The notes under the pieces are model-generated. The model was not told the DNA's origin, did not search any database, and was given only the letters and a program-made list of their open reading frames with translations. Of a stretch of DNA of 64,000 nucleotides, positions 1 through 64,000 are shown one piece after another. Both the position numbers and the translations under genes were made by a program. Source of the stretch: Streptomyces sp. NBC_00078. GTDB lineage: Bacteria > Actinomycetota > Actinomycetes > Streptomycetales > Streptomycetaceae. The DNA lies in NCBI RefSeq assembly GCF_026343335.1, contig NZ_JAPELX010000001.1:3596001-3660000 (forward strand), in the 5' to 3' direction. Position 1 is the stretch's first letter. The number at the start of each line of letters is the position of its first letter.

Positions 1-1505
<1,505 letters not shown>

Positions 1506-3647
1506 GTGACCATTCCGGCCGGCCCTCCCCCCACGGGCGGCGGCGAAGGCGAGAGCAGGAGCGTGAAGCTGCTCGCCGTTACCGCATGCCCGACCGGCAT
1601 TGCACACACGTACATGGCCGCGGAGAAGCTCGCGCAGGCCGCCGCGAGCCGTGGCATCGACATGAAGGTGGAGACCCAGGGATCAATCGGGGCTGAAAAC
1701 GTCCTCGATGACAACGATGTCAGCACCGCGGACGGCGTCATCGTCGCCACGGACAAGGATGTGGACCTGAGCCGTTTCGTGGGCAAGCGGGTGCTCAAGG
1801 TCGGGGTGGCGGAGGGTATTCACCATCCCGAACGGCTGATCGAGCAGGTGCGGTCGGCGCCCGTGCACCGGCCGGGGAGCGCGGCGGCAGCGCCGTCGGC
1901 CGGTGGTGGCAAGGAGCGGAGCGTCGGGTACAAGGCGCTGATGAACGGGGTCAGCTACATGATCCCGTTCGTGGTGGTCGGCGGGCTGCTGATCGCGATC
2001 TCGCTGTCGCTCGGCGGGCACGCGGACCCCTCGGGCGGTCTGGTCATCCCGAAGGACTCCTTCTGGATGGACGTGAACAACATCGGCGTGATCGGCTTCA
2101 CGCTGATGGTGCCGATTCTGTCCGGGTACATCGCGTATGCCATCGGCGACCGGCCCGCGCTCGTGCCGGGCATGATCGGTGGCTGGATCGCGAACACGGG
2201 GTCGTTGTACGACTCCAAGGCGGGCGCCGGCTTCATCGGGGCGATCGTGACCGGGTTCCTCGCCGGGTATCTGGTGTTGTGGATCAAGAAGGTCAGGGTC
2301 CCGAAGTTCGTACGGCCGATCATGCCCATCATCGTGATCCCGATCCTGGCGACGACGGCGCTCGGGATGTTCTTCATCTACGTCATAGGGCAGCCGATCT
2401 CATGGGTGTTCGAGCATCTGACCAGCTGGCTCAGTGGGATGACGGGCACGAGTGCGATCCTGCTCGGCGCGATTCTGGGGCTCATGATCGCGTTCGACAT
2501 GGGCGGGCCGGTCAACAAGACGGCGTTCCTGTTCGGCGCGGGGCTCATCGCGACCGGCAACCAGACGGTCATGGGCATGTGTGCCGCCGCGATCCCGGTC
2601 ATGCCGCTGGGACAGGGGCTGGCGACGTTGCTGCGCAAGCGGCTCTACACCGAGCAGGAGCGTGAGACCGGTCTCGCGTCCCTGTTCATGGGGTGTTTCG
2701 GGATCTCCGAAGGCGCGATTCCGTTCGCGGCGGCGCGGCCCGCGCAGGTCATTCCGGCCAACATGCTCGGCGGCGCGGTGGCCGGTGCGGTCGCCGGGAT
2801 CGCGGGTGTGAAGGACGCTGTGCCGCACGGCGGACCGATCGTGGCTGTGCTGGGTGCGGTCAGCGGCGTGCCGATGTTCTTCGTGGCGGTGGTGGTCGGC
2901 ACGGTGGCCACGGCGCTGACGACGGTGGCCCTGGTCGACATCAGCGAGCGCAAGCGGCGCGCGGAGCCGGTGCTCGGTGCGGGGGTGGCCGGTGGCGAGC
3001 CGGTGTCCCCGTTGGTCCCGGCCGGCGTGGGTACGTCGTCGGGTTCGGGCGCGCGTGCTGTCGTAGCGCCGCAAGCCGTGCGTGGATCCGCGTCGGCCGG
3101 TGCGGGCTCCGGTGGAGGGAACTCCGCTCCTGAGGCCGAGCCGACTCGTTCCGCCGACGCAGGTACCGGTGCCGAAGGTACCGAAGGTGCCGATGTCCTC
3201 TCCGGCTATCTCACCGAACGGACCGTCAAGATCCGGCTCGACGCGCAGGAGAAGGAGGCTGCCATCCGGGAGATGGCGGGGCTGTTGGCGCGCAGCGGCA
3301 AGGTGGCGGACGGGGACGAACTCGTGCGGACCGCGCTGCGGCGCGAGGAGCAGGGCACCACCGGGCTCGGCGAGGAGATCGCGATTCCGCATGCCAAGAC
3401 GGACGCGGTGACCGCGCCGGTCGTCGGGTTCGCCCGGTCCGACGAGGGCGTCGAGTGGGGCTCGATGGACGGTACGAGGGCGCGGCTGGTGTTCATGATC
3501 GCCGTACCGGAGGCGGCCGCGGGCGATGAGCACCTGCGGATTCTGGCGGTGCTGTCGCGGAAGTTGATGGACGACGGGTTCCGGGAGCGGCTGACCGCCG
3601 CGGCCAACGAGCGGGCCGTGCTCGACGTGCTGGGTGAGATCGGGTGA
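1506..3647 (+). CDS. fruA: Fructose-specific PTS permease, fused EIIB-EIIC-EIIA
   Basis: Membrane permease that imports fructose and phosphorylates it using phospho-HPr. The 713-residue chain has an EIIB domain first (about 19-115, motif VTACPTGIAHTY with phospho-Cys28). A multi-span EIIC channel follows (about 140-480, with GPVNKTAFLFG and GISEGAIPFA). After a Gly/Ala/Ser-rich linker the EIIA domain ends the protein (about 565-713; IPHAK gives phospho-His629). The GTG start sits 5 nt after an AGGAGA site. Neither fruK (1-phosphofructokinase) nor a fruR repressor gene is adjacent, so the partners must be elsewhere. Fructose is the likeliest substrate by EIIB/EIIC similarity; mannose-type specificity cannot be excluded. 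Confidence 0.93.
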   Translation: MTIPAGPPPTGGGEGESRSVKLLAVTACPTGIAHTYMAAEKLAQAAASRGIDMKVETQGSIGAENVLDDNDVSTADGVIVATDKDVDLSRFVGKRVLKVGVAEGIHHPERLIEQVRSAPVHRPGSAAAAPSAGGGKERSVGYKALMNGVSYMIPFVVVGGLLIAISLSLGGHADPSGGLVIPKDSFWMDVNNIGVIGFTLMVPILSGYIAYAIGDRPALVPGMIGGWIANTGSLYDSKAGAGFIGAIVTGFLAGYLVLWIKKVRVPKFVRPIMPIIVIPILATTALGMFFIYVIGQPISWVFEHLTSWLSGMTGTSAILLGAILGLMIAFDMGGPVNKTAFLFGAGLIATGNQTVMGMCAAAIPVMPLGQGLATLLRKRLYTEQERETGLASLFMGCFGISEGAIPFAAARPAQVIPANMLGGAVAGAVAGIAGVKDAVPHGGPIVAVLGAVSGVPMFFVAVVVGTVATALTTVALVDISERKRRAEPVLGAGVAGGEPVSPLVPAGVGTSSGSGARAVVAPQAVRGSASAGAGSGGGNSAPEAEPTRSADAGTGAEGTEGADVLSGYLTERTVKIRLDAQEKEAAIREMAGLLARSGKVADGDELVRTALRREEQGTTGLGEEIAIPHAKTDAVTAPVVGFARSDEGVEWGSMDGTRARLVFMIAVPEAAAGDEHLRILAVLSRKLMDDGFRERLTAAANERAVLDVLGEIG

Positions 3648-4440
3648 GCTGAAAGATGCTGGTAGGGGTCCGTGCGCCGAACGCCGTGCGGGCCCGCACC
3701 GGGTGTTCACCGAGACCGTCCATTCTCCGCGCCGCGGATGGGCCGCATGGGGAGGTTGTGACACGGCGCGCAGAGGGCGGGGACTGGGGATCGCGGCGCT
3801 CGTGGTGGGGTTGGTGCCGGCGATCGGCATCTTCGTCTACGGGCGCGGCGCGTACGGCGTGGGCACGCAGCCCGGTGGGAGCATGGCGCGGACGTACAAG
3901 GCGGGCGAGCGCATCGTGTGGGAGCAGGTGGACGGCAGCGAGGTGCGGCGCGGTGACGTCGTGCTGTTCTCCGCACCGGACCGCTACGGCGCCGAAGGGG
4001 TCCACATGCAACGGGTGATCGGAGTGGGCGGCGACCGCGTGGCCTGCTGCACGTTCGTGGGCTCCCAGGAGCGGGTCACCGTGAACGGGAAGCCGGTCAA
4101 GGAGCCTTACGTCAATGGGGGCGACGCCGACGGTGGGCACGAGCAGTACGACGTAACCGTGCCGCAGGGGCGGATGTTCCTGCTGGGCGACCACCGTGCC
4201 GACGCGATGGACTCCCGTTTCTTCGCCAAGGACCACGGGGGAACCGTGCCCGTGGACGCCGTGCGGGGCCGAGTGACGGACGACCGTACGATCCTGGTTC
4301 TGCTGGGCTCGGCCCTGCTGCTCGGCGCGGTGCTGTTCCTCACCGGCATCGGGCTGGGGATCGGCTTCCTGGTGGTGCGGCGGCGCCAGGCGCCGCCGGT
4401 ACCGCCGGCGCCCTGGCCCAACCAGCCGGTTCAGGTCTGA
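3634..4440 (+). CDS. Signal peptidase I-like (S26) membrane protein lacking the catalytic Lys
   Basis: S26-family fold: N-terminal membrane span (about 50-70), Ser box GGSMART (Ser83 in the longest reading), a box ending RVIGVGGDRV, the GDHRADAMDSR box, and a second C-terminal membrane span (about 220-250). In active type I signal peptidases the residue just before RV(I/V)G is the general-base Lys. Here the codon is CAA, giving HMQRVIG with Gln126. An ER-type His in that place is also absent. The longest reading overlaps fruA by 14 bp and has no good ribosome site; an in-frame GTG at 3703 is an equal or better start. Protease activity is therefore doubtful. Confidence 0.82.
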   Translation: MRSGELKDAGRGPCAERRAGPHRVFTETVHSPRRGWAAWGGCDTARRGRGLGIAALVVGLVPAIGIFVYGRGAYGVGTQPGGSMARTYKAGERIVWEQVDGSEVRRGDVVLFSAPDRYGAEGVHMQRVIGVGGDRVACCTFVGSQERVTVNGKPVKEPYVNGGDADGGHEQYDVTVPQGRMFLLGDHRADAMDSRFFAKDHGGTVPVDAVRGRVTDDRTILVLLGSALLLGAVLFLTGIGLGIGFLVVRRRQAPPVPPAPWPNQPVQV

Positions 4441-4444
4441 GCGC

Positions 4445-5425
4445 TCAGTGCTCCGCCGGGTGCGGCGCCGGTCCTCCCGGCGTCGCCTCGCGGTCCGGGC
4501 CCTTGGCGGCGTCGGACTCGCTGTAGATGTCCGGCTCGAGGTAGATGACGCGGGCGATGGGGACGGCGGCGCGGATACGGGTCTCGGCTGCGTTGATGGC
4601 GGAGGCGACCTGGGCGGCCGTGTCGTCGTGCTGGACGGCGATCTTGGCGGCGACCAGCAGTTCCTCCGGGCCGAGGTGGAGCGTGCGCATGTGGATGATG
4701 CCGGTGACCGTGTCACCGTCGACCACCGCGGCCTCGATCTTCTTGACGTCTTCGGTGCCGGCGGCCTCGCCGAGCAGCAGGGACTTGGTCTCGGCAGCGA
4801 GGACGAGCGCGATCAGGACGAGCAGGACGCCGATGCAGACGGTGCCGATGCCGTCCCAGACGCCGTCGCCGGTGAGCAGGGCGAGCCCGACGCCACCGAG
4901 CGCGAGGACCAGACCGATCAGTGCGCCGAAGTCCTCCAGGAGGACGACCGGCAACTCGGGCGCCTTGGCGCGCCGGATGAACTGTGGCCAGGACAGCGCG
5001 CCCCGCAGTTCGTTGGACTCCTTGATGGCCGTGCGGAAGGAGAAGCCCTCGGCGATGACCGCGAAGAGGAGGACGCCCACCGGCCAGTACCAGTGCTCCA
5101 CCTCATGCGGGTGGCGGATCTTCTCGTAGCCCTCGTAGATGGCGAACATGCCGCCGACCGAGAAGAGGACGATCGAGACGAGGAAGGCGTAGATGTACCG
5201 CTCGCGGCCGTAGCCGAAGGGGTGTTGCGGGGTCGCCTCGCGCTGGGCCTTCTTGCCGCCGATCAGGAGCAGGGCCTGATTGCCGGAGTCGGCGAGCGAG
5301 TGGACGCCCTCGGCGAGCATCGACGACGAACCGCTGAACGCGAACGCCACGAACTTCGATGCCGCGATCGCGAGGTTGGCGCCGAGTGCCGCCACGATCG
5401 CCCTGGTGCCGCCTGACGCGCTCAT
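4445..5425 (-). CDS. Cation diffusion facilitator (CDF) family transporter
   Basis: Inner-membrane metal/proton antiporter of 326 residues. The N-terminal half has about six membrane spans. TM2 carries VHSLADSGNQ (His42-x3-Asp46) and TM5 carries LLEDFGALIG (Glu164/Asp165), the metal-binding positions of a CDF subfamily. The C-terminal part (about 215-300) resembles the ferredoxin-like cytosolic CDF domain. Zn, Mn or Fe are all possible substrates; the sequence does not decide. Its stop codon is only 4 bp from that of the convergent signal-peptidase-like gene, and both stops lie inside one 12-bp palindrome. Confidence 0.92.
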   Translation of the reverse strand: MSASGGTRAIVAALGANLAIAASKFVAFAFSGSSSMLAEGVHSLADSGNQALLLIGGKKAQREATPQHPFGYGRERYIYAFLVSIVLFSVGGMFAIYEGYEKIRHPHEVEHWYWPVGVLLFAVIAEGFSFRTAIKESNELRGALSWPQFIRRAKAPELPVVLLEDFGALIGLVLALGGVGLALLTGDGVWDGIGTVCIGVLLVLIALVLAAETKSLLLGEAAGTEDVKKIEAAVVDGDTVTGIIHMRTLHLGPEELLVAAKIAVQHDDTAAQVASAINAAETRIRAAVPIARVIYLEPDIYSESDAAKGPDREATPGGPAPHPAEH

Positions 5426-5561
5426 GTGTTCGCGTTGTCCCTTCGCCTTCGTACGTACGCCGTCCGGGGCCCTGCCTCGTCGCGGCTTTGCCCGTCCTTT
5501 GCCGGTGGGCCATTCTTGCAGCCCTGTCCGGCGACGGCGCGTCAGGTGTCCACAACCCCGG

Positions 5562-6713
5562 TCATACGATCACAGTGGCCCGGAAGATCGTGCCCGCTCC
5601 GGACACTTCGGCTTTCTCGCCCGCCGGGACGAAGACCGACTGTCCGGGGCCGAGTTCGTGCCCGTCCGCCCGCACGACACCGGCCGTGCAGAGCAGGATC
5701 TGCGGGGTGGCCCGGGTGAGGTCGCGAGCGGCGCCGCCTTCGGGGAGGACGTACCTCGACAGCCGGAACTCGTCGATGGGGGTCTCGTAGACCTCCTCGT
5801 CGTCCGTTGACGCCTCGGGACGCAGTACGCCCGGGTCGCCGGCCTCGAAGCGCACGATGCGCAGGAGTTCGGGGACGTCGACGTGCTTGGGGGTCAGGCC
5901 GCAGCGCAGGACGTTGTCGGAGTTGGCCATGATCTCGACGCCCAGGCCGTTCAGGTACGCGTGCGGGATGCCGGCGCCGAGGAACAGGGCCTCGCCCGGC
6001 TGCAGGCGGACGTGGTTGAGGAGCATCGCGGCGATGACGCCGGGGTCGCCCGGGTAGTGGTGGGCGATGTCCGCGTACGGCGCGTACCGGCCGCCGAGGC
6101 GGGTGCAGGCGGCCGCGGCCGCGGCGACCGTGTGGTGCATCTCCTCGGGGTCGGCGGTGAGGATCGCCGTGAGGACCTCGCGCAGGGCGGCGTCCTCGGG
6201 GTGGGCGTGCAGCACGTCGACATAGGGCTTGAGGGAGTCGACTCCCAGGCCGGCGAGCAGGTCCGCGGCCTGCAGCGGGTCCCGGAAGCCGCACAGGCCG
6301 TCGAACTCGGTGAGCGCGCAGATCAGTTCGGGCTTGTGGTTGGCGTCCTTGTAGTTGCGGTGCGGGGCGTCGACCGGGATGCCGCGCCGCTCCTCGTCCT
6401 CGTAACCCTCCTTCGCCTGGGCGAGGTTGGGGTGCACCTGGAGGGAGAGGGGGCCGCCTGCGGCGAGGATCTTGAGAAGGAAGGGCAGGCGGGGGCCGAA
6501 CTTGGCGACGGCTGCCGGGCCGAGTTCCTTCTCCGGGTCCGCGTCGACGATCTCGACGAGCGTGCCGCGTTCCGTGCGCGAGGGTGCGCCCGGGTGTGCG
6601 CCCATCCACATCTCCGCCTGCGGTTCACCGCTCGGCTCGACGCCGAGGAGGGTGGGGATGGCGGTGGTGGAACCCCAGGCGTAGGGGCGGATGGTGTTGT
6701 CCAGGCGGTCCAT
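5562..6713 (-). CDS. manA: Mannose-6-phosphate isomerase, type I
   Basis: Interconverts fructose 6-phosphate and mannose 6-phosphate, the entry to GDP-mannose. 383 residues, the usual size for type I enzymes. Zinc ligands are visible: Gln92 and His94 in LSLQVHP, Glu129 in NHKPEL, and His251 in GAGIPHAYLNG, followed by the conserved EIMANSDNVLR. It is the first enzyme of a same-strand sugar-phosphate block that also contains a SIS protein, a zinc ribbon and phosphomannomutase. The cupin-like C-terminus ends normally. Confidence 0.96.
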   Translation of the reverse strand: MDRLDNTIRPYAWGSTTAIPTLLGVEPSGEPQAEMWMGAHPGAPSRTERGTLVEIVDADPEKELGPAAVAKFGPRLPFLLKILAAGGPLSLQVHPNLAQAKEGYEDEERRGIPVDAPHRNYKDANHKPELICALTEFDGLCGFRDPLQAADLLAGLGVDSLKPYVDVLHAHPEDAALREVLTAILTADPEEMHHTVAAAAAACTRLGGRYAPYADIAHHYPGDPGVIAAMLLNHVRLQPGEALFLGAGIPHAYLNGLGVEIMANSDNVLRCGLTPKHVDVPELLRIVRFEAGDPGVLRPEASTDDEEVYETPIDEFRLSRYVLPEGGAARDLTRATPQILLCTAGVVRADGHELGPGQSVFVPAGEKAEVSGAGTIFRATVIV

Positions 6714-6822
6714 GCGGTTGCGGTTCTTTCTGCCGGTTCGTTGTGCGTACGACTGCTCGTCCTCGCGGGGCGTACGTACGTGTCTTCGCGTGCCTACGAC
6801 GGTCAGAGCGTCGACGTCAAGA

Positions 6823-7953
6823 TCAGGCTCCCGAAGCGAGCGCCAGGTAAACGGCGGCGAAATCCGTGATGGCGATCAGTTCGGCGAGGGTCTCCAGTTC
6901 GCCGCCGGGCTCCGGCTCCAGCTCGCTGATCGGAGTGTCGTGGCTGAGGGCCAGTTCACGGGCGGCGAGGGCGGCGGTGAGGCCGCCGAGCGGGCGGTCG
7001 CGGAACAGCACCACGCGTGCGTGCAGTGCGGGCGCCTCCTCGACGCGGTCGCGGAAGAAGTTGTCCGGGTCGGCGCTGGCGGCGAGCGGCCCGGCCAGCA
7101 GCGCACCGTGCGCGGCGAGCGCCTCGGGGAGTTCGGCCACCACGGCCGGGCGGCCGGAGAGTTCGGCGAGGGCAGCGGCGAACCGGCGGCCGGCGGGACC
7201 CGCCGAGACACCTTCGGTCCATACGACGGGCAGCGCGTCGGCGAGTTCGGCGGCGAGCGTCTTGGCGGGGTTGCTGTAGGTCACGACGGCGGGCCCGCAG
7301 CGCTCGGCGATGTGGTCGAGACGGTCGGCGATCTTGTCGACGGCGTCCGGCGGGGCGGTGACCAGGCCGGTGCGGTCGAGGAGCGCCAGCAGGGGTGTGA
7401 GCAGCGCCCACAGGACTCCGGGGGCGGATGCGGCGAACTGCTGTTCGCCCTGCTCGTAAGGGGCGGTCGCCATCGGTACGAACAGGCCGTGGGCGCTTTC
7501 CACAGCCTCGGTGAGCGGGGTGTGGGCGGGGGCGACCGCGACGACCGTGCAGCCTCGGCGGTAGGCCGAGTCCGCCAGCAGCGACAGGCCCGGTTCGGAG
7601 CCGTCGGGGGTGGTGATCAGCAGCAGGTCGACCGAGCCGGCCCAGCCGGGGAGCTCCCAGCGCAGGGCGCCCGCCGCGGGGGCGACGCCGGTGGGGGCGA
7701 GGCGGATGACGGGGCTGCCGGGGCCGGCGAGCGTGCCGAGGAGGTCGGCGACGCAGGTGGCGGCGGCGCCGGGGCCCGCGATGAGGACGGCGCGCGGGCG
7801 GCCGTCGGGCTTGAGGTCGGCGACGCCTGCCTCGGCTGCGTGCCGTGCGGCCGTGCGGACGCGGGCACCTGCCTCGGCGGCTCCGCGGAGCAGGCTGCGG
7901 CGGTCGGCCTTCGAGAGGGCCTCGGGGTTGTCGAGCAGCGATTCGTCGAGCAT
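6823..7953 (-). CDS. SIS-domain sugar-isomerase-like protein (TobH / PGI C-terminal type)
   Basis: 376-residue cytosolic protein. An Ala-rich N-terminal part contains VLIAGPGAAATCVADLLG (near residues 55-72), a SIS-type phosphosugar-binding loop, and the C-terminal half resembles the phosphoglucose-isomerase C-terminal SIS domain. It lies between manA and manB, as its homologue does in mycobacteria, so a role in mannose-phosphate metabolism is inferred from context. No complete isomerase active site could be picked out. Start chosen at the ATG giving MLDESLLDNPE; the frame remains open further upstream but lacks family-like sequence there. Function unproven. Confidence 0.85.
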   Translation of the reverse strand: MLDESLLDNPEALSKADRRSLLRGAAEAGARVRTAARHAAEAGVADLKPDGRPRAVLIAGPGAAATCVADLLGTLAGPGSPVIRLAPTGVAPAAGALRWELPGWAGSVDLLLITTPDGSEPGLSLLADSAYRRGCTVVAVAPAHTPLTEAVESAHGLFVPMATAPYEQGEQQFAASAPGVLWALLTPLLALLDRTGLVTAPPDAVDKIADRLDHIAERCGPAVVTYSNPAKTLAAELADALPVVWTEGVSAGPAGRRFAAALAELSGRPAVVAELPEALAAHGALLAGPLAASADPDNFFRDRVEEAPALHARVVLFRDRPLGGLTAALAARELALSHDTPISELEPEPGGELETLAELIAITDFAAVYLALASGA

Positions 7954-8027
7954 GGGCGGCAGCCTCCGATCGCCGGGGCTCTTCGGGTGCGCCCCGGGGG
8001 GTCGTGCGCGAGTGGCGGGGCTCGGCG

Positions 8028-8198
8028 TTACGCGGGGCGGCGGGCCTCGTCGACGAGCAGCACCGGGATGCCGTCGCGAACGGGATAGGCCAGGCCGCAG
8101 TCCTCGCCCGTGCAGATCAGCTCGGCTTCCTGCTCCTTGAGCGGTGCGTGGCAGGCCGGGCAGGCGAGGATCTCCAGGAGGCCGGCTTCGAGCGGCAT
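8028..8198 (-). CDS. Trm112-like zinc-ribbon protein
   Basis: 56-residue protein starting [19 protein letters not shown], with the two-cysteine knuckles CPAC and CTGEDC followed by [13 protein letters not shown], the signature of the Trm112/YcaR family. Eukaryotic Trm112 activates methyltransferases; bacterial members are mostly unassigned. It lies in the manA-SIS-manB gene string, 74 bp from the SIS gene, so it is probably co-transcribed from the manB side. It is short but has typical codon use and all four cysteines. Confidence 0.88.
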
Positions 8199-8432
8199 GG
8201 GTGTGTCCCTTCGAGGGGCTGGGGCGCGTGCGCTTGCTTGAACAGGTGCTTGTGCGGATGTGCCTGGTCAGGGTACCGCCGTGAGGGGTGGCGTGTCGGG
8301 GTCGGGGCGAGGTGGGGCCGGGGGCTGCCGGAGGCGCTGCGAGAGTGGGCCGTCTTCCTCCGGGAGGCTCCGTCCCCTGACCTCCAATAGGCCCGAACAC
8401 CTGGCCCTCGAACGCCCGACGGGCCGGAACCG

Positions 8433-9803
8433 TCAGGCTCGGATGACTGCCAGGACCTCGTCCCGCACCCTCGTCATCGTCGCCTCGTCCCTCGCCTCCG
8501 CGTTCAGTCGAAGGAGCGGTTCCGTGTTGGAGGGGCGGACGTTGAACCACCAGTCGGTGGAGGTGACCGTCAGGCCGTCGAGTTCGTCGAGGGTGACGTC
8601 CTCGCGGGCACCGTAAGCCGACCTGATGGCGGCCAGGCGGTCGGCCTGGTCGGCGACCGTGGAGTTGATCTCGCCGGAGCCCACGTAGCGGTCGTACTCG
8701 GCGGTGAGGGCGGAGAGGGGGCCGGCCTGGCCGCCGAGGGCCGCGAGGACGTGGAGGGCGGCCAGCATGCCCGTATCCGCGTTCCAGAAGTCCTTGAAGT
8801 AGTAGTGGGCGGAGTGCTCGCCGCCGAAGATCGCGCCCTCCTCGGCCATTTCGGCCTTGATGAAGGAGTGGCCGACGCGGGTGCGGACCGGGGTGCCGCC
8901 GTGCTCCTTCACCACCTCCGGGACCGACCAGGACGTGATCAGGTTGTGGATGATCACGCCCTTGCCGCCGTTCCTCGCGAGCTCGCGCGCGGCCACCAGT
9001 GCCGTGACCGCGGACGGGGACACCGGGTCGCCGTGCTCGTCGACCACGAAGCAGCGGTCCGCGTCGCCGTCGAAGGCGATACCGAGGTCGGCGCCCTCCT
9101 CGCGGACGCGCTGCTGCAGGTCGACGATGTTCGCCGGGTCCAGCGGGTTGGCCTCGTGGTTCGGGAAGGTGCCGTCGAGTTCGAAGTACATGGGGACGAC
9201 GGTCAGGGGCAGGCCCGCGAAGACCGTGGGGACGGTGTGGCCGCCCATGCCGTTGCCCGCGTCGACCACGACCTTCAGGGGGCGGATGGAGGCCAGGTCG
9301 ACGAGGGAGCGGAGGTGAGCCGCGTAGTCCGTCAACGTGTCACGCTGCGTGATCGTTCCCGACTCGGCGGCCGGCTGCGGAGCGCCCGACTCCGTCCACT
9401 GCTCGGCCAGTTCGCGGATCTGGGCCAGGCCTGTGTCCTGGCCGACCGGCGCCGCGCCCGCGCGGCACATCTTGATGCCGTTGTACTGGGCCGGGTTGTG
9501 CGAGGCCGTGAACATCGCGCCCGGGAGGCCGAAGGCGCCCGAGGCGTAGTACAGCTGGTCCGTCGAGCACAGGCCGATCTCCGTCACGTCGGCGCCCTGT
9601 GCGCCCGCCCCGCGCGCGAAGGCACGCGACAGGCCGGGCGACGACGGTCGCATGTCGTGACCGGTCACGATCGCGTCCGCCCCGGTCACCCGGACGAAGG
9701 CCGCCCCGAAGAGTTCGGCCAGCGGCTCGTCCCACTGGTCCGGGACCACCCCGCGTACGTCGTACGCCTTCACGATCTGCGACAGATCAGCAGCCACGGC
9801 CAA
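8433..9803 (-). CDS. manB: Phosphomannomutase/phosphoglucomutase
   Basis: Converts mannose 6-phosphate to mannose 1-phosphate (and often the glucose equivalents) through a phosphoserine. 456 residues with the four alpha-D-phosphohexomutase domains. The active loop is TASHNP with phospho-Ser101, the metal loop is FDGDADRCF (near 245), the sugar loop is GGEHSAHYYF, and the phosphate loop near the C-terminus is RPSNTEPLLRLN. ATG start after an AGGAGGGTTGGCC ribosome region. Probably the promoter-proximal gene of the manB-trm112-SIS-manA string. Confidence 0.96.
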   Translation of the reverse strand: MAVAADLSQIVKAYDVRGVVPDQWDEPLAELFGAAFVRVTGADAIVTGHDMRPSSPGLSRAFARGAGAQGADVTEIGLCSTDQLYYASGAFGLPGAMFTASHNPAQYNGIKMCRAGAAPVGQDTGLAQIRELAEQWTESGAPQPAAESGTITQRDTLTDYAAHLRSLVDLASIRPLKVVVDAGNGMGGHTVPTVFAGLPLTVVPMYFELDGTFPNHEANPLDPANIVDLQQRVREEGADLGIAFDGDADRCFVVDEHGDPVSPSAVTALVAARELARNGGKGVIIHNLITSWSVPEVVKEHGGTPVRTRVGHSFIKAEMAEEGAIFGGEHSAHYYFKDFWNADTGMLAALHVLAALGGQAGPLSALTAEYDRYVGSGEINSTVADQADRLAAIRSAYGAREDVTLDELDGLTVTSTDWWFNVRPSNTEPLLRLNAEARDEATMTRVRDEVLAVIRA

Positions 9804-9925
9804 CCCTCCTGAAGTCCTATCGGTCGCCCCAAACTACCCGTACCGGATGGCCGCACGCCGCGCGGACGCCGAGTGGACTTCCAGCCGTAACCTCAGGTCA
9901 GAGCCGGGTGAGAGATCGGGAAGAG

Positions 9926-10980
9926 TCAGGGCGGCATCCAGTGGAGGACCGGCGAGCTCCGTGCCGGCACGATCAGGCACCTCACCAGCGGCAGGCCGAG
10001 GCTCCAGGACAGCACCTTGCGCAGCAGATCCCCCTCGCGGCCCGCGAGACCCACGGCCGGGGCACGCGATGGTGAGGTTCTGCGGCGCAGTCATCTTGCC
10101 GAGGCCGCCGCCCGAACTGTTGGCGGCGGCCAGGAGTCCGGGCGACGGGCCCGACTCCCGTGCGGCGGCCACCTGAAGCGACCCGAACAGTGTGTTGGCC
10201 GACGTGCCCGAACCGGAGACCGCGACTCCGAACCAGCCCAGCGCCGGGGACAGGAAGGCGGGTCCGGCTCCCGCCGCCGCCACGAAGTGGCCGATCGTGT
10301 CGGCCTGCACGGAGAGGTTCATGACGTACGCCGGCGTCAGTACGGACGGGAGGGTCAGGATCGCGAACCCCAACTCGTAGACGGTCGCAGCCCCTTCCCT
10401 GACCGCCACGCGCGCGTGCACGCCGAGTACGACCGCCGTGCACACCCCGGCGAGCAGCACGAGCGTGCGGCCCATCGACACGACGGGACACGTGCAGACA
10501 TTGCCGCCGACCGGCTCCCCGTCCGGCCCGGCGACGTCCGGGGACGGCCAGTCGTACGTCTGCGTCGTCTCGGCCGACCAGTCCTTGGCCCCACGGATCT
10601 GCGCGACGGAGAAGCCCACGACGATCAGCGCGTACGGGGCGTACGCGCGCAGGACCTCGCGCCCGGGGTGTCCTCCTCGTCCAACTCCTCGCTGCGCGCG
10701 CAGGTCAGCACGGACGCGCGCACGGAGTCGGCGGCGGGCACGCGTGCGTGCGGTACGGCGACCAGGGTGTCCGCGCCCGCCAACGCGGCGCCGGTGTCGG
10801 CGAGTTGCGCGAAGGCGTAGTCGGAGACGTAGTCGGGGGCGGCGAACTGGACGACTGCGGAGGCGACTCCGCACACCAGGGCGGCCACCCCCGCCGAGCA
10901 GGATCAGGACGATCAGCAGGGGCAGGGCCCCGACGAGGGCGGACAGGCCGAGCGAGTCGGTGACGGGTTCCCGTTGGTTC
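9926..10980 (-). pseudogene. Broken L-lactate permease (LctP) remnant
   Basis: Pieces of an LctP-family permease occur in order but in different frames. Near 10960-10890 is an N-terminal-type span (LGLSALVGALPLLIVLILLGG). After a frameshift at a run of G near 10890 comes VCGVASAVVQFAAPDYV. From about 10640 the best-preserved part runs through YAPYALIVVGFSVAQI and SGSGTSANTLFGSLQVAAA to NSSGGGLGKMTAPQNLTIAC. A further frameshift near 10065 leads to REGDLLRKVLSWSLGL and a stop at 9926-9928. The sum is far shorter than an intact permease (about 550 residues), with large internal deletions. It cannot make a working transporter. Confidence 0.8.
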
Positions 10981-11142
10981 CTGGACGTACGCGGGGCGCC
11001 TCCCCGGATTCCGACGTACGGAAAGCGATTTCCCGCCGACTACGGAATGGCCGTGTTCGCGACAAGGGCGCGTCAACGCGTCAGTGGGTGTGCGCCACCG
11101 GGTGGAACGGCAGGGAGGGGCGCAGAGGGATGCCGGGTGCCC

Positions 11143-11514
11143 TCAGTTGTCCGGAGACCGCAGTACCCGCAGGTGCCCGCGCCGTGCGACCTCCATGGGG
11201 TCCGCCCTGCGCGCCCCGCCTCCGGCACCTGCCGCCCGCTCCTGGGGGCGGGCCGCCTCGCGCACCGCGTTGGCAAGCGCTTCCAGATCGTCGCCGCTGG
11301 GGCGGGCCGGAGCGGAGCCGTCGAGGAGCCGCACGACCTCCCAGCCTCGGGGGGCGGTGAGGCGCTCGGAGTGCTCGGCGCACAGGTCGTAGCAGTGGGG
11401 TTCGGCGTAGGTGGCGAGCGGGCCGAGGACCGCGGTCGAGTCGGCGTAGACGTACGTCAGCGTCGCGACGGCGGGACGGCCGCAAGCGGTGCGCGAACAG
11501 CGACGTACAGGGCT
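11143..11514 (-). CDS. DUF3499 family protein
   Basis: About 123 residues beginning VSPVRRCSRTACGRPAVAT, then TYVYADSTAVLGPLATYAEP, a CYDLCAEH motif and TAPRGWEVVRL. The Cys pairs (CSRTAC and CYDLC) look like a small metal site. The family is restricted to Actinobacteria and has no known function; the mycobacterial homologue sits beside the manB/whiB2 block. The GTG chosen here matches where family members begin, but has no clear ribosome site. An in-frame ATG 105 bp upstream (11619) is an alternative that would run through a hairpin. Confidence 0.85.
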   Translation of the reverse strand, partial: SPVRRCSRTACGRPAVATLTYVYADSTAVLGPLATYAEPHCYDLCAEHSERLTAPRGWEVVRLLDGSAPARPSGDDLEALANAVREAARPQERAAGAGGGARRADPMEVARRGHLRVLRSPDN

Positions 11515-11857
11515 CACGACGTTGGACGGTACCGCACTCTTGAGCGGGCCGCGACGACTCCCCCTCAGGTCACTCCACCGTGTCGTGCTGTGAAACAGCA
11601 CACACCCTTTCTGCCGCACACCTCGGTGACCTGCAAGGACGCGCGTTCACAGGGCGAAGGGCGACCGCACACCCGATCAACACTCCGTACAAACAGAGTC
11701 AATTGCCGCGAGATCACCGGTCTCGGAGGGATACGGAAACGAGCCCAACCTTGGCCGGAATGGTCATCCTGCGACATGCCGTCCAGGGGGCTCCGAGGCC
11801 GGCCGGCAAGCCGCGTGGGGCACGGCGAGCGGTCCCGGCGGGGACTACGCTTCACCA
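11515..11857. other. 343-bp divergent intergenic region with a hairpin
   Basis: Region between the DUF3499 start and the metallopeptidase-like start. It contains GTGCTGT-GAA-ACAGCAC (11585-11601), a perfect 7-bp inverted repeat that could be an operator or leader hairpin for DUF3499. No other gene is apparent. Promoters for both flanking genes are expected here but none has a clean -35/-10 pair by eye. Confidence 0.4.
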
Positions 11858-12319
11858 GTGATGGACAACCCCGTACCGCCCCGTGCCGCCGCCCCCGGGC
11901 CCCGCCGTCGTGATCGCCACGGTCGCGGCATGCGCGGCCCGATCGCACCGCCCCAGGTGCCGCTCTCCGCGAGTCGTGCCGAGGCGTTCGCGGATCTGGT
12001 GCAGGACTCCGTGGAGCGGCTGGAGCGGCGCTGGCCACAGCTCGCCGACATCGATTTCCTCGTCATCGAGGTGCCGCGTCTGGACGGCCCCGGTCAGGCC
12101 TGGAACGACGAGTCGGTTCCGCTGGGCGGCACGATTCCCTCCAGGGAGGGACGGCCGGCCCGCGTGGTCGTGTACCGGCGGCCGGTCGAGATCCGCACGA
12201 AGGGGCGCGACGAGCGGGCGGCTCTGGTGCACGAGGTCGTCGTCGAGCAGGTGGCCGAGCTGCTGGGGCTGACTCCGGAGACGGTGGATCCGCGCTACGG
12301 CGAGGACTCGGAAGGCTGA
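11858..12319 (+). CDS. Zincin-like metallopeptidase family protein (DUF1025 type)
   Basis: About 153 residues. The conserved core has FADLVQDSVERLERRWPQL, then VIEVPRLDGPG, VVYRRPVEI, and near residues 125-138 LVHEVVVEQVAELLG. The last element sits where related families have HExxHxxG, but the second His is replaced by Glu (HExxxEQ). The mycobacterial neighbour of whiB2 is a homologue. Zinc binding and protease activity are therefore uncertain. GTG at 11858 and the following ATG are both plausible starts. Confidence 0.82.
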   Translation: MMDNPVPPRAAAPGPRRRDRHGRGMRGPIAPPQVPLSASRAEAFADLVQDSVERLERRWPQLADIDFLVIEVPRLDGPGQAWNDESVPLGGTIPSREGRPARVVVYRRPVEIRTKGRDERAALVHEVVVEQVAELLGLTPETVDPRYGEDSEG

Positions 12320-12382
12320 GCGGACTGGGCGGACTGACCGGGCTGGGCGGACTGGGCGGGCTGGGCGGGCTGGGCGGGCGAG
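12316..12382. repeat. 9-bp minisatellite between convergent genes
   Basis: About seven imperfect copies of a 9-bp unit (GCGGRCTGG, with one GCGGACTGA-CCGGGCTGG variant) begin at the stop codon of the metallopeptidase-like gene. They fill most of the short gap before the convergent DUF5719 gene. The array is not translated. Such arrays vary in copy number by slipped replication. Confidence 0.75.
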
Positions 12383-12418
12383 GACGGTACGGCCGTCACC
12401 GTCTTCGCCCGGCAGCAG

Positions 12419-13987
12419 CTATTTCTGCAGTACCGACAGATCCTGGTCCGCTTCCGGCACCGCCACCGTCCCGCGGTCGTCCGGCAGCGTCTGCACCGTG
12501 AAGCCCGGGACGCCGTCCTCCGTCGCCGTCAGCGTCCGGGCCGCGTAGACCGGGCCGCCGGACAGTCGCTCGACCGTCAGCGCGTACGTGCCCTTCAGGC
12601 CGCTCGGGACCGGGGCTTCGACGTCTTGGGCGGTGCCCGCCTTGATCGTGTACGTCTTGGAGACCGCCGTTCCGCCCTCGCTGCCCGCGGAGGCGGTGAC
12701 CTTCACCTGCGCGGTGCGGGTGGGCGCCGTGAGGGACAGCGTGGTGCCCTTGCCGCTGTTGTCGGCCGACGTCGCGCGCGTGCCCACCGGGCGCGTGGCC
12801 GGGATGAACGCCGTCTCCTGCTTGTCGCCCTTGCCCCGCACGACCCGCAGCGCCGCGACGACCGGCACGGACTCGTCACTGGGCGTGAGGACCAGGGAAC
12901 CCGCCTCGCCGCGTGTGACGTCGCCGAGGTCGACGGCAGTGGTCATGCCCGCCTTCACATGCAGCGTCTCGTTCCCCGCGGGCGTGATCAGCCCGGACGG
13001 GGAGGCGAGCCGCAGCTTCAGATCGGCGTCCGCCTCGCCGGGCGCGAAGGCGATCAGGCGCACGGAGGTGGCGTCCTTCGGAATGCCGGGCAGGACGAGA
13101 CTGCCCGCCGGGTCCGTGGACGCGGCCAGCCAGTCTCCGCCGAGCTTGTCGTCGAGAGCCTGTACGGCGGCACCCACGCGTCCGCTGCGGACGTTCACGT
13201 GGACGGTGAGGTTGGGCTGCTTCTCGTCGGTCAGCGTGGAGAGCAGGACCGGGTCGCTGGAGTGCGGCCCGACCGTGATGCCCTCCCCCACCGTGGACTT
13301 GAGGGCGCCGTCCTTGCCGTAGAGCTCGACGTCGACGACAGCCGCTGAGTCGTCGGGGTTGGTCAGGTGGACGTAGTCGGTGCGGGAGGCGTCCGTGCTG
13401 GCGCCCGGGAACCAGAACTCCGTGTCCGGCGCGGTGCAGTTGACGCCCTGGAGGCCTCGGCCGCTGCCCGCGGCGACCTCGGTTGTCTCCTGCACCGTCC
13501 AGCCGGGCGCGAACCTGCCCTCGGCGGTACCGATGAGCGCAGGACTGCCGGAACCGGAGGCGTCGCCGGTGACGGGCTTGCCGGGCTCCTCCGGGGTGAG
13601 GACCGGCTTCGCGGCCGTGCCGGTCTTCTTCTTGCCGCTCGTCTTGCCCTTGCTGTCCGTCTTGCCTTTGCTGTCCGTCTTGCCTTTGCTGTCCGTCTTG
13701 CCGCTGTCGCCCGTGCCGTCGGCCGACTGCTCCGTCGCGGGCCGGAGTTCGCCCGTGCCCTCGCTTCCCGTGCCCTTGGTGAGAGGCGTGAACGAGGTGT
13801 ACGACGTGTCGGCGAGGTCGGAGTCGCTGGGCGCCGGGCACAGCAGGCTCGTGCGCTCCACTGGCAGTTCGGCGGCCGCCTTGGCGGTGTCCGCACCGGA
13901 GGCGCCCGGCGCGGTGAGCGACGCGAATCCGGTGATGGCTGCGAGCGCGGCCGTGCCCGCGATCAGGGAGATGGTCGTGCGGTTCAC
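12419..13987 (-). CDS. DUF5719 secreted/anchored protein with Lys-Gly-Ser repeats
   Basis: 522 residues. The N-terminus (MNRTTISLIAGTAALAAITGF) is a signal peptide or membrane anchor. A linker near residues 90-120 has three DSKGKT repeats ending in SGKKKTG. The rest is a repetitive beta-rich extracellular domain typical of DUF5719 (for example WLAASTDPAGSLVLPGIP). Its GTG start overlaps the stop of the upstream giant glycosyltransferase by 4 bp (GTGA), so the two are translationally coupled and probably work together at the cell surface. Function unknown. Confidence 0.86.
   Translation of the reverse strand: MNRTTISLIAGTAALAAITGFASLTAPGASGADTAKAAAELPVERTSLLCPAPSDSDLADTSYTSFTPLTKGTGSEGTGELRPATEQSADGTGDSGKTDSKGKTDSKGKTDSKGKTSGKKKTGTAAKPVLTPEEPGKPVTGDASGSGSPALIGTAEGRFAPGWTVQETTEVAAGSGRGLQGVNCTAPDTEFWFPGASTDASRTDYVHLTNPDDSAAVVDVELYGKDGALKSTVGEGITVGPHSSDPVLLSTLTDEKQPNLTVHVNVRSGRVGAAVQALDDKLGGDWLAASTDPAGSLVLPGIPKDATSVRLIAFAPGEADADLKLRLASPSGLITPAGNETLHVKAGMTTAVDLGDVTRGEAGSLVLTPSDESVPVVAALRVVRGKGDKQETAFIPATRPVGTRATSADNSGKGTTLSLTAPTRTAQVKVTASAGSEGGTAVSKTYTIKAGTAQDVEAPVPSGLKGTYALTVERLSGGPVYAARTLTATEDGVPGFTVQTLPDDRGTVAVPEADQDLSVLQK
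13652..13702. repeat. 18-bp in-frame tandem repeat within the DUF5719 gene
   Basis: Two full copies and one nearly full copy of an 18-bp unit (GCTGTCCGTCTTGCCTTT on the plus strand) encode the DSKGKT hexapeptide repeats. The unit is a multiple of three, so copy-number change would keep the reading frame and alter linker length and positive charge. Confidence 0.8.
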
Positions 13988-16900
13988 TGCTGACTCCCGT
14001 CGGGGCGCTCAGGGGCGTGCGGCGGCTGCTGCGCCGGGTCGTACGTGGGGTCGTAACCCTGCTGGTACGACGGGTCGTAGGCGGTCTGGTCGTACGTCCC
14101 CTGGTGCGCACCGCCGTACGCGTACGGGTCGTACTGGCCGCCCTGGTACGGGTCCGCCTGGTACGTCTGGTCGTACGTGCCCGCCGGGTACTGCTGGGCG
14201 CCCTGGTACTGGTCGTTGCCGTAACTGCCGTACTCGGCGCCCTGGTAGGCGGCCGCGTCGTAGTCGCCGTAGGGCTGCTGGTGCGGGACGGCGACGGGTG
14301 TCTCCTCCGGAGGAGGCGGGAACTCCTCGCTCCGGCCTGGCTCTTCGGCCTCCGCCTGGGCGCGCAGGCGGCGGGCGCGGCGGCCCTCGCCGGCCACGGC
14401 CTGGGCGGGGACGGCCGGCTCCTCGGGGAGGTCGTCGTCGACGTCGCGGCGCCGGCCGGGCAGGGCCAGGACGACGAGGACGACGGCGAGGAAGCCCTGC
14501 GCCCACAGCCACGCGGTGTGGGTGAACGGGTCGTCGTAGGTGACGTCCAGGCTGCCGCCGGAGGCGGGGAGCCGGAAGCCCTGGGCCCAGCCGTCGACCG
14601 TGGTGCGGGTGAGCGGCTCGCCGTCCAGGGTGGCCGTCCAGCCCTCGGCGGCGGTGTCGGCGAGGCGCAGGACGCGGCCGTCCGAACCGGCCGGGACCGT
14701 GGTGTGGATCTCGACGGGGCCCGCGGCGACGGGCTGCGCCGTGCCGGAGGCGGCGGTGATGGTGGCGCGCGCGACCTCCTGGTCGACCCGCCACAGGGCG
14801 CTGCCGTCCTGCTGGCTCAGGCGCGAGAGGCCGGGCGTGGCGTCCAGGACGCGGGTGACCTCGCGGGGCGCGCCCTTGTGGACGAGGACATAGCGGACGG
14901 CGAACTTGCCGAGCTGGTCGGCCTGGTCGGCGCCGGAGCCGGCGACGAGGTTGGCGACGACCTTGTCGAGCCGGCCGTTCTCGCCGTCGGCCGCGGCCAT
15001 CTCGGCGTCGCCGAGGCGGGCGCCGGAGCCACGGACCAGGGTGTAGCCGACGCGGGCCGTGGAGTCGCTGTCGAGCACCAGCGTGCGTGCCTGGTCGCGG
15101 GTGCCGCTCTCCTCGGCGACGAACGCGGGCACCTGCACGGGGTCTCGCCGCTCGACCGGTCCGTCGGCGCCGCCGATCATCCAGCCGACGGCGATGACCA
15201 GCGGACCGGCGAACGAGGCGAACGCGATCAGCGCGGCCACCGGCTGGCGCCAGCCGAAGCTCTGCTCGGCCACACGCGCACGAGCGCCGTCGGCGCCGAG
15301 GACGGCGGCGGTCAGGAGGGCGAGGCCGTAGACGAGGGTCGCCGGGCCGGCCCAGGCCGACCCGTTGGACAGGACCGCGAAGACCAGGCCCACCAGGGCG
15401 ACCGCCCAGGCCGTCCAGATGCCGAACTGGCGCTCCGAGCGCAGCAGGGCGGCCAGCGCGGCCAGGACGACGCCGATGAGCATCAGCCCGCTGACCGTGC
15501 CCGGGCCGCCGGGGCTCGCGCCGAGCAGGTCGAGGGCGGAGGCGGCCGAGGAGCCGTACTCCAGCCCGGCCTCGTGGAAGAAGCCGAACGGGAGCAGCGA
15601 CAGCGACCACGGAGCGAGGACCAGCAAGGGGGTGCCGAACTGGGCCAGGAAGCGCAGGCCGTGGGCGGTGGCGTCCCCGCGGCGCACGGCGAGCAGGGCG
15701 ATGCCGAGGATCAGGGCGATCGGCCACACGATCGGCGTGAACGCCGTGGTGATCGTCAGCAGCAGGGCGTACGCCCAGGTGGCGCGCCAACTGCCGCGGC
15801 CGCCCGAGGCGTTCGTGAGGCCGCCGGCCGCGGCGCCCGCGCGGGCGATGAGCGGCAGCAGGACCGCCAGTACGGCGGTGCCGATGCGGCCGCCCGCGAG
15901 CGCGCCCGTGGCGGCGGGCAGGAAGGCGTAGACGACGGCCGCCCACGCGCGCAGGAGGCGCGACTCGACGAGGGGACGGGAGGCGAAGTAGGCGGTGACG
16001 CCGGCCAGCGGCACCGATCCGACCAGCAGGACCGTGACCGCGAGGCCCGTCGAGCCGAACAGCGTGGAGGCGAGCATCGCCACGATCGCGAGGTACGGCG
16101 GCGCGGCCGGGGAGCCGCCGGCACCCACGGCGTGCCAGGAGTCGAGGTAGCGCGACCACAGCTCACCGGAGTCGGCCGGGGCGGGCAGCAGGGCGCCGCC
16201 CGCGAGCGCACCGCCGCCGAGCAGTGCGCGGCAGGCGACCAGGGAGACGAGCAGAAGCACCAGGAACACCATCGGTCCTGGTTTGCGGCCGATGCGTTTG
16301 AGGCGGGCGAACTGCTCGATCTCCAGGAAGTCGGCGTCGTCGCCGCCGGGCCCGGACTCGACCGCGCCGCCGTGCCGTCCGGCTCCGGAGGTCACCTCGG
16401 GGTCGGAGTTGTCGACGAAGTTGCCCGCGACCTGCTCGACGGTGGCCCGCACGGTCGCGCCGGGTGGTGGGAACAGTGCGCGCAGCTCGCCCTTGTCGAT
16501 CTGCGGATTGCCCCGCCTGCGTCGTCCGGCGATGATCCGCTCGGGGCGCAGCAGCGTGCCCAGCAGACCGCGGATCTCGTCGAGCGCCTGTCCGGGGACC
16601 TTGCCGACGAGGTAGGCGAGGGTGCGCAGGAGGGTGCCGAGCACGAGGCGCACCAGCACCCAGGGCAGCAGGGCCGTGCGCGTGTTGACCAGGAGGGTGT
16701 AGACGGCGCCGGCCTTGTCGACCTTGTGCGGGGACGCGACGGTGCGGCCCCCGCAGTCGACGGTGCGGCGCTCGCGGGAGGCGGCCTCGGCGTGTCGTAC
16801 GACCGCTTCCGGGGCGACGAGGACGCGGTGGCCTGCGGCATGGGCGCGCCAGCACAGGTCGACGTCGTCACGCATCAGCGGCAGCCGGCGGTCGAATCCG

Positions 16901-17619
16901 CCGAGCTGTTCGAAGACGTCGCGCCGGATGAGCATGCCGGCGGTGGAGACGGACAGGACGGTCCGGACGTGGTCGTGTTGTCCCTGGTCCTGTTCACGCC
17001 GGTCCAGGCCGGTCCAGCGGCGGCCGGAGTGGGCGATGCTGACGCCGACTTCCAGGAGCTGGCGGCGGTCGTACCAGCCGCGGAGCTTGGGGCCCACGAC
17101 GGCCACGTCGTCGCGGCCGAGTTCGAGTTCGTTGTCCACGACGCGCAGCAGCTGGGCCAGGGCGTCGGGTTCGGGGGCGCTGTCGTCGTGCAGCAGCCAC
17201 AGCCACTGGACCGGCTCCCCGTACGGGAGTTCCGGCATGTCGTACGCGTCGTCGCGCCAGGTGCGCGTGACCGGGTCCCAGCCGCTCGGCCGCTTCAGAT
17301 AGGGCAGCTCTTCGGGGGTGAGGACGGGGGCGGTCCGTGCCGCCTCCTCGACGGCCTGGCCGAAGCCGGTGCGCCGGGCGAGGTGCAGCACCCGGTCGGC
17401 GCCGACGGCGTCGGCGAGCAGCTGGGCGGAGGCGTCCGCGCTGCCGGTGTCGGCGGCCATGGCGTACTGGACGGGACGCTCCTGGCCGAGCAGCCCCGCG
17501 AGCGCGTCGGGCAGCCAGCGGGCGCCGTCATGGGAGACGACGACCGCCGTCACCACGTGACGCGGGAACTCTGGAGCGGCAGCGTCGTGTTGGGCTGACG
17601 TGTGGCTGTGCACGGACAT
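13984..17619 (-). CDS. Giant membrane glycosyltransferase (GT2 domain, many TM spans, Tyr/Gln-rich tail)
   Basis: 1211 residues. A GT-A family 2 catalytic domain occupies about 20-310 (VTAVVVSHDGARWLPDAL, DTGSADAS, LLHDDSAPEPDAL, and RDDVDLCWRAHAAGHRV as acceptor-side motif). A membrane span follows near 315-345, and from about 440 to 800 there are a dozen hydrophobic segments. An extracellular domain runs to about 1050, with one more span. The last 99 residues are low-complexity, holding 18 Tyr plus many Gln, Gly, Asp and Pro. It probably transfers sugar to a wall or lipid acceptor; donor and acceptor are unknown. It is coupled to the DUF5719 gene and lies next to whiB. Confidence 0.88.
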   Translation of the reverse strand: MSVHSHTSAQHDAAAPEFPRHVVTAVVVSHDGARWLPDALAGLLGQERPVQYAMAADTGSADASAQLLADAVGADRVLHLARRTGFGQAVEEAARTAPVLTPEELPYLKRPSGWDPVTRTWRDDAYDMPELPYGEPVQWLWLLHDDSAPEPDALAQLLRVVDNELELGRDDVAVVGPKLRGWYDRRQLLEVGVSIAHSGRRWTGLDRREQDQGQHDHVRTVLSVSTAGMLIRRDVFEQLGGFDRRLPLMRDDVDLCWRAHAAGHRVLVAPEAVVRHAEAASRERRTVDCGGRTVASPHKVDKAGAVYTLLVNTRTALLPWVLVRLVLGTLLRTLAYLVGKVPGQALDEIRGLLGTLLRPERIIAGRRRRGNPQIDKGELRALFPPPGATVRATVEQVAGNFVDNSDPEVTSGAGRHGGAVESGPGGDDADFLEIEQFARLKRIGRKPGPMVFLVLLLVSLVACRALLGGGALAGGALLPAPADSGELWSRYLDSWHAVGAGGSPAAPPYLAIVAMLASTLFGSTGLAVTVLLVGSVPLAGVTAYFASRPLVESRLLRAWAAVVYAFLPAATGALAGGRIGTAVLAVLLPLIARAGAAAGGLTNASGGRGSWRATWAYALLLTITTAFTPIVWPIALILGIALLAVRRGDATAHGLRFLAQFGTPLLVLAPWSLSLLPFGFFHEAGLEYGSSAASALDLLGASPGGPGTVSGLMLIGVVLAALAALLRSERQFGIWTAWAVALVGLVFAVLSNGSAWAGPATLVYGLALLTAAVLGADGARARVAEQSFGWRQPVAALIAFASFAGPLVIAVGWMIGGADGPVERRDPVQVPAFVAEESGTRDQARTLVLDSDSTARVGYTLVRGSGARLGDAEMAAADGENGRLDKVVANLVAGSGADQADQLGKFAVRYVLVHKGAPREVTRVLDATPGLSRLSQQDGSALWRVDQEVARATITAASGTAQPVAAGPVEIHTTVPAGSDGRVLRLADTAAEGWTATLDGEPLTRTTVDGWAQGFRLPASGGSLDVTYDDPFTHTAWLWAQGFLAVVLVVLALPGRRRDVDDDLPEEPAVPAQAVAGEGRRARRLRAQAEAEEPGRSEEFPPPPEETPVAVPHQQPYGDYDAAAYQGAEYGSYGNDQYQGAQQYPAGTYDQTYQADPYQGGQYDPYAYGGAHQGTYDQTAYDPSYQQGYDPTYDPAQQPPHAPERPDGSQQ

Positions 17620-17795
17620 CGAGGTACGGGCCCCGGTTCGATGGACTGCGGTGGACGTCTGTGCCCCCTGTGGGCGGCGAGGCGTCTCGGACGAGCGACC
17701 ACACTATCGGCTGGGCATGGCGGCGGCCCGCCGCCTGTGGATAACTCACCTGCGACGGGCCGTTCGGTTGTGGGGTGCGGGTGTGGGCCGCCAGG

Positions 17796-18059
17796 TCAGA
17801 CGGCGGCCTTCTTCAGTCGACGCCGCTCCCGCTCGGACAGGCCGCCCCAGATGCCGAAGCGCTCGTCGTTGGCAAGGGCGTACTCGAGGCACTCGGAGCG
17901 GACTTCACAGGCGAGGCAGACCTTCTTGGCCTCACGGGTGGAGCCGCCCTTCTCGGGGAAGAAGGACTCGGGGTCGGTCTGGGCGCACAGCGCGCGCTCC
18001 TGCCAGCCGAGTTCCTCGTCCGCGTCGTCGACCAGCAGTTGCTGCACCAGCTCGGTCAT
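17796..18059 (-). CDS. whiB: WhiB sporulation regulator ([4Fe-4S] Wbl protein)
   Basis: 87-residue protein starting MTELVQQLLVDDADEELG. Cys25, Cys48, Cys51 and Cys57 are the iron-sulfur cluster ligands (C...CxxCx5C). GIWGG at 69-73 is the Wbl turn, followed by a basic tail (RERRRLKK). It is indistinguishable by eye from the founding WhiB of Streptomyces coelicolor, which acts with WhiA to trigger sporulation septation. It has a good promoter (see 18133-18162) and a leader of about 65 nt. The neighbouring genes match the whiB2 region of mycobacteria. Confidence 0.97.
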   Translation of the reverse strand: MTELVQQLLVDDADEELGWQERALCAQTDPESFFPEKGGSTREAKKVCLACEVRSECLEYALANDERFGIWGGLSERERRRLKKAAV

Positions 18060-18126
18060 GTGCGCCCCTCGTCTGTCTTTCGCGTCCCCGTGATGTAGCC
18101 GTTACCGGTCCCGGCTGAACGACACG

Positions 18127-18137
18127 AGTGAAATTAC
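18127..18137. promoter_or_regulatory. BldD-like operator half-pair overlapping the whiB -10
   Basis: AGTGAAATTAC resembles the published BldD box AGTgA-nm-TCACc, with one mismatch in the second half (TTAC for TCAC). It overlaps the proposed -10 hexamer of whiB. BldD bound to c-di-GMP is known to repress sporulation genes including whiB, so the position is sensible. The assignment is by pattern only. Confidence 0.45.
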
Positions 18138-18162
18138 AAGTGTGCTGCTCCGGGCGAGTCAA
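18133..18162 (-). promoter_or_regulatory. Putative vegetative promoter of whiB
   Basis: On the minus strand TTGACT (18157-18162) is followed after 18 bp by TGTAAT (18133-18138), a good match to the HrdB-type consensus. Transcription would begin near 18126, leaving a leader of about 65 nt before the ATG. A BldD-like site overlaps the -10. Confidence 0.6.
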
Positions 18163-18253
18163 GCCGAGATCTGCTATTGGGTCCCTTATTCACTCTGCGG
18201 AACCAAGGCCATGCAGAAAGTGTTCAAATCGGCATAAACCTTGACATGCAGAC

Positions 18254-18271
18254 GAGGCCCGGAAGGGCCTC
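18254..18271. other. Hairpin with tetraloop upstream of whiB
   Basis: GAGGCCC and GGGCCTC pair perfectly over 7 bp around a GGAA loop (GNRA class on the plus-strand RNA). It lies about 92 bp upstream of the proposed whiB -35, so it could terminate or protect a plus-strand transcript, or be part of a longer whiB leader from a second promoter. No direct evidence separates these. Confidence 0.4.
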
Positions 18272-18438
18272 CGCCCCCATGCAGAGCCTGTATGGGGAAG
18301 GACGCCCGGAGATCCGATCTCGTTCCATGCGCACCTCGGAGCGAACCGGATCACGTTCGGATCACGGGATCGCAACGAGGTTTACGCGCCCGGTTGTGCG
18401 CCATGTGTCCCGGGTGGCGGGTGCACAAACCTTTCGCC

Positions 18439-18473
18439 TGGGACATGAACCGGATGAGGTGAACCATGTCCCA
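18439..18473. promoter_or_regulatory. 9-bp perfect inverted repeat upstream of the cupin gene
   Basis: TGGGACATG and CATGTCCCA are separated by 17 nt. A related arm CATGTGTCCC sits just upstream at 18402-18411, so two alternative foldings are possible. The element lies about 240 bp upstream of the cupin dioxygenase start. It may be a regulator-binding site or a switching leader. Confidence 0.4.
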
Positions 18474-18709
18474 CATACCGGGCGTCGGGTTGACAGTGAA
18501 GGTGTGAGCCGCTGTCCTTGTGGGCATGCTCGCGAACTCGGCACTCGCCTCGACCCGCACCGCCGGGTCCCTCGGTGCTGCCCGTGCTCGCTGTAGCTGT
18601 TGTTGCTGTTCCAGCTGTTGAGCCCACCCTGCTCCAGCTGTAGGTCCGGTCCTCCGTGACCGGGCTCCCGTTCCCTCTGACCTTCTTTCACTGAGGAACC
18701 ACCGCCCCC

Positions 18710-19216
18710 ATGAACAGCGACAACGACCTCCAGATCGCCGGCGACCTCCTTGAGGTCGAGCACCTGCTGCAGCCGCCGCGCGAGCACCCGGCCACCGTGG
18801 CCGAGTTCGTCGGGCTGGCGCGCTCCGTCGCCGCCGACCGCGCGCAGTGGGAGCACCTCGTCGAGTACGACGCCACGACGCGCTGGTACCACCGGCTGCG
18901 CACGGGGCCGGGCTACGAGGTGTGGCTGCTGTCCTGGGTGCCCGGTCAGGGCAGCGGGCTGCACGACCACGGCCGCTCCTCCGGGGTGCTGACCGTCCTG
19001 GAGGGCACGCTGACCGAACGGACCGAGCGGGGCACACGCGCGCTCGGCGCGGGTGCGCAGCGGGTGTTCGCGCCGGGATACGTGCACGAGGTGGGCAATG
19101 ACGCGCTGGAGCCGGCGGTCAGCCTGCACATCTACTACCCGGGCCTGACCGAGATGCCGATGCACACGTCCCCGCACTGCGAGGCGCGCACCGAGCCGCG
19201 TCCGGTGACTGCCTGA
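18710..19216 (+). CDS. Cysteine dioxygenase-like cupin protein
   Basis: 168 residues. The cupin metal site is visible as GLHDHGRSSG (His85, His87) and YVHEVG (His126), the three-His set of cysteine dioxygenases and thiol dioxygenases. WYHRL and GYEVWLLSW are also typical of that family. The predicted activity is Fe-dependent oxidation of a thiol such as cysteine. It lies between whiB and fbiA, 33 bp before fbiA, and may be co-transcribed with the F420 genes. Substrate not proven. Confidence 0.88.
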   Translation: MNSDNDLQIAGDLLEVEHLLQPPREHPATVAEFVGLARSVAADRAQWEHLVEYDATTRWYHRLRTGPGYEVWLLSWVPGQGSGLHDHGRSSGVLTVLEGTLTERTERGTRALGAGAQRVFAPGYVHEVGNDALEPAVSLHIYYPGLTEMPMHTSPHCEARTEPRPVTA

Positions 19217-19249
19217 CGCGTTGTCGTACCCGCCTGCAAGACTTGGCCC

Positions 19250-20209
19250 ATGCGCATTGTGGTTCTGGCAGGCGGCATCGGTGGTGCCCGGTTCCTGCGC
19301 GGTCTGAAGCAGGCCGTGCCGGACGCGGACATCACCGTCATCGGCAACACCGGGGACGACATTCACCTCTTCGGGCTGAAGGTCTGCCCGGACCTCGACA
19401 CGGTGATGTACACGCTCGGTGACGGCATCAACGAGGAGCAGGGCTGGGGACGGGCGGACGAGACCTTCCACCTCAAGGAGGAGCTCGCGGCGTACGGCGT
19501 GGGGCCGGAGTGGTTCGGGCTCGGCGACCGGGACTTCGCCACGCACATCGTGCGGACGCAGATGATCGGCGCGGGATATCCGCTGAGCGCGGTGACCCAG
19601 GCGCTGTGCGACCGGTGGAAGCCGGGCGTGCGGCTCATCCCCATGACCGACGACCGGGTCGAGACGCATGTGGCCGTCGAGGTCGACGGTGAGCGCAGGG
19701 CGGTGCACTTCCAGGAGTACTGGGTGCGGCTGCGGGCCTCGGTGCCGGCCGAGGCGGTCGTGCCCGTCGGGGCCGAGCAGTCCAAGCCGGCGCCCGGTGT
19801 CCTGGAGTCGATCGCGGAGGCGGACGTGGTGCTGTTCCCGCCCTCGAACCCGGTCGTGTCCATCGGCACGATCCTCGCGGTGCCCGGTGTCCGTGAGGCG
19901 ATCGCCGAGGCCGGGGTGCCGGTCGTCGGCCTCTCCCCCATCGTCGGGGACGCGCCCGTGCGCGGGATGGCCGACAAGGTGCTGGCGGCGGTCGGCGTGG
20001 AGTCGACGGCCGCGGCGGTCGCCGAGCACTACGGCTCGGGGCTGCTCGACGGCTGGCTCGTCGACACCGTGGACGCGCACGTGGTGGAGCGGGTCGAGTC
20101 CGCCGGGATCCGGTGCCGGGCCGTGCCGCTGATGATGAGCGACATCGAGGCGACCGCCCGGATGGCACGCGAGGCGCTGGCACTGGCGGAGGAGGTGCGG
20201 GCGCCGTGA
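19250..20209 (+). CDS. fbiA: 2-phospho-L-lactate (or phosphoenolpyruvate-derived) transferase of F420 synthesis
   Basis: CofD/FbiA joins the lactyl- or PEP-guanyl unit to the deazaflavin Fo to give (dehydro-)F420-0. 319 residues with the family N-terminus [17 protein letters not shown], then [29 protein letters not shown] and [14 protein letters not shown]. Its TGA overlaps the GTG of fbiB (GTGA), showing translational coupling. Adjacent fbiB and conservation beside whiB match actinobacterial F420 loci. Confidence 0.96.
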
Positions 20210-21558
20210 GCGGCGGGAATTCCGGGGATGCCGGGGGTGCCGGGGCCCTGGCGGGCGGCGAGGTGTCCGGTTACCGGGTCTGGGCCGTGCCCGGGCTGCC
20301 CGAGGTCGCGCCGGGTGACGATGTCGCCAAGCTGATCGCCGCCGCCGAGCCCGGGCTGGTCGACGGGGACGTCCTGCTCGTCACCTCGAAGATCGTGTCC
20401 AAGGCGGAGGGGCGGATCGTCGAGGCGGACGACCGGGAGGCCGCCATCGACGCCGAGACCGTGCGGGTGGTGGCGCGGCGCGGTGCGTTGCGGATCGTCG
20501 AGAACCGCCAGGGGCACGTGATGGCCGCGGCCGGGGTCGATGCCTCCAACACCCCTTCGGGCACGGTGCTGTTGCTGCCCGAGGACCCGGACGCGTCCGC
20601 CCGTGCGATCCGGGACGGCGTGCGGGACGCTCTCGGCGTCGACGTCGGCGTCGTCGTCACCGACACCTTCGGGCGACCGTGGCGCGCGGGTCTCACGGAT
20701 GTCGCCATCGGCGCCGCCGGTGTGCGCGTACTGGACGATCTGCGCGGGGGCACGGACGCGTACGGCAATCCGCTCAGCGCGACGGTCGTGGCGACGGCGG
20801 ACGAGTTGGCCGCGGCCGGAGATCTGGTCAAGGGCAAGGCCGCCGGGCTGCCCGTCGCCGTGGTGCGCGGGCTGGGGCACGTGGTGGCCGAGGACGACGG
20901 GGAGGGGGCGCGGGCCATGGTGCGTGGCGGACGTGACGACATGTTCCGGCTGGGGACGTCCGAGGCGATCCGTACGGCGGTGACCCAGCGCCGTACGGTG
21001 CGGGCCTTCACCGAGGAACCGGTCGACCCCGGTGCCGTACGGCGGGCGGTCGCCGCGGCCGTGACCGCTCCGGCGCCGCATCACACGACGCCGTGGCGGT
21101 TCGTGCTGCTGGAGTCGGAGGCTGCGCGGACCGGGTTGCTGGATGCCATGCGCGACGCCTGGATCGCCGATCTGCGGCGGGACGGGAAGAGCGAGGAGTC
21201 CATCGCCAAGCGGGTCCGGCGCGGCGACGTGCTGCGGAACGCGCCGTATCTGGTGGTGCCGTGTCTCGTCATGGACGGGTCGCACACGTACGGGGACGCG
21301 CGGCGGGACGGGGCCGAGCGGGAGATGTTCGTGGTCGCCGCGGGCGCCGGCGTGCAGAACTTCCTGGTCGCGCTGGCCGGGGAACGGCTGGGGTCCGCGT
21401 GGGTGTCCTCGACCATGTTCTGCCGGGATGTGGTGCGGGAGTCGCTGGGGCTGCCGGAGGACTGGGATCCGATGGGAGCGGTGGCGGTCGGGCATCCGGC
21501 CCAGGAGCCCCGGCCCAGGCCGGAGCGGGATGCGGAGGCGTTCTTCGAGGTTCGGTGA
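20206..21558 (+). CDS. fbiB: F420:gamma-glutamyl ligase fused to a nitroreductase-fold domain
   Basis: 450 residues. The N-terminal CofE domain (about 20-255: [44 protein letters not shown]) adds the glutamate tail to F420-0. The C-terminal nitroreductase-like domain (about 265-450: [53 protein letters not shown]) is the FMN-dependent part that reduces dehydro-F420 in actinobacterial FbiB. The GTG start is embedded in the fbiA stop. The Gly/Ala-rich first 20 residues are not conserved in the family. Confidence 0.95.
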
Positions 21559-21773
21559 TGGTTGGTCGGGGCCGGCCGGGCGCCTGCGGTTCGGCCCTGC
21601 GGCTTTTGGGGGCCTCGTGCGCGAGTGCGGGCTGGTGGAGGGTGTCGCGTCCATGCGGCGGGGCCGCGTGCCGATACGGCCCCGCGTCCCTGAAGGGGCA
21701 CTGTCGGCCCCCGGCGATCGTATGTACCGCCTAGTCTCTTAGGGCATCCCCGATACCTCCCAGGAACTCAGCC

Positions 21774-22796
21774 GTGGCAGGACGCTTCGCACCCGGGTCT
21801 CCCCGGTCTCCCCGGCCCACTCGTACGACCGTGCGCGGTGGGCATGTTGGTGTGCCCGCCGGTGTGCCGCGGCAGGCGACTGCCCCGGGGCGGGTGCGGA
21901 CCGTGGTGCCGGACGGGCCGCTCGACCTCGGGCTCGTGCTGGGGCCGCTGCGGCGCGGGCCGGGGGATCCGACGTTTCGCGCGATGCCCGACGGCTCCGT
22001 GTGGCGGGCCAGCCTCACGCCTGCCGGGCCCGGCACGCTCCGGGTTTCGGTGCGCGGCAGTGAGGTGTGCGGGGAGGCGTGGGGGCCGGGAGCCGAGTGG
22101 CTGCTGGAGAAGCTGCCGGAGCTGCTCGGCGCCGCGGACGATCCGGACGCGTTCGCGCCGCGGCACCGGCTGGTGGCGCTCGCCCGGCATCGGCGGCCGG
22201 GACTACGGCTGACGCGGACCGGTCTGGTGCTGGAGTCGCTGATCCCGTCGGTCCTGGAGCAGAAGGTCACCACCGACGAGGCGTACCGGGCCTGGCGGCT
22301 GCTGGTGCGCAAGTTCGGGGAGCCGGCGCCGGGGCCGGCGGCGGGCGGGCGGCTGTGGGTGATGCCGGGGCCGCGGACCTGGGCGCTGATTCCGTCCTGG
22401 GAGTGGCACCGGGCCGGGGTCGACAACAAGCGGGCGTCGACCATCCTGCGGGCCGTGCGGGTCGCCGCGCGGCTGGAGGAGGCGGTCGGGATGGAACCGG
22501 CGGCCGCGCGGACACGGCTGGAGGTCGTGCCCGGGATCGGTCCGTGGACGTCGGCGGAGACCGTGCAGCGCAGCCATGGGGCGCCGGATGCCGTGACCGT
22601 CGGGGATCTGCATCTGCCGCGCATCGTGGGCTGGGCGCTCGCCGGGGACCGGGACGCGGACGACGCCGTGATGCTGGAGCTGCTGGAGCCCTATGCGGGG
22701 CAGCGCCACAGGGCGGCCCGGTTGATCCTGCTCAGCGGCAGGACGCCGCCGAGGCGGGCGCCGAAGATGCCGAAGACCGACATCGGGCTGCTCTGA
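21774..22796 (+). CDS. DNA-3-methyladenine glycosylase 2-like (HhH-GPD) protein
   Basis: 340 residues. It has the helix-hairpin-helix-GPD core: LEQKVTTDEAYRAWR, then VVPGIGPWTSAETVQR (hairpin, near residue 251) and GDLHLP (the catalytic Asp near residue 277). These are hallmarks of AlkA-class glycosylases that remove alkylated bases. The N-terminal about 110 residues form the TBP-like domain seen in AlkA. GTG start; a run of arginine/proline at the N-terminus is probably disordered. It converges on the Lrp regulator with a 51-bp gap. Confidence 0.9.
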   Translation: MAGRFAPGSPRSPRPTRTTVRGGHVGVPAGVPRQATAPGRVRTVVPDGPLDLGLVLGPLRRGPGDPTFRAMPDGSVWRASLTPAGPGTLRVSVRGSEVCGEAWGPGAEWLLEKLPELLGAADDPDAFAPRHRLVALARHRRPGLRLTRTGLVLESLIPSVLEQKVTTDEAYRAWRLLVRKFGEPAPGPAAGGRLWVMPGPRTWALIPSWEWHRAGVDNKRASTILRAVRVAARLEEAVGMEPAAARTRLEVVPGIGPWTSAETVQRSHGAPDAVTVGDLHLPRIVGWALAGDRDADDAVMLELLEPYAGQRHRAARLILLSGRTPPRRAPKMPKTDIGLL

Positions 22797-22847
22797 CCGC
22801 TCCCTCCCGGACGACGGGGGCGACGGCGGCGCCGGGCTGACGCAGGG

Positions 22848-23294
22848 CTAACCCGCGTCCAACGGCCGTTCGAAGAAGGTCTCCAGGACCACCGTCGCCT
22901 GCGTTCCGCTGACCCCCTCGATCGCGTACAGGCGCCGCAGCACGTCCTGGAGTTGTCCGGTGGTCGCGGTGCGCACCTTGACCAGGACGGCCGCGCTGCC
23001 CGCGATGACGTGCGCCTCCTGGATCTCCGGTACGGCGGCGAAGGCCTCGCCCCGCTCGCCCATCCACGCGTTCGAGTCGACCAGTACGAACGCGAGGACG
23101 CCGCGGTCGAGAGCGGCCGGGTCGACATCGACCGTCGTGGCCCGGATGACCCCCTGTTCGCGCAGCTTGCGCACGCGCTCGTGCGCCGCGCCCGCCGACA
23201 GGCCGACCTCCTTGCCCAGCAGGGCGTAGGACCGGGTGGCGTCCCGCTGGAGCAGCGCGATCAGCCGGCGGTCGATGTCATCCACTCGCTTCAT
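22848..23294 (-). CDS. Lrp/AsnC-family transcriptional regulator
   Basis: 148 residues. The N-terminal winged helix-turn-helix (DDIDRRLIALLQRDATRSY, then LSAGAAHERVRKLREQGVI) is followed by a RAM effector domain (about 70-140, AHVIAGSAAVLVKVR). Such proteins bind amino acids or related small molecules and form octamers on DNA. It is divergent from an SMP-30 lactonase-like gene across 76 bp, a common arrangement for a regulator and its target. Self-regulation and control of the neighbour are inferred. Confidence 0.93.
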   Translation of the reverse strand: MKRVDDIDRRLIALLQRDATRSYALLGKEVGLSAGAAHERVRKLREQGVIRATTVDVDPAALDRGVLAFVLVDSNAWMGERGEAFAAVPEIQEAHVIAGSAAVLVKVRTATTGQLQDVLRRLYAIEGVSGTQATVVLETFFERPLDAG

Positions 23295-23370
23295 GTGAAA
23301 ACCATATCTGATTCAGCAGAGCGCGTGTTACGTTGAATTCTGTCCTGATCAACATCTCCGAGGGGTAACC
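23295..23370. promoter_or_regulatory. 76-bp divergent promoter/operator region (Lrp regulator / SMP-30)
   Basis: A short AT-richer island in very GC-rich surroundings. It includes ACCATATCTGATTCAGCAG on the regulator side and GTTACGTTGAATTCTGTCC on the lactonase side. Both promoters and the Lrp-type operator must lie here. No single palindrome stands out. Confidence 0.5.
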
Positions 23371-24282
23371 ATGTCCGGCCACATCGTCGACGACCTGTAC
23401 GAGATCCTGGACGACCGCTTCCGCACCGGTACGAACGGCGACAGCCGGCTGGAGGTGCTGTACGACGGCTGCCGGTGGGCGGAGGGTCCGCTGTACCTGC
23501 CGGCCTGGCGGCAGCTGGTGTGGAGCGACATTCCGAACGACCGGCTGCTGCGCTGGGACGAGGCCGGCGGCGGGGTCTCGGTGTTCCGCAGCCCGGCGGG
23601 TCACGTCAACGGCAACACCCTCGACCGGCAGGGCAGGCTGGTCAGCTGCGAGCAGGGCAACCGCCGGGTCACCCGCACCGAACCCGACGGCACGGTCACG
23701 GTCCTCGCCGACCGCTACGCCGGCAAGCGCCTCAACAGCCCGAACGACTCCGTCGTACGCTCCGACGGCACGATCTGGTTCTCCGACCCGGACTTCGGCA
23801 TCACCAGCGACTACGAGGGCCACCGCGCGGAGTCCGAGATCGGCGCGTGCCACGTGTACCGGATCGATCCGGCGAGCGGGGAGGTACACCTCGCCGCCGA
23901 CGGGTTCGAGGGCCCCAACGGCGTCATCCTCTCCCCCGACGAGCAGCGGCTGTACGTCTCCGACTCGCGGGCCGCCCGGATCCGCGTCTTCGACGTCGGC
24001 GACGACGGCACGCTCTCGGACGGAAGGGTCTTCGCCGAGGCCGGGAAGGGCGTCCACTACGACAACATCCGCTTCGACGACGGGGGGCGCCTGTGGGCCG
24101 CCGCCCTGGAGGACGGAGTGCACTGCTACGACCCCGACGGCACGCTCATCGGCCGGCTCCGGGTGCCGGAGACCGTCTCCAACATCACCTTCGGCGGTCC
24201 GAAGAACAACCGCCTGTTCATCACCGCCACCACCTCGCTGTACTCGCTGATGATGTCGGTGACGGGGGCACCGCGCGTCTGA
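23371..24282 (+). CDS. SMP-30/gluconolactonase-family protein
   Basis: 303 residues forming a six-bladed beta-propeller by family. Metal-site motifs are visible: RWAEGPLY (Glu37), NSPNDSVV (Asn near 130), and YVSDSRAARI (Asp near 205). Members hydrolyse sugar lactones or related esters in the cytosol. An AGGGGTAACC ribosome site precedes the ATG. Divergent to an Lrp/AsnC regulator that probably controls it. The substrate is not evident. Confidence 0.9.
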   Translation: MSGHIVDDLYEILDDRFRTGTNGDSRLEVLYDGCRWAEGPLYLPAWRQLVWSDIPNDRLLRWDEAGGGVSVFRSPAGHVNGNTLDRQGRLVSCEQGNRRVTRTEPDGTVTVLADRYAGKRLNSPNDSVVRSDGTIWFSDPDFGITSDYEGHRAESEIGACHVYRIDPASGEVHLAADGFEGPNGVILSPDEQRLYVSDSRAARIRVFDVGDDGTLSDGRVFAEAGKGVHYDNIRFDDGGRLWAAALEDGVHCYDPDGTLIGRLRVPETVSNITFGGPKNNRLFITATTSLYSLMMSVTGAPRV

Positions 24283-24352
24283 GACCCGCGCCCGGCACCC
24301 CCGTGTGCGTCGCTCCTGGTGGCCGCTGGTGGGTACTGGTGGCTGCTGGTGG

Positions 24353-25435
24353 CTACTGGTCGGAGGAGAACCGCACCGAGCCCGCCGGGATCCGTGCGTC
24401 GCACCACACCCGCACGCCGTCCCGCAGTTCGTTGTCGGCGCCGATGACGGCGCCGTCGCCGATGACCGTGCCGGTCAGGACGGAGCGTTCGCCCACGCGC
24501 GCGCGGGTACCGATGAGGGAGTCGGTGATGACGGCGCCGGGTTCGATGACGGCGCCCGGCAGGATCGTGGAGCCGAAGACCCTGGCGCCCTCCGCCACGA
24601 ACGCGCCCTCGCCCACCACCGTGCCGCCCGTGAGCTTGGCGTCGGGGGCGACCCTCGCCGTCGGCAGGATCAGGCGGTCGCCGCAGCGGCCGGGGACCGC
24701 GGGGGACGGAGCACGCCCCAGGACGAGGTCGGCGGAGCCGCGGACGAAGGCCGCCGGCGTACCCAGGTCCAGCCAGTACGTCGAGTCGACCATGCCCTGC
24801 AGATGGGCTCCGGCGGCGAGCAGCCCCGGGAACGTCTCCCGCTCGACCGAGACGGGGCGGCCCGCCGGGATCGTGTCGATGACCGAGCGGCGGAAGACGT
24901 ACGCCCCCGCGTTGATCTGGTCGGTGACGATCTCCTCGGGGGCCTGCGGCTTCTCCAGGAAGGCGAGGACGCGGCCCGTCTCGTCCGTGGGGACCAGTCC
25001 GTATGCGCGCGGGTCGGTGACCTTGGTGAGGTGGAGGGAGACGTCGGCGCCCGTCTCCTCGTGGGTGTCGACCAGTGCCCTGATGTTCAGGCCCGTCAGG
25101 ATGTCGCCGTTGAAGATCAGAACCGGGTCGTCCGGGCCGGAGTGCAGCCGGGACGCGACGTTGCGGATGGCGCCGCCCGTGCCGAGGGGCTCCTCCTCCG
25201 TCACGTACTCGAGGTGGAGGCCGAGCGACGAGCCGTCCCCGAAGTGGGGCTCGAAGACCTCGGCCAGGTAGGACGTGGCCAGGACGATGTGGTCCACGCC
25301 CGCCGCTCTCGCTCTCGCCAGTTGGTGCGTGAGGAACGGGACGCCTGCCGCCCGGACCATGGGCTTCGGTGTGTGGACCGTGAGCGGGCGCAGCCGGGTT
25401 CCCTTGCCGCCGACCAGGAGGATCGCTTCTGTCAC
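24353..25435 (-). CDS. Sugar-1-phosphate nucleotidyltransferase (mannose-1-P guanylyltransferase-like)
   Basis: 360 residues. The N-terminal NTP-transferase domain starts with the LLVGGKGTRLRPLT signature (residues 6-19), with FNGDILTG for the metal-binding Asp and FLEKPQAP. A C-terminal left-handed beta-helix (about 265-350; VVGEGAFVAEGARVFGSTI) follows. The product is an NDP-sugar, GDP-mannose or NDP-glucose. With manA and manB in the same window, GDP-mannose is attractive, but the sequence alone does not fix the base or sugar. The mycobacterial whiB2/fbiAB region has a homologue. Confidence 0.9.
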   Translation of the reverse strand: MTEAILLVGGKGTRLRPLTVHTPKPMVRAAGVPFLTHQLARARAAGVDHIVLATSYLAEVFEPHFGDGSSLGLHLEYVTEEEPLGTGGAIRNVASRLHSGPDDPVLIFNGDILTGLNIRALVDTHEETGADVSLHLTKVTDPRAYGLVPTDETGRVLAFLEKPQAPEEIVTDQINAGAYVFRRSVIDTIPAGRPVSVERETFPGLLAAGAHLQGMVDSTYWLDLGTPAAFVRGSADLVLGRAPSPAVPGRCGDRLILPTARVAPDAKLTGGTVVGEGAFVAEGARVFGSTILPGAVIEPGAVITDSLIGTRARVGERSVLTGTVIGDGAVIGADNELRDGVRVWCDARIPAGSVRFSSDQ

Positions 25436-25597
25436 CTGTCGTCTCTGCTTCCTGCCGGGACCGGCCGAACTGTCTTTCGGCCGGCCAGTGTATGCAGAAC
25501 GTTGTGTGGCGCCTTCGACGGCCGTGCGGTGTTCCGTGGTTCCACCCGTGCAGGCCCCTTGGCGTGAATGCGTCCCCGACCCGGCTCCCCCCGGGGC

Positions 25598-27037
25598 CTA
25601 ACGGCCCTGGTAGCGCGCCGCGGTGGAGCGGGCCGTGCCGAGCTTGCGGTAGAGCTGCGTGCCCGGGCAGTCCGTGGCGAAGCCGTCGCGGTGACCGGAG
25701 ATCACATTCAGTCGTACGTTCTTTCCCTTTCGGTAGAGATTGCCACCACCCGACTTCAGATATGTCTTTCCGCGCGGATTGGCCCCGTAGAGACCGAGTT
25801 TCCAGGCTGTGAGCCGGGCGATGGCCTTCAGCGCGGCCGCGGGCGGCTTGCTCGCGCCGAAGCTGCCGAGGACGGCGATCCCCATGCTGTTGGTGTTGAA
25901 ACCGAGGGTGTGAGCGCCCATGACCGCCTTGGCCACTCCCCCGGCGCGCCCCTCGTAGACGGTCCCGCACTTGTCGACGAGGAAGTTGTAGCCGATGTCG
26001 CGCCAGCCCATGCTCTTGACGTGGTAGCGGTAGATACCGCGGATGACGGAGGCCGCCTGCGAGCAGCGGTATTTGTTGCCGGACGCCGTGTGGTGCACGA
26101 ACGCCGCCTTGACCTTCTTCGTGTAGACGAACCCCTTCTCGCGCAGCTTCTCGTTCGCGCCCCAGCCACGGCGGGTGACGATGCGGGGACGGGCACCGAT
26201 GTAGGGCTTCGCGCGCTGACTTTCCGTCAGTTCGCTGCCGCGCAGGGCCCGCAGCTCCCGCACGGTCGAGGCCTGGCTCAGCTCGGGGATCTCGGTGGCG
26301 CCGAGCGGGGCGACATCGGCGTTGGCGGCGGAGACCGCGAGGGCCTCGGTGGACTCGGCGGCGAGGGCGCCCGCGCGCGGGGCTTCGGCCGGCATGCCGT
26401 GCGATGCGAGGGCCGGCGCGTCGTCCGCCCCGGTCTCCTCGCCGGGGTCCACGAGTTCCAGACGCAGGCCCGAGGGAAGGGCGGAGGCAGCCGTGACGGC
26501 TCGGGCGCCCCGGGCGGTCTCCTCGTCACGAGGGGCACCCTCGGCGCGGACCCGGACCTCCACGCCGTCCGAGTCGCCCACCCACAGCGGCGCGGTGGAG
26601 CCTCGGACGCGGCCCGAGGTGCGCTCGGCGGTGCCGGGGTCGGCCGCGTCGTCGTTGTGCGTCTCCAGGCTCTGCCAGGCGGACCAGGTGCCGTCGCCGG
26701 CCGCGCGGGTGCGGACCTGGACGTCACCGCGCAGTTCGGTGTCCGGGTTGTCCCAGATGACGCCGACCATCGAGAAGTGCCGTACGCCTTGGCGGGTCAG
26801 GCCCTGCTCCGCGGCCGCGCCGGGGATCGAGCGGGTGCTGGAGCCGAGGGGGGCGAGGGGCAGCGACCGGGTGCTGCCGGCGAGGTCGGGCTGGACGGCC
26901 GCCGGCGCGGATCGTGCCGCGCCGGCCACGGGTCTCGCCGTCGCCGCGGTCGCGGGCGGCGTCAACTGCAGGGCGAGGGCGGCCGCGCAGGCGACGCCGA
27001 TCGAGGAGGCGATCGAAGAAGCAAGGAATCCACGCAT
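25598..27037 (-). CDS. Secreted peptidoglycan amidase (PGRP / amidase_2 type)
   Basis: 479 residues. The N-terminus MRGFLASSIASSIGVACA is a signal peptide, followed by a variable Ala-rich region (about 35-280). The C-terminal PGRP domain (about 300-475) has zinc-ligand motifs FVHHTASG, the NFLVDKCGTVYEGRAGG catalytic Tyr region, and GHRDGFATDCPGTQLY with the third ligand Cys. All amidase ligands are present, so it should cut the N-acetylmuramoyl-L-alanine bond. The ATG was chosen because it directly precedes the signal peptide; the frame stays open upstream. Confidence 0.92.
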   Translation of the reverse strand: MRGFLASSIASSIGVACAAALALQLTPPATAATARPVAGAARSAPAAVQPDLAGSTRSLPLAPLGSSTRSIPGAAAEQGLTRQGVRHFSMVGVIWDNPDTELRGDVQVRTRAAGDGTWSAWQSLETHNDDAADPGTAERTSGRVRGSTAPLWVGDSDGVEVRVRAEGAPRDEETARGARAVTAASALPSGLRLELVDPGEETGADDAPALASHGMPAEAPRAGALAAESTEALAVSAANADVAPLGATEIPELSQASTVRELRALRGSELTESQRAKPYIGARPRIVTRRGWGANEKLREKGFVYTKKVKAAFVHHTASGNKYRCSQAASVIRGIYRYHVKSMGWRDIGYNFLVDKCGTVYEGRAGGVAKAVMGAHTLGFNTNSMGIAVLGSFGASKPPAAALKAIARLTAWKLGLYGANPRGKTYLKSGGGNLYRKGKNVRLNVISGHRDGFATDCPGTQLYRKLGTARSTAARYQGR

Positions 27038-27165
27038 GACATCGATTTGGACATAGTCATACATATATGTCCATCCGGTATCTGACGGACCGTCGGCTTC
27101 CGTTCCTCCGAACCGGTGGCCCCACCACGCCGTGCGCGACCGGCCGCCCGCGTACCCTTGCGCGG

Positions 27166-27921
27166 GTGAACGCCACCGACCGTACCCCCGCCGACCTGCT
27201 GCGTTCCGCGCTCGCCGCGGACCCCGGACGCCCCCTGGTGACCTTCTACGACGATGCCACGGGCGAGCGCATAGAACTGTCCGTGGCCACCTTCGCCAAT
27301 TGGGTGGCCAAGACCGCCAACCTCCTTCAGGGCGACCTCGCCGCGGGGCCCGGCGACCGGGTCGCGCTGCTGCTGCCCGCGCACTGGCAGACCGCCGTGT
27401 GGCTGCTGGCGTGCTCCTCGGTGGGCGCGCTCGCGGACGTCGCCGGGGATCCGGCCGCGGCCGACGTGGTGGTGAGCGGGCCGGACGCGCTGGACGCGGC
27501 GCGGGCGTGCCGGGGTGAGCGGGTGGCCCTTGCGCTGCGGCCGCTGGGCGGCCGGTTTCCGCAGACGCCGGAGGGCTTCGCCGACTACGCCGTCGAAGTG
27601 CCGGGGCAGGGGGACCGGTTCGCGCCGTTCGCGCCCGTGGACCCCGAGGAGCCGGCACTGATCGTGGCGGGACGGGAGTCCACCGGCGCCGAGGTGGTCG
27701 AGCGGGCCCTGGACGAGGCCGCGTCGCTCGGACTGACGGGACCGGGGTCCCGGATTCTTTCCGGGCTGTCGTACGACACCTGGGAAGGGCTGAATGCCGG
27801 GTTGTACGGCCCGCTCGCGGTGGGGGGGTCCGTGGTGCTGTGCCGGAACGCGGACCGGCTGGACGAGGCGGCACTCGCCAAGCGCATCGAGAGTGAACGG
27901 GTGAGTGTGGTGCGCCGCTGA
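27166..27921 (+). CDS. TIGR03089 family protein (N-terminal AMP-binding-like)
   Basis: 251 residues resembling only the N-terminal part of adenylating enzymes (TPADLLRSALAADPGRPLVT, FANWVAKTANLL, ALLLPAHWQTAVWLLACSS, then SGLSYDTWEGLNAGLYGPL). It lacks the P-loop and C-terminal lid needed for adenylation. The family is actinobacterial with no known function, and its mycobacterial homologue lies beside an LCP gene, as here. GTG start. Confidence 0.85.
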   Translation: MNATDRTPADLLRSALAADPGRPLVTFYDDATGERIELSVATFANWVAKTANLLQGDLAAGPGDRVALLLPAHWQTAVWLLACSSVGALADVAGDPAAADVVVSGPDALDAARACRGERVALALRPLGGRFPQTPEGFADYAVEVPGQGDRFAPFAPVDPEEPALIVAGRESTGAEVVERALDEAASLGLTGPGSRILSGLSYDTWEGLNAGLYGPLAVGGSVVLCRNADRLDEAALAKRIESERVSVVRR

Positions 27922-28144
27922 GAGGGGCGCGTCCGCGTCCGGCGGCCGCGGGCTGTTGGCTGTGGCTCGTCGCGCCCGCGCGGCCGAGCCGCACACCGGA
28001 TGCACACCGGACACAGCCCGGCGCCTGACAGGGCGTTGCGGTTGCCCTCACCCGTTCGGATCAGCAATGGCCGCCCTCACCGGCACCTCCGGGTCATGGT
28101 CGTAGGAACAGCACGTTCGTACGCCATGAGGGGTGGAGCGGCAC

Positions 28145-29353
28145 GTGAGAGGGCTGAGTCGGCGGCGGCGGTGGGTGCGGTACGGGGGGCTTGCCGTCGC
28201 CGTGCTGGTCGTCGGGGCGGCCGGGGGCGGGCTGGTGCTGTACATGAAGCTGGACGGCAACATCAGGCCCGACGAGGCAGCCGCCAGGGAACTCGCCCGC
28301 TACGAGAAGGAACGGCCCACGTCACTGGCCAAGGGCGCCCAGAACATCCTGCTGATCGGGTCGGACTCGCGCTCCGGAAACGGCAACGCCCAGTACGGGC
28401 GGGACTCTGGTACCGAGCGCTCCGACACGACGATCCTGCTGCACCTCGGCGCGGGGCGGCGCACCGCCACCGCTATGTCGCTGCCGCGTGACCTGATGGT
28501 GGACGTGCCCTCCTGCCTGCGCACCGACGGGACCCGCTCACAGCCGACCTTCGCGATGTTCAACTACGCGTTCCAGGTGGGTGGTTCGGCCTGCACCATC
28601 CGGACCGTCGAGAAGCTCACGGACATCCGCGTCGACCACCACGTCGTCATCGACTTCCACGGTTTCAAGGAGATGGTCGACGCGGTCGACGGCGTCCAGG
28701 TCTGCCTGAAGGAGCCGATCGACGACAAGGCCGCCAAGCTGAAGCTGCCCGCGGGGCGGGTCACGCTCGACGGCGAGCAGGCCCTCGGCTATGTCCGAGC
28801 CCGCAAGTCCCTGGGCAACGGCAGCGACACCGACCGGATGGACCGCCAGCAGAGGTTTCTCGGGGCGCTCGTCAACAAGGTGCGGAGCAACGACGTACTG
28901 CTGAATCCCGTGAAGCTCTATCCCGTGCTGGACGCCGCCACGTCGTCCCTCACCACCGATCCGGATCTGGCGAGTCTGCGCGGCCTGTACGACCTTGTGC
29001 GCGGGCTGCGCCACATCCCCACGAAACAGGTGCAGTTCCTCACGGTTCCGCGGGAGTCGTACGTCTACAACGCCAATCGCGACCAGCTCGTGGAACCCGA
29101 GGCGGAGAAACTGTTCGAACGCCTGCGCAGGGATGCGCCCTTGAAGGTCACGAAGGACGTTCCACGGGATTCCGACTCGAAGAGTCGCAATCCGGGTTCG
29201 CGCGGGGTTTCGTACGGGCAGTCGTACGACTACGGCGAGTACGGCTACGGCAACGGAAAGTCCGGAGAGAAACGACCCGATGAGCCCGTGTCGTCCGTTT
29301 CACCCGCACCGACGTTTCGCGGGAACACGGCCGCCGAGGACGGCTGCGGGTAA
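28145..29353 (+). CDS. LCP family protein 1 (LytR-CpsA-Psr)
   Basis: 402 residues. A single N-terminal membrane anchor (about 10-35) is followed by an extracytoplasmic LCP domain (about 60-310). LCP motifs are ILLIGSDSRSG, ATAMSLPRDLMVDVP, DHHVVIDFHGFKEMVDAVDGV, and a late YVRARKSLG arginine region. LCP enzymes move polyprenyl-linked glycopolymers onto peptidoglycan. There is no LytR_C domain; instead the tail is Tyr/Gly-rich (YGQSYDYGEYGYGNG). The GTG at 28145 follows GGAG at 7 bp; a GTG four codons upstream is possible. Confidence 0.93.
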   Translation: MRGLSRRRRWVRYGGLAVAVLVVGAAGGGLVLYMKLDGNIRPDEAAARELARYEKERPTSLAKGAQNILLIGSDSRSGNGNAQYGRDSGTERSDTTILLHLGAGRRTATAMSLPRDLMVDVPSCLRTDGTRSQPTFAMFNYAFQVGGSACTIRTVEKLTDIRVDHHVVIDFHGFKEMVDAVDGVQVCLKEPIDDKAAKLKLPAGRVTLDGEQALGYVRARKSLGNGSDTDRMDRQQRFLGALVNKVRSNDVLLNPVKLYPVLDAATSSLTTDPDLASLRGLYDLVRGLRHIPTKQVQFLTVPRESYVYNANRDQLVEPEAEKLFERLRRDAPLKVTKDVPRDSDSKSRNPGSRGVSYGQSYDYGEYGYGNGKSGEKRPDEPVSSVSPAPTFRGNTAAEDGCG

Positions 29354-29594
29354 AGCGAACATCAAGGCGACGAACAGACGCGTCAAGAAAGTCCAAGGAA
29401 ATGGGCGTATTGCCCAGTTGTAGGGCGTGGACTTTGTCACTGACGTCGCTTGACGCTGAACTGGGCGGATAGTGTGAGCGATCCGGTGCATCAGGCCGCG
29501 AGGTCCTTCCTGCGGGTCGTGCACCTGTGACCGTGACCCGAGCGCCTTTGAGGGGAAAGGCGCCGCGTGGCCCAAACGGAGGATTGAGACAACC

Positions 29595-31322
29595 GTGGAC
29601 GCGCAAAGCCGTGGGCGGGCGGACAACGTCGACCCCGCAGACCAGTGGGTGCTCAATCCGGACACCGGCGAATACGAACTGCGACTGACTCCTTCCGCTC
29701 CGCAATCGACGGTTCCAGGGCCTCGCAGATCCGCCCCTCGTGGCGCGGGCGGCGCGGCGCGCAACCGTGGAGCGAAACCGCAGGCTCCGGGCCGCGAGGT
29801 ACCGCCGCAACGCCGGCGCCGCGCGACGCCCGAGGAGCCACTGCCGGGGCGGCGCGGGCGCCGGCCGGTGCAGAAGAAGTCGAAGGCCAAGAAGGCCCTG
29901 ATGTGGACCGGCGGTTCGATGGCCTTGGTGCTGGTCGCCGTCGGCACGGCCGGGTACCTCTACCTCAGGCACCTTGAGGGCAACGTCTCCACCACGGACA
30001 TCGGCACTGCGGGCAAGAGCGGCTTCAGCAAGGACGAGGCCTTCAACATCCTGATCATCGGCACCGACAAGCGCACCGGTAAGGGCAACGAGGGCTACGG
30101 CGACTCGGGCAGCGTCGGTCACGCCGACACGAACATCCTGCTGCACGTCTCGAAGGACCGTACGAACGCGACCGCGCTGAGCATTCCGCGGGACCTGATC
30201 GTGGATGTCCCGGACTGTGAGACGAAGCAGTCCGACGGCAGCGAGAAGGTGATCGCGGGCACGGAGGACGTCCGCTTCAACACCAGTCTGGGCCAGGACG
30301 GCCGGGACCCCGGTTGCACCATGCGCACGGTGAAGGCGGTCACCGGCATCGAGCCCGACCACTTCATGATGGTCGACTTCAACGCGGTGAAGACGCTGAC
30401 GACCGCGGTCGACGGCGTGCCGGTGTGTCTGGCCCACGCGGTGAGCGACAAGGAGTCGCACCTGAAACTGCCCGCCGGCCCGTCCAAGGTGGAGGGCGAG
30501 CAGGCACTGGCGTTCGTCCGCACCCGTCACAGCTGGGGCAACGCCGGTGACCTGGACCGCATCAAGGTGCAGCAGCAGTTCATGGCCTCGCTGATGCGGA
30601 AGATGTCCTCCAGCGACACGCTGACCAGCCCGACCAAGCTGTACAAGCTGGCCGAGGCCGCCACCAAGGCGCTGACGGTGGACACCGGCATCGGCAAGGT
30701 CAGCACGCTGAAGGACATCGCCCTGGAGATGAAGAAGGTCCCGACGAAGAACATCAGCTTCATGACGGTGCCGGTGCGGGACAACCCGGCGGACGGCGTC
30801 GTCCACAAGACCGTGATCGTCGACCCGGGCGCGGCGCCCAAGGTCTTCGACGCGATCAAGAACGACGTCTCCTTCACCGAGGTGAAGAAGGAGGAGAAGG
30901 CGGCCAAGGACGCCCAGGCCGCGCGTCTCAAGGGCAGCAGGTCCGCCGCCTCCGACGTGCGGGTGCGCATCTTCAACGCCGGCGCCACGGACGGCGGTGC
31001 GCAGGACACCCTGGTGTGGCTGCAGAACAGCGTGGGCGTGCTGAAGTCGAGGAACGCGGGCAACGCTCAGGTGGAGCTGGCCAAGACCACCCTGGAGTAC
31101 GCGCCCGCCCAGGCGTCCCAGGCCCGGGAACTGGCCGCCCTCATGGGTCTTCCCGGATCCGCCCTCAAGCCGGGCAAGAGCGTGACCAACTCCCAGGGAC
31201 TGCCCGAGATGACCCTGACCCTGGGCAAGGACTTCCATCAGGCCGGCGAGCCGCTCAACGCCTCGACGAAGGCGCCGCCCGTCGACAAGTCCACGGCGGA
31301 CAAGGTCAAGTGCGCGAGCTGA
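29595..31322 (+). CDS. LCP family protein 2 with LytR_C domain
   Basis: 575 residues. A long cytosolic, Arg/Pro-rich N-terminal tail (about 100 residues) precedes the membrane anchor (about 103-125). The LCP core (about 150-400) has NILIIGTDKRTGKGN, ATALSIPRDLIVDVP, DHFMMVDFNAVKTLTTAVDGV and FVRTRHSWGN. A C-terminal LytR_C domain (about 455-540) follows. The GTG start follows a GGAGG site at 12 bp. A strong hairpin lies 39 bp after its stop, so it probably has its own transcript end. Confidence 0.94.
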   Translation: MDAQSRGRADNVDPADQWVLNPDTGEYELRLTPSAPQSTVPGPRRSAPRGAGGAARNRGAKPQAPGREVPPQRRRRATPEEPLPGRRGRRPVQKKSKAKKALMWTGGSMALVLVAVGTAGYLYLRHLEGNVSTTDIGTAGKSGFSKDEAFNILIIGTDKRTGKGNEGYGDSGSVGHADTNILLHVSKDRTNATALSIPRDLIVDVPDCETKQSDGSEKVIAGTEDVRFNTSLGQDGRDPGCTMRTVKAVTGIEPDHFMMVDFNAVKTLTTAVDGVPVCLAHAVSDKESHLKLPAGPSKVEGEQALAFVRTRHSWGNAGDLDRIKVQQQFMASLMRKMSSSDTLTSPTKLYKLAEAATKALTVDTGIGKVSTLKDIALEMKKVPTKNISFMTVPVRDNPADGVVHKTVIVDPGAAPKVFDAIKNDVSFTEVKKEEKAAKDAQAARLKGSRSAASDVRVRIFNAGATDGGAQDTLVWLQNSVGVLKSRNAGNAQVELAKTTLEYAPAQASQARELAALMGLPGSALKPGKSVTNSQGLPEMTLTLGKDFHQAGEPLNASTKAPPVDKSTADKVKCAS

Positions 31323-31360
31323 ACGAAAATGTGCACCAATTGAACGACTGAGGTGACCAC

Positions 31361-31402
31361 ACAGGCCTGCCGTGCGTCTAACAGGACGCACGGCAGGCCT
31401 GT
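31361..31402. terminator. 18-bp perfect hairpin between LCP2 and LCP3
   Basis: ACAGGCCTGCCGTGCGTC pairs without mismatch with GACGCACGGCAGGCCTGT around a 6-nt TAACAG loop. There is no T-run after it, as is common in Streptomyces terminators. It starts 39 bp after the LCP2 stop and ends 28 bp before the LCP3 start. It is symmetrical and would work in both directions. Confidence 0.75.
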
Positions 31403-31430
31403 TCATGGCACATGGGTGGGGAGGACGGGG

Positions 31431-33074
31431 ATGACGGAGAGCAGTGTGCGGGGGGAGGGGACGGTTCCCGGTGTTCGGCGCGGCGAGGGAAAGAGCCGGA
31501 ACGGCGACCTGTTCGACGCGGGTGAGCCGTCCGTCGAGGGGAGCGGCAGCCGGCACGGCAGACGTCGGCCGCAACGCAAGCACCGCGTGCTCAGATGGTC
31601 GGCGACGACGCTGGCGGTGCTGATACTCGGCACGGCCGGCGCCGGATATCTGTACTACCAGCACCTGAACGGCAACATCCAGAAGGGGCAGCGCAGCAAC
31701 GGCGACTCCAAGGCGAAGAGGACCGGTCCGAACGCGGCCGGCCAGACGCCGGTGAACATCCTGCTGATCGGCTCCGACAGCCGTAACTCCGCGGAGAACC
31801 TGAAGCTCGGCGGACACCGGGAGAGTGTCGGCGCACCTCCGCTGGCCGATGTGCAGATGCTCATCCACCTGTCCGCGGACCGTAAGAGCGCCGCCATGGT
31901 GACCATCCCCCGGGACACCCGTGTCCACATCCGGAAGTGCAAGGACCCGGACACCGGCAAGGTCTACCCGGCGACCGATGACATCATCAACACCACCCTG
32001 GCCCGGGGCGGGGCCGGCTGCACGTTGAACACCTGGGAGGACCTCACCGGCGTCTACATCGACCACTGGATGATGGTCGACTTCGCGGGTGTGGTGCGGA
32101 TGGCGCACGCCGTCGGCGGCGTGGACGTCTGTGTGAAGCAGAACGTCTGGGACCGCTCGACAGCGGCCCAACGCGGCGGATCCGGGCTGAAGTTGACGGC
32201 CGGGACGCACAAGGTCGATGACGTGCAGGCCCTGCAGTGGCTCCGCACACGGCACGCCTGGGGCAGTGACCTGATGCGGGCTCGCGCCCAGCACATGTAT
32301 CTGAACTCGATGATCCGCACGCTGAAAGGGCAGAACGTCTTCACCGACTCCGGCCGGCTGATGGACCTGGCGGAGGCGGCCACCAAGTCCCTGAAGGTCT
32401 CCGAGGAGATCGGCTCGGTCAAGAAGCTGTACGACCTGGCCATGGAGATGAAGTCGGTGCCCACGAACCGCCTCACGTCGATGACGATGCCCAACGTCGA
32501 GGACCCGCTCAACGACGAGCACGTGGTGCCCGACAAGGCGGGCGCCGACCGGATCTGGCAGATGCTCCGGGACGACGTGCCGTTCGACAAGAACGGCAAG
32601 CGGTCCGACGCCCAGCAGGTCGGGAGCAAGGCCGAGGCGACCAAGTCGCCCTCCACGGACCCGAGTCGGCTGGGCGTGCTGGTGCGCAACGCCACCCGGA
32701 CCTCCACCGAGACCGCGGTCGACGGGCGGGCCGGGACGATCAGCCAGGCGCTCGTGCAGGAAGGGTTCAGCAGGGCCGCGTACGACACCTCGGGAGCGGC
32801 GTCCGAGGAGAGCACGGTCGTGCAGTACCCGAGCGCGGACCTCCAGGGAGACGCGCAGGCGGTGGCGAAGGCGCTCGGCATTCCGATGAGCGCGGTGAAG
32901 AGGTCGACCGACGTCTCCGGGGTGACCGTCGTCGTCGGCTCCGACTGGCGCACGGGCACGCACTACCCGAAGACGGCCAAGCCGAAGGCCGGCGACCTGC
33001 CCAGCGGTTCCGACGCCATCAACGGGTCGGACGCCACGCCGTGCATGGACGTGTACAAGCCCTACCAGTGGTGA
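31431..33074 (+). CDS. LCP family protein 3 with LytR_C domain
   Basis: 547 residues. Basic N-terminal tail, then the anchor (about 50-75, ILGTAGAGYLYYQHLNGNI). The LCP core (about 100-370) has VNILLIGSDSRNS, AAMVTIPRDTRVHI, DHWMMVDFAGVVRMAHAVGGV and WLRTRHAWGS. LytR_C runs from about 425 to 515, ending near VTVVVGSDWRTG. The ATG was chosen because GGGGAGG lies 7-12 bp before it. Close paralogue of LCP4 across the inserted export cassette. Confidence 0.94.
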   Translation: MTESSVRGEGTVPGVRRGEGKSRNGDLFDAGEPSVEGSGSRHGRRRPQRKHRVLRWSATTLAVLILGTAGAGYLYYQHLNGNIQKGQRSNGDSKAKRTGPNAAGQTPVNILLIGSDSRNSAENLKLGGHRESVGAPPLADVQMLIHLSADRKSAAMVTIPRDTRVHIRKCKDPDTGKVYPATDDIINTTLARGGAGCTLNTWEDLTGVYIDHWMMVDFAGVVRMAHAVGGVDVCVKQNVWDRSTAAQRGGSGLKLTAGTHKVDDVQALQWLRTRHAWGSDLMRARAQHMYLNSMIRTLKGQNVFTDSGRLMDLAEAATKSLKVSEEIGSVKKLYDLAMEMKSVPTNRLTSMTMPNVEDPLNDEHVVPDKAGADRIWQMLRDDVPFDKNGKRSDAQQVGSKAEATKSPSTDPSRLGVLVRNATRTSTETAVDGRAGTISQALVQEGFSRAAYDTSGAASEESTVVQYPSADLQGDAQAVAKALGIPMSAVKRSTDVSGVTVVVGSDWRTGTHYPKTAKPKAGDLPSGSDAINGSDATPCMDVYKPYQW

Positions 33075-33089
33075 CCGGCCGACGGCCGG
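33075..33089. terminator. Short hairpin after LCP3
   Basis: CCGGCC-GAC-GGCCGG begins directly after the LCP3 stop codon and pairs over 6 GC base pairs. LCP3 and the last gene of the minus-strand cassette converge here, so it may end one or both transcripts. Confidence 0.4.
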
Positions 33090-33195
33090 CGCCTGGGCGC
33101 AAGTCCTGGGGCCCGTGCCGGAGGGTCGCTGCCGGCTGACGGGGATCCTGCCGCGTCGCCTCGTCGATCTGCTGGTCGGCGGGGCGAGGTGCAGT

Positions 33196-34128
33196 TCATC
33201 GGGAGGTGCCCCCGCCGAGGACGGCCTTCGCCTCGGCGACCTGAGCGCGGTGGATCCGCTGCAGTTCCGACAGCGCCGCTGCCTGCTTGTCGATCATCGC
33301 TCCCTGGATCCGCGATTCGACGCCGAACCAGACGGGCAGAAGCCTCGTCTTCCGCTTGCACTCCACGTCAGCCACCGCCGTGGGCACCTCGCGGGCTCCT
33401 GGGTGGCCCTTGGTGAACTCCGGAACATCGAGCGGGTCCATGGGGGACGCATAGCGGCGGCCGCCGCTCGCCGCCATACAGCTCGACCAGCGGCGGAAGA
33501 CGGCCAGGACGGCGGGCTGCCGCATCGACTGCGCGTAGCTGCCGCTCGCGATCGCGCCGGCTGCGGCCGAGGTGTTCGGCCGGGCGTATTCTCCCTCGAC
33601 GCGCTCGACCGCCTCGGCCCGGCACCCGCCCTTCGGGACGGCCCTGCCGTGGTAGGTCACCTCACTGCCGGCGTTCTTGCCGCTCTCTCCCATGAGAACC
33701 GTCAGCATCCCCGGCGGTATCGGTGACGCCGAGACGGCGGGGCTCGGCGGGAGGTGATAGCCGTACGCCGAGGCCTCCTTGGGACTCGACAGGCCGTAGC
33801 GCCGGTCCGCGCTGCGCGTCTGCGGCTGCCGGGTGAAAGGGTAGGAGATCCCGTAGCGCGCCAGACACTTCTTCTCAAGCTTCTGCTCCGCGGACTGGAT
33901 GAGTTCGCTCTGATCGGGGGTCAGGCTGTAGGCGGCGATGGGCAGTTTCCCGCTGTAGTCGCCGGACAGCACGGGCACATCGCCGGCCGAAGGGCGCGGC
34001 GAGGTGGCGCGCGCCGGGGCGGGGTGCCCGGCGGGCGAGGACGACGGGCCGCCGCAGGCCGACAGCGCCGCCGCGGCGAGGACCGCGACGGCAGCGCCGC
34101 GCAACGGCACCGGAAGAGAGTTGATCAC
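33196..34128 (-). CDS. Lipoprotein A of the export cassette (uncharacterised)
   Basis: 310 residues. It begins VINSLPVPLR, with a hydrophobic stretch and lipobox LSAC (lipid Cys25), so it should be anchored outside the membrane. The body has two short conserved-looking blocks, RRWSSCMAASG and VADVECKRKTRLLPVWF, containing single cysteines, and an alpha-helical C-terminus. It is clearly paralogous to the lipoprotein at 35714-36592. GTG start follows GGAGG by 6 bp. No known domain was recognised. Its place at the end of the cassette suggests a partner or immunity role, but this is inference. Confidence 0.85.
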   Translation of the reverse strand: MINSLPVPLRGAAVAVLAAAALSACGGPSSSPAGHPAPARATSPRPSAGDVPVLSGDYSGKLPIAAYSLTPDQSELIQSAEQKLEKKCLARYGISYPFTRQPQTRSADRRYGLSSPKEASAYGYHLPPSPAVSASPIPPGMLTVLMGESGKNAGSEVTYHGRAVPKGGCRAEAVERVEGEYARPNTSAAAGAIASGSYAQSMRQPAVLAVFRRWSSCMAASGGRRYASPMDPLDVPEFTKGHPGAREVPTAVADVECKRKTRLLPVWFGVESRIQGAMIDKQAAALSELQRIHRAQVAEAKAVLGGGTSR

Positions 34129-34144
34129 CGGGAGCCTCCACGGT

Positions 34145-34181
34145 GACGTGCGGTCCGGTGGTGGCCACCGCACCGCACGTC
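34145..34181. other. Intra-cassette hairpin before lipoprotein A
   Basis: GACGTGCGGT and ACCGCACGTC pair over 10 bp, enclosing an inner GGTGG/CCACC stem. It lies in the 61-bp gap between the inhibitor-like gene and lipoprotein A. It could partly terminate transcription or stabilise the upstream message and so set relative levels. Confidence 0.55.
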
Positions 34182-34189
34182 CGGTGTCG

Positions 34190-34627
34190 TCAGAACTGGT
34201 AGCAGCGGGTGTCGCGGGTGAACTTGAAGGAGGCGTCGTTGTTGTACGTGTTGTGCAGACGGAAGACCAGCTTCGACGGCGGAACCGAGTCACAGGACCC
34301 GCCGTAGCCGCTGTTGAAGTAGATGGTGACGTACGAGTTGGGCGACACGTTGTCCAGCGAGGCGGCGTTGTTCTTCACCGGCTGGCCGTAACCGGCGTCC
34401 CCGGAGTACTCGTCGAAGGTGTAGCCGGCCAGGTTCGAGACGTTGTCCCGCTCGAAGTGAGCCGAGGCCCCCTCAAGGTCACTGTTGTAGTCGAAGACGA
34501 CGCACAGCGAGCTGTCCAGGCAGTTGTCCGAGGGGTACGCCGAAGCCGGCGCGGTCGTGGCGATGAGGGAGCCCAGCACGACCGGAAGGGTCACGGCTGC
34601 GGCGACGATGTTCCTGCGGAGGTTCAT
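34190..34627 (-). CDS. Secreted peptidase-inhibitor I36-like protein A
   Basis: 145 residues with a signal peptide (MNLRRNIVAAAVTLPVVLG...ASA). The mature part has four Cys and the I36/crystallin-like pattern CVVFDYNSDLEGASAHF, GQPVKNNAAS, YFNSGYGG and TYNNDASFKF. I36 members include the Streptomyces metalloprotease inhibitor SMPI, so extracellular protease inhibition is possible but unproven. It is a paralogue of the protein at 35244-35660, sharing PVKNNAAS and YNN(D/N)ASF. Confidence 0.85.
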   Translation of the reverse strand: MNLRRNIVAAAVTLPVVLGSLIATTAPASAYPSDNCLDSSLCVVFDYNSDLEGASAHFERDNVSNLAGYTFDEYSGDAGYGQPVKNNAASLDNVSPNSYVTIYFNSGYGGSCDSVPPSKLVFRLHNTYNNDASFKFTRDTRCYQF

Positions 34628-34674
34628 GACGTTGTCCTTGTCCGGAAGGGAATGAGGTCTGGGGCCGGGCCGGC

Positions 34675-35145
34675 TCAGTAGGCCGCGGTGCGGGTGTCGG
34701 CCGAGCCGGCGGCCGTGTCGACGGTGCCCTCCGCGAAGGAGGTCAGACCCTTGTCGTAGACCATGGGCGTGTAGCACTGCGTCTGGCCCTGGCCGATGGT
34801 GCAGCTGTAGGTACGGCCGTCGTTGTTGCGCACGACGTAGGCGTGGGCGCAGTCGTAGCCGGCGGACGCGTTGCCGCACGCCGACTGGGTGTAGTTGAGG
34901 GTGAATCTCGCCCAGGCGGTATGACACGCGAGGCTGTAGCGCAGCTCGATGGTGCCGAAGGTGCTGTGCGAGTTCTTCACGACGGCGGACTGCACCGTGG
35001 TGGCACCACTGGCGCAACCCGTGGCGGACGGGTCGGACCCGTCATAGGTGTACGCCTGGGCGCCACCGGTGGCAGCGATCAGCGACAGGCCGAGAGCGCC
35101 GGTGACCACACCCGCACGCGCGAAGTTCCTCAGGTTGAAACGCAT
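34675..35145 (-). CDS. Secreted DUF2690 family protein
   Basis: 156 residues starting MRFNLRNFARAGVVTGALG with a signal peptide ending near AQA. The mature part has the DUF2690 (YjfA) pattern: a CASGATTVQSAVV start, then GTIELRYSLACHTAWARF, and several further Cys that could form disulfides. Family members are secreted by Streptomyces and have no known function. An AAAGGAAATT site precedes the chosen ATG; an upstream ATG gives 8 extra residues. Confidence 0.83.
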   Translation of the reverse strand: MRFNLRNFARAGVVTGALGLSLIAATGGAQAYTYDGSDPSATGCASGATTVQSAVVKNSHSTFGTIELRYSLACHTAWARFTLNYTQSACGNASAGYDCAHAYVVRNNDGRTYSCTIGQGQTQCYTPMVYDKGLTSFAEGTVDTAAGSADTRTAAY

Positions 35146-35179
35146 GGTGCAATTTCCTTTCATGGGCATGACAGATGAA

Positions 35180-35215
35180 CCCGGGGCCCCGTCCCGTCAT
35201 GGACGGGGCGCCGGG
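35180..35215. other. Intra-cassette hairpin before the DUF2690 gene
   Basis: GCCCCGTCC and GGACGGGGC pair over 9 bp around CGTCAT, extended by CCCGG/CCGGG. It lies in the 98-bp gap between the two secreted-protein genes. With the hairpin at 34145 it divides the cassette into segments whose message levels could differ. Confidence 0.55.
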
Positions 35216-35243
35216 TGGGTGGTGCGTGATGCGTGGGTGAGCG

Positions 35244-35660
35244 TCAGCGCCAGCGGAAGGACGCGTTGTTGTTGTACGTCTTGACGAGGTTGCCCAGGTC
35301 ACGCGGCGGGGCCACGTCCGAGGCACCGCCGTAGTTGGAGTTGAAGTACGACACACCGGTCTTGTCGGTGCGGCTGTTGGCGTAGGACGCGGCGTTGTTC
35401 TTCACCGGCGTGTTCACGCCGGCCGTGCCCTGGCCGCCGTCGGAGAAGTTCCAGTTGGCCCAGTTGGGGATGTTCTCGTAGGTGGCCGTCCAGCCGCCCT
35501 TCTGGCCCGAGTTGTACCAGAGGCAGTAGTCGACATCGATGACGCCGCCGCACAGGCTGTCCGGGATGCTGTCGGCCTGGGCGGGCGCGGCGGTGACCAG
35601 CATGCCGAAGGTGCCGGCAGCGGCCATCGCGACCGCGACGGCGGAGCTACGAAGACGCAT
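35244..35660 (-). CDS. Secreted peptidase-inhibitor I36-like protein B
   Basis: 138 residues with a clear signal peptide (MRLRSSAVAVAMAAAGTFG...AQA). The mature part is Trp/Asn/Gly-rich with only two Cys. It shares PVKNNAAS, SYFNSNYGG and TYNNNASFRW with I36-like protein A, so the two are diverged duplicates. AAGGGAAT precedes the ATG by a good distance. An extracellular inhibitor or structural role is inferred from the family. Confidence 0.84.
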   Translation of the reverse strand: MRLRSSAVAVAMAAAGTFGMLVTAAPAQADSIPDSLCGGVIDVDYCLWYNSGQKGGWTATYENIPNWANWNFSDGGQGTAGVNTPVKNNAASYANSRTDKTGVSYFNSNYGGASDVAPPRDLGNLVKTYNNNASFRWR

Positions 35661-35713
35661 GAGGTGGGATTCCCTTCTGATGGGTGAACGGGGGTTGTGA
35701 CGGAGCGCTACGG

Positions 35714-36592
35714 TCACCGGGACTCACCGACCTCGGCGGCGGCACGCTTGAGCTGGTCCTCCTTGTGCCGCTTGATCCGGGCGAGCGTCTCGGCGTTCTT
35801 GTCGATCTCCGTCTGCTGCATCGCGGACTCGACGTCGAACCAGCTGCGGACGAGTCCGGTCTTCTTCTTGCATTCGACGTCCGCGCGGGCCGTCGAAATC
35901 TCTGCGGGTTCGGTCGTGGCCTTGCCGAACCTCGGGTCGTCGATCGCGTCCATGGGCGAGCCGTAGCGGTAGCCCTTGGACGCCATGCACGAGGACCAGG
36001 CGCGGAAGACGGCCAGCACCCGTGGGTCCTTCTCGCTGCGGACGTAGCTGTCCATGTTGATCCGGCGCGCGATCTCGTCCGGGCCGAACGTGGCCTTGTC
36101 CCCGGCGAGCCGTCGCTTGGCCTCGCCGACGCATCCGCCGTCGGGGTCCAGCCGGCCGTCGGCACGAGGCTTGCCGCTCAGCGCGATACGGCCGGCCTCA
36201 CCCAGTGCCTGAACGTTGGCCCGGCCCGTCCTGGGCGTCGGGAAGTGGTAGCCGTAGGTGGCCGCCGTATGGGAGTTGGCGATGCCGTATCTGCGGTCCA
36301 TGACGCCGATGTCAGGGGTGTCGGTCTCGTCAGGGCGGTAGTCGAAGCCCTTGGCCTTCATGCAGTCGCGGGCCAGGTCGTTCATCGCGTGGGTGAGCAG
36401 GCCCATGTCGGCCTCCGAGAACACGTAGCTCTCGACCGGCAGCGCCAGGTCCGCCGTCAGGCTGGAGGACCTGGGGGCGATGGAACTGTCCGGGGCGGCG
36501 GACGCCCGCGCCCCGTCGTGGTCACCCCCACCGGAGCACCCGGTCAGCAGCACCGCGGCGGCGAACAGAACAGCGGTCGTCTTCTTTCGCAT
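35714..36592 (-). CDS. Lipoprotein B of the export cassette (uncharacterised)
   Basis: 292 residues. MRKKTTAVLFAAAVLLTGC gives a textbook lipoprotein signal with lipid Cys19. The body has the same blocks as lipoprotein A (FRAWSSCMASKGYRY, SPMDAIDDPRF, RADVECKKKTGLVRSWF), plus an N-terminal DCMKAKGFDYR motif, so single conserved Cys residues may pair. Located directly downstream of the ABC permease gene (62 bp), in the same orientation. No named domain recognised. Confidence 0.86.
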   Translation of the reverse strand: MRKKTTAVLFAAAVLLTGCSGGGDHDGARASAAPDSSIAPRSSSLTADLALPVESYVFSEADMGLLTHAMNDLARDCMKAKGFDYRPDETDTPDIGVMDRRYGIANSHTAATYGYHFPTPRTGRANVQALGEAGRIALSGKPRADGRLDPDGGCVGEAKRRLAGDKATFGPDEIARRINMDSYVRSEKDPRVLAVFRAWSSCMASKGYRYGSPMDAIDDPRFGKATTEPAEISTARADVECKKKTGLVRSWFDVESAMQQTEIDKNAETLARIKRHKEDQLKRAAAEVGESR

Positions 36593-36654
36593 TGCTCTTC
36601 CTCTTGAGCCCACAACGTCTTCGGAATGGCGCGGGCGGCACCCGGCCCGGCCGG

Positions 36655-38046
36655 TCACCGGCGGAGCGCTTCCGCCGGCTGGACGCGGCTCGCGCGCCAA
36701 GCGGGGTACAGGCCCGCGACAAGTCCGGTGGCCAGGCCGATGACAGGCGCGGCGACCACCGTCAGCGGGGCCATCACGGGGGTCCAGTCGCGTACGACGG
36801 CCATGACCACCACCGTCACCGTGCCGAGGCTGGTGCCCACCAGGCCGCCCAGCGCGCCCAGGGCGCCCGACTCGGCCAGGAACTGCGCCATGATGTGCCG
36901 GCCGCGGGCGCCCAGGGCACGGCGCAGCCCGATCTCACCGGTGCGTTCCAGCACCGCGACAAGCGTGGTGTTGGCGATACCGACGGCGCCGATCACCAGA
37001 CAGATGCCGGCCAGCAGCATGAAGAGGTGGTCGAGGTCGGAGGTGACATCGCCGCGCAGTGCCCTCGGGTCGGGAGGCGGCACGGCCCGGAACAGGCCAG
37101 GGTGCGCGGGATCGAGCGCGAGGGGTGCCTCGTCGGCGATCTGCCGTGCGGCGCCCAGGTCGGTCGAGATGAGCATCCCGGCCCGCCGGCCGCTGTCCGG
37201 GCCGCCCCAGATCCGCTCGGCCGTGGTGCGGGGGACGACGACGGACAGCAGCAGGTCCGCCTTGCGCTGCACGTCGTCGACGATGCCGATGACGGTGAAG
37301 GGACGGCCGCCGACGAACACGGCCGGCTGGGTCTCAAGGGTGGTGATCCCGAGGCGCGCGGCAAGTCCGGAGCCGATCACGGCGACGCTCTCGCCCCGCC
37401 GTTCGTGGAAGGCGTCGAAGATCCGCCCCTGTGCCAGGTGCGGGTCCGCCGCCGCGAGGACGCCGGGGGAGGCCGCGATCACCTGGGTCCGCTCACCTGC
37501 CGCCGGTTCCGCGGCCGAACCGGGGGGAACGGCCGCGACGAGTTCGTCCGCCCGCAGCCGTACAGGCCAGTACACCCCCGCGTGCCGGACACCGTGCAGG
37601 GCCTCGATGCGTCGGTCGGCGTCGGCGGGGAAGGCGTTGGACAGCAGGTCGGGCTGGTCGCCGCCGGTGTCATCGACGGTGACCTCCGTCGCGGACAGGG
37701 CGTTGAAGCGCGAGTCGATCTGCGACGAGGCGGTGGCCGTGAGACCCAGGACGGCGACGAAGGTGCCGACTCCGAGCACGGTCCCCAGCGCGGTCAGCAC
37801 GGAACGCGCCGGCCGCTGCAGGATTCCCGCCGTGGCCTCGCCGAGCACGTCCCGGGCACTGAGCCGGGACCTCTCGACGGGCGGCACGACCGCGGGCCGG
37901 CGCCACCGCACCAGGCGCCGGGCCACACCGCGCCAGGACCGCGCCGGATCCGTGCCGGGTACAGCCGTGTCCGCGACGGCGCTCACCGGCTCCGCGGCGG
38001 ACCGCCCCGGGTCCTTCGGACGAGGGCGAACGGTCGGGGTTCTCAT
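36655..38046 (-). CDS. MacB-like ABC transporter permease (FtsX type)
   Basis: 463 residues. A first membrane span (about 75-100, ALGTVLGVGTFVAVLGLTA) precedes a large extracytoplasmic MacB_PCD domain (about 110-335). Three more spans follow near the C-terminus (LFMLLAGICLVIGAVGIAN; LGALGGLVGTSLGTVTVVVM; VVAAPVIGLATGLVAGLYPAW), with EIGLRRALGA as the coupling-helix region. It overlaps the ATPase gene by 4 bp. MacB-type permeases act mechanically on substrates at the outer face of the membrane rather than threading them through. Confidence 0.92.
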   Translation of the reverse strand: MRTPTVRPRPKDPGRSAAEPVSAVADTAVPGTDPARSWRGVARRLVRWRRPAVVPPVERSRLSARDVLGEATAGILQRPARSVLTALGTVLGVGTFVAVLGLTATASSQIDSRFNALSATEVTVDDTGGDQPDLLSNAFPADADRRIEALHGVRHAGVYWPVRLRADELVAAVPPGSAAEPAAGERTQVIAASPGVLAAADPHLAQGRIFDAFHERRGESVAVIGSGLAARLGITTLETQPAVFVGGRPFTVIGIVDDVQRKADLLLSVVVPRTTAERIWGGPDSGRRAGMLISTDLGAARQIADEAPLALDPAHPGLFRAVPPPDPRALRGDVTSDLDHLFMLLAGICLVIGAVGIANTTLVAVLERTGEIGLRRALGARGRHIMAQFLAESGALGALGGLVGTSLGTVTVVVMAVVRDWTPVMAPLTVVAAPVIGLATGLVAGLYPAWRASRVQPAEALRR

Positions 38047-38735
38047 GCCACCGCCCGTTCGGTGAGCACGCCGTCCCTGATCGTCACGGTGCGCTGACCG
38101 CGCGCGGCGACACCGGGATCGTGCGTGATCACGACGAGGGTCATGCCGTCGTGGTGCAGATCGTCCAGCAGCCCCAGGACCGACTCGGCGGTGGCCGTGT
38201 CGAGGTTGCCGGTCGGCTCGTCGCACAGCAGCAGCGAGGGGCGGGTGACCAGGGCGCGGGCGATGGCGACGCGCTGCCTCTCGCCGCCGGAGAGCCTGGT
38301 CGGCAGCGCGTCGGAGCGATGTGCGAGGCCCACCCGGGCGAGCGCCTCGCGTGCCCTCGTACGGCGATCCGTGCGCGGACCGGTGTTGTAGACCATGGCC
38401 AGCATCACGTTCTCGGTGGCCGACCGGTGGGGCAGCAGATGGAAGCTCTGGAACACGAAGCCGATACGCCGGCCGCGCAGCGCGGTGCGGTCCGCGTCGC
38501 TGAGCGCTCCGGTGTTCACGCCGTCGAGGAAGTACCGTCCGCTGGTCGGCGCGTCCAGCAGCCCGGCGATGTTGAGGAAGGTCGACTTGCCGGAGCCGGA
38601 AGGGCCGACGACGGTGACGTACTCGCCCTGGCGAATCGTCACGTCACTGGGCCGCAGCGCCGGTACGGGCGGCGGTCCGGGATAGGTGAGACCGACTCCG
38701 CGAAAGTCCACGACTGGGTCTGCGGGCGTGGTCAC
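38043..38735 (-). CDS. MacB-like ABC transporter ATP-binding protein
   Basis: 230 residues. Walker A GPSGSGKS (44-51), Q-loop FVFQSFHL, signature LSGGERQ (148-154), Walker [10 protein letters not shown] (168-176) and a switch His in VVITHDP. This is the LolD/MacB class of ATPases. It is coupled to the permease (ATGA overlap) and its start overlaps the adaptor stop by 4 bp, so the three form one translation unit. Confidence 0.95.
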
Positions 38736-40129
38736 CGGGCGGCCCCGGAGCCCTGCGCAACGCCGATCACGACCTTGTCACCGGACGACAGACGGGCGCC
38801 GCCGGCCGGGGTGACGGCCGTGTAGCCGTCGCCGGAGGTGCCGGTGCGCACCTCGACACGGCGGCGGGCGCCCGAGCGGTCGAGGACGGTGACGGTGGTC
38901 CGGGAGTCGGCGCCGGCCGAGATCGCCGAGACGGGGACGACGAGGACCTGGTGCCCGGAGGAGGCGGCCTCGACGGTCAGCCGCACGTCCTGGCCGGCCA
39001 GCCGGGCCGGCAGCGGCGAGTTCGGCGTGACGGTGACCGTGTAGCCCGAGGCGTTCTGGCCACCGTCCTGCCCGTCGGCGTCGGAGGTGGTGGGCGCGTC
39101 CGCGACCCTGGCCACGGTGCCGGTGAGTTCGTCGCCGGTGACCTCGGAGTAGACGCGGACCTTCTGACCGGGGTGGACCAGGCCCTTGTCCTGCAGGCTG
39201 AGCGAGCCCGTGACCACCAGTTCGCCGGCGGAGACGGTGGCGAGCTTCTCGCCGGCCTCGGCGCCGACCTTGGCCCCCAGGCTCTCGACGCGGGCCGGGA
39301 AGCCCGAGAGGAAGACGACTTCGGAGGCGGGCACCATCGGACCGGAGACCGATTCGGCCTTCGCCAGTTCGGACCTGGCGTCGGCCAGGTCGGAGCGGGC
39401 GAAGCCGATGTCCTCGGCGCCCCCGCCCTTGCCGGTCAGACGGTCGAGTGCGCGCCGGGCCCGCTTGACGTCGGCCCTGGCGGCGTCGGCCGCCGTGCCG
39501 TCCGTGGTGACGGGTTCGTAGCCGATCGCCTCGTAGAGCGCTGTGACCGCGCGCTTGGTGCCGGGTCCGAACGTGCCGGACCGGTCGGATCCCGTGGGGT
39601 GACCCAACTCTCGCAGCGCGCCCTGGAGTTGCCGGATGTCGTCACCGTGTGCGCCGGGCTTGAGGTCACGGTAGACGGGCAGACTGCCGCGCAGTGCGAA
39701 GAGGGGACGGCCGGAGACCTCGACGAGGACGCGTCCGGCCGGGAAGGTCTGCCCGGAGTGCACCATCACCTTGGTGACCACGGGCTTGAGGCCGCCCTCG
39801 GCGGCGGTGCCGGAAGCGGCGATGTCCACGGTCTGCGACGCGGAAACGGTGCCACGGGTGACGACCGTGTCGGAGAGCACGCGCCGCTCGACCGGGGCGG
39901 TGAGCACATCGGCCGCGGGCGGCCGTGCGTCGGCCGCGGCCTGCGCGGGCGACTTCACATACGCCGAGGTCCACAGCGCGGTGGCGGCGAGCAGTACGGA
40001 TCCAGCGGCCAGGCCGCCCAGCAACCGCCTGCGCCGCAACAGCGCAGAGCTCTCCCCCGTACCGGACAACGGTCCCCCAAATCCCCCATTCCTGCGGGCA
40101 CTTGACCAACAAGCCCACAGGTACTTCAC
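38732..40129 (-). CDS. MacA-like periplasmic adaptor with peptidoglycan-binding domain
   Basis: About 465 residues from the GTG at 40127-40129; the frame continues to a GTG at 40180, so the start is uncertain. A membrane span (LLGGLAAGSVLLAATALW) precedes an adaptor core with lipoyl/beta-barrel features (VERRVLSDTVVTRGTVSASQ, GQKVRVYSEVTGDELTGTV). A PG_binding_1 domain is inserted (about LKPGAHGDDIRQLQGALREL to AVTALYEAIG). The adaptor would link the MacB-like ATPase/permease to the wall. Bacillus YknX and pneumococcal homologues serve in ABC systems against antimicrobial peptides. Confidence 0.87.
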   Translation of the reverse strand: MKYLWACWSSARRNGGFGGPLSGTGESSALLRRRRLLGGLAAGSVLLAATALWTSAYVKSPAQAAADARPPAADVLTAPVERRVLSDTVVTRGTVSASQTVDIAASGTAAEGGLKPVVTKVMVHSGQTFPAGRVLVEVSGRPLFALRGSLPVYRDLKPGAHGDDIRQLQGALRELGHPTGSDRSGTFGPGTKRAVTALYEAIGYEPVTTDGTAADAARADVKRARRALDRLTGKGGGAEDIGFARSDLADARSELAKAESVSGPMVPASEVVFLSGFPARVESLGAKVGAEAGEKLATVSAGELVVTGSLSLQDKGLVHPGQKVRVYSEVTGDELTGTVARVADAPTTSDADGQDGGQNASGYTVTVTPNSPLPARLAGQDVRLTVEAASSGHQVLVVPVSAISAGADSRTTVTVLDRSGARRRVEVRTGTSGDGYTAVTPAGGARLSSGDKVVIGVAQGSGAAR

Positions 40130-40144
40130 AGTAGGGAGATAGCT

Positions 40145-40158
40145 GATCACTACTGATC
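40145..40158. promoter_or_regulatory. GATCA-CTAC-TGATC palindrome upstream of the export cassette
   Basis: A perfect 5-bp inverted repeat with a 4-nt spacer lies just upstream of the adaptor's internal start. A TTGACA hexamer occurs on the minus strand (40165-40170). This looks like an operator near the promoter, and it argues that translation starts downstream of it. No regulator gene is adjacent. Confidence 0.4.
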
Positions 40159-40180
40159 CAAAAGTGTCAAGTTCTTTCAC

Positions 40181-40560
40181 CGGTTGTGCGGTGACACCGG
40201 TAACACCGAGCAGCCCGTGCTGAGTTGCGCACCCGCCATCTCCACGTAATGATCACGCTCGGTTCTGCAACCGACCTGACGAGCTACATCCAGATCGACT
40301 ACAACGTCCACTGCGGCTGATCCCCGACGCCGCGGGTCCCTCCTCGCCCAAGGGGCCGGGGACACCCACAGCCAACTCCCGTCCGGCTGCACAATGATGA
40401 GGCGCGCTCACGTCCGACGGGCTGGGGACCCGAGGACCGCGCGCCCTCTCGCTCACCCCGTCCGGGGGGACGGGTGACCGAGAGGTTCGGCAGCCGGCGG
40501 CGGACAAGGGTCCGTGGCCGACGAAGGCGGTGCACCGGCAGGTAACCCTGAGGGGGTGTC
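40181..40560. other. 380-bp divergent region between the export cassette and LCP4
   Basis: No gene seen. It contains a tandem direct repeat GGTGACACC-GGTAACACC (40190-40207), close to the adaptor, that could be a regulator site. The LCP4 ribosome site (GGGGG) lies at its right end. Promoters for both directions are expected. The sequence between is ordinary GC-rich DNA. Confidence 0.4.
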
Positions 40561-42252
40561 GTGCGTCTGACCGGACGCGCGACGAATCCGTCGCCGGGCG
40601 CAGGGGCGGGAGGCAGGGAGTTGGCGCGAAGCAGTGTGCGCAAAGAGGTTCCCGCGGTCGAGGACACGATGTCCCCCACACCGCAGGACCACGACGCCAC
40701 GACCGAGCACGGCGGGCACGGCGACGGGCGGCGCGGGAAGGGCCCGGACGGTGACCGCAAGCGACGCAGACGGCGCGTTCTGCGCTGGTCGGCGATGGTT
40801 CTGGCAGTGGTGATACTCGGCACGGCGGGGGCCGGATATCTCTACTACCAGCACCTCAACGACAACATCAGGAAGGACGACCTCAACCTCGGCGACGCGA
40901 AGGACAGGGCGGCCGAACCGAAGGCCAACGCGGCCGGGCAGAAGCCCCTGAACATCCTGCTGATCGGCTCCGACGCACGGGACTCCGAGCAGAACCAGAA
41001 GCTCGGCGGCGCCAGGAGCACCTTCAACACCGCCCCGCGCGCCGACGTACAGATGCTGCTGCACCTCTCGGCGGACCGCACCAACATGTCGGTCGTGAGC
41101 ATGCCCAGGGACACCCTGGTCGACATCCCCAGGTGCACGGACCCCGACACGGGCAAGGCCTTCGGGGCACTGACCTCGACGATCACCAACGACTCCCTGG
41201 GCCGCGGTGGCCCCGGCTGCACGGTGGCAACGTGGGAGAAGCTGACCGACATTCACATCGATCACTTCATGATGATCGACTTCTCGGGCGTGGTGTCCAT
41301 GTCCGGCGCCATCGGCGGCGTACCGGTCTGCGTCGACGCCAACATCCACTCCAAGTCCTCCGACGGCCACGGCTCGGGCCTGAAGCTGGAGAAGGGCACC
41401 ACGTACGTCAAGGGCGTCAAGGCCCTGCAGTGGCTGCGCACCCGCTACGGCTTCGAGGACAACACCGACATAGCCCGCGCCAAGGCACAGCACCAGTACA
41501 TGAACGCCATGGTGCGCCAGCTGCGCGAGAACGCCACGCTCGGCAACCCGGGCAAGCTCCGCAAGCTCGCCGAGACGGCCACCGACGCGCTGACCGTCGA
41601 CGACGGCCTCGGCACCGTGTCCAAGCTGTACGACCTGAGCAAGGAACTCAGGAAGGTCCCCACCCGGCGCATCACCATGACGACGATGCCCTGGCAGTAC
41701 TCCTCCACGAGCAGCGGCCGGGTCGTGCCCAGGCCGGGCGACGCGGACAAGCTGTTCCGGCTCGTCCGCGAGGACATCGCCCTGGACGGCAAGGACAAGA
41801 AGAAGTCCACTGCGGCGACGACATCCCCGGACCCGGCCGCCGCGGACGACAGGATCGCCGTACGCGTGCTGAACGGCACCAGGTCCGGCACCCGGCTCGC
41901 GGTCTCGGGGCGCCCGCGAGCGATCGCCCGGCTGCTCGCCGGCAAGGGCTTCACCGAGGCGGTGGCGGACTCCTCGGCGGACCTCAGCGAGGAGAAGACG
42001 GTGATCCGCTATCCGAGCACCGACCTGGAGGGCGACGCCCAGCGGGTGGCCGAGGCGCTGGGCATCCCGACGTCCTCGGTCAGGAAGTCGACGGACGTCT
42101 CCGGGGTGACGCTGGTCGTCGGCGCCGACTGGCGCTCGGGCACGAAGTACACGGCGACCGGGGACGACGACAGGACACCGTCGTCCGCACAGGTCATCAA
42201 CGGCTCGGACGAGAAGCAGTGCATGCACGTCAACCCGAACTACACCTGGTAG
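40561..42252 (+). CDS. LCP family protein 4 with LytR_C domain
   Basis: 563 residues. A long charged N-terminal tail precedes the anchor (about 75-100, ILGTAGAGYLYYQHLNDNI). The LCP core (about 125-395) has NILLIGSDARDS, SVVSMPRDTLVDIP, DHFMMIDFSGVVSMSGAIGGV and WLRTRYGFED. LytR_C runs from about 440 to 530 (VTLVVGADWRSG). Over the anchor, core and tail it is nearly the same protein as LCP3, marking a gene duplication now split by about 7.5 kb. The GTG follows GGGGG at 4-7 bp. Confidence 0.94.
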   Translation: MRLTGRATNPSPGAGAGGRELARSSVRKEVPAVEDTMSPTPQDHDATTEHGGHGDGRRGKGPDGDRKRRRRRVLRWSAMVLAVVILGTAGAGYLYYQHLNDNIRKDDLNLGDAKDRAAEPKANAAGQKPLNILLIGSDARDSEQNQKLGGARSTFNTAPRADVQMLLHLSADRTNMSVVSMPRDTLVDIPRCTDPDTGKAFGALTSTITNDSLGRGGPGCTVATWEKLTDIHIDHFMMIDFSGVVSMSGAIGGVPVCVDANIHSKSSDGHGSGLKLEKGTTYVKGVKALQWLRTRYGFEDNTDIARAKAQHQYMNAMVRQLRENATLGNPGKLRKLAETATDALTVDDGLGTVSKLYDLSKELRKVPTRRITMTTMPWQYSSTSSGRVVPRPGDADKLFRLVREDIALDGKDKKKSTAATTSPDPAAADDRIAVRVLNGTRSGTRLAVSGRPRAIARLLAGKGFTEAVADSSADLSEEKTVIRYPSTDLEGDAQRVAEALGIPTSSVRKSTDVSGVTLVVGADWRSGTKYTATGDDDRTPSSAQVINGSDEKQCMHVNPNYTW

Positions 42253-42279
42253 TCCGGGTCGACGGGCGGACCCCGGTGC

Positions 42280-43308
42280 TCAGTCGGAGGCGAGCACCGC
42301 GGGCCGGCGGGACGCGATGACCTTCTTCGCCAGGGCCCTGGGGCTGGTCAGAAAGCCCCAGCCCCACGTCATGTGCATGGTGGCGAGGGCCACGGGGATC
42401 TGCAGCCGTGCCTTCAGCCGCAGCCCCCTGCCCGCGGGGACGGATCCGAGGGCTATCGCGGCGAGGTAGCCGCCGGGGATCACGAAACTCCAGGGCGTCA
42501 GGGCCACGCCGACCACGAGGCCCGCCGCGATCGCCAGAACCGCCGTCGGCGGCGCGAGGTAGCGCAGGTTGATGGAGCCCTCGTGGTAGCGGGCGACGAC
42601 GTGCCGCCAGCGGCCGTAGTCCTTGTACTGCTTGGCGAGCGCCTTCACGCTCGGCCGCGGGCGGTACGACACCTTCAGCTCCGGCGAGAACCAGATCAGC
42701 CCGCCGGCCTCCCGGATCCGGAAGTTCAGCTCCCAGTCCTGGGCCCGGATGAACTCCTCGTTGTACCCGCCCTGTTGCTCCAGCGCCTCGCGCCGGAAGA
42801 CCCCGAGGTAGACGGTCTCGGCCTCGCACGCGCCGCCGCCGGTGTGGAAGACGGCGTTGCCGACTCCGATCTTCGAGGTCATGGCGGCGGCGACCGCCTG
42901 CTCCCAGTCGTTCTCGCCCTCGGCGTGCATGATGCCGCCGACGTTCTGCGCGCCGGTCTCCTCCAGGAGCCGTACGGCGGTGGTGATGTAGTTCGGCGAG
43001 AGCATGCCGTGCCCGTCGACGCGGACGACGATCGGGTGGCGCGAGGCCTTGATCGCGGCGTTCAGGGCGGCCGGTGTGCGACCGGTGGGGTTCGGGACGG
43101 TGTGGACGCGCGCATCGTCGCGGACGAGCTCGGCGGCGATCTCGTCCGTGCGGTCCGTGGAGGGACCGAGGGCGATCACGACCTCCATCTCGCCGGCGTA
43201 CTCCTGCGCGAGGATCGCTTGGACGGCTCCGCGCAGATGCCGCTCCTCGTTGAGGACGGGCATGATCACAGAGACGGCGGGGAGCTGCACGTCGGGGTTG
43301 GCGTTCAT
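42280..43308 (-). CDS. Family 2 glycosyltransferase with C-terminal membrane spans
   Basis: 342 residues. The GT-A domain begins AVSVIMPVLNEERHL, has VVRVDGHGMLSPNYI as the DxD-like segment, and AQDWELNFRIREAGG as the acceptor/catalytic-base region. Two or three C-terminal hydrophobic segments (about 255-300) tether it to the membrane. It probably builds a lipid-linked sugar or polymer. Its position between LCP4 and LCP5 suggests that it helps make the polymer that LCP enzymes attach. Confidence 0.92.
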   Translation of the reverse strand: MNANPDVQLPAVSVIMPVLNEERHLRGAVQAILAQEYAGEMEVVIALGPSTDRTDEIAAELVRDDARVHTVPNPTGRTPAALNAAIKASRHPIVVRVDGHGMLSPNYITTAVRLLEETGAQNVGGIMHAEGENDWEQAVAAAMTSKIGVGNAVFHTGGGACEAETVYLGVFRREALEQQGGYNEEFIRAQDWELNFRIREAGGLIWFSPELKVSYRPRPSVKALAKQYKDYGRWRHVVARYHEGSINLRYLAPPTAVLAIAAGLVVGVALTPWSFVIPGGYLAAIALGSVPAGRGLRLKARLQIPVALATMHMTWGWGFLTSPRALAKKVIASRRPAVLASD

Positions 43309-43435
43309 CGCCCGTTACGTTACCGCGAACGGGGGACACCTCTGCGCCCCGCCGAGGCGGTGGCCCGGGCTACAGATCGTATGGGCCTACGGTGCTCACG
43401 ATCCCACGTACGGCCGTCGCCCGGAGGTGTCCCCC

Positions 43436-44917
43436 TTGCCCACGCAGCCTCGGTCCGCCGCACCCGCCCGTCCGCAGCGCCGCCCCCAGCCCGCCCACAC
43501 CCCGGAGCCGCCCGGGCCCCGGCCCCCCGCGCGACGGAAGAAGCCGCGCTGGGTCATGCGCGCGGCGACGACCCTGTCCGTCGTCGTCCTCGCCTCCGCC
43601 GGGATCGGACACGCGGTGGTCACCAGCCTCGACGCGGGCATCGCCCGCGTCGACCCCTTCAAGGACATGAAGAACCGCCCGGCGGCCGGTCACGGGATGA
43701 ACGTCCTGCTGGTCGGCACGGACGGCCGCGACCGGATCAGCGCGCAGGAACGGCACCGCTACCACCTGGGCGGCGCCCCCTGCCACTGCACCGACACGAT
43801 GATGATCGTGCACATCTCGGCGGACCGGGAGCGGGCGAGCGTGGTGAGCCTGCCGCGCGACTCGTACGCCATGACGCCCGAACACGTCGACGACAGGACC
43901 GGGAAGCGGGTCGCGGGCCACCCCGTCAGGCTCAACGCGGCCTACGCGGAGGGCGGCCCGAACCTCACCGTCCGGACCGTCGAGGACATGACCCATGTGA
44001 AGATCGACCACTATCTGGAGGTCGACTTCACCAGCTTCATGCGGACGGTGGACGTGCTCGGCGGCGTGCAGATCTGCACAGCCACCCCTCTGAAGGACAC
44101 GTACACCGGACTCGACCTCCCCGCCGGGACGCACACCCTCACCGGCGGACAGGCCCTGCAGTACGTCCGTGCCCGGCATGTCGACGGGGCCTCCGACCTC
44201 AACCGGATGAAGCGCCAGCAGCGCTTCCTGGCGGCGCTCGTCGAGCGGGCCACGTCCTCCGGGATCCTGCTCAACCCGATGAAGTTCAGGGACGTGACAC
44301 GGGCCGTGCTGGGGTCGGTGCGCGCGGACAAGGGCTTCGGCACGGACGAGCTGCTCGACCTCGGCCGGGCGATGCGCAACTTCTCCCCCTCGTCCTCCGA
44401 GTTCACGACCGTGCCCATCGCACAGATGGGATACGCCGTGAAGGGCATCGGCGAGACGCTGAAATGGGACACGGCCAAGTCCGGCAGCCTCTTCCGTTCC
44501 CTGCGCGACGACAAGCCGCTGGCCGTGCACGCCTCGCGGCCCGCGGCGGTGCTGGTCGACGTGGCCCCGCAGCAGATCCAGGTCCAGGTCGAGAACGGCA
44601 CGCCCTCCGACGGACTCGGGGGGCGCGTGGACGCGGCGCTGGCGGGGGCCGGCTTCCGGACGACCAAAGCCCCGGCGATGGCCGCCGACCGCACGCTGAA
44701 GCGGACGGTCGTCGCCTACGACCCCGGGTGGGACCGGTCCGCGAAGTCACTGGCCGCCGCGCTGCCCGGCAGCGAGCTGCGGCCGGTGAAGGGGCTCGGG
44801 CCGACGTTGAAGGTGATCGTGGGCGCCGACTTCAGGCAGGTGCGCAAGGTGCGGGCGGAGGACGCGTATCTGGGCGAGGCCGGAGTGGTGACCGGCGACC
44901 AGGTGGTGTGTTCGTAA
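43436..44917 (+). CDS. LCP family protein 5 with LytR_C domain (TTG start)
   Basis: 493 residues from a TTG that follows GGAGG by 8 bp; no ATG or GTG fits better, and upstream sequence is not family-like. Pro/Arg-rich cytosolic tail, anchor (about 40-60, LSVVVLASAGIGHAVV), LCP core (about 85-335: MNVLLVGTDGRDR, ASVVSLPRDSYAM, DHYLEVDFTSFMRTVDVLGGV, YVRARHVDG), then LytR_C (about 385-470). Diverged from the LCP3/LCP4 pair. It is divergent from the GT2 gene across 127 bp. Confidence 0.92.
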   Translation: MPTQPRSAAPARPQRRPQPAHTPEPPGPRPPARRKKPRWVMRAATTLSVVVLASAGIGHAVVTSLDAGIARVDPFKDMKNRPAAGHGMNVLLVGTDGRDRISAQERHRYHLGGAPCHCTDTMMIVHISADRERASVVSLPRDSYAMTPEHVDDRTGKRVAGHPVRLNAAYAEGGPNLTVRTVEDMTHVKIDHYLEVDFTSFMRTVDVLGGVQICTATPLKDTYTGLDLPAGTHTLTGGQALQYVRARHVDGASDLNRMKRQQRFLAALVERATSSGILLNPMKFRDVTRAVLGSVRADKGFGTDELLDLGRAMRNFSPSSSEFTTVPIAQMGYAVKGIGETLKWDTAKSGSLFRSLRDDKPLAVHASRPAAVLVDVAPQQIQVQVENGTPSDGLGGRVDAALAGAGFRTTKAPAMAADRTLKRTVVAYDPGWDRSAKSLAAALPGSELRPVKGLGPTLKVIVGADFRQVRKVRAEDAYLGEAGVVTGDQVVCS

Positions 44918-44957
44918 CAGCCCGGTCGGTCACCGTCCCGGTCTGTCACGGTCCCGG

Positions 44958-45515
44958 TCAGTCGTCGAGGCCCTCAGCGGCGCGTTTCTCCCGCAGTTCC
45001 ATGATCGCCCGCCGCCGGGCCAGCCGGTGGGTGCGGCGGATCTGGGCCTCCTGACAGCGGCGCCTGTCCTTCTCCGTCTCCGGCAGCACCGGCGGCACCC
45101 TGCGTGGCTTGCCGTCGGCGTCCACGGCCGCGAAGACCAGGTACGCGGAGCCGACCTGGGTGGGCGGCGCGGACTCGTTCCAGCGCTCGGCCAGGACCCG
45201 GACGCCGACCTCCATGGAGGTGCGCCCGGTCCAGTTGACCTGGGCCTTCACATGGACGAGGTCGCCGACGCGGACCGGCTCCAAGAACGCCATCTCGTCC
45301 ATGGAGGCCGTCACGGCGGGGCCGCCGCTGTGCCGGCCGGCGACCGCGCCGGCCGCGTCGTCCACCAGCTTCATGATCACGCCGCCGTGCACCGTGCCCA
45401 GAAGATTCGTGTCGTTGTGGGTCATGATGTGGCTGAGCGTGGTCCGGGAGGCCGAGGTGGGCTTGCCCGGGATATCCGCAGTATCCGGTTCCGCGGCGGG
45501 GGCCTGGTCTGTCAT
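44958..45515 (-). CDS. Acyl-CoA thioesterase (hotdog fold, YciA/BACH-like)
   Basis: 185 residues. The hotdog domain (about 20-150) has THNDTNLLGTVHGGVIMKLVDD, a 4HBT-type active-site loop with Asn/Asp, and then VRVGDLVHVKAQVNWTGRTS. A basic C-terminal tail (RRTHRLARRRA) follows. It hydrolyses acyl-CoA to acid and CoA, probably as a hexamer. The chosen ATG follows GGAGG. Divergent from LCP6. Confidence 0.9.
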   Translation of the reverse strand: MTDQAPAAEPDTADIPGKPTSASRTTLSHIMTHNDTNLLGTVHGGVIMKLVDDAAGAVAGRHSGGPAVTASMDEMAFLEPVRVGDLVHVKAQVNWTGRTSMEVGVRVLAERWNESAPPTQVGSAYLVFAAVDADGKPRRVPPVLPETEKDRRRCQEAQIRRTHRLARRRAIMELREKRAAEGLDD

Positions 45516-45634
45516 GGCCTCCACCTTATGCGGACGCGACATCTGCGGACTTTGTGTTGGGTTCGCAACAGCAGTGACCTGATTTTCCGACGACCCTTGT
45601 AAACGACCTGGCCGCTCCCTGCACACTGGGGCCC

Positions 45635-46927
45635 ATGAACGATTGGCCCGAGGCATGGTCCGACGACAACCGCAACCGGTACGGACGCGGCAGCGCGAAC
45701 GCACGCCCTGAGGGCGCCCGCGCGATGCGGCAGGTCCGCCGGCCCTCCTCGGGCGGGTACGGGGACCCCGGCCCCTCCGCGCCCCCGTACGGCGGGGTGC
45801 CCCAGCAGCCGTCGTACGTCAACGGCCAGGGACACGGCGGCTACGGCGACGACCCCGCTGTCGACGGCTACAACACCGGTCAGGTCTACGGCTCACCGGG
45901 CGGCGGGGGTCCGGGCGGTCCCGGTGGGCCGGGCGCTCCACGGCCGCGGCCGAACTGGCGGCGCCGTATCAAGTGGACGGCGATCACGCTGGTGACGGCG
46001 CTGGTCGTGACGTCGGTCGCCACCTACTTCTGGGCCGACGGCAAGCTGCACCGCGACGTCGACCTGTCCACGGTCCTCGACCGGCCCGAGGCGGGCGACG
46101 GCACGAACTACCTGATCGTCGGCTCCGACAGCCGTGCCGGGCTGTCCGCCGCGCAGAAGAAGAACCTGCACACCGGCTCCGCGGAGGGCAAGCGGACCGA
46201 CTCGATGATGATCCTGCACGTCGGCGACAGCGGCGACACGCTGATCTCCCTGCCCCGCGACTCGAACGTGACGATCCCCACGTACAAGGGATCCACGTCC
46301 GGCAAGACCTATCAGGGCACGGGCCGGCAGACGAAGCTGAACGCCGCCTACGCGGAGGACGGGCCGACGCTGCTGGTGCGGTCGGTCGAGTACAACATGG
46401 GCCTGCACATCGACCACTACGTGGAGATCGGGTTCGCCGGCTTCGCGAACATCGTGGACGCGGTCGGCGGTGTCGACATCGACATCGACAAGGGCTTCAA
46501 GGACAAGTACTCGGGCGCCGACTTCAAGTCGGGCACGCAGACGCTGAACGGCGAGCAGGCCCTCGCCTTCGTCCGTACCCGGCACGCCTTCGCGGCGAGC
46601 GACCTGCAGCGCACCAAGAACCAGCAGAAGTTCCTCTCCGCGCTGGCCCACCAGGTCGCGACCCCGTCGACGGTGCTGAACCCCTTCAAGCTGTACCCGA
46701 CGATGAGCGCGGGCCTGGACTCCCTGACCGTCGACAAGGACATGAGCCTGTGGGACCTGGCGTCCATGTTCTGGGCGATGAAGGGCGTCAGCGGCGGCGA
46801 CGGCACCTCCATGAACATGCCGATCTCCGGGTCCACCGGCGGCAACCTCGTCTGGGACAAGGCGAAGGTCAAGACGCTGGTGAACGAGCTGAACAACGAC
46901 CAGAAGGTCACGGTCTCGGGTGACTGA
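45635..46927 (+). CDS. LCP family protein 6 (no LytR_C)
   Basis: 430 residues. A Gly/Pro-rich cytosolic tail precedes the anchor (about 110-132, WTAITLVTALVVTSVATYF). The LCP core (about 155-400) has NYLIVGSDSRAG, DTLISLPRDSNVTIP, DHYVEIGFAGFANIVDAVGGV and FVRTRHAFAASD. It ends without a LytR_C domain and is the most divergent of the six. Its last 8 bp overlap the start of the HAD gene, so the two are coupled. Confidence 0.93.
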   Translation: MNDWPEAWSDDNRNRYGRGSANARPEGARAMRQVRRPSSGGYGDPGPSAPPYGGVPQQPSYVNGQGHGGYGDDPAVDGYNTGQVYGSPGGGGPGGPGGPGAPRPRPNWRRRIKWTAITLVTALVVTSVATYFWADGKLHRDVDLSTVLDRPEAGDGTNYLIVGSDSRAGLSAAQKKNLHTGSAEGKRTDSMMILHVGDSGDTLISLPRDSNVTIPTYKGSTSGKTYQGTGRQTKLNAAYAEDGPTLLVRSVEYNMGLHIDHYVEIGFAGFANIVDAVGGVDIDIDKGFKDKYSGADFKSGTQTLNGEQALAFVRTRHAFAASDLQRTKNQQKFLSALAHQVATPSTVLNPFKLYPTMSAGLDSLTVDKDMSLWDLASMFWAMKGVSGGDGTSMNMPISGSTGGNLVWDKAKVKTLVNELNNDQKVTVSGD

Positions 46928-47552
46928 CAGCAGCAACGGCAGACCGCCCTTCGGGGCGGTTCTGTGTGACGTCGACAATGTGATCCGGTCCTTCGACTCC
47001 TCCCGCCTGGAGGCGCTGGAGCGCGCCGCGGGGGTCGCCGAGGGCACCACCAGGAAGGTGGCGTTCGCGCCGGACGCGGTCTCGCCGCTGATGCTGGGCG
47101 AGATCACCTCGCAGGAGTGGGCGGAGGCGATCGCCCAGGGCCTCGCCGGGCTCGTGACCGAGCCGCAGACGGCGTACGAGCTGGCCCTGGCGCTGCTCGA
47201 ATCGCCCTTCCACGCGGACGACGAGGTCGTGGGGCTGCTGCGCCGCGCCCGTGTCCGGGTGCCGCTGGTCCTCGTCTCGAACGCGACGACGGCGCTGGAG
47301 TCCGACCTGGACTCCATGGGCCTGAGCGACCTCGCCGACCACGTCGTCAACAGCGCTCGCGTGGGCCTCGCCAAGCCGGACCCGCGCATCTACCACCTGG
47401 CGGCGGAACTCGCGGGCATCCGGCCCGAGCGCTGTCTGTTCGTCGACGACAGCGAGGAGAACCTCCGGGCGGCGGCGGAGCTGGGCATGCACGGCGTGCT
47501 CTTCCGTGAACCGGCGGACCTGGAACGGGCCCTGGAGCCGCTGTTCGCGTGA
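46920..47552 (+). CDS. HAD-family hydrolase
   Basis: 210 residues. HAD motif I is LCDVDNVIRSF with nucleophile Asp17 and acid Asp19. Motif II is VLVSNATTAL, and motif III/IV has GLAKPDPRIY (Lys) and CLFVDDSEENL. This set fits a small-molecule phosphatase. Coupling to an LCP gene suggests that it might dephosphorylate a lipid- or sugar-phosphate released in wall assembly, but the substrate is unknown. GTG start. Confidence 0.9.
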   Translation: MTDSSNGRPPFGAVLCDVDNVIRSFDSSRLEALERAAGVAEGTTRKVAFAPDAVSPLMLGEITSQEWAEAIAQGLAGLVTEPQTAYELALALLESPFHADDEVVGLLRRARVRVPLVLVSNATTALESDLDSMGLSDLADHVVNSARVGLAKPDPRIYHLAAELAGIRPERCLFVDDSEENLRAAAELGMHGVLFREPADLERALEPLFA

Positions 47553-47585
47553 CCGCCGGTTCGCGGCCGTGCGGTCAGGCGGTGG

Positions 47586-47945
47586 TCACATCGTCGCGCC
47601 CGCCATCGTGCGGCACATCTCGGCGCAGCGGCGACACGCCTGAGCGCAGCGCATCATCTGGGGGTCGTCCGGCATGGACATACACGCCTCGGCGCACATG
47701 TCGCACGCTTTGGCGCACATCGCGCACATCTCGGCCGACATGGGCGAGCGGCGCATCATCATGTCCGCGCACATGCGGGTCGTCTCGGAGCAGTCCATGA
47801 GCGCGCGCATGATCTGCATCTGGGCCTGACCGCCCATCTGCATGCAGGAACTCATGGTCTCCTCGCACACGCTGTGGCAGGCCATGCACGCCTCGACGCA
47901 GTCCTGCATCTCCTTGCTCATGGCAGTCATTCCGGGCTGGGTCAT
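47586..47945 (-). CDS. Cys/Met-rich four-helix-bundle copper-binding-type protein (DUF326/Csp-like)
   Basis: 119 residues with 16 Cys and a great many Met, arranged as CxxxC and CxxC steps along predicted helices (for example DCVEACMACHSVCEE and MCAMCAKACDMCAEAC). This is the pattern of DUF326 proteins and of bacterial copper-storage proteins (Csp), which line a four-helix bundle with Cys thiols to bind many Cu(I). No signal peptide, so cytosolic as in Csp3-like proteins. AGGAGGAGCC precedes the ATG. Copper binding is inferred from composition and family. Confidence 0.85.
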   Translation of the reverse strand: MTQPGMTAMSKEMQDCVEACMACHSVCEETMSSCMQMGGQAQMQIMRALMDCSETTRMCADMMMRRSPMSAEMCAMCAKACDMCAEACMSMPDDPQMMRCAQACRRCAEMCRTMAGATM

Positions 47946-48274
47946 GGCTCCTCCTGGGAGACGGCGGAGCCCTGGACGGGCCCCGTGCCCCTCCGTCCTA
48001 CGCCTGCCCGACTCCGGGCGCCATCGGGCGGACACGAACAATCCGCAACGTATCCGGCGGATTCGGCCGAGGGCGGCCCCGGACGGCTCGGCCGCCGTCA
48101 CCGTGCGCAGGCCTGCCGGGCGTTGATCGGCGCCGGCACGATCCCGGCCGGCCGGACGTCAACCGCCCCGCAGGAGAACCCGGTCCTCGCCCGTGCCCGG
48201 ACAACCCGTCGGCGCCACAGCCGTGTTGCGCCCGGCGCGGCCGGCCCGGACCTGGGAGCCGGCCGGGTGAACGC
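47946..48274. other. 329-bp gene-free stretch
   Basis: Leader and promoter region of the Cys-rich gene (minus strand). No coding region, tRNA or clear repeat is seen. The strong double hairpin that ends the acyl-CoA dehydrogenase transcript begins immediately to its right. Confidence 0.4.
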
Positions 48275-48328
48275 GCGTGGCCCGCACCCCCGGCCGGGAG
48301 TGCGGGCCACGCCCACGTACGCGTGGGC
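48275..48328 (-). terminator. Double hairpin terminator after the acyl-CoA dehydrogenase
   Basis: GCGTGGCCCGCAC and GTGCGGGCCACGC pair perfectly over 13 bp with a 12-nt loop (48275-48312). A second hairpin, GCCCACG-TACG-CGTGGGC (48311-48328), abuts it. Both lie directly downstream of the dehydrogenase stop. Confidence 0.8.
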
Positions 48329-48329
48329 C

Positions 48330-49487
48330 CTACGGAAGGTTCCGCGCCATCACGATCCGCTGAACCTGGTTCGTGCCCTCATAAATCTGCGTGATCTTCG
48401 CGTCGCGCATCATGCGCTCCACCGGGTAGTCACGGGTGTAGCCGTAGCCGCCGAGCAGCTGGACCGCGTCCGTGGTGACCTCCATCGCCACGTCCGAGGC
48501 GAAGCACTTGGCCGCCGCGCCCTGGAAGGTGAGGTCCTTGTCGCCGCGCTGGGACTTCGCCGCCGCGGCGTACGTCAGCTGGCGGGCGGCCTCGATCTTC
48601 ATGGCCATGTCGGCGAGCATGAACTGGATGCCCTGGAAGTCGGCGATCGGCTTGCCGAACTGCTTGCGCTCCTGGACGTAGCCCTTGGCGTAGTCGAGCG
48701 CGCCCTGGGCGATACCGAGGGCCTGGGCCGCGATGGTGATGCGGGTGTGGTCCAGGGTCTTCATCGCCGTGGCGAAGCCCGTGCCCTCCTCTCCGATCAT
48801 GCGGTCGGCCGGGATACGGACGTTGTCGAGGTAGACCTCACGGGTCGGGGAGCCCTTGATGCCGAGCTTCTTCTCCGGGGCGCCGAAGGAGACGCCGTCG
48901 TCCGACTTCTCGACGACGAAGGCCGAGATGCCCTTCGAGCGCTTGCTGGGGTCGGTCACTGCCATCACCGTGTAGAACTCGGACTCGCCGGCGTTGGTGA
49001 TCCAGCGCTTCACGCCGTTCAGGACGTAGGTGTCGCCTTCGCGGACCGCCTTCGTCTTCATGCCGGCCGCGTCCGAGCCGGCGTCCGGCTCGGAGAGGCA
49101 GTACGAGAACATGCCCTCGCCCCTGGCGAGCGGGGCCATGTACTTCTTCTTCAGCTCCTCGGAGCCGGACAGGATCACCGGCAGCGAGCCCAGCTTGTTC
49201 ACGGCCGGGATGAGGGAGGAGCTGGCACACACGCGGGCCACCTCCTCGATCACGATCACGGTCGCCAGCGCGTCCGCGCCCGAGCCGCCGTACTCCTCGG
49301 GCACGTGCACCGCGTGCAGGTCGTTCGCGACCAGGGCCTCCAGGGCCTCCTGCGGGAAGCGGGCCTCCTCGTCCACCGCGGCCGCGTACGGCGCGATCTT
49401 CGCCTCGGCCAGCGAACGGATCGCGTCGCGGAGCATGTCGTGCTCCTCGGACGGGCGGTACAGGTCGAAGTCAGCCGATCCGGCCAA
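48330..49487 (-). CDS. Acyl-CoA dehydrogenase
   Basis: 385 residues, FAD-dependent. The ACAD fold shows EEYGGSGADALATVIVIEEVA, FSYCLSEPDAGSDAAGMKTKA (FAD/substrate), and QLLGGYGYTRDYPVERMMRD. The catalytic base is Glu370 in YEGTNQVQRIVMAR, the short-/medium-chain position. Start taken as the TTG giving MAGSADFDLYRP, where family members begin; its ribosome site is weak. The acyl-chain substrate cannot be read from sequence. Confidence 0.92.
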   Translation of the reverse strand: MAGSADFDLYRPSEEHDMLRDAIRSLAEAKIAPYAAAVDEEARFPQEALEALVANDLHAVHVPEEYGGSGADALATVIVIEEVARVCASSSLIPAVNKLGSLPVILSGSEELKKKYMAPLARGEGMFSYCLSEPDAGSDAAGMKTKAVREGDTYVLNGVKRWITNAGESEFYTVMAVTDPSKRSKGISAFVVEKSDDGVSFGAPEKKLGIKGSPTREVYLDNVRIPADRMIGEEGTGFATAMKTLDHTRITIAAQALGIAQGALDYAKGYVQERKQFGKPIADFQGIQFMLADMAMKIEAARQLTYAAAAKSQRGDKDLTFQGAAAKCFASDVAMEVTTDAVQLLGGYGYTRDYPVERMMRDAKITQIYEGTNQVQRIVMARNLP

Positions 49488-49687
49488 GGTCTCTCACGCT
49501 CCAAGGACGCTTCTGACGCACCGTGGTGACGCCGCTAATTACCGTTAAGTAACTCAAATTTTAGGGGGCGGCCCACGGGAGTGATACGTGAGCTTGGCGA
49601 CAGCGGGAAAACTGCCCGGCGCAGGCCCGTTTCAGGCCACGACTATGCTCGTCCCGCGCACCCCCACGATGTACCCCAGGAGCATTC

Positions 49688-51031
49688 ATGAGCCTCAAGA
49701 TCACCGTGATCGGCACCGGCTACCTCGGCGCCACACACGCCGCGGCCATGGCCGAGCTCGGGTTCGAGGTACTGGGGCTCGACGTCGTGCCGGAGAAGAT
49801 CGAGACGCTCCAGCGGGGCGAGGTCCCGATGTACGAGCCCGGCCTTGAGGAGCTGCTCAGGAAGCACGTCGCCGGGATCGAGGGGTCGAGCGGGCGGCTG
49901 CGGTTCACCATGGACTTCGCCGAGGTCGCGGCCTTCGGTGACGTGCACTTCGTGTGCGTGAACACGCCGCAGCGGCACGGGGAGTACGCGGCCGACATGT
50001 CGTACGTCGACGCCGCCATAGCCTCCCTCGCCCCGCACCTCACCGGTCCCGCCCTGGTCGTCGGCAAGTCGACCGTGCCGGTCGGTTCCGCCGACCGGCT
50101 CGCCGCCTACCTCGCCGAGCACGCGCCGGCCGGGGCGGACGCGGAGCTGGCCTGGAACCCGGAGTTCCTGCGGGAGGGCTTCGCGGTGCAGGACACGCTG
50201 CACCCGGACCGGCTGGTGGCGGGTGTGCGCAGCGAGCGGGCGGAGAAGCTGCTGCGCGAGGTGTACGCGACGCCGGTCTCCGAGGGGACGCCGTTCGTCG
50301 TCACCGACTTCCCCACCGCCGAGCTGGTGAAGACGTCCGCGAACTCGTTCCTGGCCACCAAGATCTCCTTCATCAACGCGATGGCCGAGGTGTGCGAGGC
50401 CGCGGACGGCGATGTCGCCAAGCTGGCCGAGGCGATCGGGTACGACGACCGGATCGGGAAGAAGTTCCTGCGGGCCGGTATCGGCTTCGGGGGTGGCTGT
50501 CTGCCGAAGGACATCCGGGCCTTCATGGCGCGCGCCGGTGAGCTGGGGGCCGACCAGGCGCTGACCTTCCTGCGCGAGATCGACTCGATCAACATGCGGC
50601 AGCGCGGGCAGATGGTGGAGCTGGCGCGGCAGGTGCTCGGCGGCGGGCCCTTCCTGGGCAAGCGGGTCGCGGTGCTCGGCGCGACCTTCAAGCCCGACTC
50701 GGACGACGTACGGGACTCCCCCGCACTGAACGTGGCCGGGCAGATCCACCTCCAGGGCGGCCAGGTGACCGTCTACGACCCCAAGGGCATGGACAACGCA
50801 CGCCGCCTCTTCCCTACGCTCGGCTACGCCGACACCGCGACAGCAGCCGTGCGGGGCGCCGATGTCGTACTGCACCTGACGGAGTGGCGAGAGTTCCGCG
50901 AGCTGGACCCGGCGGAGCTCGGCGCGGTCGCGGCGGACCGGGTGATCCTGGACGGGCGCAACGCCCTCGACCCTGAGCTGTGGCGCAAGGCCGGGTGGAC
51001 GTACCGGGCGATGGGCCGCCCGACCGCCTAG
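49688..51031 (+). CDS. ugd: UDP-glucose 6-dehydrogenase
   Basis: Oxidises UDP-glucose to UDP-glucuronate with 2 NAD. 447 residues. The NAD motif is ITVIGTGYLGATHAA (5-19), then PMYEPGLEELL, FLREGFAVQDTLHPDR and KTSANSFLATKISFIN. The catalytic thiol is Cys271 in GIGFGGGCLPKD, and the C-terminal domain has GATFKPDSDDVRDSPAL. UDP-glucuronate would feed acidic envelope polymers, which fits the LCP/GT island nearby. A strong terminator follows the stop. Confidence 0.95.
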   Translation: MSLKITVIGTGYLGATHAAAMAELGFEVLGLDVVPEKIETLQRGEVPMYEPGLEELLRKHVAGIEGSSGRLRFTMDFAEVAAFGDVHFVCVNTPQRHGEYAADMSYVDAAIASLAPHLTGPALVVGKSTVPVGSADRLAAYLAEHAPAGADAELAWNPEFLREGFAVQDTLHPDRLVAGVRSERAEKLLREVYATPVSEGTPFVVTDFPTAELVKTSANSFLATKISFINAMAEVCEAADGDVAKLAEAIGYDDRIGKKFLRAGIGFGGGCLPKDIRAFMARAGELGADQALTFLREIDSINMRQRGQMVELARQVLGGGPFLGKRVAVLGATFKPDSDDVRDSPALNVAGQIHLQGGQVTVYDPKGMDNARRLFPTLGYADTATAAVRGADVVLHLTEWREFRELDPAELGAVAADRVILDGRNALDPELWRKAGWTYRAMGRPTA

Positions 51032-51057
51032 AGTCAGTCGGCGCTTTCGGCGTGGGC

Positions 51058-51098
51058 GACGCCGGTTCGGCCGAGGCTCAGTCGGCCGAACCGGCGTC
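51058..51098. terminator. 17-bp perfect hairpin after ugd
   Basis: GACGCCGGTTCGGCCGA pairs without mismatch with TCGGCCGAACCGGCGTC around GGCTCAG. It sits between ugd and the convergent CGNR gene and is symmetrical, so it likely serves both. Confidence 0.85.
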
Positions 51099-51139
51099 TG
51101 GTTGCATTCTGCACCACCGGCCCCGGCGCTGCGGGTGAA

Positions 51140-51640
51140 CTACTTCGCCCGGTACCGGCGCATTTTCGCGCGCGCCCCGCACACCTGCATCGAGCACCAG
51201 CGCCCGCGGCCGGCCGGACTGCGGTCGTAGTACGCCCAGTGGCAGGTGACGGCCTCGCAGGCCTTCAGACGCAGCCAGGTTCCGGCGACGAGGGCCTCGG
51301 CGACGGCAGCGGCGACACGGGAACCAAGGGGGCGTACGTCGGCGGCGGTCAGTGCCGCCGAACCGTCGGCGGCGTCGACCGTCAGGCGCAGGGGCGCCGA
51401 CGCCAGCAGGTCGTCCAGGGGCGTGACCCGGGCGTGGGGCGGGTGGCCCGCGTGGGCGAGCAGCACCGCGCGCAGGGACTCGCGCAGCTCGCGTGCGGCG
51501 GGGACCTCGTCCTCGGTGAGCCCGAACGGCAGGCGGCCGTCCGCCGTGTCCAGAGCGTCGGCCCCCGACTCGATGTCCAGCGTGTTCACCAGGGACTCGA
51601 CCAGGACCAGGCCGCCCGGCGCGGCCGATCTCTCACTCAT
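51140..51640 (-). CDS. CGNR zinc-finger/ABATE-domain regulator
   Basis: 166 residues. The N-terminal ABATE-like segment (VLVESLVNTLDIESG, then DEVPAARELRESLRAVL) may bind a ligand. The C-terminal zinc finger CEAVTCHWAYYDRSPAGRGRWC followed by VCGARAKMRRYRAK is a CGNR-type variant with four Cys. These proteins are treated as stress-linked transcription factors. It is divergent from the VOC pair, which may be its target. Confidence 0.87.
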   Translation of the reverse strand: MSERSAAPGGLVLVESLVNTLDIESGADALDTADGRLPFGLTEDEVPAARELRESLRAVLLAHAGHPPHARVTPLDDLLASAPLRLTVDAADGSAALTAADVRPLGSRVAAAVAEALVAGTWLRLKACEAVTCHWAYYDRSPAGRGRWCSMQVCGARAKMRRYRAK

Positions 51641-51730
51641 GCTTGCGACGTTACTCCCTATGGGGGAGTATGCAGTAACAGTTACTGGTTACAGGCCCCT
51701 ATGGGTAACGTCGACCTGGAGGAGAAAGCC

Positions 51731-52090
51731 ATGGCTCTCGCCAAGCTGGGTGCCGTCGTCCTGGACTGTCCCGACCCGAGCGCGCTGGCCGGTTTCTACG
51801 CCGGCGTGCTGGGCGGCACCGTCGAGGGCGAGGGCGACTGGGTGGATCTGAGGGTGCCCGGCGGACAGTCGCTGGCCTTCCAGTCCGCCTCCGGGTTCGT
51901 GGCGCCCGAGTGGCCCGCGCCCGACCGCTCGCAGCAGTTCCACCTTGACCTGACCGTCGACGACCTGGACGCGGCGGAGGCAGGCGTGCTGGCGCTGGGT
52001 GCCAAGCCGCTGGACACCGACGACCGCTCGCGCACCTGGCGGGTTTACGCGGATCCGGCAGGGCACCCGTTCTGCCTCTGTGCCTGCTGA
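51731..52090 (+). CDS. VOC-superfamily (glyoxalase-like) protein A
   Basis: 119 residues forming one VOC half-barrel pair: LGAVVLDCPDPSALAGFYAG, then DWVDLRVPGGQSLAFQ, FHLDLTVDDLDAAEAGVLAL and YADPAGHPFCL. VOC proteins bind metals and act as lyases, dioxygenases or resistance proteins; the substrate here is not evident. GGAGGAG precedes the ATG. Tandem paralogue of the next gene, 110 bp apart. Confidence 0.88.
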   Translation: MALAKLGAVVLDCPDPSALAGFYAGVLGGTVEGEGDWVDLRVPGGQSLAFQSASGFVAPEWPAPDRSQQFHLDLTVDDLDAAEAGVLALGAKPLDTDDRSRTWRVYADPAGHPFCLCAC

Positions 52091-52200
52091 CCCGTCCCAC
52101 CCCGTCCGTGCGCCTGAAGCTGTCCAGGCACCTGTCTCCGCCCCTGTCTCCCCGCTCGTCTTCGCATCTGTCCGCCCGTCCGCTGAACCAGGAGGACTCA

Positions 52201-52590
52201 ATGTCCGTGGCCCGCTTCCGCTCCGTCGTCCTCGACTGCCCCGACCCGCGCGCACTCGCCCGCTTCTACGCGGGCGTCGTGGGCGGTACGCCCGAGGAGG
52301 AGGACGCCGACTGGGTCGTGCTCCACGTCCCGGGCGGGCCCCGGCTCGCCTTCCAGCGGGCGGAGGGCTTCACCCCGCCCGAGTGGCCGCGCGCGGACCG
52401 CAACTCGCAGCAGTTCCACCTCGACTTCGACGGCGGGTCGACCTGGGAGGAGATGGACGCGGCGCACGAGAGGGTGCTGGCCCTGGGCGCGCGGCCGCTG
52501 GATCTGGAGGACCGGGAGAAGAAGGACTTCCAGGTGTACGCCGATCCGGCCGGGCATCCCTTCTGCCTCTGCCGGATCGACAACCCGTAA
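52201..52590 (+). CDS. VOC-superfamily (glyoxalase-like) protein B
   Basis: 129 residues, a clear paralogue of VOC protein A (VVLDCPDPRALARFYAG, LHVPGGPRLAFQR, QQFHLDFDGG, YADPAGHPFCLCR). It differs by a longer loop (NSQQ...STWEEMDAAHERV). AGGAGG lies 6 bp before the ATG. The duplication suggests a dimer or two related substrates. The CGNR regulator is transcribed divergently from the upstream copy. Confidence 0.88.
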   Translation: MSVARFRSVVLDCPDPRALARFYAGVVGGTPEEEDADWVVLHVPGGPRLAFQRAEGFTPPEWPRADRNSQQFHLDFDGGSTWEEMDAAHERVLALGARPLDLEDREKKDFQVYADPAGHPFCLCRIDNP

Positions 52591-52604
52591 GCAGCCTCCC
52601 CCGG

Positions 52605-53711
52605 TCACCCGTCCAGTTCCACGATCTTCGCCGTCGACGGCTCCCGGCGCTGCTGGGCCGCGCGGGCGGTGAAATCGCCGCTGCGCAGGACCCGCTGGAC
52701 GTTTCCCCAGGTCAGCAGGGCGATGTCAGGCTCCGACCAGCCGCGGTGCAGCAGCTCGGCGATGAGGTACGGATAGCAGGAGGCGTCGCCGAGTTCCTGC
52801 GGGTGTGCGGTGCCGGCGTCGTAGGTGCCGGACAGGCCGACGCACGCCGGGCCCGCCACCTCGCGCACATGGTCGAGGTGGTCGGCGACGTCCCGGACGG
52901 ACGGACCCGTCTGCTCCGGTGTGAGCGGCACCATGCACAGGCCCTTGGCGGCACCCAGCCCGGCGAGCAGGTCGTCGGGGAGGTTGGCCGGGTGGGGGCG
53001 CAGGGAGCGGGCGGCGGAGCGGGTGAACAGGACCGGCGCCCTGGAGACCGCAAGGACCCGGCGGACGGTGTCCGCGGAGGCGCCCGAGAGGTCGGGGAGC
53101 ACGCCGACCCGGTTCATCTCGCGTACGACCTCCTCGCCGAACCGGGTGAGCCCGGCCTCGCTCGCCCAGGACACCCCGGACAGGGTGAGGACGCGCAGGC
53201 CGAGGGCGTGCAGGGCGCGCAGGATGCCGAGGGAGTCGCCGAGGGCGGCGGCCCCGGCGGGGCCGAGCAGGACGGCGATACGGCCGCAGTTGCGGGCGTC
53301 GGTGGCCTGCCCGGCGGTGCACACCAGGCGCAGGCCCTCGGGGTGGGTCCGTACGACGGTGTTCACCAGGTCAAGCTGCTCCAGGGTCGCGCCGACGGCC
53401 CGGTCCCCGACGATGCCCTCCGGCAGGTGCAGCGACCAGAACAGCGCACCGACGTGGCCCTCGCGCAGCCGTGGCACGTCCGTGTCGACGGAGGCCTCGC
53501 CCAGCTCCAGGTCGTACCAGGGCATATGCCTGAGCGCCCACGGCAGTCCGCTGTAGCCGTCGGCGACGGGATGGGCGGCGAGGATGGCGCGGGCGCGCTC
53601 CAGTGGGGCGCCGGCCGGGTCGGAGACCTGCGCGTAGGACTCGGCCTCGAAGGGATCCGGCAGGCCGTCGAGTTCGCTGGAGCTGTGCAGTTCGTCCTGG
53701 AGGTCTGCCAT
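52605..53711 (-). CDS. Membrane-dipeptidase-family protein that has lost all zinc ligands
   Basis: 368 residues with the overall sequence of renal/membrane dipeptidases, strongly similar to the neighbouring gene. Each metal-site residue is altered: DGHND is DGYSG (Tyr53, Gly55), the bridging Glu is Ala152, the next His is Gly210, the following His is Arg231, and the substrate/metal Asp is Thr296. It should not hydrolyse dipeptides and may be a regulatory or scaffold partner. The ATG follows GGAG. The same frame is open for about 300 bp upstream and includes a CCPVC motif. Confidence 0.87.
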   Translation of the reverse strand: MADLQDELHSSSELDGLPDPFEAESYAQVSDPAGAPLERARAILAAHPVADGYSGLPWALRHMPWYDLELGEASVDTDVPRLREGHVGALFWSLHLPEGIVGDRAVGATLEQLDLVNTVVRTHPEGLRLVCTAGQATDARNCGRIAVLLGPAGAAALGDSLGILRALHALGLRVLTLSGVSWASEAGLTRFGEEVVREMNRVGVLPDLSGASADTVRRVLAVSRAPVLFTRSAARSLRPHPANLPDDLLAGLGAAKGLCMVPLTPEQTGPSVRDVADHLDHVREVAGPACVGLSGTYDAGTAHPQELGDASCYPYLIAELLHRGWSEPDIALLTWGNVQRVLRSGDFTARAAQQRREPSTAKIVELDG

Positions 53712-54010
53712 GGCGGGCTCCGTACGTCGTGAATCGTCCCCAAGGGGTACGGTCACCGTCGCACGGGGGCGCGGGGGGCTTCCTGGTGAGTGGGGCGTTC
53801 GGGGGACCGGACCGGACCGGCGCTCCTGGGCCGCCTCGATGACCTCGTCCAGGGTGTCCCGGGAGCGGACGAGGTCCGCGACCAGCCGCGGTGTGGCGAT
53901 CGCCGGTGGCCCGCCGTCCCGGTCGCGCATGGTCGCGCATACCGGGCAGCAGCTGCCGTGGGCGGGGCCGACGGCTACGCCGGCCACCCCGCCCTCGCCG
54001 CTCGGCGGAC

Positions 54011-55204
54011 TCAGCTCTCGGAGCCGTCCAGCGACTCGATCGTGGCGTTGGACGGCGAGCGGGTCCCCTGAAGGTCCCGCGCCACGTCCTGCGCCGCACC
54101 CAGCACCCGTACCGAGTTCTGCCAGGTCAGCTTGGCCAGGTCGGGCTTCGACCAGCCGCGGTCCAGCAGTTCGGCGATCAGGTTCGGATAGCCGGAGACA
54201 TCGCTCAGACCGTCGGGTGTGAAGGCCGTGCCGTCGTAGTCGCCGCCGATGCCGAGGTGGTCGACGCCGGCGACCTCGCGCATGTGGTCGAGGTGGTCGG
54301 CGACCGTGGACACCGTGGCGACGGGGCGCGGGGTGCGCTCCTCGAAGGCGCGGTGCAGCTTCATCGCCTCCTCGCCGGTGTCCAGGTGGTGGAAGCCGTG
54401 GGCGCGCAGGTTCTCGTCGGCCGCGGCCGTCCAGTCCACGGCCGCCTGCAGCACGAACTTCGGCACGAACGTGACCATGGCCACGCCGCCGTTGCCCGGC
54501 AGGCGTTCCAGGACGTCGTCCGGGATGTTGCGCGGGTGGTCGCACACGGCCAGCGAGGAGGAGTGGGAGAAGATCACCGGCGCGGACGTGGCGTCCAGCG
54601 CGTCGCGCATCGTCGTCGCCGCGACGTGCGAGAGGTCGACGAGCATGCCGAGGCGGTTCATCTCCCGGACGACCTCACGGCCGAACGCGGACAGTCCGCC
54701 CACGCTCGGCTCGTCGGTCGCCGAGTCCGCCCACGGGTTGTTGTCGTTGTGGGTGAGCGTCATGTAGCGCACGCCCAGCTCGTACAGACCGCGCAGCGTG
54801 CCCAGCGAGCAGCCGATGGAGTGGCCGCCCTCCGCCCCCATGAGGGAGGCGATACGGCCCTCCCGGCGCGCCGACTCCATGTCCGCGGCCGTCAGCGCGG
54901 GCGCCAGGTCCGCCGGGTAGCGGGCCAGCAACTGCCGTACGCAGTCGATCTGTTCGAGCGTCGCGGGCACCGCGTCCGGCAGGTCCGAGCGGACGTACAC
55001 CGACCAGTACTGCGCACCGACGCCGCCCTCGCGCAGGCGCGGGATGTCGGTGTGCAGATGGGCGTTCTGGTGCTGCGCGATGTCGCGGACGCCGAGGTCG
55101 TAGCCGACCTTGCGCAGCGCCCAGGGCAGATCGTTGTGGCCGTCGACGACCGGGAACTCGACGAGCAGGGCGCGGGCTTCCCTCAGAGAGGTCATCTGCG
55201 TCAC
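54011..55204 (-). CDS. Membrane dipeptidase (zinc, renal-dipeptidase family)
   Basis: 397 residues. The binuclear zinc site is intact: His23 and Asp25 ([10 protein letters not shown]), Glu125 (GAEGGHSIG), His193 (VDLSHVA), His214 (FSHSSSLAV) and Asp322 (GIGGDYDG). The S. coelicolor homologue Sco3058 has been shown to be a zinc dipeptidase acting on dipeptides with a D-residue at the C-terminus; this protein is its close relative. Start overlaps the purE stop by 4 bp. It may recycle wall-derived or secondary-metabolite dipeptides. Confidence 0.94.
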
Positions 55205-55725
55205 TTCCCGAAGCCGAAACCGCCGCCGCTGTTGTCGACCTTGGCGCGCAGGCGCTTGCCCTTCTCCGTGGCCTGGTCGTTCAGTTCCTGCTGGAAGTCC
55301 CGCATGCGGACGAGGAGTTCCTCGTCGTGTGCGGCGAGGATGCGGGCCGCGAGGAGGCCGGCGTTGCGGGCGCCGGCGACGGAGACGGTGGCGACGGGCA
55401 CGCCGGCCGGCATCTGCACGATCGACAGCAGGGAGTCCATGCCGTCCAGGTACTTCAGCGGCACGGGCACGCCGATCACCGGCAGCGGGGTCACGGAGGC
55501 GAGCATGCCCGGCAGATGGGCGGCGCCACCGGCCCCCGCGATGATCACCTTCAGACCCCGCTCGGCGGCCTGCTCGCCGTACGTGATCATCTCGCGCGGC
55601 ATCCGGTGCGCGGAGACGACGTCGACCTCGTAGCCGATCTCGAACTCGTCGAGGGCCTGGGCGGCGGCCTCCATGACGGGCCAGTCGGAGTCCGACCCCA
55701 TGACGATGCCTACAACGGGGCTCAT
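55201..55725 (-). CDS. purE: N5-carboxyaminoimidazole ribonucleotide mutase
   Basis: Rearranges N5-CAIR to CAIR in purine synthesis. 174 residues with [13 protein letters not shown] at the N-terminus, SAHRMP with catalytic His40, and [13 protein letters not shown]. Class I PurE. It is separated from purK by 158 bp and overlaps the downstream dipeptidase gene by 4 bp, so purine synthesis and dipeptide hydrolysis are transcribed together. Confidence 0.96.
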
Positions 55726-55859
55726 CTCATTCTCCTTGCGTACCTCCTCGGCCTTGGCCGAGTGGTTTGGGTGGGTGCCCCGCCCATGCGCGGGAGCAGT
55801 TCATCAACGTTGCCGCAGGCGATGAAGCAGGAAGCGTCATGGCGCGAGCCGTGACAGGC

Positions 55860-55875
55860 CCTCCCGAAAGGGAGG
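55860..55875. terminator. Hairpin after purK
   Basis: CCTCCC-GAAA-GGGAGG is a perfect 6-bp stem with a GAAA loop, 8 bp beyond the purK stop. It may partly end the purK transcript before purE. No T-run follows. Confidence 0.5.
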
Positions 55876-55883
55876 AGCCGAGG

Positions 55884-57023
55884 TCATTCGGTGATCGTGC
55901 CTCTCAGGTAGCCGGCTGCGTGCCGTGCGCGCTCAAGGACGTCGTCCAGGTCCTCGCCGTAGGTGTTGACGTGGCCCACCTTGCGGCCCGGCTTCACGTC
56001 CTTGCCGTACATGTGGATCTTCAGCCTGGGGTCGCGGGCCATGCAGTGCAGATACGCGGAGTACATGTCCGGGTAGTCGCCGCCGAGGACGTTCACCATG
56101 ACCGTCCACTTCGCGCGCGGGCGCGGGTCGCCGAGGGGGAGGTCGAGGACCGCGCGGACGTGGTTGGCGAACTGGGAGGTGATCGCCCCGTCCATCGACC
56201 AGTGGCCGGAGTTGTGCGGGCGCATCGCCAGCTCGTTGACGAGGATGCGGCCGTCGCGGGTCTGGAACAGCTCGACGGCGAGGTGGCCGACGACGTCCAG
56301 TTCCTTGGCGATGTTCAGGGCCATCCCCTCGGCCCGCAGGGCGAGGGACTCGTCCAGGTCCGGGGCGGGCGCGATGACCGTGTCGCAGACGCCGTTCACC
56401 TGCCGGGACTCGACCACCGGGTAGGCGACGGCCTGGCCGTGCGGGGAACGTACGACGTTCGCCGCCAGCTCCCGTACGTAGTCGACCTTCTCCTCGGCGA
56501 GGACCGGGACGCCGGCGCGGAACGGGTCGGCGGCCTCCTCTGCGGAGTCGACGACCCACACGCCCTTGCCGTCGTAGCCGCCGCGCACGGTCTTGAGCAC
56601 GACGGGGAAGCCGTCGCCGTCGGCCGCGAACGCGGCGACGTCGTCCGGATCGCTCACGATCCGGTGCCGTGGGCAGGGAATGCCCAGGGCGTCGAGCTTC
56701 GCGCGCATCACGCCCTTGTCCTGGGCGTGCACGAGCGCGTCGGGGCCGGGGCGCACGGGGATACCGTCCGCCTCCAGGGCCCGTAGATGCTCGGTGGGTA
56801 CGTGTTCGTGATCGAAGGTGATCACATCGCAGCCCCTCGCGAACGCGCGCAGCGTGTCGAGGTCGCGGTAGTCGCCGATGACGACATCGCCGACGACCTG
56901 CGCCGCGGAATCCTGAGGGGTGTCACTGAGGAGCTTGAACCTGATGCCGAACGGGATGCCTGACTCGTGTGTCATACGAGCGAGCTGGCCTCCGCCGACC
57001 ATGCCGACTACCGGGAACGTCAC
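55884..57023 (-). CDS. purK: N5-carboxyaminoimidazole ribonucleotide synthase
   Basis: ATP-grasp enzyme that carboxylates AIR to N5-CAIR. 379 residues. N-terminal MVGGGQLARM, central TVRGGYDGKGVWVV (ATP-binding), FQTRDGRILVNELAMRPHNSGHW (metal-binding Glu and substrate) and the C-terminal cap. It supplies the PurE substrate and is transcribed in the same direction. Length is normal. Confidence 0.96.
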   Translation of the reverse strand: MTFPVVGMVGGGQLARMTHESGIPFGIRFKLLSDTPQDSAAQVVGDVVIGDYRDLDTLRAFARGCDVITFDHEHVPTEHLRALEADGIPVRPGPDALVHAQDKGVMRAKLDALGIPCPRHRIVSDPDDVAAFAADGDGFPVVLKTVRGGYDGKGVWVVDSAEEAADPFRAGVPVLAEEKVDYVRELAANVVRSPHGQAVAYPVVESRQVNGVCDTVIAPAPDLDESLALRAEGMALNIAKELDVVGHLAVELFQTRDGRILVNELAMRPHNSGHWSMDGAITSQFANHVRAVLDLPLGDPRPRAKWTVMVNVLGGDYPDMYSAYLHCMARDPRLKIHMYGKDVKPGRKVGHVNTYGEDLDDVLERARHAAGYLRGTITE

Positions 57024-57260
57024 GCCTCCAGGGTATCGGCCGCACCGGCAGGAGAGGTTTCCGGCCGTTGCCCGGGGCTCTTACCTGCCTCTTCCCGGAC
57101 GTTTCCCCCTCTTCCCCTGCTCTTTCCAACCTGTTTCCGACCTGTGAGCTCATCCACAGGAGTTTATGAAGGGGGGTGGTTAGCATGGCTTGAGTTGACG
57201 AATACGACGACTACGACGACGCAGCCGATGCAGCCGACCCGGATGGGGGCCTTCAGGACC

Positions 57261-57767
57261 ATGGACCAGGGTTCCTCCGGGCTGCGAAGGCTCGCACACG
57301 AGATCGCCAAGTTCGGTGCGGTGGGTGCTCTCGGCACCGTCGTGAACTTCGGCGTCTCCAACCTGCTGTGGCATCTGACCAGCCTGCAGGCGGTGCGCGC
57401 CAACGTGATCGCCACCGTCGTCGCCATCGGCGTCAACTACCTGGGCTTCCGCTACTTCACCTACCGGGACCGTGACAAGAGCGCGCGGACCAGGGAACTG
57501 TCGCTGTTCCTGGCCTTCAGCCTGGTCGGCCTGGTGATCGAGAACGGCGTCCTGTACGCCGCGATCTACGGCTTCGGCTGGGACAGCTCACTGCAGCGCA
57601 ACATCTTCAAGGTCGTCGGCATCGGCCTGGGCACGCTGTTCCGGTTCTGGTCCTACCGCAGCTGGGTGTTCAAGGCCCTGCCGGCCCGGGATGCGCTCGC
57701 CGACGCGGAATCGTTCCTGGAGAAGGCCGGGGCCGAGCGGCCCAAGGCCGAGCAGCGCATCAGCTGA
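57261..57767 (+). CDS. GtrA-family membrane protein
   Basis: 168 residues with four membrane spans and the GtrA pattern: FGAVGALGTVVNFGVSNLLW, ANVIATVVAIGVNYLGFRYFTY, SLFLAFSLVGLVIENGVLYA and FKVVGIGLGTLFRFWSYRSWVF. GtrA proteins help move lipid-linked sugars. Start is uncertain: in-frame ATGs at 57228 and 57243, and a TTG about 66 bp upstream that would add a Thr-rich leader, all lack a good ribosome site. C-terminus is acidic and Ala-rich. Confidence 0.87.
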   Translation: MDQGSSGLRRLAHEIAKFGAVGALGTVVNFGVSNLLWHLTSLQAVRANVIATVVAIGVNYLGFRYFTYRDRDKSARTRELSLFLAFSLVGLVIENGVLYAAIYGFGWDSSLQRNIFKVVGIGLGTLFRFWSYRSWVFKALPARDALADAESFLEKAGAERPKAEQRIS

Positions 57768-57810
57768 GCCGACCACACCCCGCCCGACTGTCCGAGCCCG
57801 GCTGTCGGAG

Positions 57811-57881
57811 CCCGGCTGTCGGACCGCCGGTTCCTCGTCCTGTCGGAACCCGGCTATCGGACCGTCGGTTCCTCGTCGTCG
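57811..57881. repeat. 38-bp tandem duplication at the 3' end of the kinase gene
   Basis: CCCGGCTGTCGGACCGCCGG... (from 57811) is repeated with few changes from 57849 (CCCGGCTATCGGACCGTCGG...), a 38-bp period. The right-hand copy is the end of the histidine kinase gene (codons for EEPTVR and stop). The left-hand copy lies after the stop and would read EEPAVR. A shorter 14-bp repeat (GAGCCCGGCTGTCG) precedes it. Confidence 0.7.
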
Positions 57882-59131
57882 ACCGGCGGGCGCTTCATCG
57901 GCGGCGTGCGGGACAGGAACAGTCCGAACACCGGCGGCTGCGTCTGCAGCATCTCCAGGCGTCCGCCGTCCGCCTCCGCCAGATCCCGGGCCACCGCCAG
58001 CCCGATGCCCGTCGAGTTCCGCCCGCTGATGGTGCGCTCGAAGATCCGCGCGCCGAGGTCCGCGGGCACGCCGGGTCCCTCGTCGGTCACCTCGACGACG
58101 GCCTGGTTGCCGGTCACGCGCGTACGCAGCGCCACCGTGCCGCCGCCGTGCATCAGCGAGTTCTCGATCAGCGCCGCCAGCACCTGCGCGACCGCGCCCG
58201 GCGTGCCGACCGCCTGCAGATGCCGCTTGCCCGAGCTGACGATCGCCCGCCCCGAGCTGCGGTAGGCGGGCCGCCACTCCGCGAGCTGCTGCTGGATGAC
58301 CTCGTCGAGGTCGAAGGAGACGGCGTTGCCGGTGCGGGGGTCGCGGGAGTTGGTGAGGAGCCGTTCCACCACGTCCGTGAGCCGCTCGACCTGCGTGAGG
58401 GCGACGTTGGCCTCGTCCTTCACCGTGTCCGGGTCGTCGGTGAGGGTGATCTCCTCCAGCCGCATCGACAGCGCGGTCAGCGGCGTGCGCAGCTGATGGG
58501 AGGCGTCGGCGGCCAGGCGCCGTTCGGCGGTGAGCATGCGGCCGATGCGCTCGGCGGAGGAGTCCAGCACGTCGGCGACCCGGTCCAGCTCCGGGACGCC
58601 GTAGCGCTTGTGGCGGGGGCGCGGGTCGCCGGAGCCCAGCCGCTCGGCCGTCTCGGCGAGGTCGGTGAGCGGTGAGGCGAGCCGGTTGGCCTGGCGGATC
58701 GCCAGCAGGACGGCGGCCACCACGGCGAGCATCGCGACCAGCCCGATGATCAGCAGCGTCCGGCCGACCTCGCGGCTCACGGTGGAGCGCGGCTCCTCTA
58801 CGAGGACCTGCTCGCCCTCCTCGCCGGTGGCCTGTCCGCGGATGGTGTCGCCCTCGGGCTCGGTGCCGAGCTCGATGGCGGCCTGCCCCGGGATCCGGAT
58901 GACGGCGTACCGCTCCCCCGTGACCTGCTTCTTGAGGACGTCGGCGGTGACGGCTCCCGCCCCGATGAGCCGGCTGTCCACGATGCTGGCCAGTCGCTGC
59001 GCCTCGGAACTGACCCGTTCCTGGGCGCTGTTGCTGATGGTCCGCGTCTCGACGATGACGAGGGACACGCCGAAGACGGCGATCACGACGAGCACCACGG
59101 CGAGCGTGGACTGGATCAGTCGACGGCGCAT
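57854..59131 (-). CDS. Two-component sensor histidine kinase
   Basis: 425 residues. TM1 (about 8-28), a short extracellular sensor (about 29-122), TM2 (about 124-146), HAMP, then the dimerisation helix ADASHQLRTPLTAL with phospho-His212. ATP-binding boxes are ALIENSLMHGGG (N), VTDEGPGVP (G1) and STGIGLAVARDLAE (G2). The signal is unknown. The gene follows its response regulator by 35 bp on the same strand. The C-terminal codons belong to a tandem duplication. Confidence 0.95.
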   Translation of the reverse strand: MRRRLIQSTLAVVLVVIAVFGVSLVIVETRTISNSAQERVSSEAQRLASIVDSRLIGAGAVTADVLKKQVTGERYAVIRIPGQAAIELGTEPEGDTIRGQATGEEGEQVLVEEPRSTVSREVGRTLLIIGLVAMLAVVAAVLLAIRQANRLASPLTDLAETAERLGSGDPRPRHKRYGVPELDRVADVLDSSAERIGRMLTAERRLAADASHQLRTPLTALSMRLEEITLTDDPDTVKDEANVALTQVERLTDVVERLLTNSRDPRTGNAVSFDLDEVIQQQLAEWRPAYRSSGRAIVSSGKRHLQAVGTPGAVAQVLAALIENSLMHGGGTVALRTRVTGNQAVVEVTDEGPGVPADLGARIFERTISGRNSTGIGLAVARDLAEADGGRLEMLQTQPPVFGLFLSRTPPMKRPPVDDEEPTVR

Positions 59132-59166
59132 GTCCTCTGTACCTGGGTCGGGCTACGGGTGGGGGT

Positions 59167-59844
59167 TCAGCTCTTCTCGAAGCGGAAACCCACGCCTCGT
59201 ACCGTGGCGATGTACCGGGGGTTCGCCGCGTCGTCGCCCAGCTTCTTGCGCAGCCATGAGATGTGCATGTCGAGGGTCTTGGTCGACGACCACCAGGTGG
59301 TGTCCCAGACCTCGCGCATCAACTGGTCGCGGGTGACGACGCGTCCGGCGTCCCGCACGAGGACCCGCAGCAGGTCGAACTCCTTGGCGGTCAGCTGGAG
59401 TTCCTCGTCGCCCATCCACGCGCGGTGCGACTCCACGTCGATTCGCACTCCGTGCGTCGCGGGCGGCTGCGCCGGCTCCGCGGCGCCGCGCCGCAGCAGG
59501 GCGCGGACACGGGCGAGCAGTTCGGCGAGCCGGAAGGGCTTGGTGACGTAGTCGTCGGCGCCCGCGTCGAGACCGACGACGGTGTCCACCTCGTCGGCAC
59601 GAGCGGTGAGGATGAGGACCGGCACGGTGTGCCCTTCGGCACGCAGTCGGCGGGCCACCTCCAGGCCGTCCATGCCGGGCAGACCGAGGTCCAGCACGAC
59701 CAGGTCGATGCCGCCCTGTATTCCGGCGTCGAGTGCGGTGGGGCCGTCCTCGCGCACCTCGACCTCGTAGCCTTCCCGGCGCAGGGCGCGGGCCAGCGGC
59801 TCCGAGATGGACGCGTCGTCCTCGGCGAGCAGTACACGGGTCAT
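59167..59844 (-). CDS. OmpR/PhoB-family response regulator
   Basis: 225 residues. The receiver domain has acidic pocket AEDD (8-10), phospho-Asp52 in LVVLDLGLPGMDG, Thr80 and Lys102 in VTKPF. The C-terminal winged helix (about 125-222) ends LGDDAANPRYIATVRGVGF. Partner of the downstream histidine kinase in one operon. ATG chosen at the receiver-domain start; the ribosome site is poor. Confidence 0.95.
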   Translation of the reverse strand: MTRVLLAEDDASISEPLARALRREGYEVEVREDGPTALDAGIQGGIDLVVLDLGLPGMDGLEVARRLRAEGHTVPVLILTARADEVDTVVGLDAGADDYVTKPFRLAELLARVRALLRRGAAEPAQPPATHGVRIDVESHRAWMGDEELQLTAKEFDLLRVLVRDAGRVVTRDQLMREVWDTTWWSSTKTLDMHISWLRKKLGDDAANPRYIATVRGVGFRFEKS

Positions 59845-60140
59845 GAGGTGATGGTAGTCCGCTCTTGACACGTGCTGGGGTGTGATCGGCACGGGTGATT
59901 CTTACCTTTGAGTGGATCGGGGCGAACCTGTGTCTGTGCGGTGCGATCGCGGTGGGGGCCTTGGAAAAGGTGTGTATGGTTCCACGATCACCTGTGATCC
60001 GCGTCTCAAGTCCTTCCATATCCGGCAGTGTCCTGCCGTATGGTGAAACAACGCCTGTAGCACTTCGAGGACCTTTGGCGACCATCTGACGCTGAAGGTC
60101 TCATTTGTGTGCGGTAAACCCCCACCAGCAAGGAACGACC

Positions 60141-61637
60141 ATGGCGTCCAGCTTGACGAAGGACTCGGTTCGCCCGGGCACCCCCCCTTCCGGGAAGACC
60201 TTCTTCGGCCACCCTCGCGGCCTGGCCACCCTCTTCATGACCGAGATGTGGGAGCGTTTCTCCTACTACGGCATGAAGGCCCTGCTCCCGCTGTACCTGG
60301 TGGCCCCCGGCGGGCTGCACCTGAGCGCGGGCGCCGCGACGGCGATCTACTCGGTGTACCTGTCGCTCGTGTACCTGCTCACCCTGCCGGGCGGCTGGTT
60401 CGCGGACCGTGTGCTCGGCCCCCGCAAGACCGTCGCCATCGCCGGCGTGGTCATCATGCTGGGCCACCTCACCCTGGCCCTCCCGAGCGCCGGCACCTTC
60501 TACGCGGGTCTCGGTCTGGTCGCCATCGGTTCCGGTCTGCTGAAGGCCAACATCTCCACGATGGTCGGGCACCTCTACGACGGCCCACAGGACCCGCGCC
60601 GCGACGGTGGCTTCACGCTGTTCTACATCGGCATCAACCTGGGCGCCTTCGCCGCACCGCTGGTCATCGGCACCGTCGGTGAGAACGTCAACTGGCACCT
60701 GGGCTTCGCGCTGGCCGCTCTGGGCATGGCGCTGGGTCTGGCGCAGTTCCTGCTCGGCACCCGCCACCTGGACGCGCGCTCGGACCTCGTCCCGACGCCG
60801 CTGTCGGACGCCGAGAAGAAGGCCACGCTGACCAAGGCCGCCCTGTGGGCGGGCGTCGCGGCCGTCTTCTACGTGATCGTCGGCGTCTCCGGCGCCTACA
60901 CGCTGAACTGGGTGCTGGTCCCGATCACGATCGCGGGTCTGCTCATCCCGGTCGTCGTGATCGCCCGCATCAAGCGGGACAAGGAACTGGACCGCGCCGA
61001 GCAGTCCAAGATGAGCGCGTACATCTGGTTCTTCGTCGCCGCCGCCGTGTTCTGGATGATCTACGACCAGGGCGGCTCGACCGTGTCGCTGTTCGCCGAG
61101 GCCTCGGCGAAGAACACGGTCTTCGGCTGGGAGTTCCCGGTCTCCTGGTACCAGTCGGTCAACCCGGTCATGATCATGGCGTTCGCGCCGGTCTTCGCCT
61201 GGGCGTGGCTGGCGCTGGCGCGGCGCGGCAAGGAGCCGAGCACCGCGGTGAAGTTCACCGGCGGTCTGGTCCTGATCGGTGCGTCCTTCTTCCTCTTCCT
61301 CGCCCCGCTCTCGATCGCCGACGGCGGTCACAAGGCCGCGGCGATGTGGCTGGTCGGCATCTACTTCGTGCAGACCGTCGGTGAGCTGATGCTCTCCCCG
61401 GTCGGCCTGTCGGTCACCACCAAGATGGCGCCCGCCAAGTACGCCTCCCAGATGATGGGTGTCTGGTTCCTGGCCGTCACCGCCGGTGACGCCACGACCG
61501 GTCTGCTGTCCATCGCGGGCGTCGACCTGAACAAGACGGGCATCGTGACCCTCCAGGCGGCGCTCGCGGTGATCGCCGGTGCCGCGGTGTGGATGTACCG
61601 CAAGAAGGTCAAGGAACTCATGGGCGACGTGCACTGA
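60141..61637 (+). CDS. POT/PTR-family proton-dependent peptide transporter
   Basis: 498 residues and 12-14 membrane spans. The POT proton-coupling motif EMWERFSYYGMKALL (ExxER with Tyr pair) lies near residue 35. Further motifs are GLLKANISTMVGHLY, FTLFYIGINLGAFAAPLV and ELMLSPVGLSVTTKMAP. It imports di- and tripeptides with protons. It stands beside the dipeptidase/purine block in this window, so peptide uptake and hydrolysis may be linked. AAGGA precedes the ATG. A terminator follows. Confidence 0.95.
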   Translation: MASSLTKDSVRPGTPPSGKTFFGHPRGLATLFMTEMWERFSYYGMKALLPLYLVAPGGLHLSAGAATAIYSVYLSLVYLLTLPGGWFADRVLGPRKTVAIAGVVIMLGHLTLALPSAGTFYAGLGLVAIGSGLLKANISTMVGHLYDGPQDPRRDGGFTLFYIGINLGAFAAPLVIGTVGENVNWHLGFALAALGMALGLAQFLLGTRHLDARSDLVPTPLSDAEKKATLTKAALWAGVAAVFYVIVGVSGAYTLNWVLVPITIAGLLIPVVVIARIKRDKELDRAEQSKMSAYIWFFVAAAVFWMIYDQGGSTVSLFAEASAKNTVFGWEFPVSWYQSVNPVMIMAFAPVFAWAWLALARRGKEPSTAVKFTGGLVLIGASFFLFLAPLSIADGGHKAAAMWLVGIYFVQTVGELMLSPVGLSVTTKMAPAKYASQMMGVWFLAVTAGDATTGLLSIAGVDLNKTGIVTLQAALAVIAGAAVWMYRKKVKELMGDVH

Positions 61638-61657
61638 CGTACACCCACGGCTTGACG

Positions 61658-61694
61658 GGAGGGCCGCCGCATCCACTGGGTGCGGCGGCCCTCC
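61658..61694 (+). terminator. Terminator after the peptide transporter
   Basis: GGAGGGCCGCCGCA and TGCGGCGGCCCTCC pair perfectly over 14 bp around a 9-nt loop, followed by GGGTTTCTC. It lies 20 bp after the transporter stop and before the antitoxin-like gene. Confidence 0.85.
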
Positions 61695-61737
61695 GGGTTT
61701 CTCCGCAGAGCCAGGTATTCACCTGTATTCTGACGCC

Positions 61738-62001
61738 ATGGCTGACACCACCATCAAGATCAGTGACTCAATAAGGGATCGCCTGCGTACGCTCGCCGAG
61801 GAACGCGGTATGAGCACGCGCGCCTACGTCGAGCGGGTGGTCGCCGCTACCCCGACGGAGGAGGAGCGCGCGGAGCGCACGGCTCGCGCGATCGCCTACG
61901 TGCAGGCCAACCTGTGCGAGGACTTCACCGAGGCCGACGTTCGGGAAGCACAGGAATGGCGTGCGGCGATCGCGGCGGGGCAAGTAGGGGAACGCCGGTG
62001 A
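61738..62001 (+). CDS. Ribbon-helix-helix antitoxin-like protein
   Basis: 87 residues. N-terminal TTIKISDSIRDRLRTLAEERG, a ribbon-helix-helix DNA-binding pattern, then an acidic helical tail that could contact a toxin. It overlaps the next gene by 4 bp (GTGA), the usual coupling of antitoxin and toxin. VapB-like by arrangement. Confidence 0.8.
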   Translation: MADTTIKISDSIRDRLRTLAEERGMSTRAYVERVVAATPTEEERAERTARAIAYVQANLCEDFTEADVREAQEWRAAIAAGQVGERR

Positions 62002-62369
62002 TCATCCTGGACCACACGGCCGTACTGGCACTTTGCCGCGGCCACCGGCTGCTGTCCGGCCTTGCCGTCGTCGAGGTTGACGATCCCGACCAGCGCGCAC
62101 ACATTCCGGCGCTGTGCCTGGTGGCCGCGAGCCTTCAACTCCCGGGTGCCGCAGCACACGTCGGCGCGTTACCCGGCCTGGAGTTCCTGCCGCTCGACTT
62201 CGCCGGAGCCGCCTCGGTCGAGCAGGCGGTGGCTGCCGGCCTGGAGTGGACGTACGGACACGCCGTTCACGCGGCGGCCATGGGAGGCGTCGAGGGCCAG
62301 GTACTGACCTCCACGCCCGCTGTCTACGACGGTACGGGCGTGTGGGCCGTCGACATCGGCAAGCCCTGA
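61998..62369 (+). CDS. Degenerate PIN-like protein (VapC-like partner)
   Basis: 123 residues. The N-terminus VIILDHTAVLALCRGHR has the first PIN acidic residue (Asp5). Where active PIN nucleases carry further Asp/Glu, this protein reads IPALCLVAA, YGHAVHAAA and LTSTPAVYDG, so most of the metal-binding set is missing. A cytosolic partner of the upstream RHH protein is inferred. Nuclease activity is unlikely. Similar proteins are common in Streptomyces. Confidence 0.72.
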   Translation: MIILDHTAVLALCRGHRLLSGLAVVEVDDPDQRAHIPALCLVAASLQLPGAAAHVGALPGLEFLPLDFAGAASVEQAVAAGLEWTYGHAVHAAAMGGVEGQVLTSTPAVYDGTGVWAVDIGKP

Positions 62370-62376
62370 GTTCCTC

Positions 62377-62676
62377 TCAGGCGCCGGGCAGTTCGTCCAT
62401 TCGTACGGCGGCGACGAAGGCCCCCCAGGCGGTCGCCGGGAGGATGAGGGCGGGGCCGTGGGGGTTCTTGGAGTCCCGGACGGGGACGAGGGCGCAGGGG
62501 GCGGGGAAGTTGTCGGCGACTTCGAGGCAGTTGCCGCCGTCGGGGTTGCTATAGCTGCTCTTGCGCCAGGCTGCGGCGGTGAGGAAGTCGTCGGAGACCT
62601 CGATGCAGTCGCCGCCGTCAGTGTTGCTGTAGCTGCTCTTTCGCCACGTCGCGTTGCTCAGGTCGATGGCTCGCAC
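62377..62676 (-). CDS. Double-DUF397 protein
   Basis: 99 residues with two tandem DUF397 cores, WRKSSYSNTDGGDCIEVSDD and WRKSSYSNPDGGNCLEVADN, then a single shared C-terminal end RDSKNPHGPALILPATAW. Most family members have one core. GTG start follows GGAGGAAG. It overlaps the XRE regulator gene by 19 bp, so it is co-expressed. The DUF397-XRE pair is widespread in actinomycetes, and some pairs behave like toxin-antitoxin modules or influence development. Confidence 0.88.
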   Translation of the reverse strand: MRAIDLSNATWRKSSYSNTDGGDCIEVSDDFLTAAAWRKSSYSNPDGGNCLEVADNFPAPCALVPVRDSKNPHGPALILPATAWGAFVAAVRMDELPGA

Positions 62677-63500
62677 GGCACTTCCTCCAACATCCGCAGG
62701 ATGAACTTCCGCGACTCGGCCGGGGACAGTGCCAGGTCGCGTACCGCATCATATGTGTGCTGCAAGCGTTCAACCCTGCTTGTTTCCTCCAACAGTTCGC
62801 CCCGTACGTCGTTCTCGGCGTAAGCCACGGTACGGCCGTCCGACAGCCGTAGGAACTTCACGGCCGTGCTCATCAGACCGTGGGGACCGGCGCTGAACGG
62901 CAGCACGTGGAGAGCGATGTTGGGGCGCTCCGACATGTCCGCCAGGTGCTCCAACTGCTCCCGCCACTCCCCCGCATCGCGCAACGACGTACGCAACACC
63001 GCTTCGGAGAGGATGACGCGGAACAGGGGTGCGTCCTCCCCCTCCAGCAGCTTGCGCCGACCGAGGCGTGCCTCGACTTGCTGGTCCAGCTTGTCCCCCT
63101 TGTAGCCACCCGCCGCGAGCGCCTCACGCACGTACCCGGGCGTCTGAAGCAGCCCCGGCGGCGCGCTCACGGAGTAGTGCCACAAACTCACCGCCTCGGC
63201 CTCCAACAGCATGTACCTCCGGTACTGCTCCTTGAACTGCGTGGGATCCGCAACCGCCAGTTCCCACAGTGTCAGCAGAAACCCCTGGGTCCCGTAGTGC
63301 TGGTCCAACGCCTGGGCAACCTCGGGGCTCCCCAGCGTCTGCCCCCGCTCCAGCTTCCCCAACGTCGACCAGTCCCAGCCCAGTTGATCCGCCAGCTGCC
63401 GCAGGCTCACCCCGCTCTTCTCCCGTAAGGACTTCACCTCCTCGGCGAACCGCTGGCGCGGCTCCTGGCTGCGGCTCGTGACCGTACGTCGCTGCGGCAC
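62658..63500 (-). CDS. XRE-family regulator with DUF5753 domain
   Basis: 280 residues. The N-terminal helix-turn-helix (SLREKSGVSLRQLADQLGWD, then LGKLERGQTLGSP) is followed by a DUF5753 domain (about 100-265) with PGLLQTPGYVREAL and a hydrophobic core, ending in FLRLSDGRTVAYAEND. The GTG follows GGGGGAGG at 5 bp. It overlaps the double-DUF397 gene. Related XRE proteins in Streptomyces include AbaA-ORFA-like and BldB-associated regulators; a developmental role here is only inferred. Confidence 0.9.
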   Translation of the reverse strand: MPQRRTVTSRSQEPRQRFAEEVKSLREKSGVSLRQLADQLGWDWSTLGKLERGQTLGSPEVAQALDQHYGTQGFLLTLWELAVADPTQFKEQYRRYMLLEAEAVSLWHYSVSAPPGLLQTPGYVREALAAGGYKGDKLDQQVEARLGRRKLLEGEDAPLFRVILSEAVLRTSLRDAGEWREQLEHLADMSERPNIALHVLPFSAGPHGLMSTAVKFLRLSDGRTVAYAENDVRGELLEETSRVERLQHTYDAVRDLALSPAESRKFILRMLEEVPCEPST

Positions 63501-63688
63501 CTCGCCTCCCCCTTTCCCGGCTGTGGAATTTGTGGAATTTGGAACGCCCGGCGTGGAACTTGCCCACGTCAGCGGCGTTTTCGCGGTCCGGGCGCGGCAT
63601 GCTCGTACCACCTGAACACGCACCGTAATCCCTCCGGTGCCCTCTGCACAGGCAAACCGGTCATGCCCAGCGAACAAGGAGTACGCCC

Positions 63689-63844
63689 ATGACGGCCACG
63701 GCCCTCACCACCCGACCCCGACTCCCCCGCCGCACCCGCCCGCACGGCACCCCCGCCAACTGGGCGCCGCCCGGCGGCTGGACGCGGCCGAGCGAGGCGG
63801 TCCTGCGGGCGATGGAGACGGCGCTCGCGCGGTGGTCGGCGTGA
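63689..63844 (+). CDS. Small basic protein, unknown
   Basis: 51 residues, starting MTATALTTRPRLPRRTRP and containing HGTPANWAPPGGWTRPSEAVL. AAGGAG lies 7-9 bp before the ATG, which is strong support for translation. It overlaps the next small gene by 4 bp. No domain recognised. Such small genes are often found opposite XRE/DUF397 pairs in Streptomyces. Confidence 0.6.
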   Translation: MTATALTTRPRLPRRTRPHGTPANWAPPGGWTRPSEAVLRAMETALARWSA

Positions 63845-64000
63845 CGGCGCCCGCGCCCACGGACGTCTGTGACGTGTGCGGGGCGCTGCTGGCCCAGCGG
63901 GAGGCCGCGAAGGACGCGGGCCGCAGCGGCGAAGTCGGCGACTGCGAACGGGAGTTGCGAGTCGCGCTGGATGAACGGACCGGCGTGCACACCGCCTCCG
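63841..64000 (+). CDS. Small zinc-ribbon-like protein, cut by the right edge
   Basis: The GTG overlaps the preceding stop (GTGA). At least 53 residues, starting VTAPAPTDVCDVCGALL, with a CDVC knuckle near the N-terminus and a single further Cys before the edge. Probably a small metal-binding protein. The end is outside the window, so length and function are unknown. Confidence 0.55.
   Translation, partial: MTAPAPTDVCDVCGALLAQREAAKDAGRSGEVGDCERELRVALDERTGVHTAS

Follow-up and report, generated by a model that had tools for sequence, protein, structure and literature searches.

A conserved M19 pseudo-dipeptidase without metal ligands is encoded beside an intact dipeptidase in Streptomyces

The window (the whole stretch of 64,000 nucleotides that was analyzed) contains two adjacent genes of the M19 dipeptidase family, one with all of its catalytic residues and one from which the metal ligands are gone. 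This pattern of active-site loss was present in 134/134 orthologues of the second gene and in 0/123 of the catalytically intact twins. As a whole, the explanation that we favor is a vertically inherited, non-catalytic M19 barrel that would function through protein contacts, with the twin as its likeliest partner, and that would have its own promoter; we put this forward tentatively, at somewhat below an even chance of being right in all of its parts.

52605..53711, minus strand: pseudo-dipeptidase gene, ATG start, 368 amino acids, predicted M19 TIM-barrel fold without metal ligands
53622..53711, minus strand: N-terminal tail (codons 1-30, MADLQDELH...), disordered and missing from the twin
54011..55204, minus strand: active twin, an M19 zinc dipeptidase and Sco3058 orthologue with all catalytic residues present
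55201..55725, minus strand: purE (AIR carboxylase), upstream of the twin in the same operon-like row

The window protein was 42% identical to the twin, and the Pfam profile PF01244 (Peptidase_M19) matched its residues 44-343 at E 9e-85. In twin numbering the substitutions were H23Y, D25G, E125A, H193G, H214R and D322T, the ligand and catalytic positions of the window protein being Y53, G55, A152, G210, R231 and T296. All five zinc ligands (His, Asp, the bridging Glu, His and His) are gone. An earlier note on this DNA had described every zinc ligand as replaced; all six of its substitutions are correct, but Asp322 does not belong among the ligands. We take this residue to be the catalytic Asp of the M19 family (Asp288 of human DPEP1), a correspondence that was also seen in our alignment. 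Read from that alignment, the true tally of loss is five zinc ligands plus the presumed catalytic acid/base. Further losses were found beyond those given in the note: the substrate-contacting His152 loop is deleted, Arg225 is replaced by Ala (A242 in the window protein), and a 33-residue insert is absent. Arg225 corresponds to DPEP1 Arg230, which binds the substrate carboxylate, and the deleted loop carries the substrate-binding His (DPEP1 H152). Thus, the zinc ligands, the catalytic Asp and the substrate-binding His and Arg of an active M19 enzyme are all missing from the window protein, which almost certainly has no peptidase activity. Because the Pfam model labels it a membrane dipeptidase, it is likely to be called an enzyme in automatic annotation despite the residues lost.

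M19 genes were found in 392 of the 393 Streptomyces genomes searched. A copy of the pseudoenzyme type was present in at least about 179 of them (about 46%, counted manually at E < 1e-68, with more diverged copies besides, such as loci L187-L189). A sample of 140 loci provided 134 pseudoenzyme copies, including the one in the window, and the 123 twins. As aligned, the ligand losses in this sample far exceed chance. Asp25, Glu125 and Asp322 were kept in 0/134 pseudoenzymes, Arg225 in 2/134, His193 in 3/134, His214 in 11/134 and His23 in 20/134, and the His152 loop was deleted in 132/134. The identical residue pattern was seen at 80 loci in a scan of named genomes, nearly all titled Streptomyces and including S. 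violaceoruber, S. canus and S. antibioticus. The earlier note had asked whether the same substitutions recur in orthologues of other Streptomyces, and had named retained zinc ligands as a refuting outcome; the pattern of loss recurred in 134/134, contrary to that outcome. A local mutation or sequencing artefact is ruled out by this recurrence in the 134 orthologues and the 80 named-genome loci. A search of 51 genomes from other genera of the Streptomycetaceae gave no gene of the pseudoenzyme type; the 13 best-matching genes were inspected by residue, and the rest were judged by twin-typical coverage. Twelve of the 13 inspected genes carry all nine active-site residues, and the remaining one differs only at position 128. 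A Streptomyces-type pseudoenzyme with 78% identity was also present in a record (L248) under the title Kitasatospora aureofaciens NRRL B-2183, a strain that is probably misnamed. Among the papers searched, none dealt with SCO3057, M19 pseudoenzymes or such a family.

The twin matched PDB 3ID7 (Sco3058) at 722 bits. Its nine active-site residues were invariant in 123/123 twins. They were likewise intact in 72 of 74 additional twins taken from named genomes, and the remaining two sequences were incomplete in the columns concerned. The twin also occurs without the pseudoenzyme in about half of Streptomyces and in the sampled related genera, indicating that it has no need of the pseudoenzyme. Its GTG start overlaps the purE stop by 4 nt (window 55201-55204), suggesting that translation of the dipeptidase is coupled to that of the purine synthesis genes. 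One genome (G153, locus L176, about 3591-4812) contained a twin with a single in-frame stop next to an intact pseudoenzyme; the stop could be a true nonsense mutation or a sequencing error.

Sco3058 is the closest bacterial homologue of human renal dipeptidase. An AlphaFold2 model of the window protein (73 sequences) had a mean pLDDT of 91.7, with values of about 98 over most of the barrel and low confidence for residues 1-30. A fold search with this model gave Sco3058 as the best solved match (TM 0.87, rmsd 1.7 Å), and human DPEP1 and DPEP3 matched at TM 0.84-0.86. Both the PF01244 profile and the match to Sco3058 place the window protein in the M19 fold family, and the pseudoenzyme is predicted to keep the Sco3058 TIM-barrel fold. 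Like Sco3058 (PDB 3ID7, 3ITC and 3S2J), of which the window twin is the orthologue, the pseudoenzyme is a predicted TIM barrel, at about 42% identity. Unlike Sco3058, which is described as a binuclear zinc dipeptidase where PMC6268094 cites Cummings et al. 2010, the window protein lacks the metal ligands, the His152 loop, the substrate Arg and the 33-residue insert, and it has an extra N-terminal tail. The first six residues of this tail were conserved across the pseudoenzyme clade, and the rest were variable. The M19 fold is shared with the human membrane dipeptidases DPEP1 and DPEP3. These are GPI-anchored proteins that keep most or all of the metal ligands, and DPEP3 has an active-site substitution and is poorly active. 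In contrast, the window protein has no metal ligand, and no hydrophobic signal sequence was visible in it when inspected by eye; it is therefore probably cytosolic. A neutrophil-receptor function is known for DPEP1 (PMC12128987), which shows that the M19 fold can take on roles other than catalysis.

In a maximum-likelihood tree of 83 rows, one branch with an SH-aLRT of 100 separated the pseudoenzymes from the twins. That the pseudoenzymes form one clade implies a single event of ligand loss close to the base of the genus. In the simplest history, the dipeptidase gene was duplicated in tandem a single time, at or near the origin of Streptomyces, the copy lost its metal site once, and it was later deleted on several occasions; genus-wide vertical inheritance of the pseudoenzyme is the best explanation. 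Where the pseudoenzyme is missing, the twin lies directly next to the following genes of the row (clean syntenic gaps), and one genome (G024) has only a C-terminal remnant. His23 and His214 persist more often in the deeper lineages, which suggests that these two residues were lost later. Two transitional forms (L183:4945-6195 and L185:3001-4251) keep most of the substrate loop and score almost equal to the twin. Both are already without Asp25, Glu125, His152, His193, His214 and Asp322, suggesting that the loop disappeared only after the active site.

The gene row consists of purK, purE, the twin and the pseudoenzyme, followed by convergent VOC (glyoxalase-like) genes, a CGNR zinc-finger regulator and UDP-glucose dehydrogenase. 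Among 116 loci with both M19 genes, the pseudoenzyme was on the same strand and downstream of the twin in 114, with a median gap of 207 bp; in several clades the two genes are apart or oppositely oriented. Three features occupy the 298-bp spacer between the pair in the window.

53747..53765, minus strand: box B (CGTGCGACGGTGACCGTAC), 36-54 nt before the ATG
53780..53805, minus strand: box A (CCCCGAACGCCCC...CACCAGGAA; consensus CCCCGAACGC), conserved upstream of the pseudoenzyme
53824..53957, minus strand: C-terminal end of a MerR-family regulator, a remnant (MRDRDGGPPAIATPRLVADLVRSRDTLDEVIEAAQER)

Boxes A and B were aligned in 131 copies and, for the most part, persist at loci where the pseudoenzyme gene does not adjoin the twin. 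The core of box B, GTG..AC.GTG, was 96-99% conserved at most positions, the fuller pattern being CGTG..ACGGTG...TAC. From this conservation, the two boxes are likely the pseudoenzyme's own promoter/operator. A regulon search with box B across the 9.33 Mb genome gave the pseudoenzyme site as the only match; with this single copy there are no co-regulated genes from which a function could be borrowed.

All 134 pseudoenzymes had open frames, although one was truncated at the edge of its contig and a few diverged copies were shorter, and their median GC3 was 0.94. In a substitution-only simulation (0.5 substitutions per site, 72% G+C) the frame stayed open in about 1% of runs, which is a weak check because about a quarter stay open if the substitutions are 90% G+C. 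A first NG86 estimate of dN/dS gave 0.53 for the pseudoenzyme vs 0.27 for the twin, and G+C-weighted site counts for 68 close pairs gave core values of 0.20 vs 0.13. The earlier note had proposed a maintained pseudoenzyme rather than a decaying gene, and had named frameshifts in relatives as evidence to the contrary. The first proposal holds, in that the orthologues share the losses and have open frames under purifying selection, and the copies in relatives were recovered as open frames. A decaying gene is rejected on account of the open frames, codon use and dN/dS. Absent catalytic residues, combined with a fold and a reading frame kept under selection, are what define a pseudoenzyme in general, and the window gene shows this combination, with the fold as predicted. 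Because the ligands are gone yet the fold is kept and selection holds, we infer that this conserved dead M19 copy most likely has a non-enzymatic role, of which the papers searched gave no description.

Constraint on the pseudoenzyme is inverted, such that the old catalytic face is the most variable part whereas the barrel and outer helices are guarded. How constraint is distributed is more telling here than mean dN/dS. Column entropy, which reflects deeper time, was 1.71 vs 1.25 for the catalytic-face loops vs the helices in the pseudoenzyme and 0.44 vs 0.61 in the twin. Similarly, helix dN/dS was almost equal in the two proteins (pseudoenzyme 0.21, twin 0.18), whereas in the former catalytic loops it was 0.21 for the pseudoenzyme vs 0.08 for the twin. 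The finding that the pocket is freer than the helices argues against dipeptide binding via the ancestral pocket and for a protein-protein role. On this evidence we consider it reasonably probable that the pseudoenzyme works through a protein partner. A role as a regulator or as a heteromer partner, both of which the earlier note had raised, is possible.

In the mechanism that we propose, tandem duplication of a Sco3058-type dipeptidase early in Streptomyces, near the base of the genus, would have produced a copy that lost its binuclear zinc site once and was retained as a cytosolic, non-catalytic TIM barrel. This barrel would regulate or stabilize a partner protein, which it would contact with its shell of outer helices and the short conserved tail at its N-terminus, and its gene would be transcribed, at least in part, from a promoter of its own. 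The most likely partner would be the neighboring active dipeptidase, in a mixed oligomer. Precedent exists in the trypanosomatid prozymes, dead paralogues of AdoMetDC and deoxyhypusine synthase that form a heteromer with the live enzyme and activate it (PMC5201418, PMC3663545); like these, the pseudo-dipeptidase is a lineage-restricted dead paralogue kept beside a live enzyme. The prozymes differ in that they are non-M19 proteins shown biochemically to be activators, whereas the M19 pair is known here from sequence and the twin is alone in about half of the genus. The identification of the twin as the partner is plausible but falls short of an even chance; the linkage of the two genes speaks for it, and the genomes in which the twin is alone and the clades in which the genes are apart or oppositely oriented speak against it. 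The evolutionary rate of the pseudoenzyme covaried with that of the twin at a partial rho of 0.52 vs 0.55 with the neighboring UDP-glucose dehydrogenase; because covariation was equal for an unrelated neighbor, the rate test does not discriminate a heteromer with the twin. We think it rather unlikely that the most specific form of the proposal is correct in full, namely a Streptomyces-specific M19 family with an exchanged functional face, in which the active site would drift, the outer helices would be the selected interaction surface, and the protein would be a dedicated regulator of dipeptide/D-amino-acid turnover encoded beside its enzyme under its own conserved promoter.

A protein partner need not be the twin. 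The pseudoenzyme might instead serve other proteins as a scaffold or regulate them, perhaps in the metabolism of the cell wall or of amino acids, with the M19 barrel used only as a stable surface. Constrained outer helices around a free pocket fit such a protein, and its own conserved upstream element, its retention in some clades away from the twin, and a twin active site that is identical with or without the pseudoenzyme all point in this direction. However, the long-standing tandem position beside the twin is left unexplained, even though tandem duplication alone would suffice to produce it. We regard a different partner as a serious possibility without favoring it.

A partnership of the pseudoenzyme with a protein also has to be weighed against uses of the former active-site pocket. 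The protein might be a sensor or sequestering protein that binds dipeptides, D-amino acids or another small molecule in that pocket, and some former ligand positions do have preferred new residues (G210 at a weighted frequency of 0.89 and R231 at 0.67), in addition to the nearly fixed P151 and C259. However, the Arg225 and His128 positions were among the most variable pseudoenzyme columns (92nd and 95th entropy percentile), and no part of the barrel is less conserved than the catalytic-face loops; together with the deletion of the His152 loop, this makes a ligand binder improbable. The dipeptide-binding protein suggested in the earlier note is disfavored for these reasons, its substrate Arg and His being gone and the old catalytic face being the least constrained. 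A new enzyme in the old pocket, metal-independent or with a differently bound metal and using Cys259 for example, could account for the near fixation of P151 (beside the lost bridging Glu, 0.97) and C259 (strand 7, 0.96) in the pseudoenzyme clade only, but a catalytic site would require a group of polar residues to have become conserved anew on the old catalytic face, and column entropy revealed none; we give this explanation very little chance. The same small chance applies to a relic under weak or relaxed selection that is being slowly lost and has no present role, as its dN of 2.3 times that of the twin, the clean syntenic gaps in about half of the genus and the C-terminal fragment in G024 might suggest. 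Against such a relic stand 134 open frames over deep divergence (with the simulation a weak check), a GC3 of 0.94, a core dN/dS of about 0.2 and the conserved upstream element.

The best-understood pseudoenzymes are mostly eukaryotic. The bacterial case described here offers about 180 natural replicates in one genus, usually with the active twin adjacent, together with a solved structure of a close relative of the twin and genomes that have lost the dead copy. It is a clean system for asking why a dead protease is retained.

Inspection of the surrounding genes revealed that about 20 relatives have an alkene reductase (OYE-type) gene between the pair, often with a MerR regulator. Since a MerR remnant is found in the window where these relatives have an intact cassette, the window holds a deletion scar. 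On the other side of the pseudoenzyme gene, two tandem Glyoxalase_6 (VOC) genes (51731-52090 and 52201-52590, plus strand) converge on it, and this pair is a conserved neighbor in many genomes.
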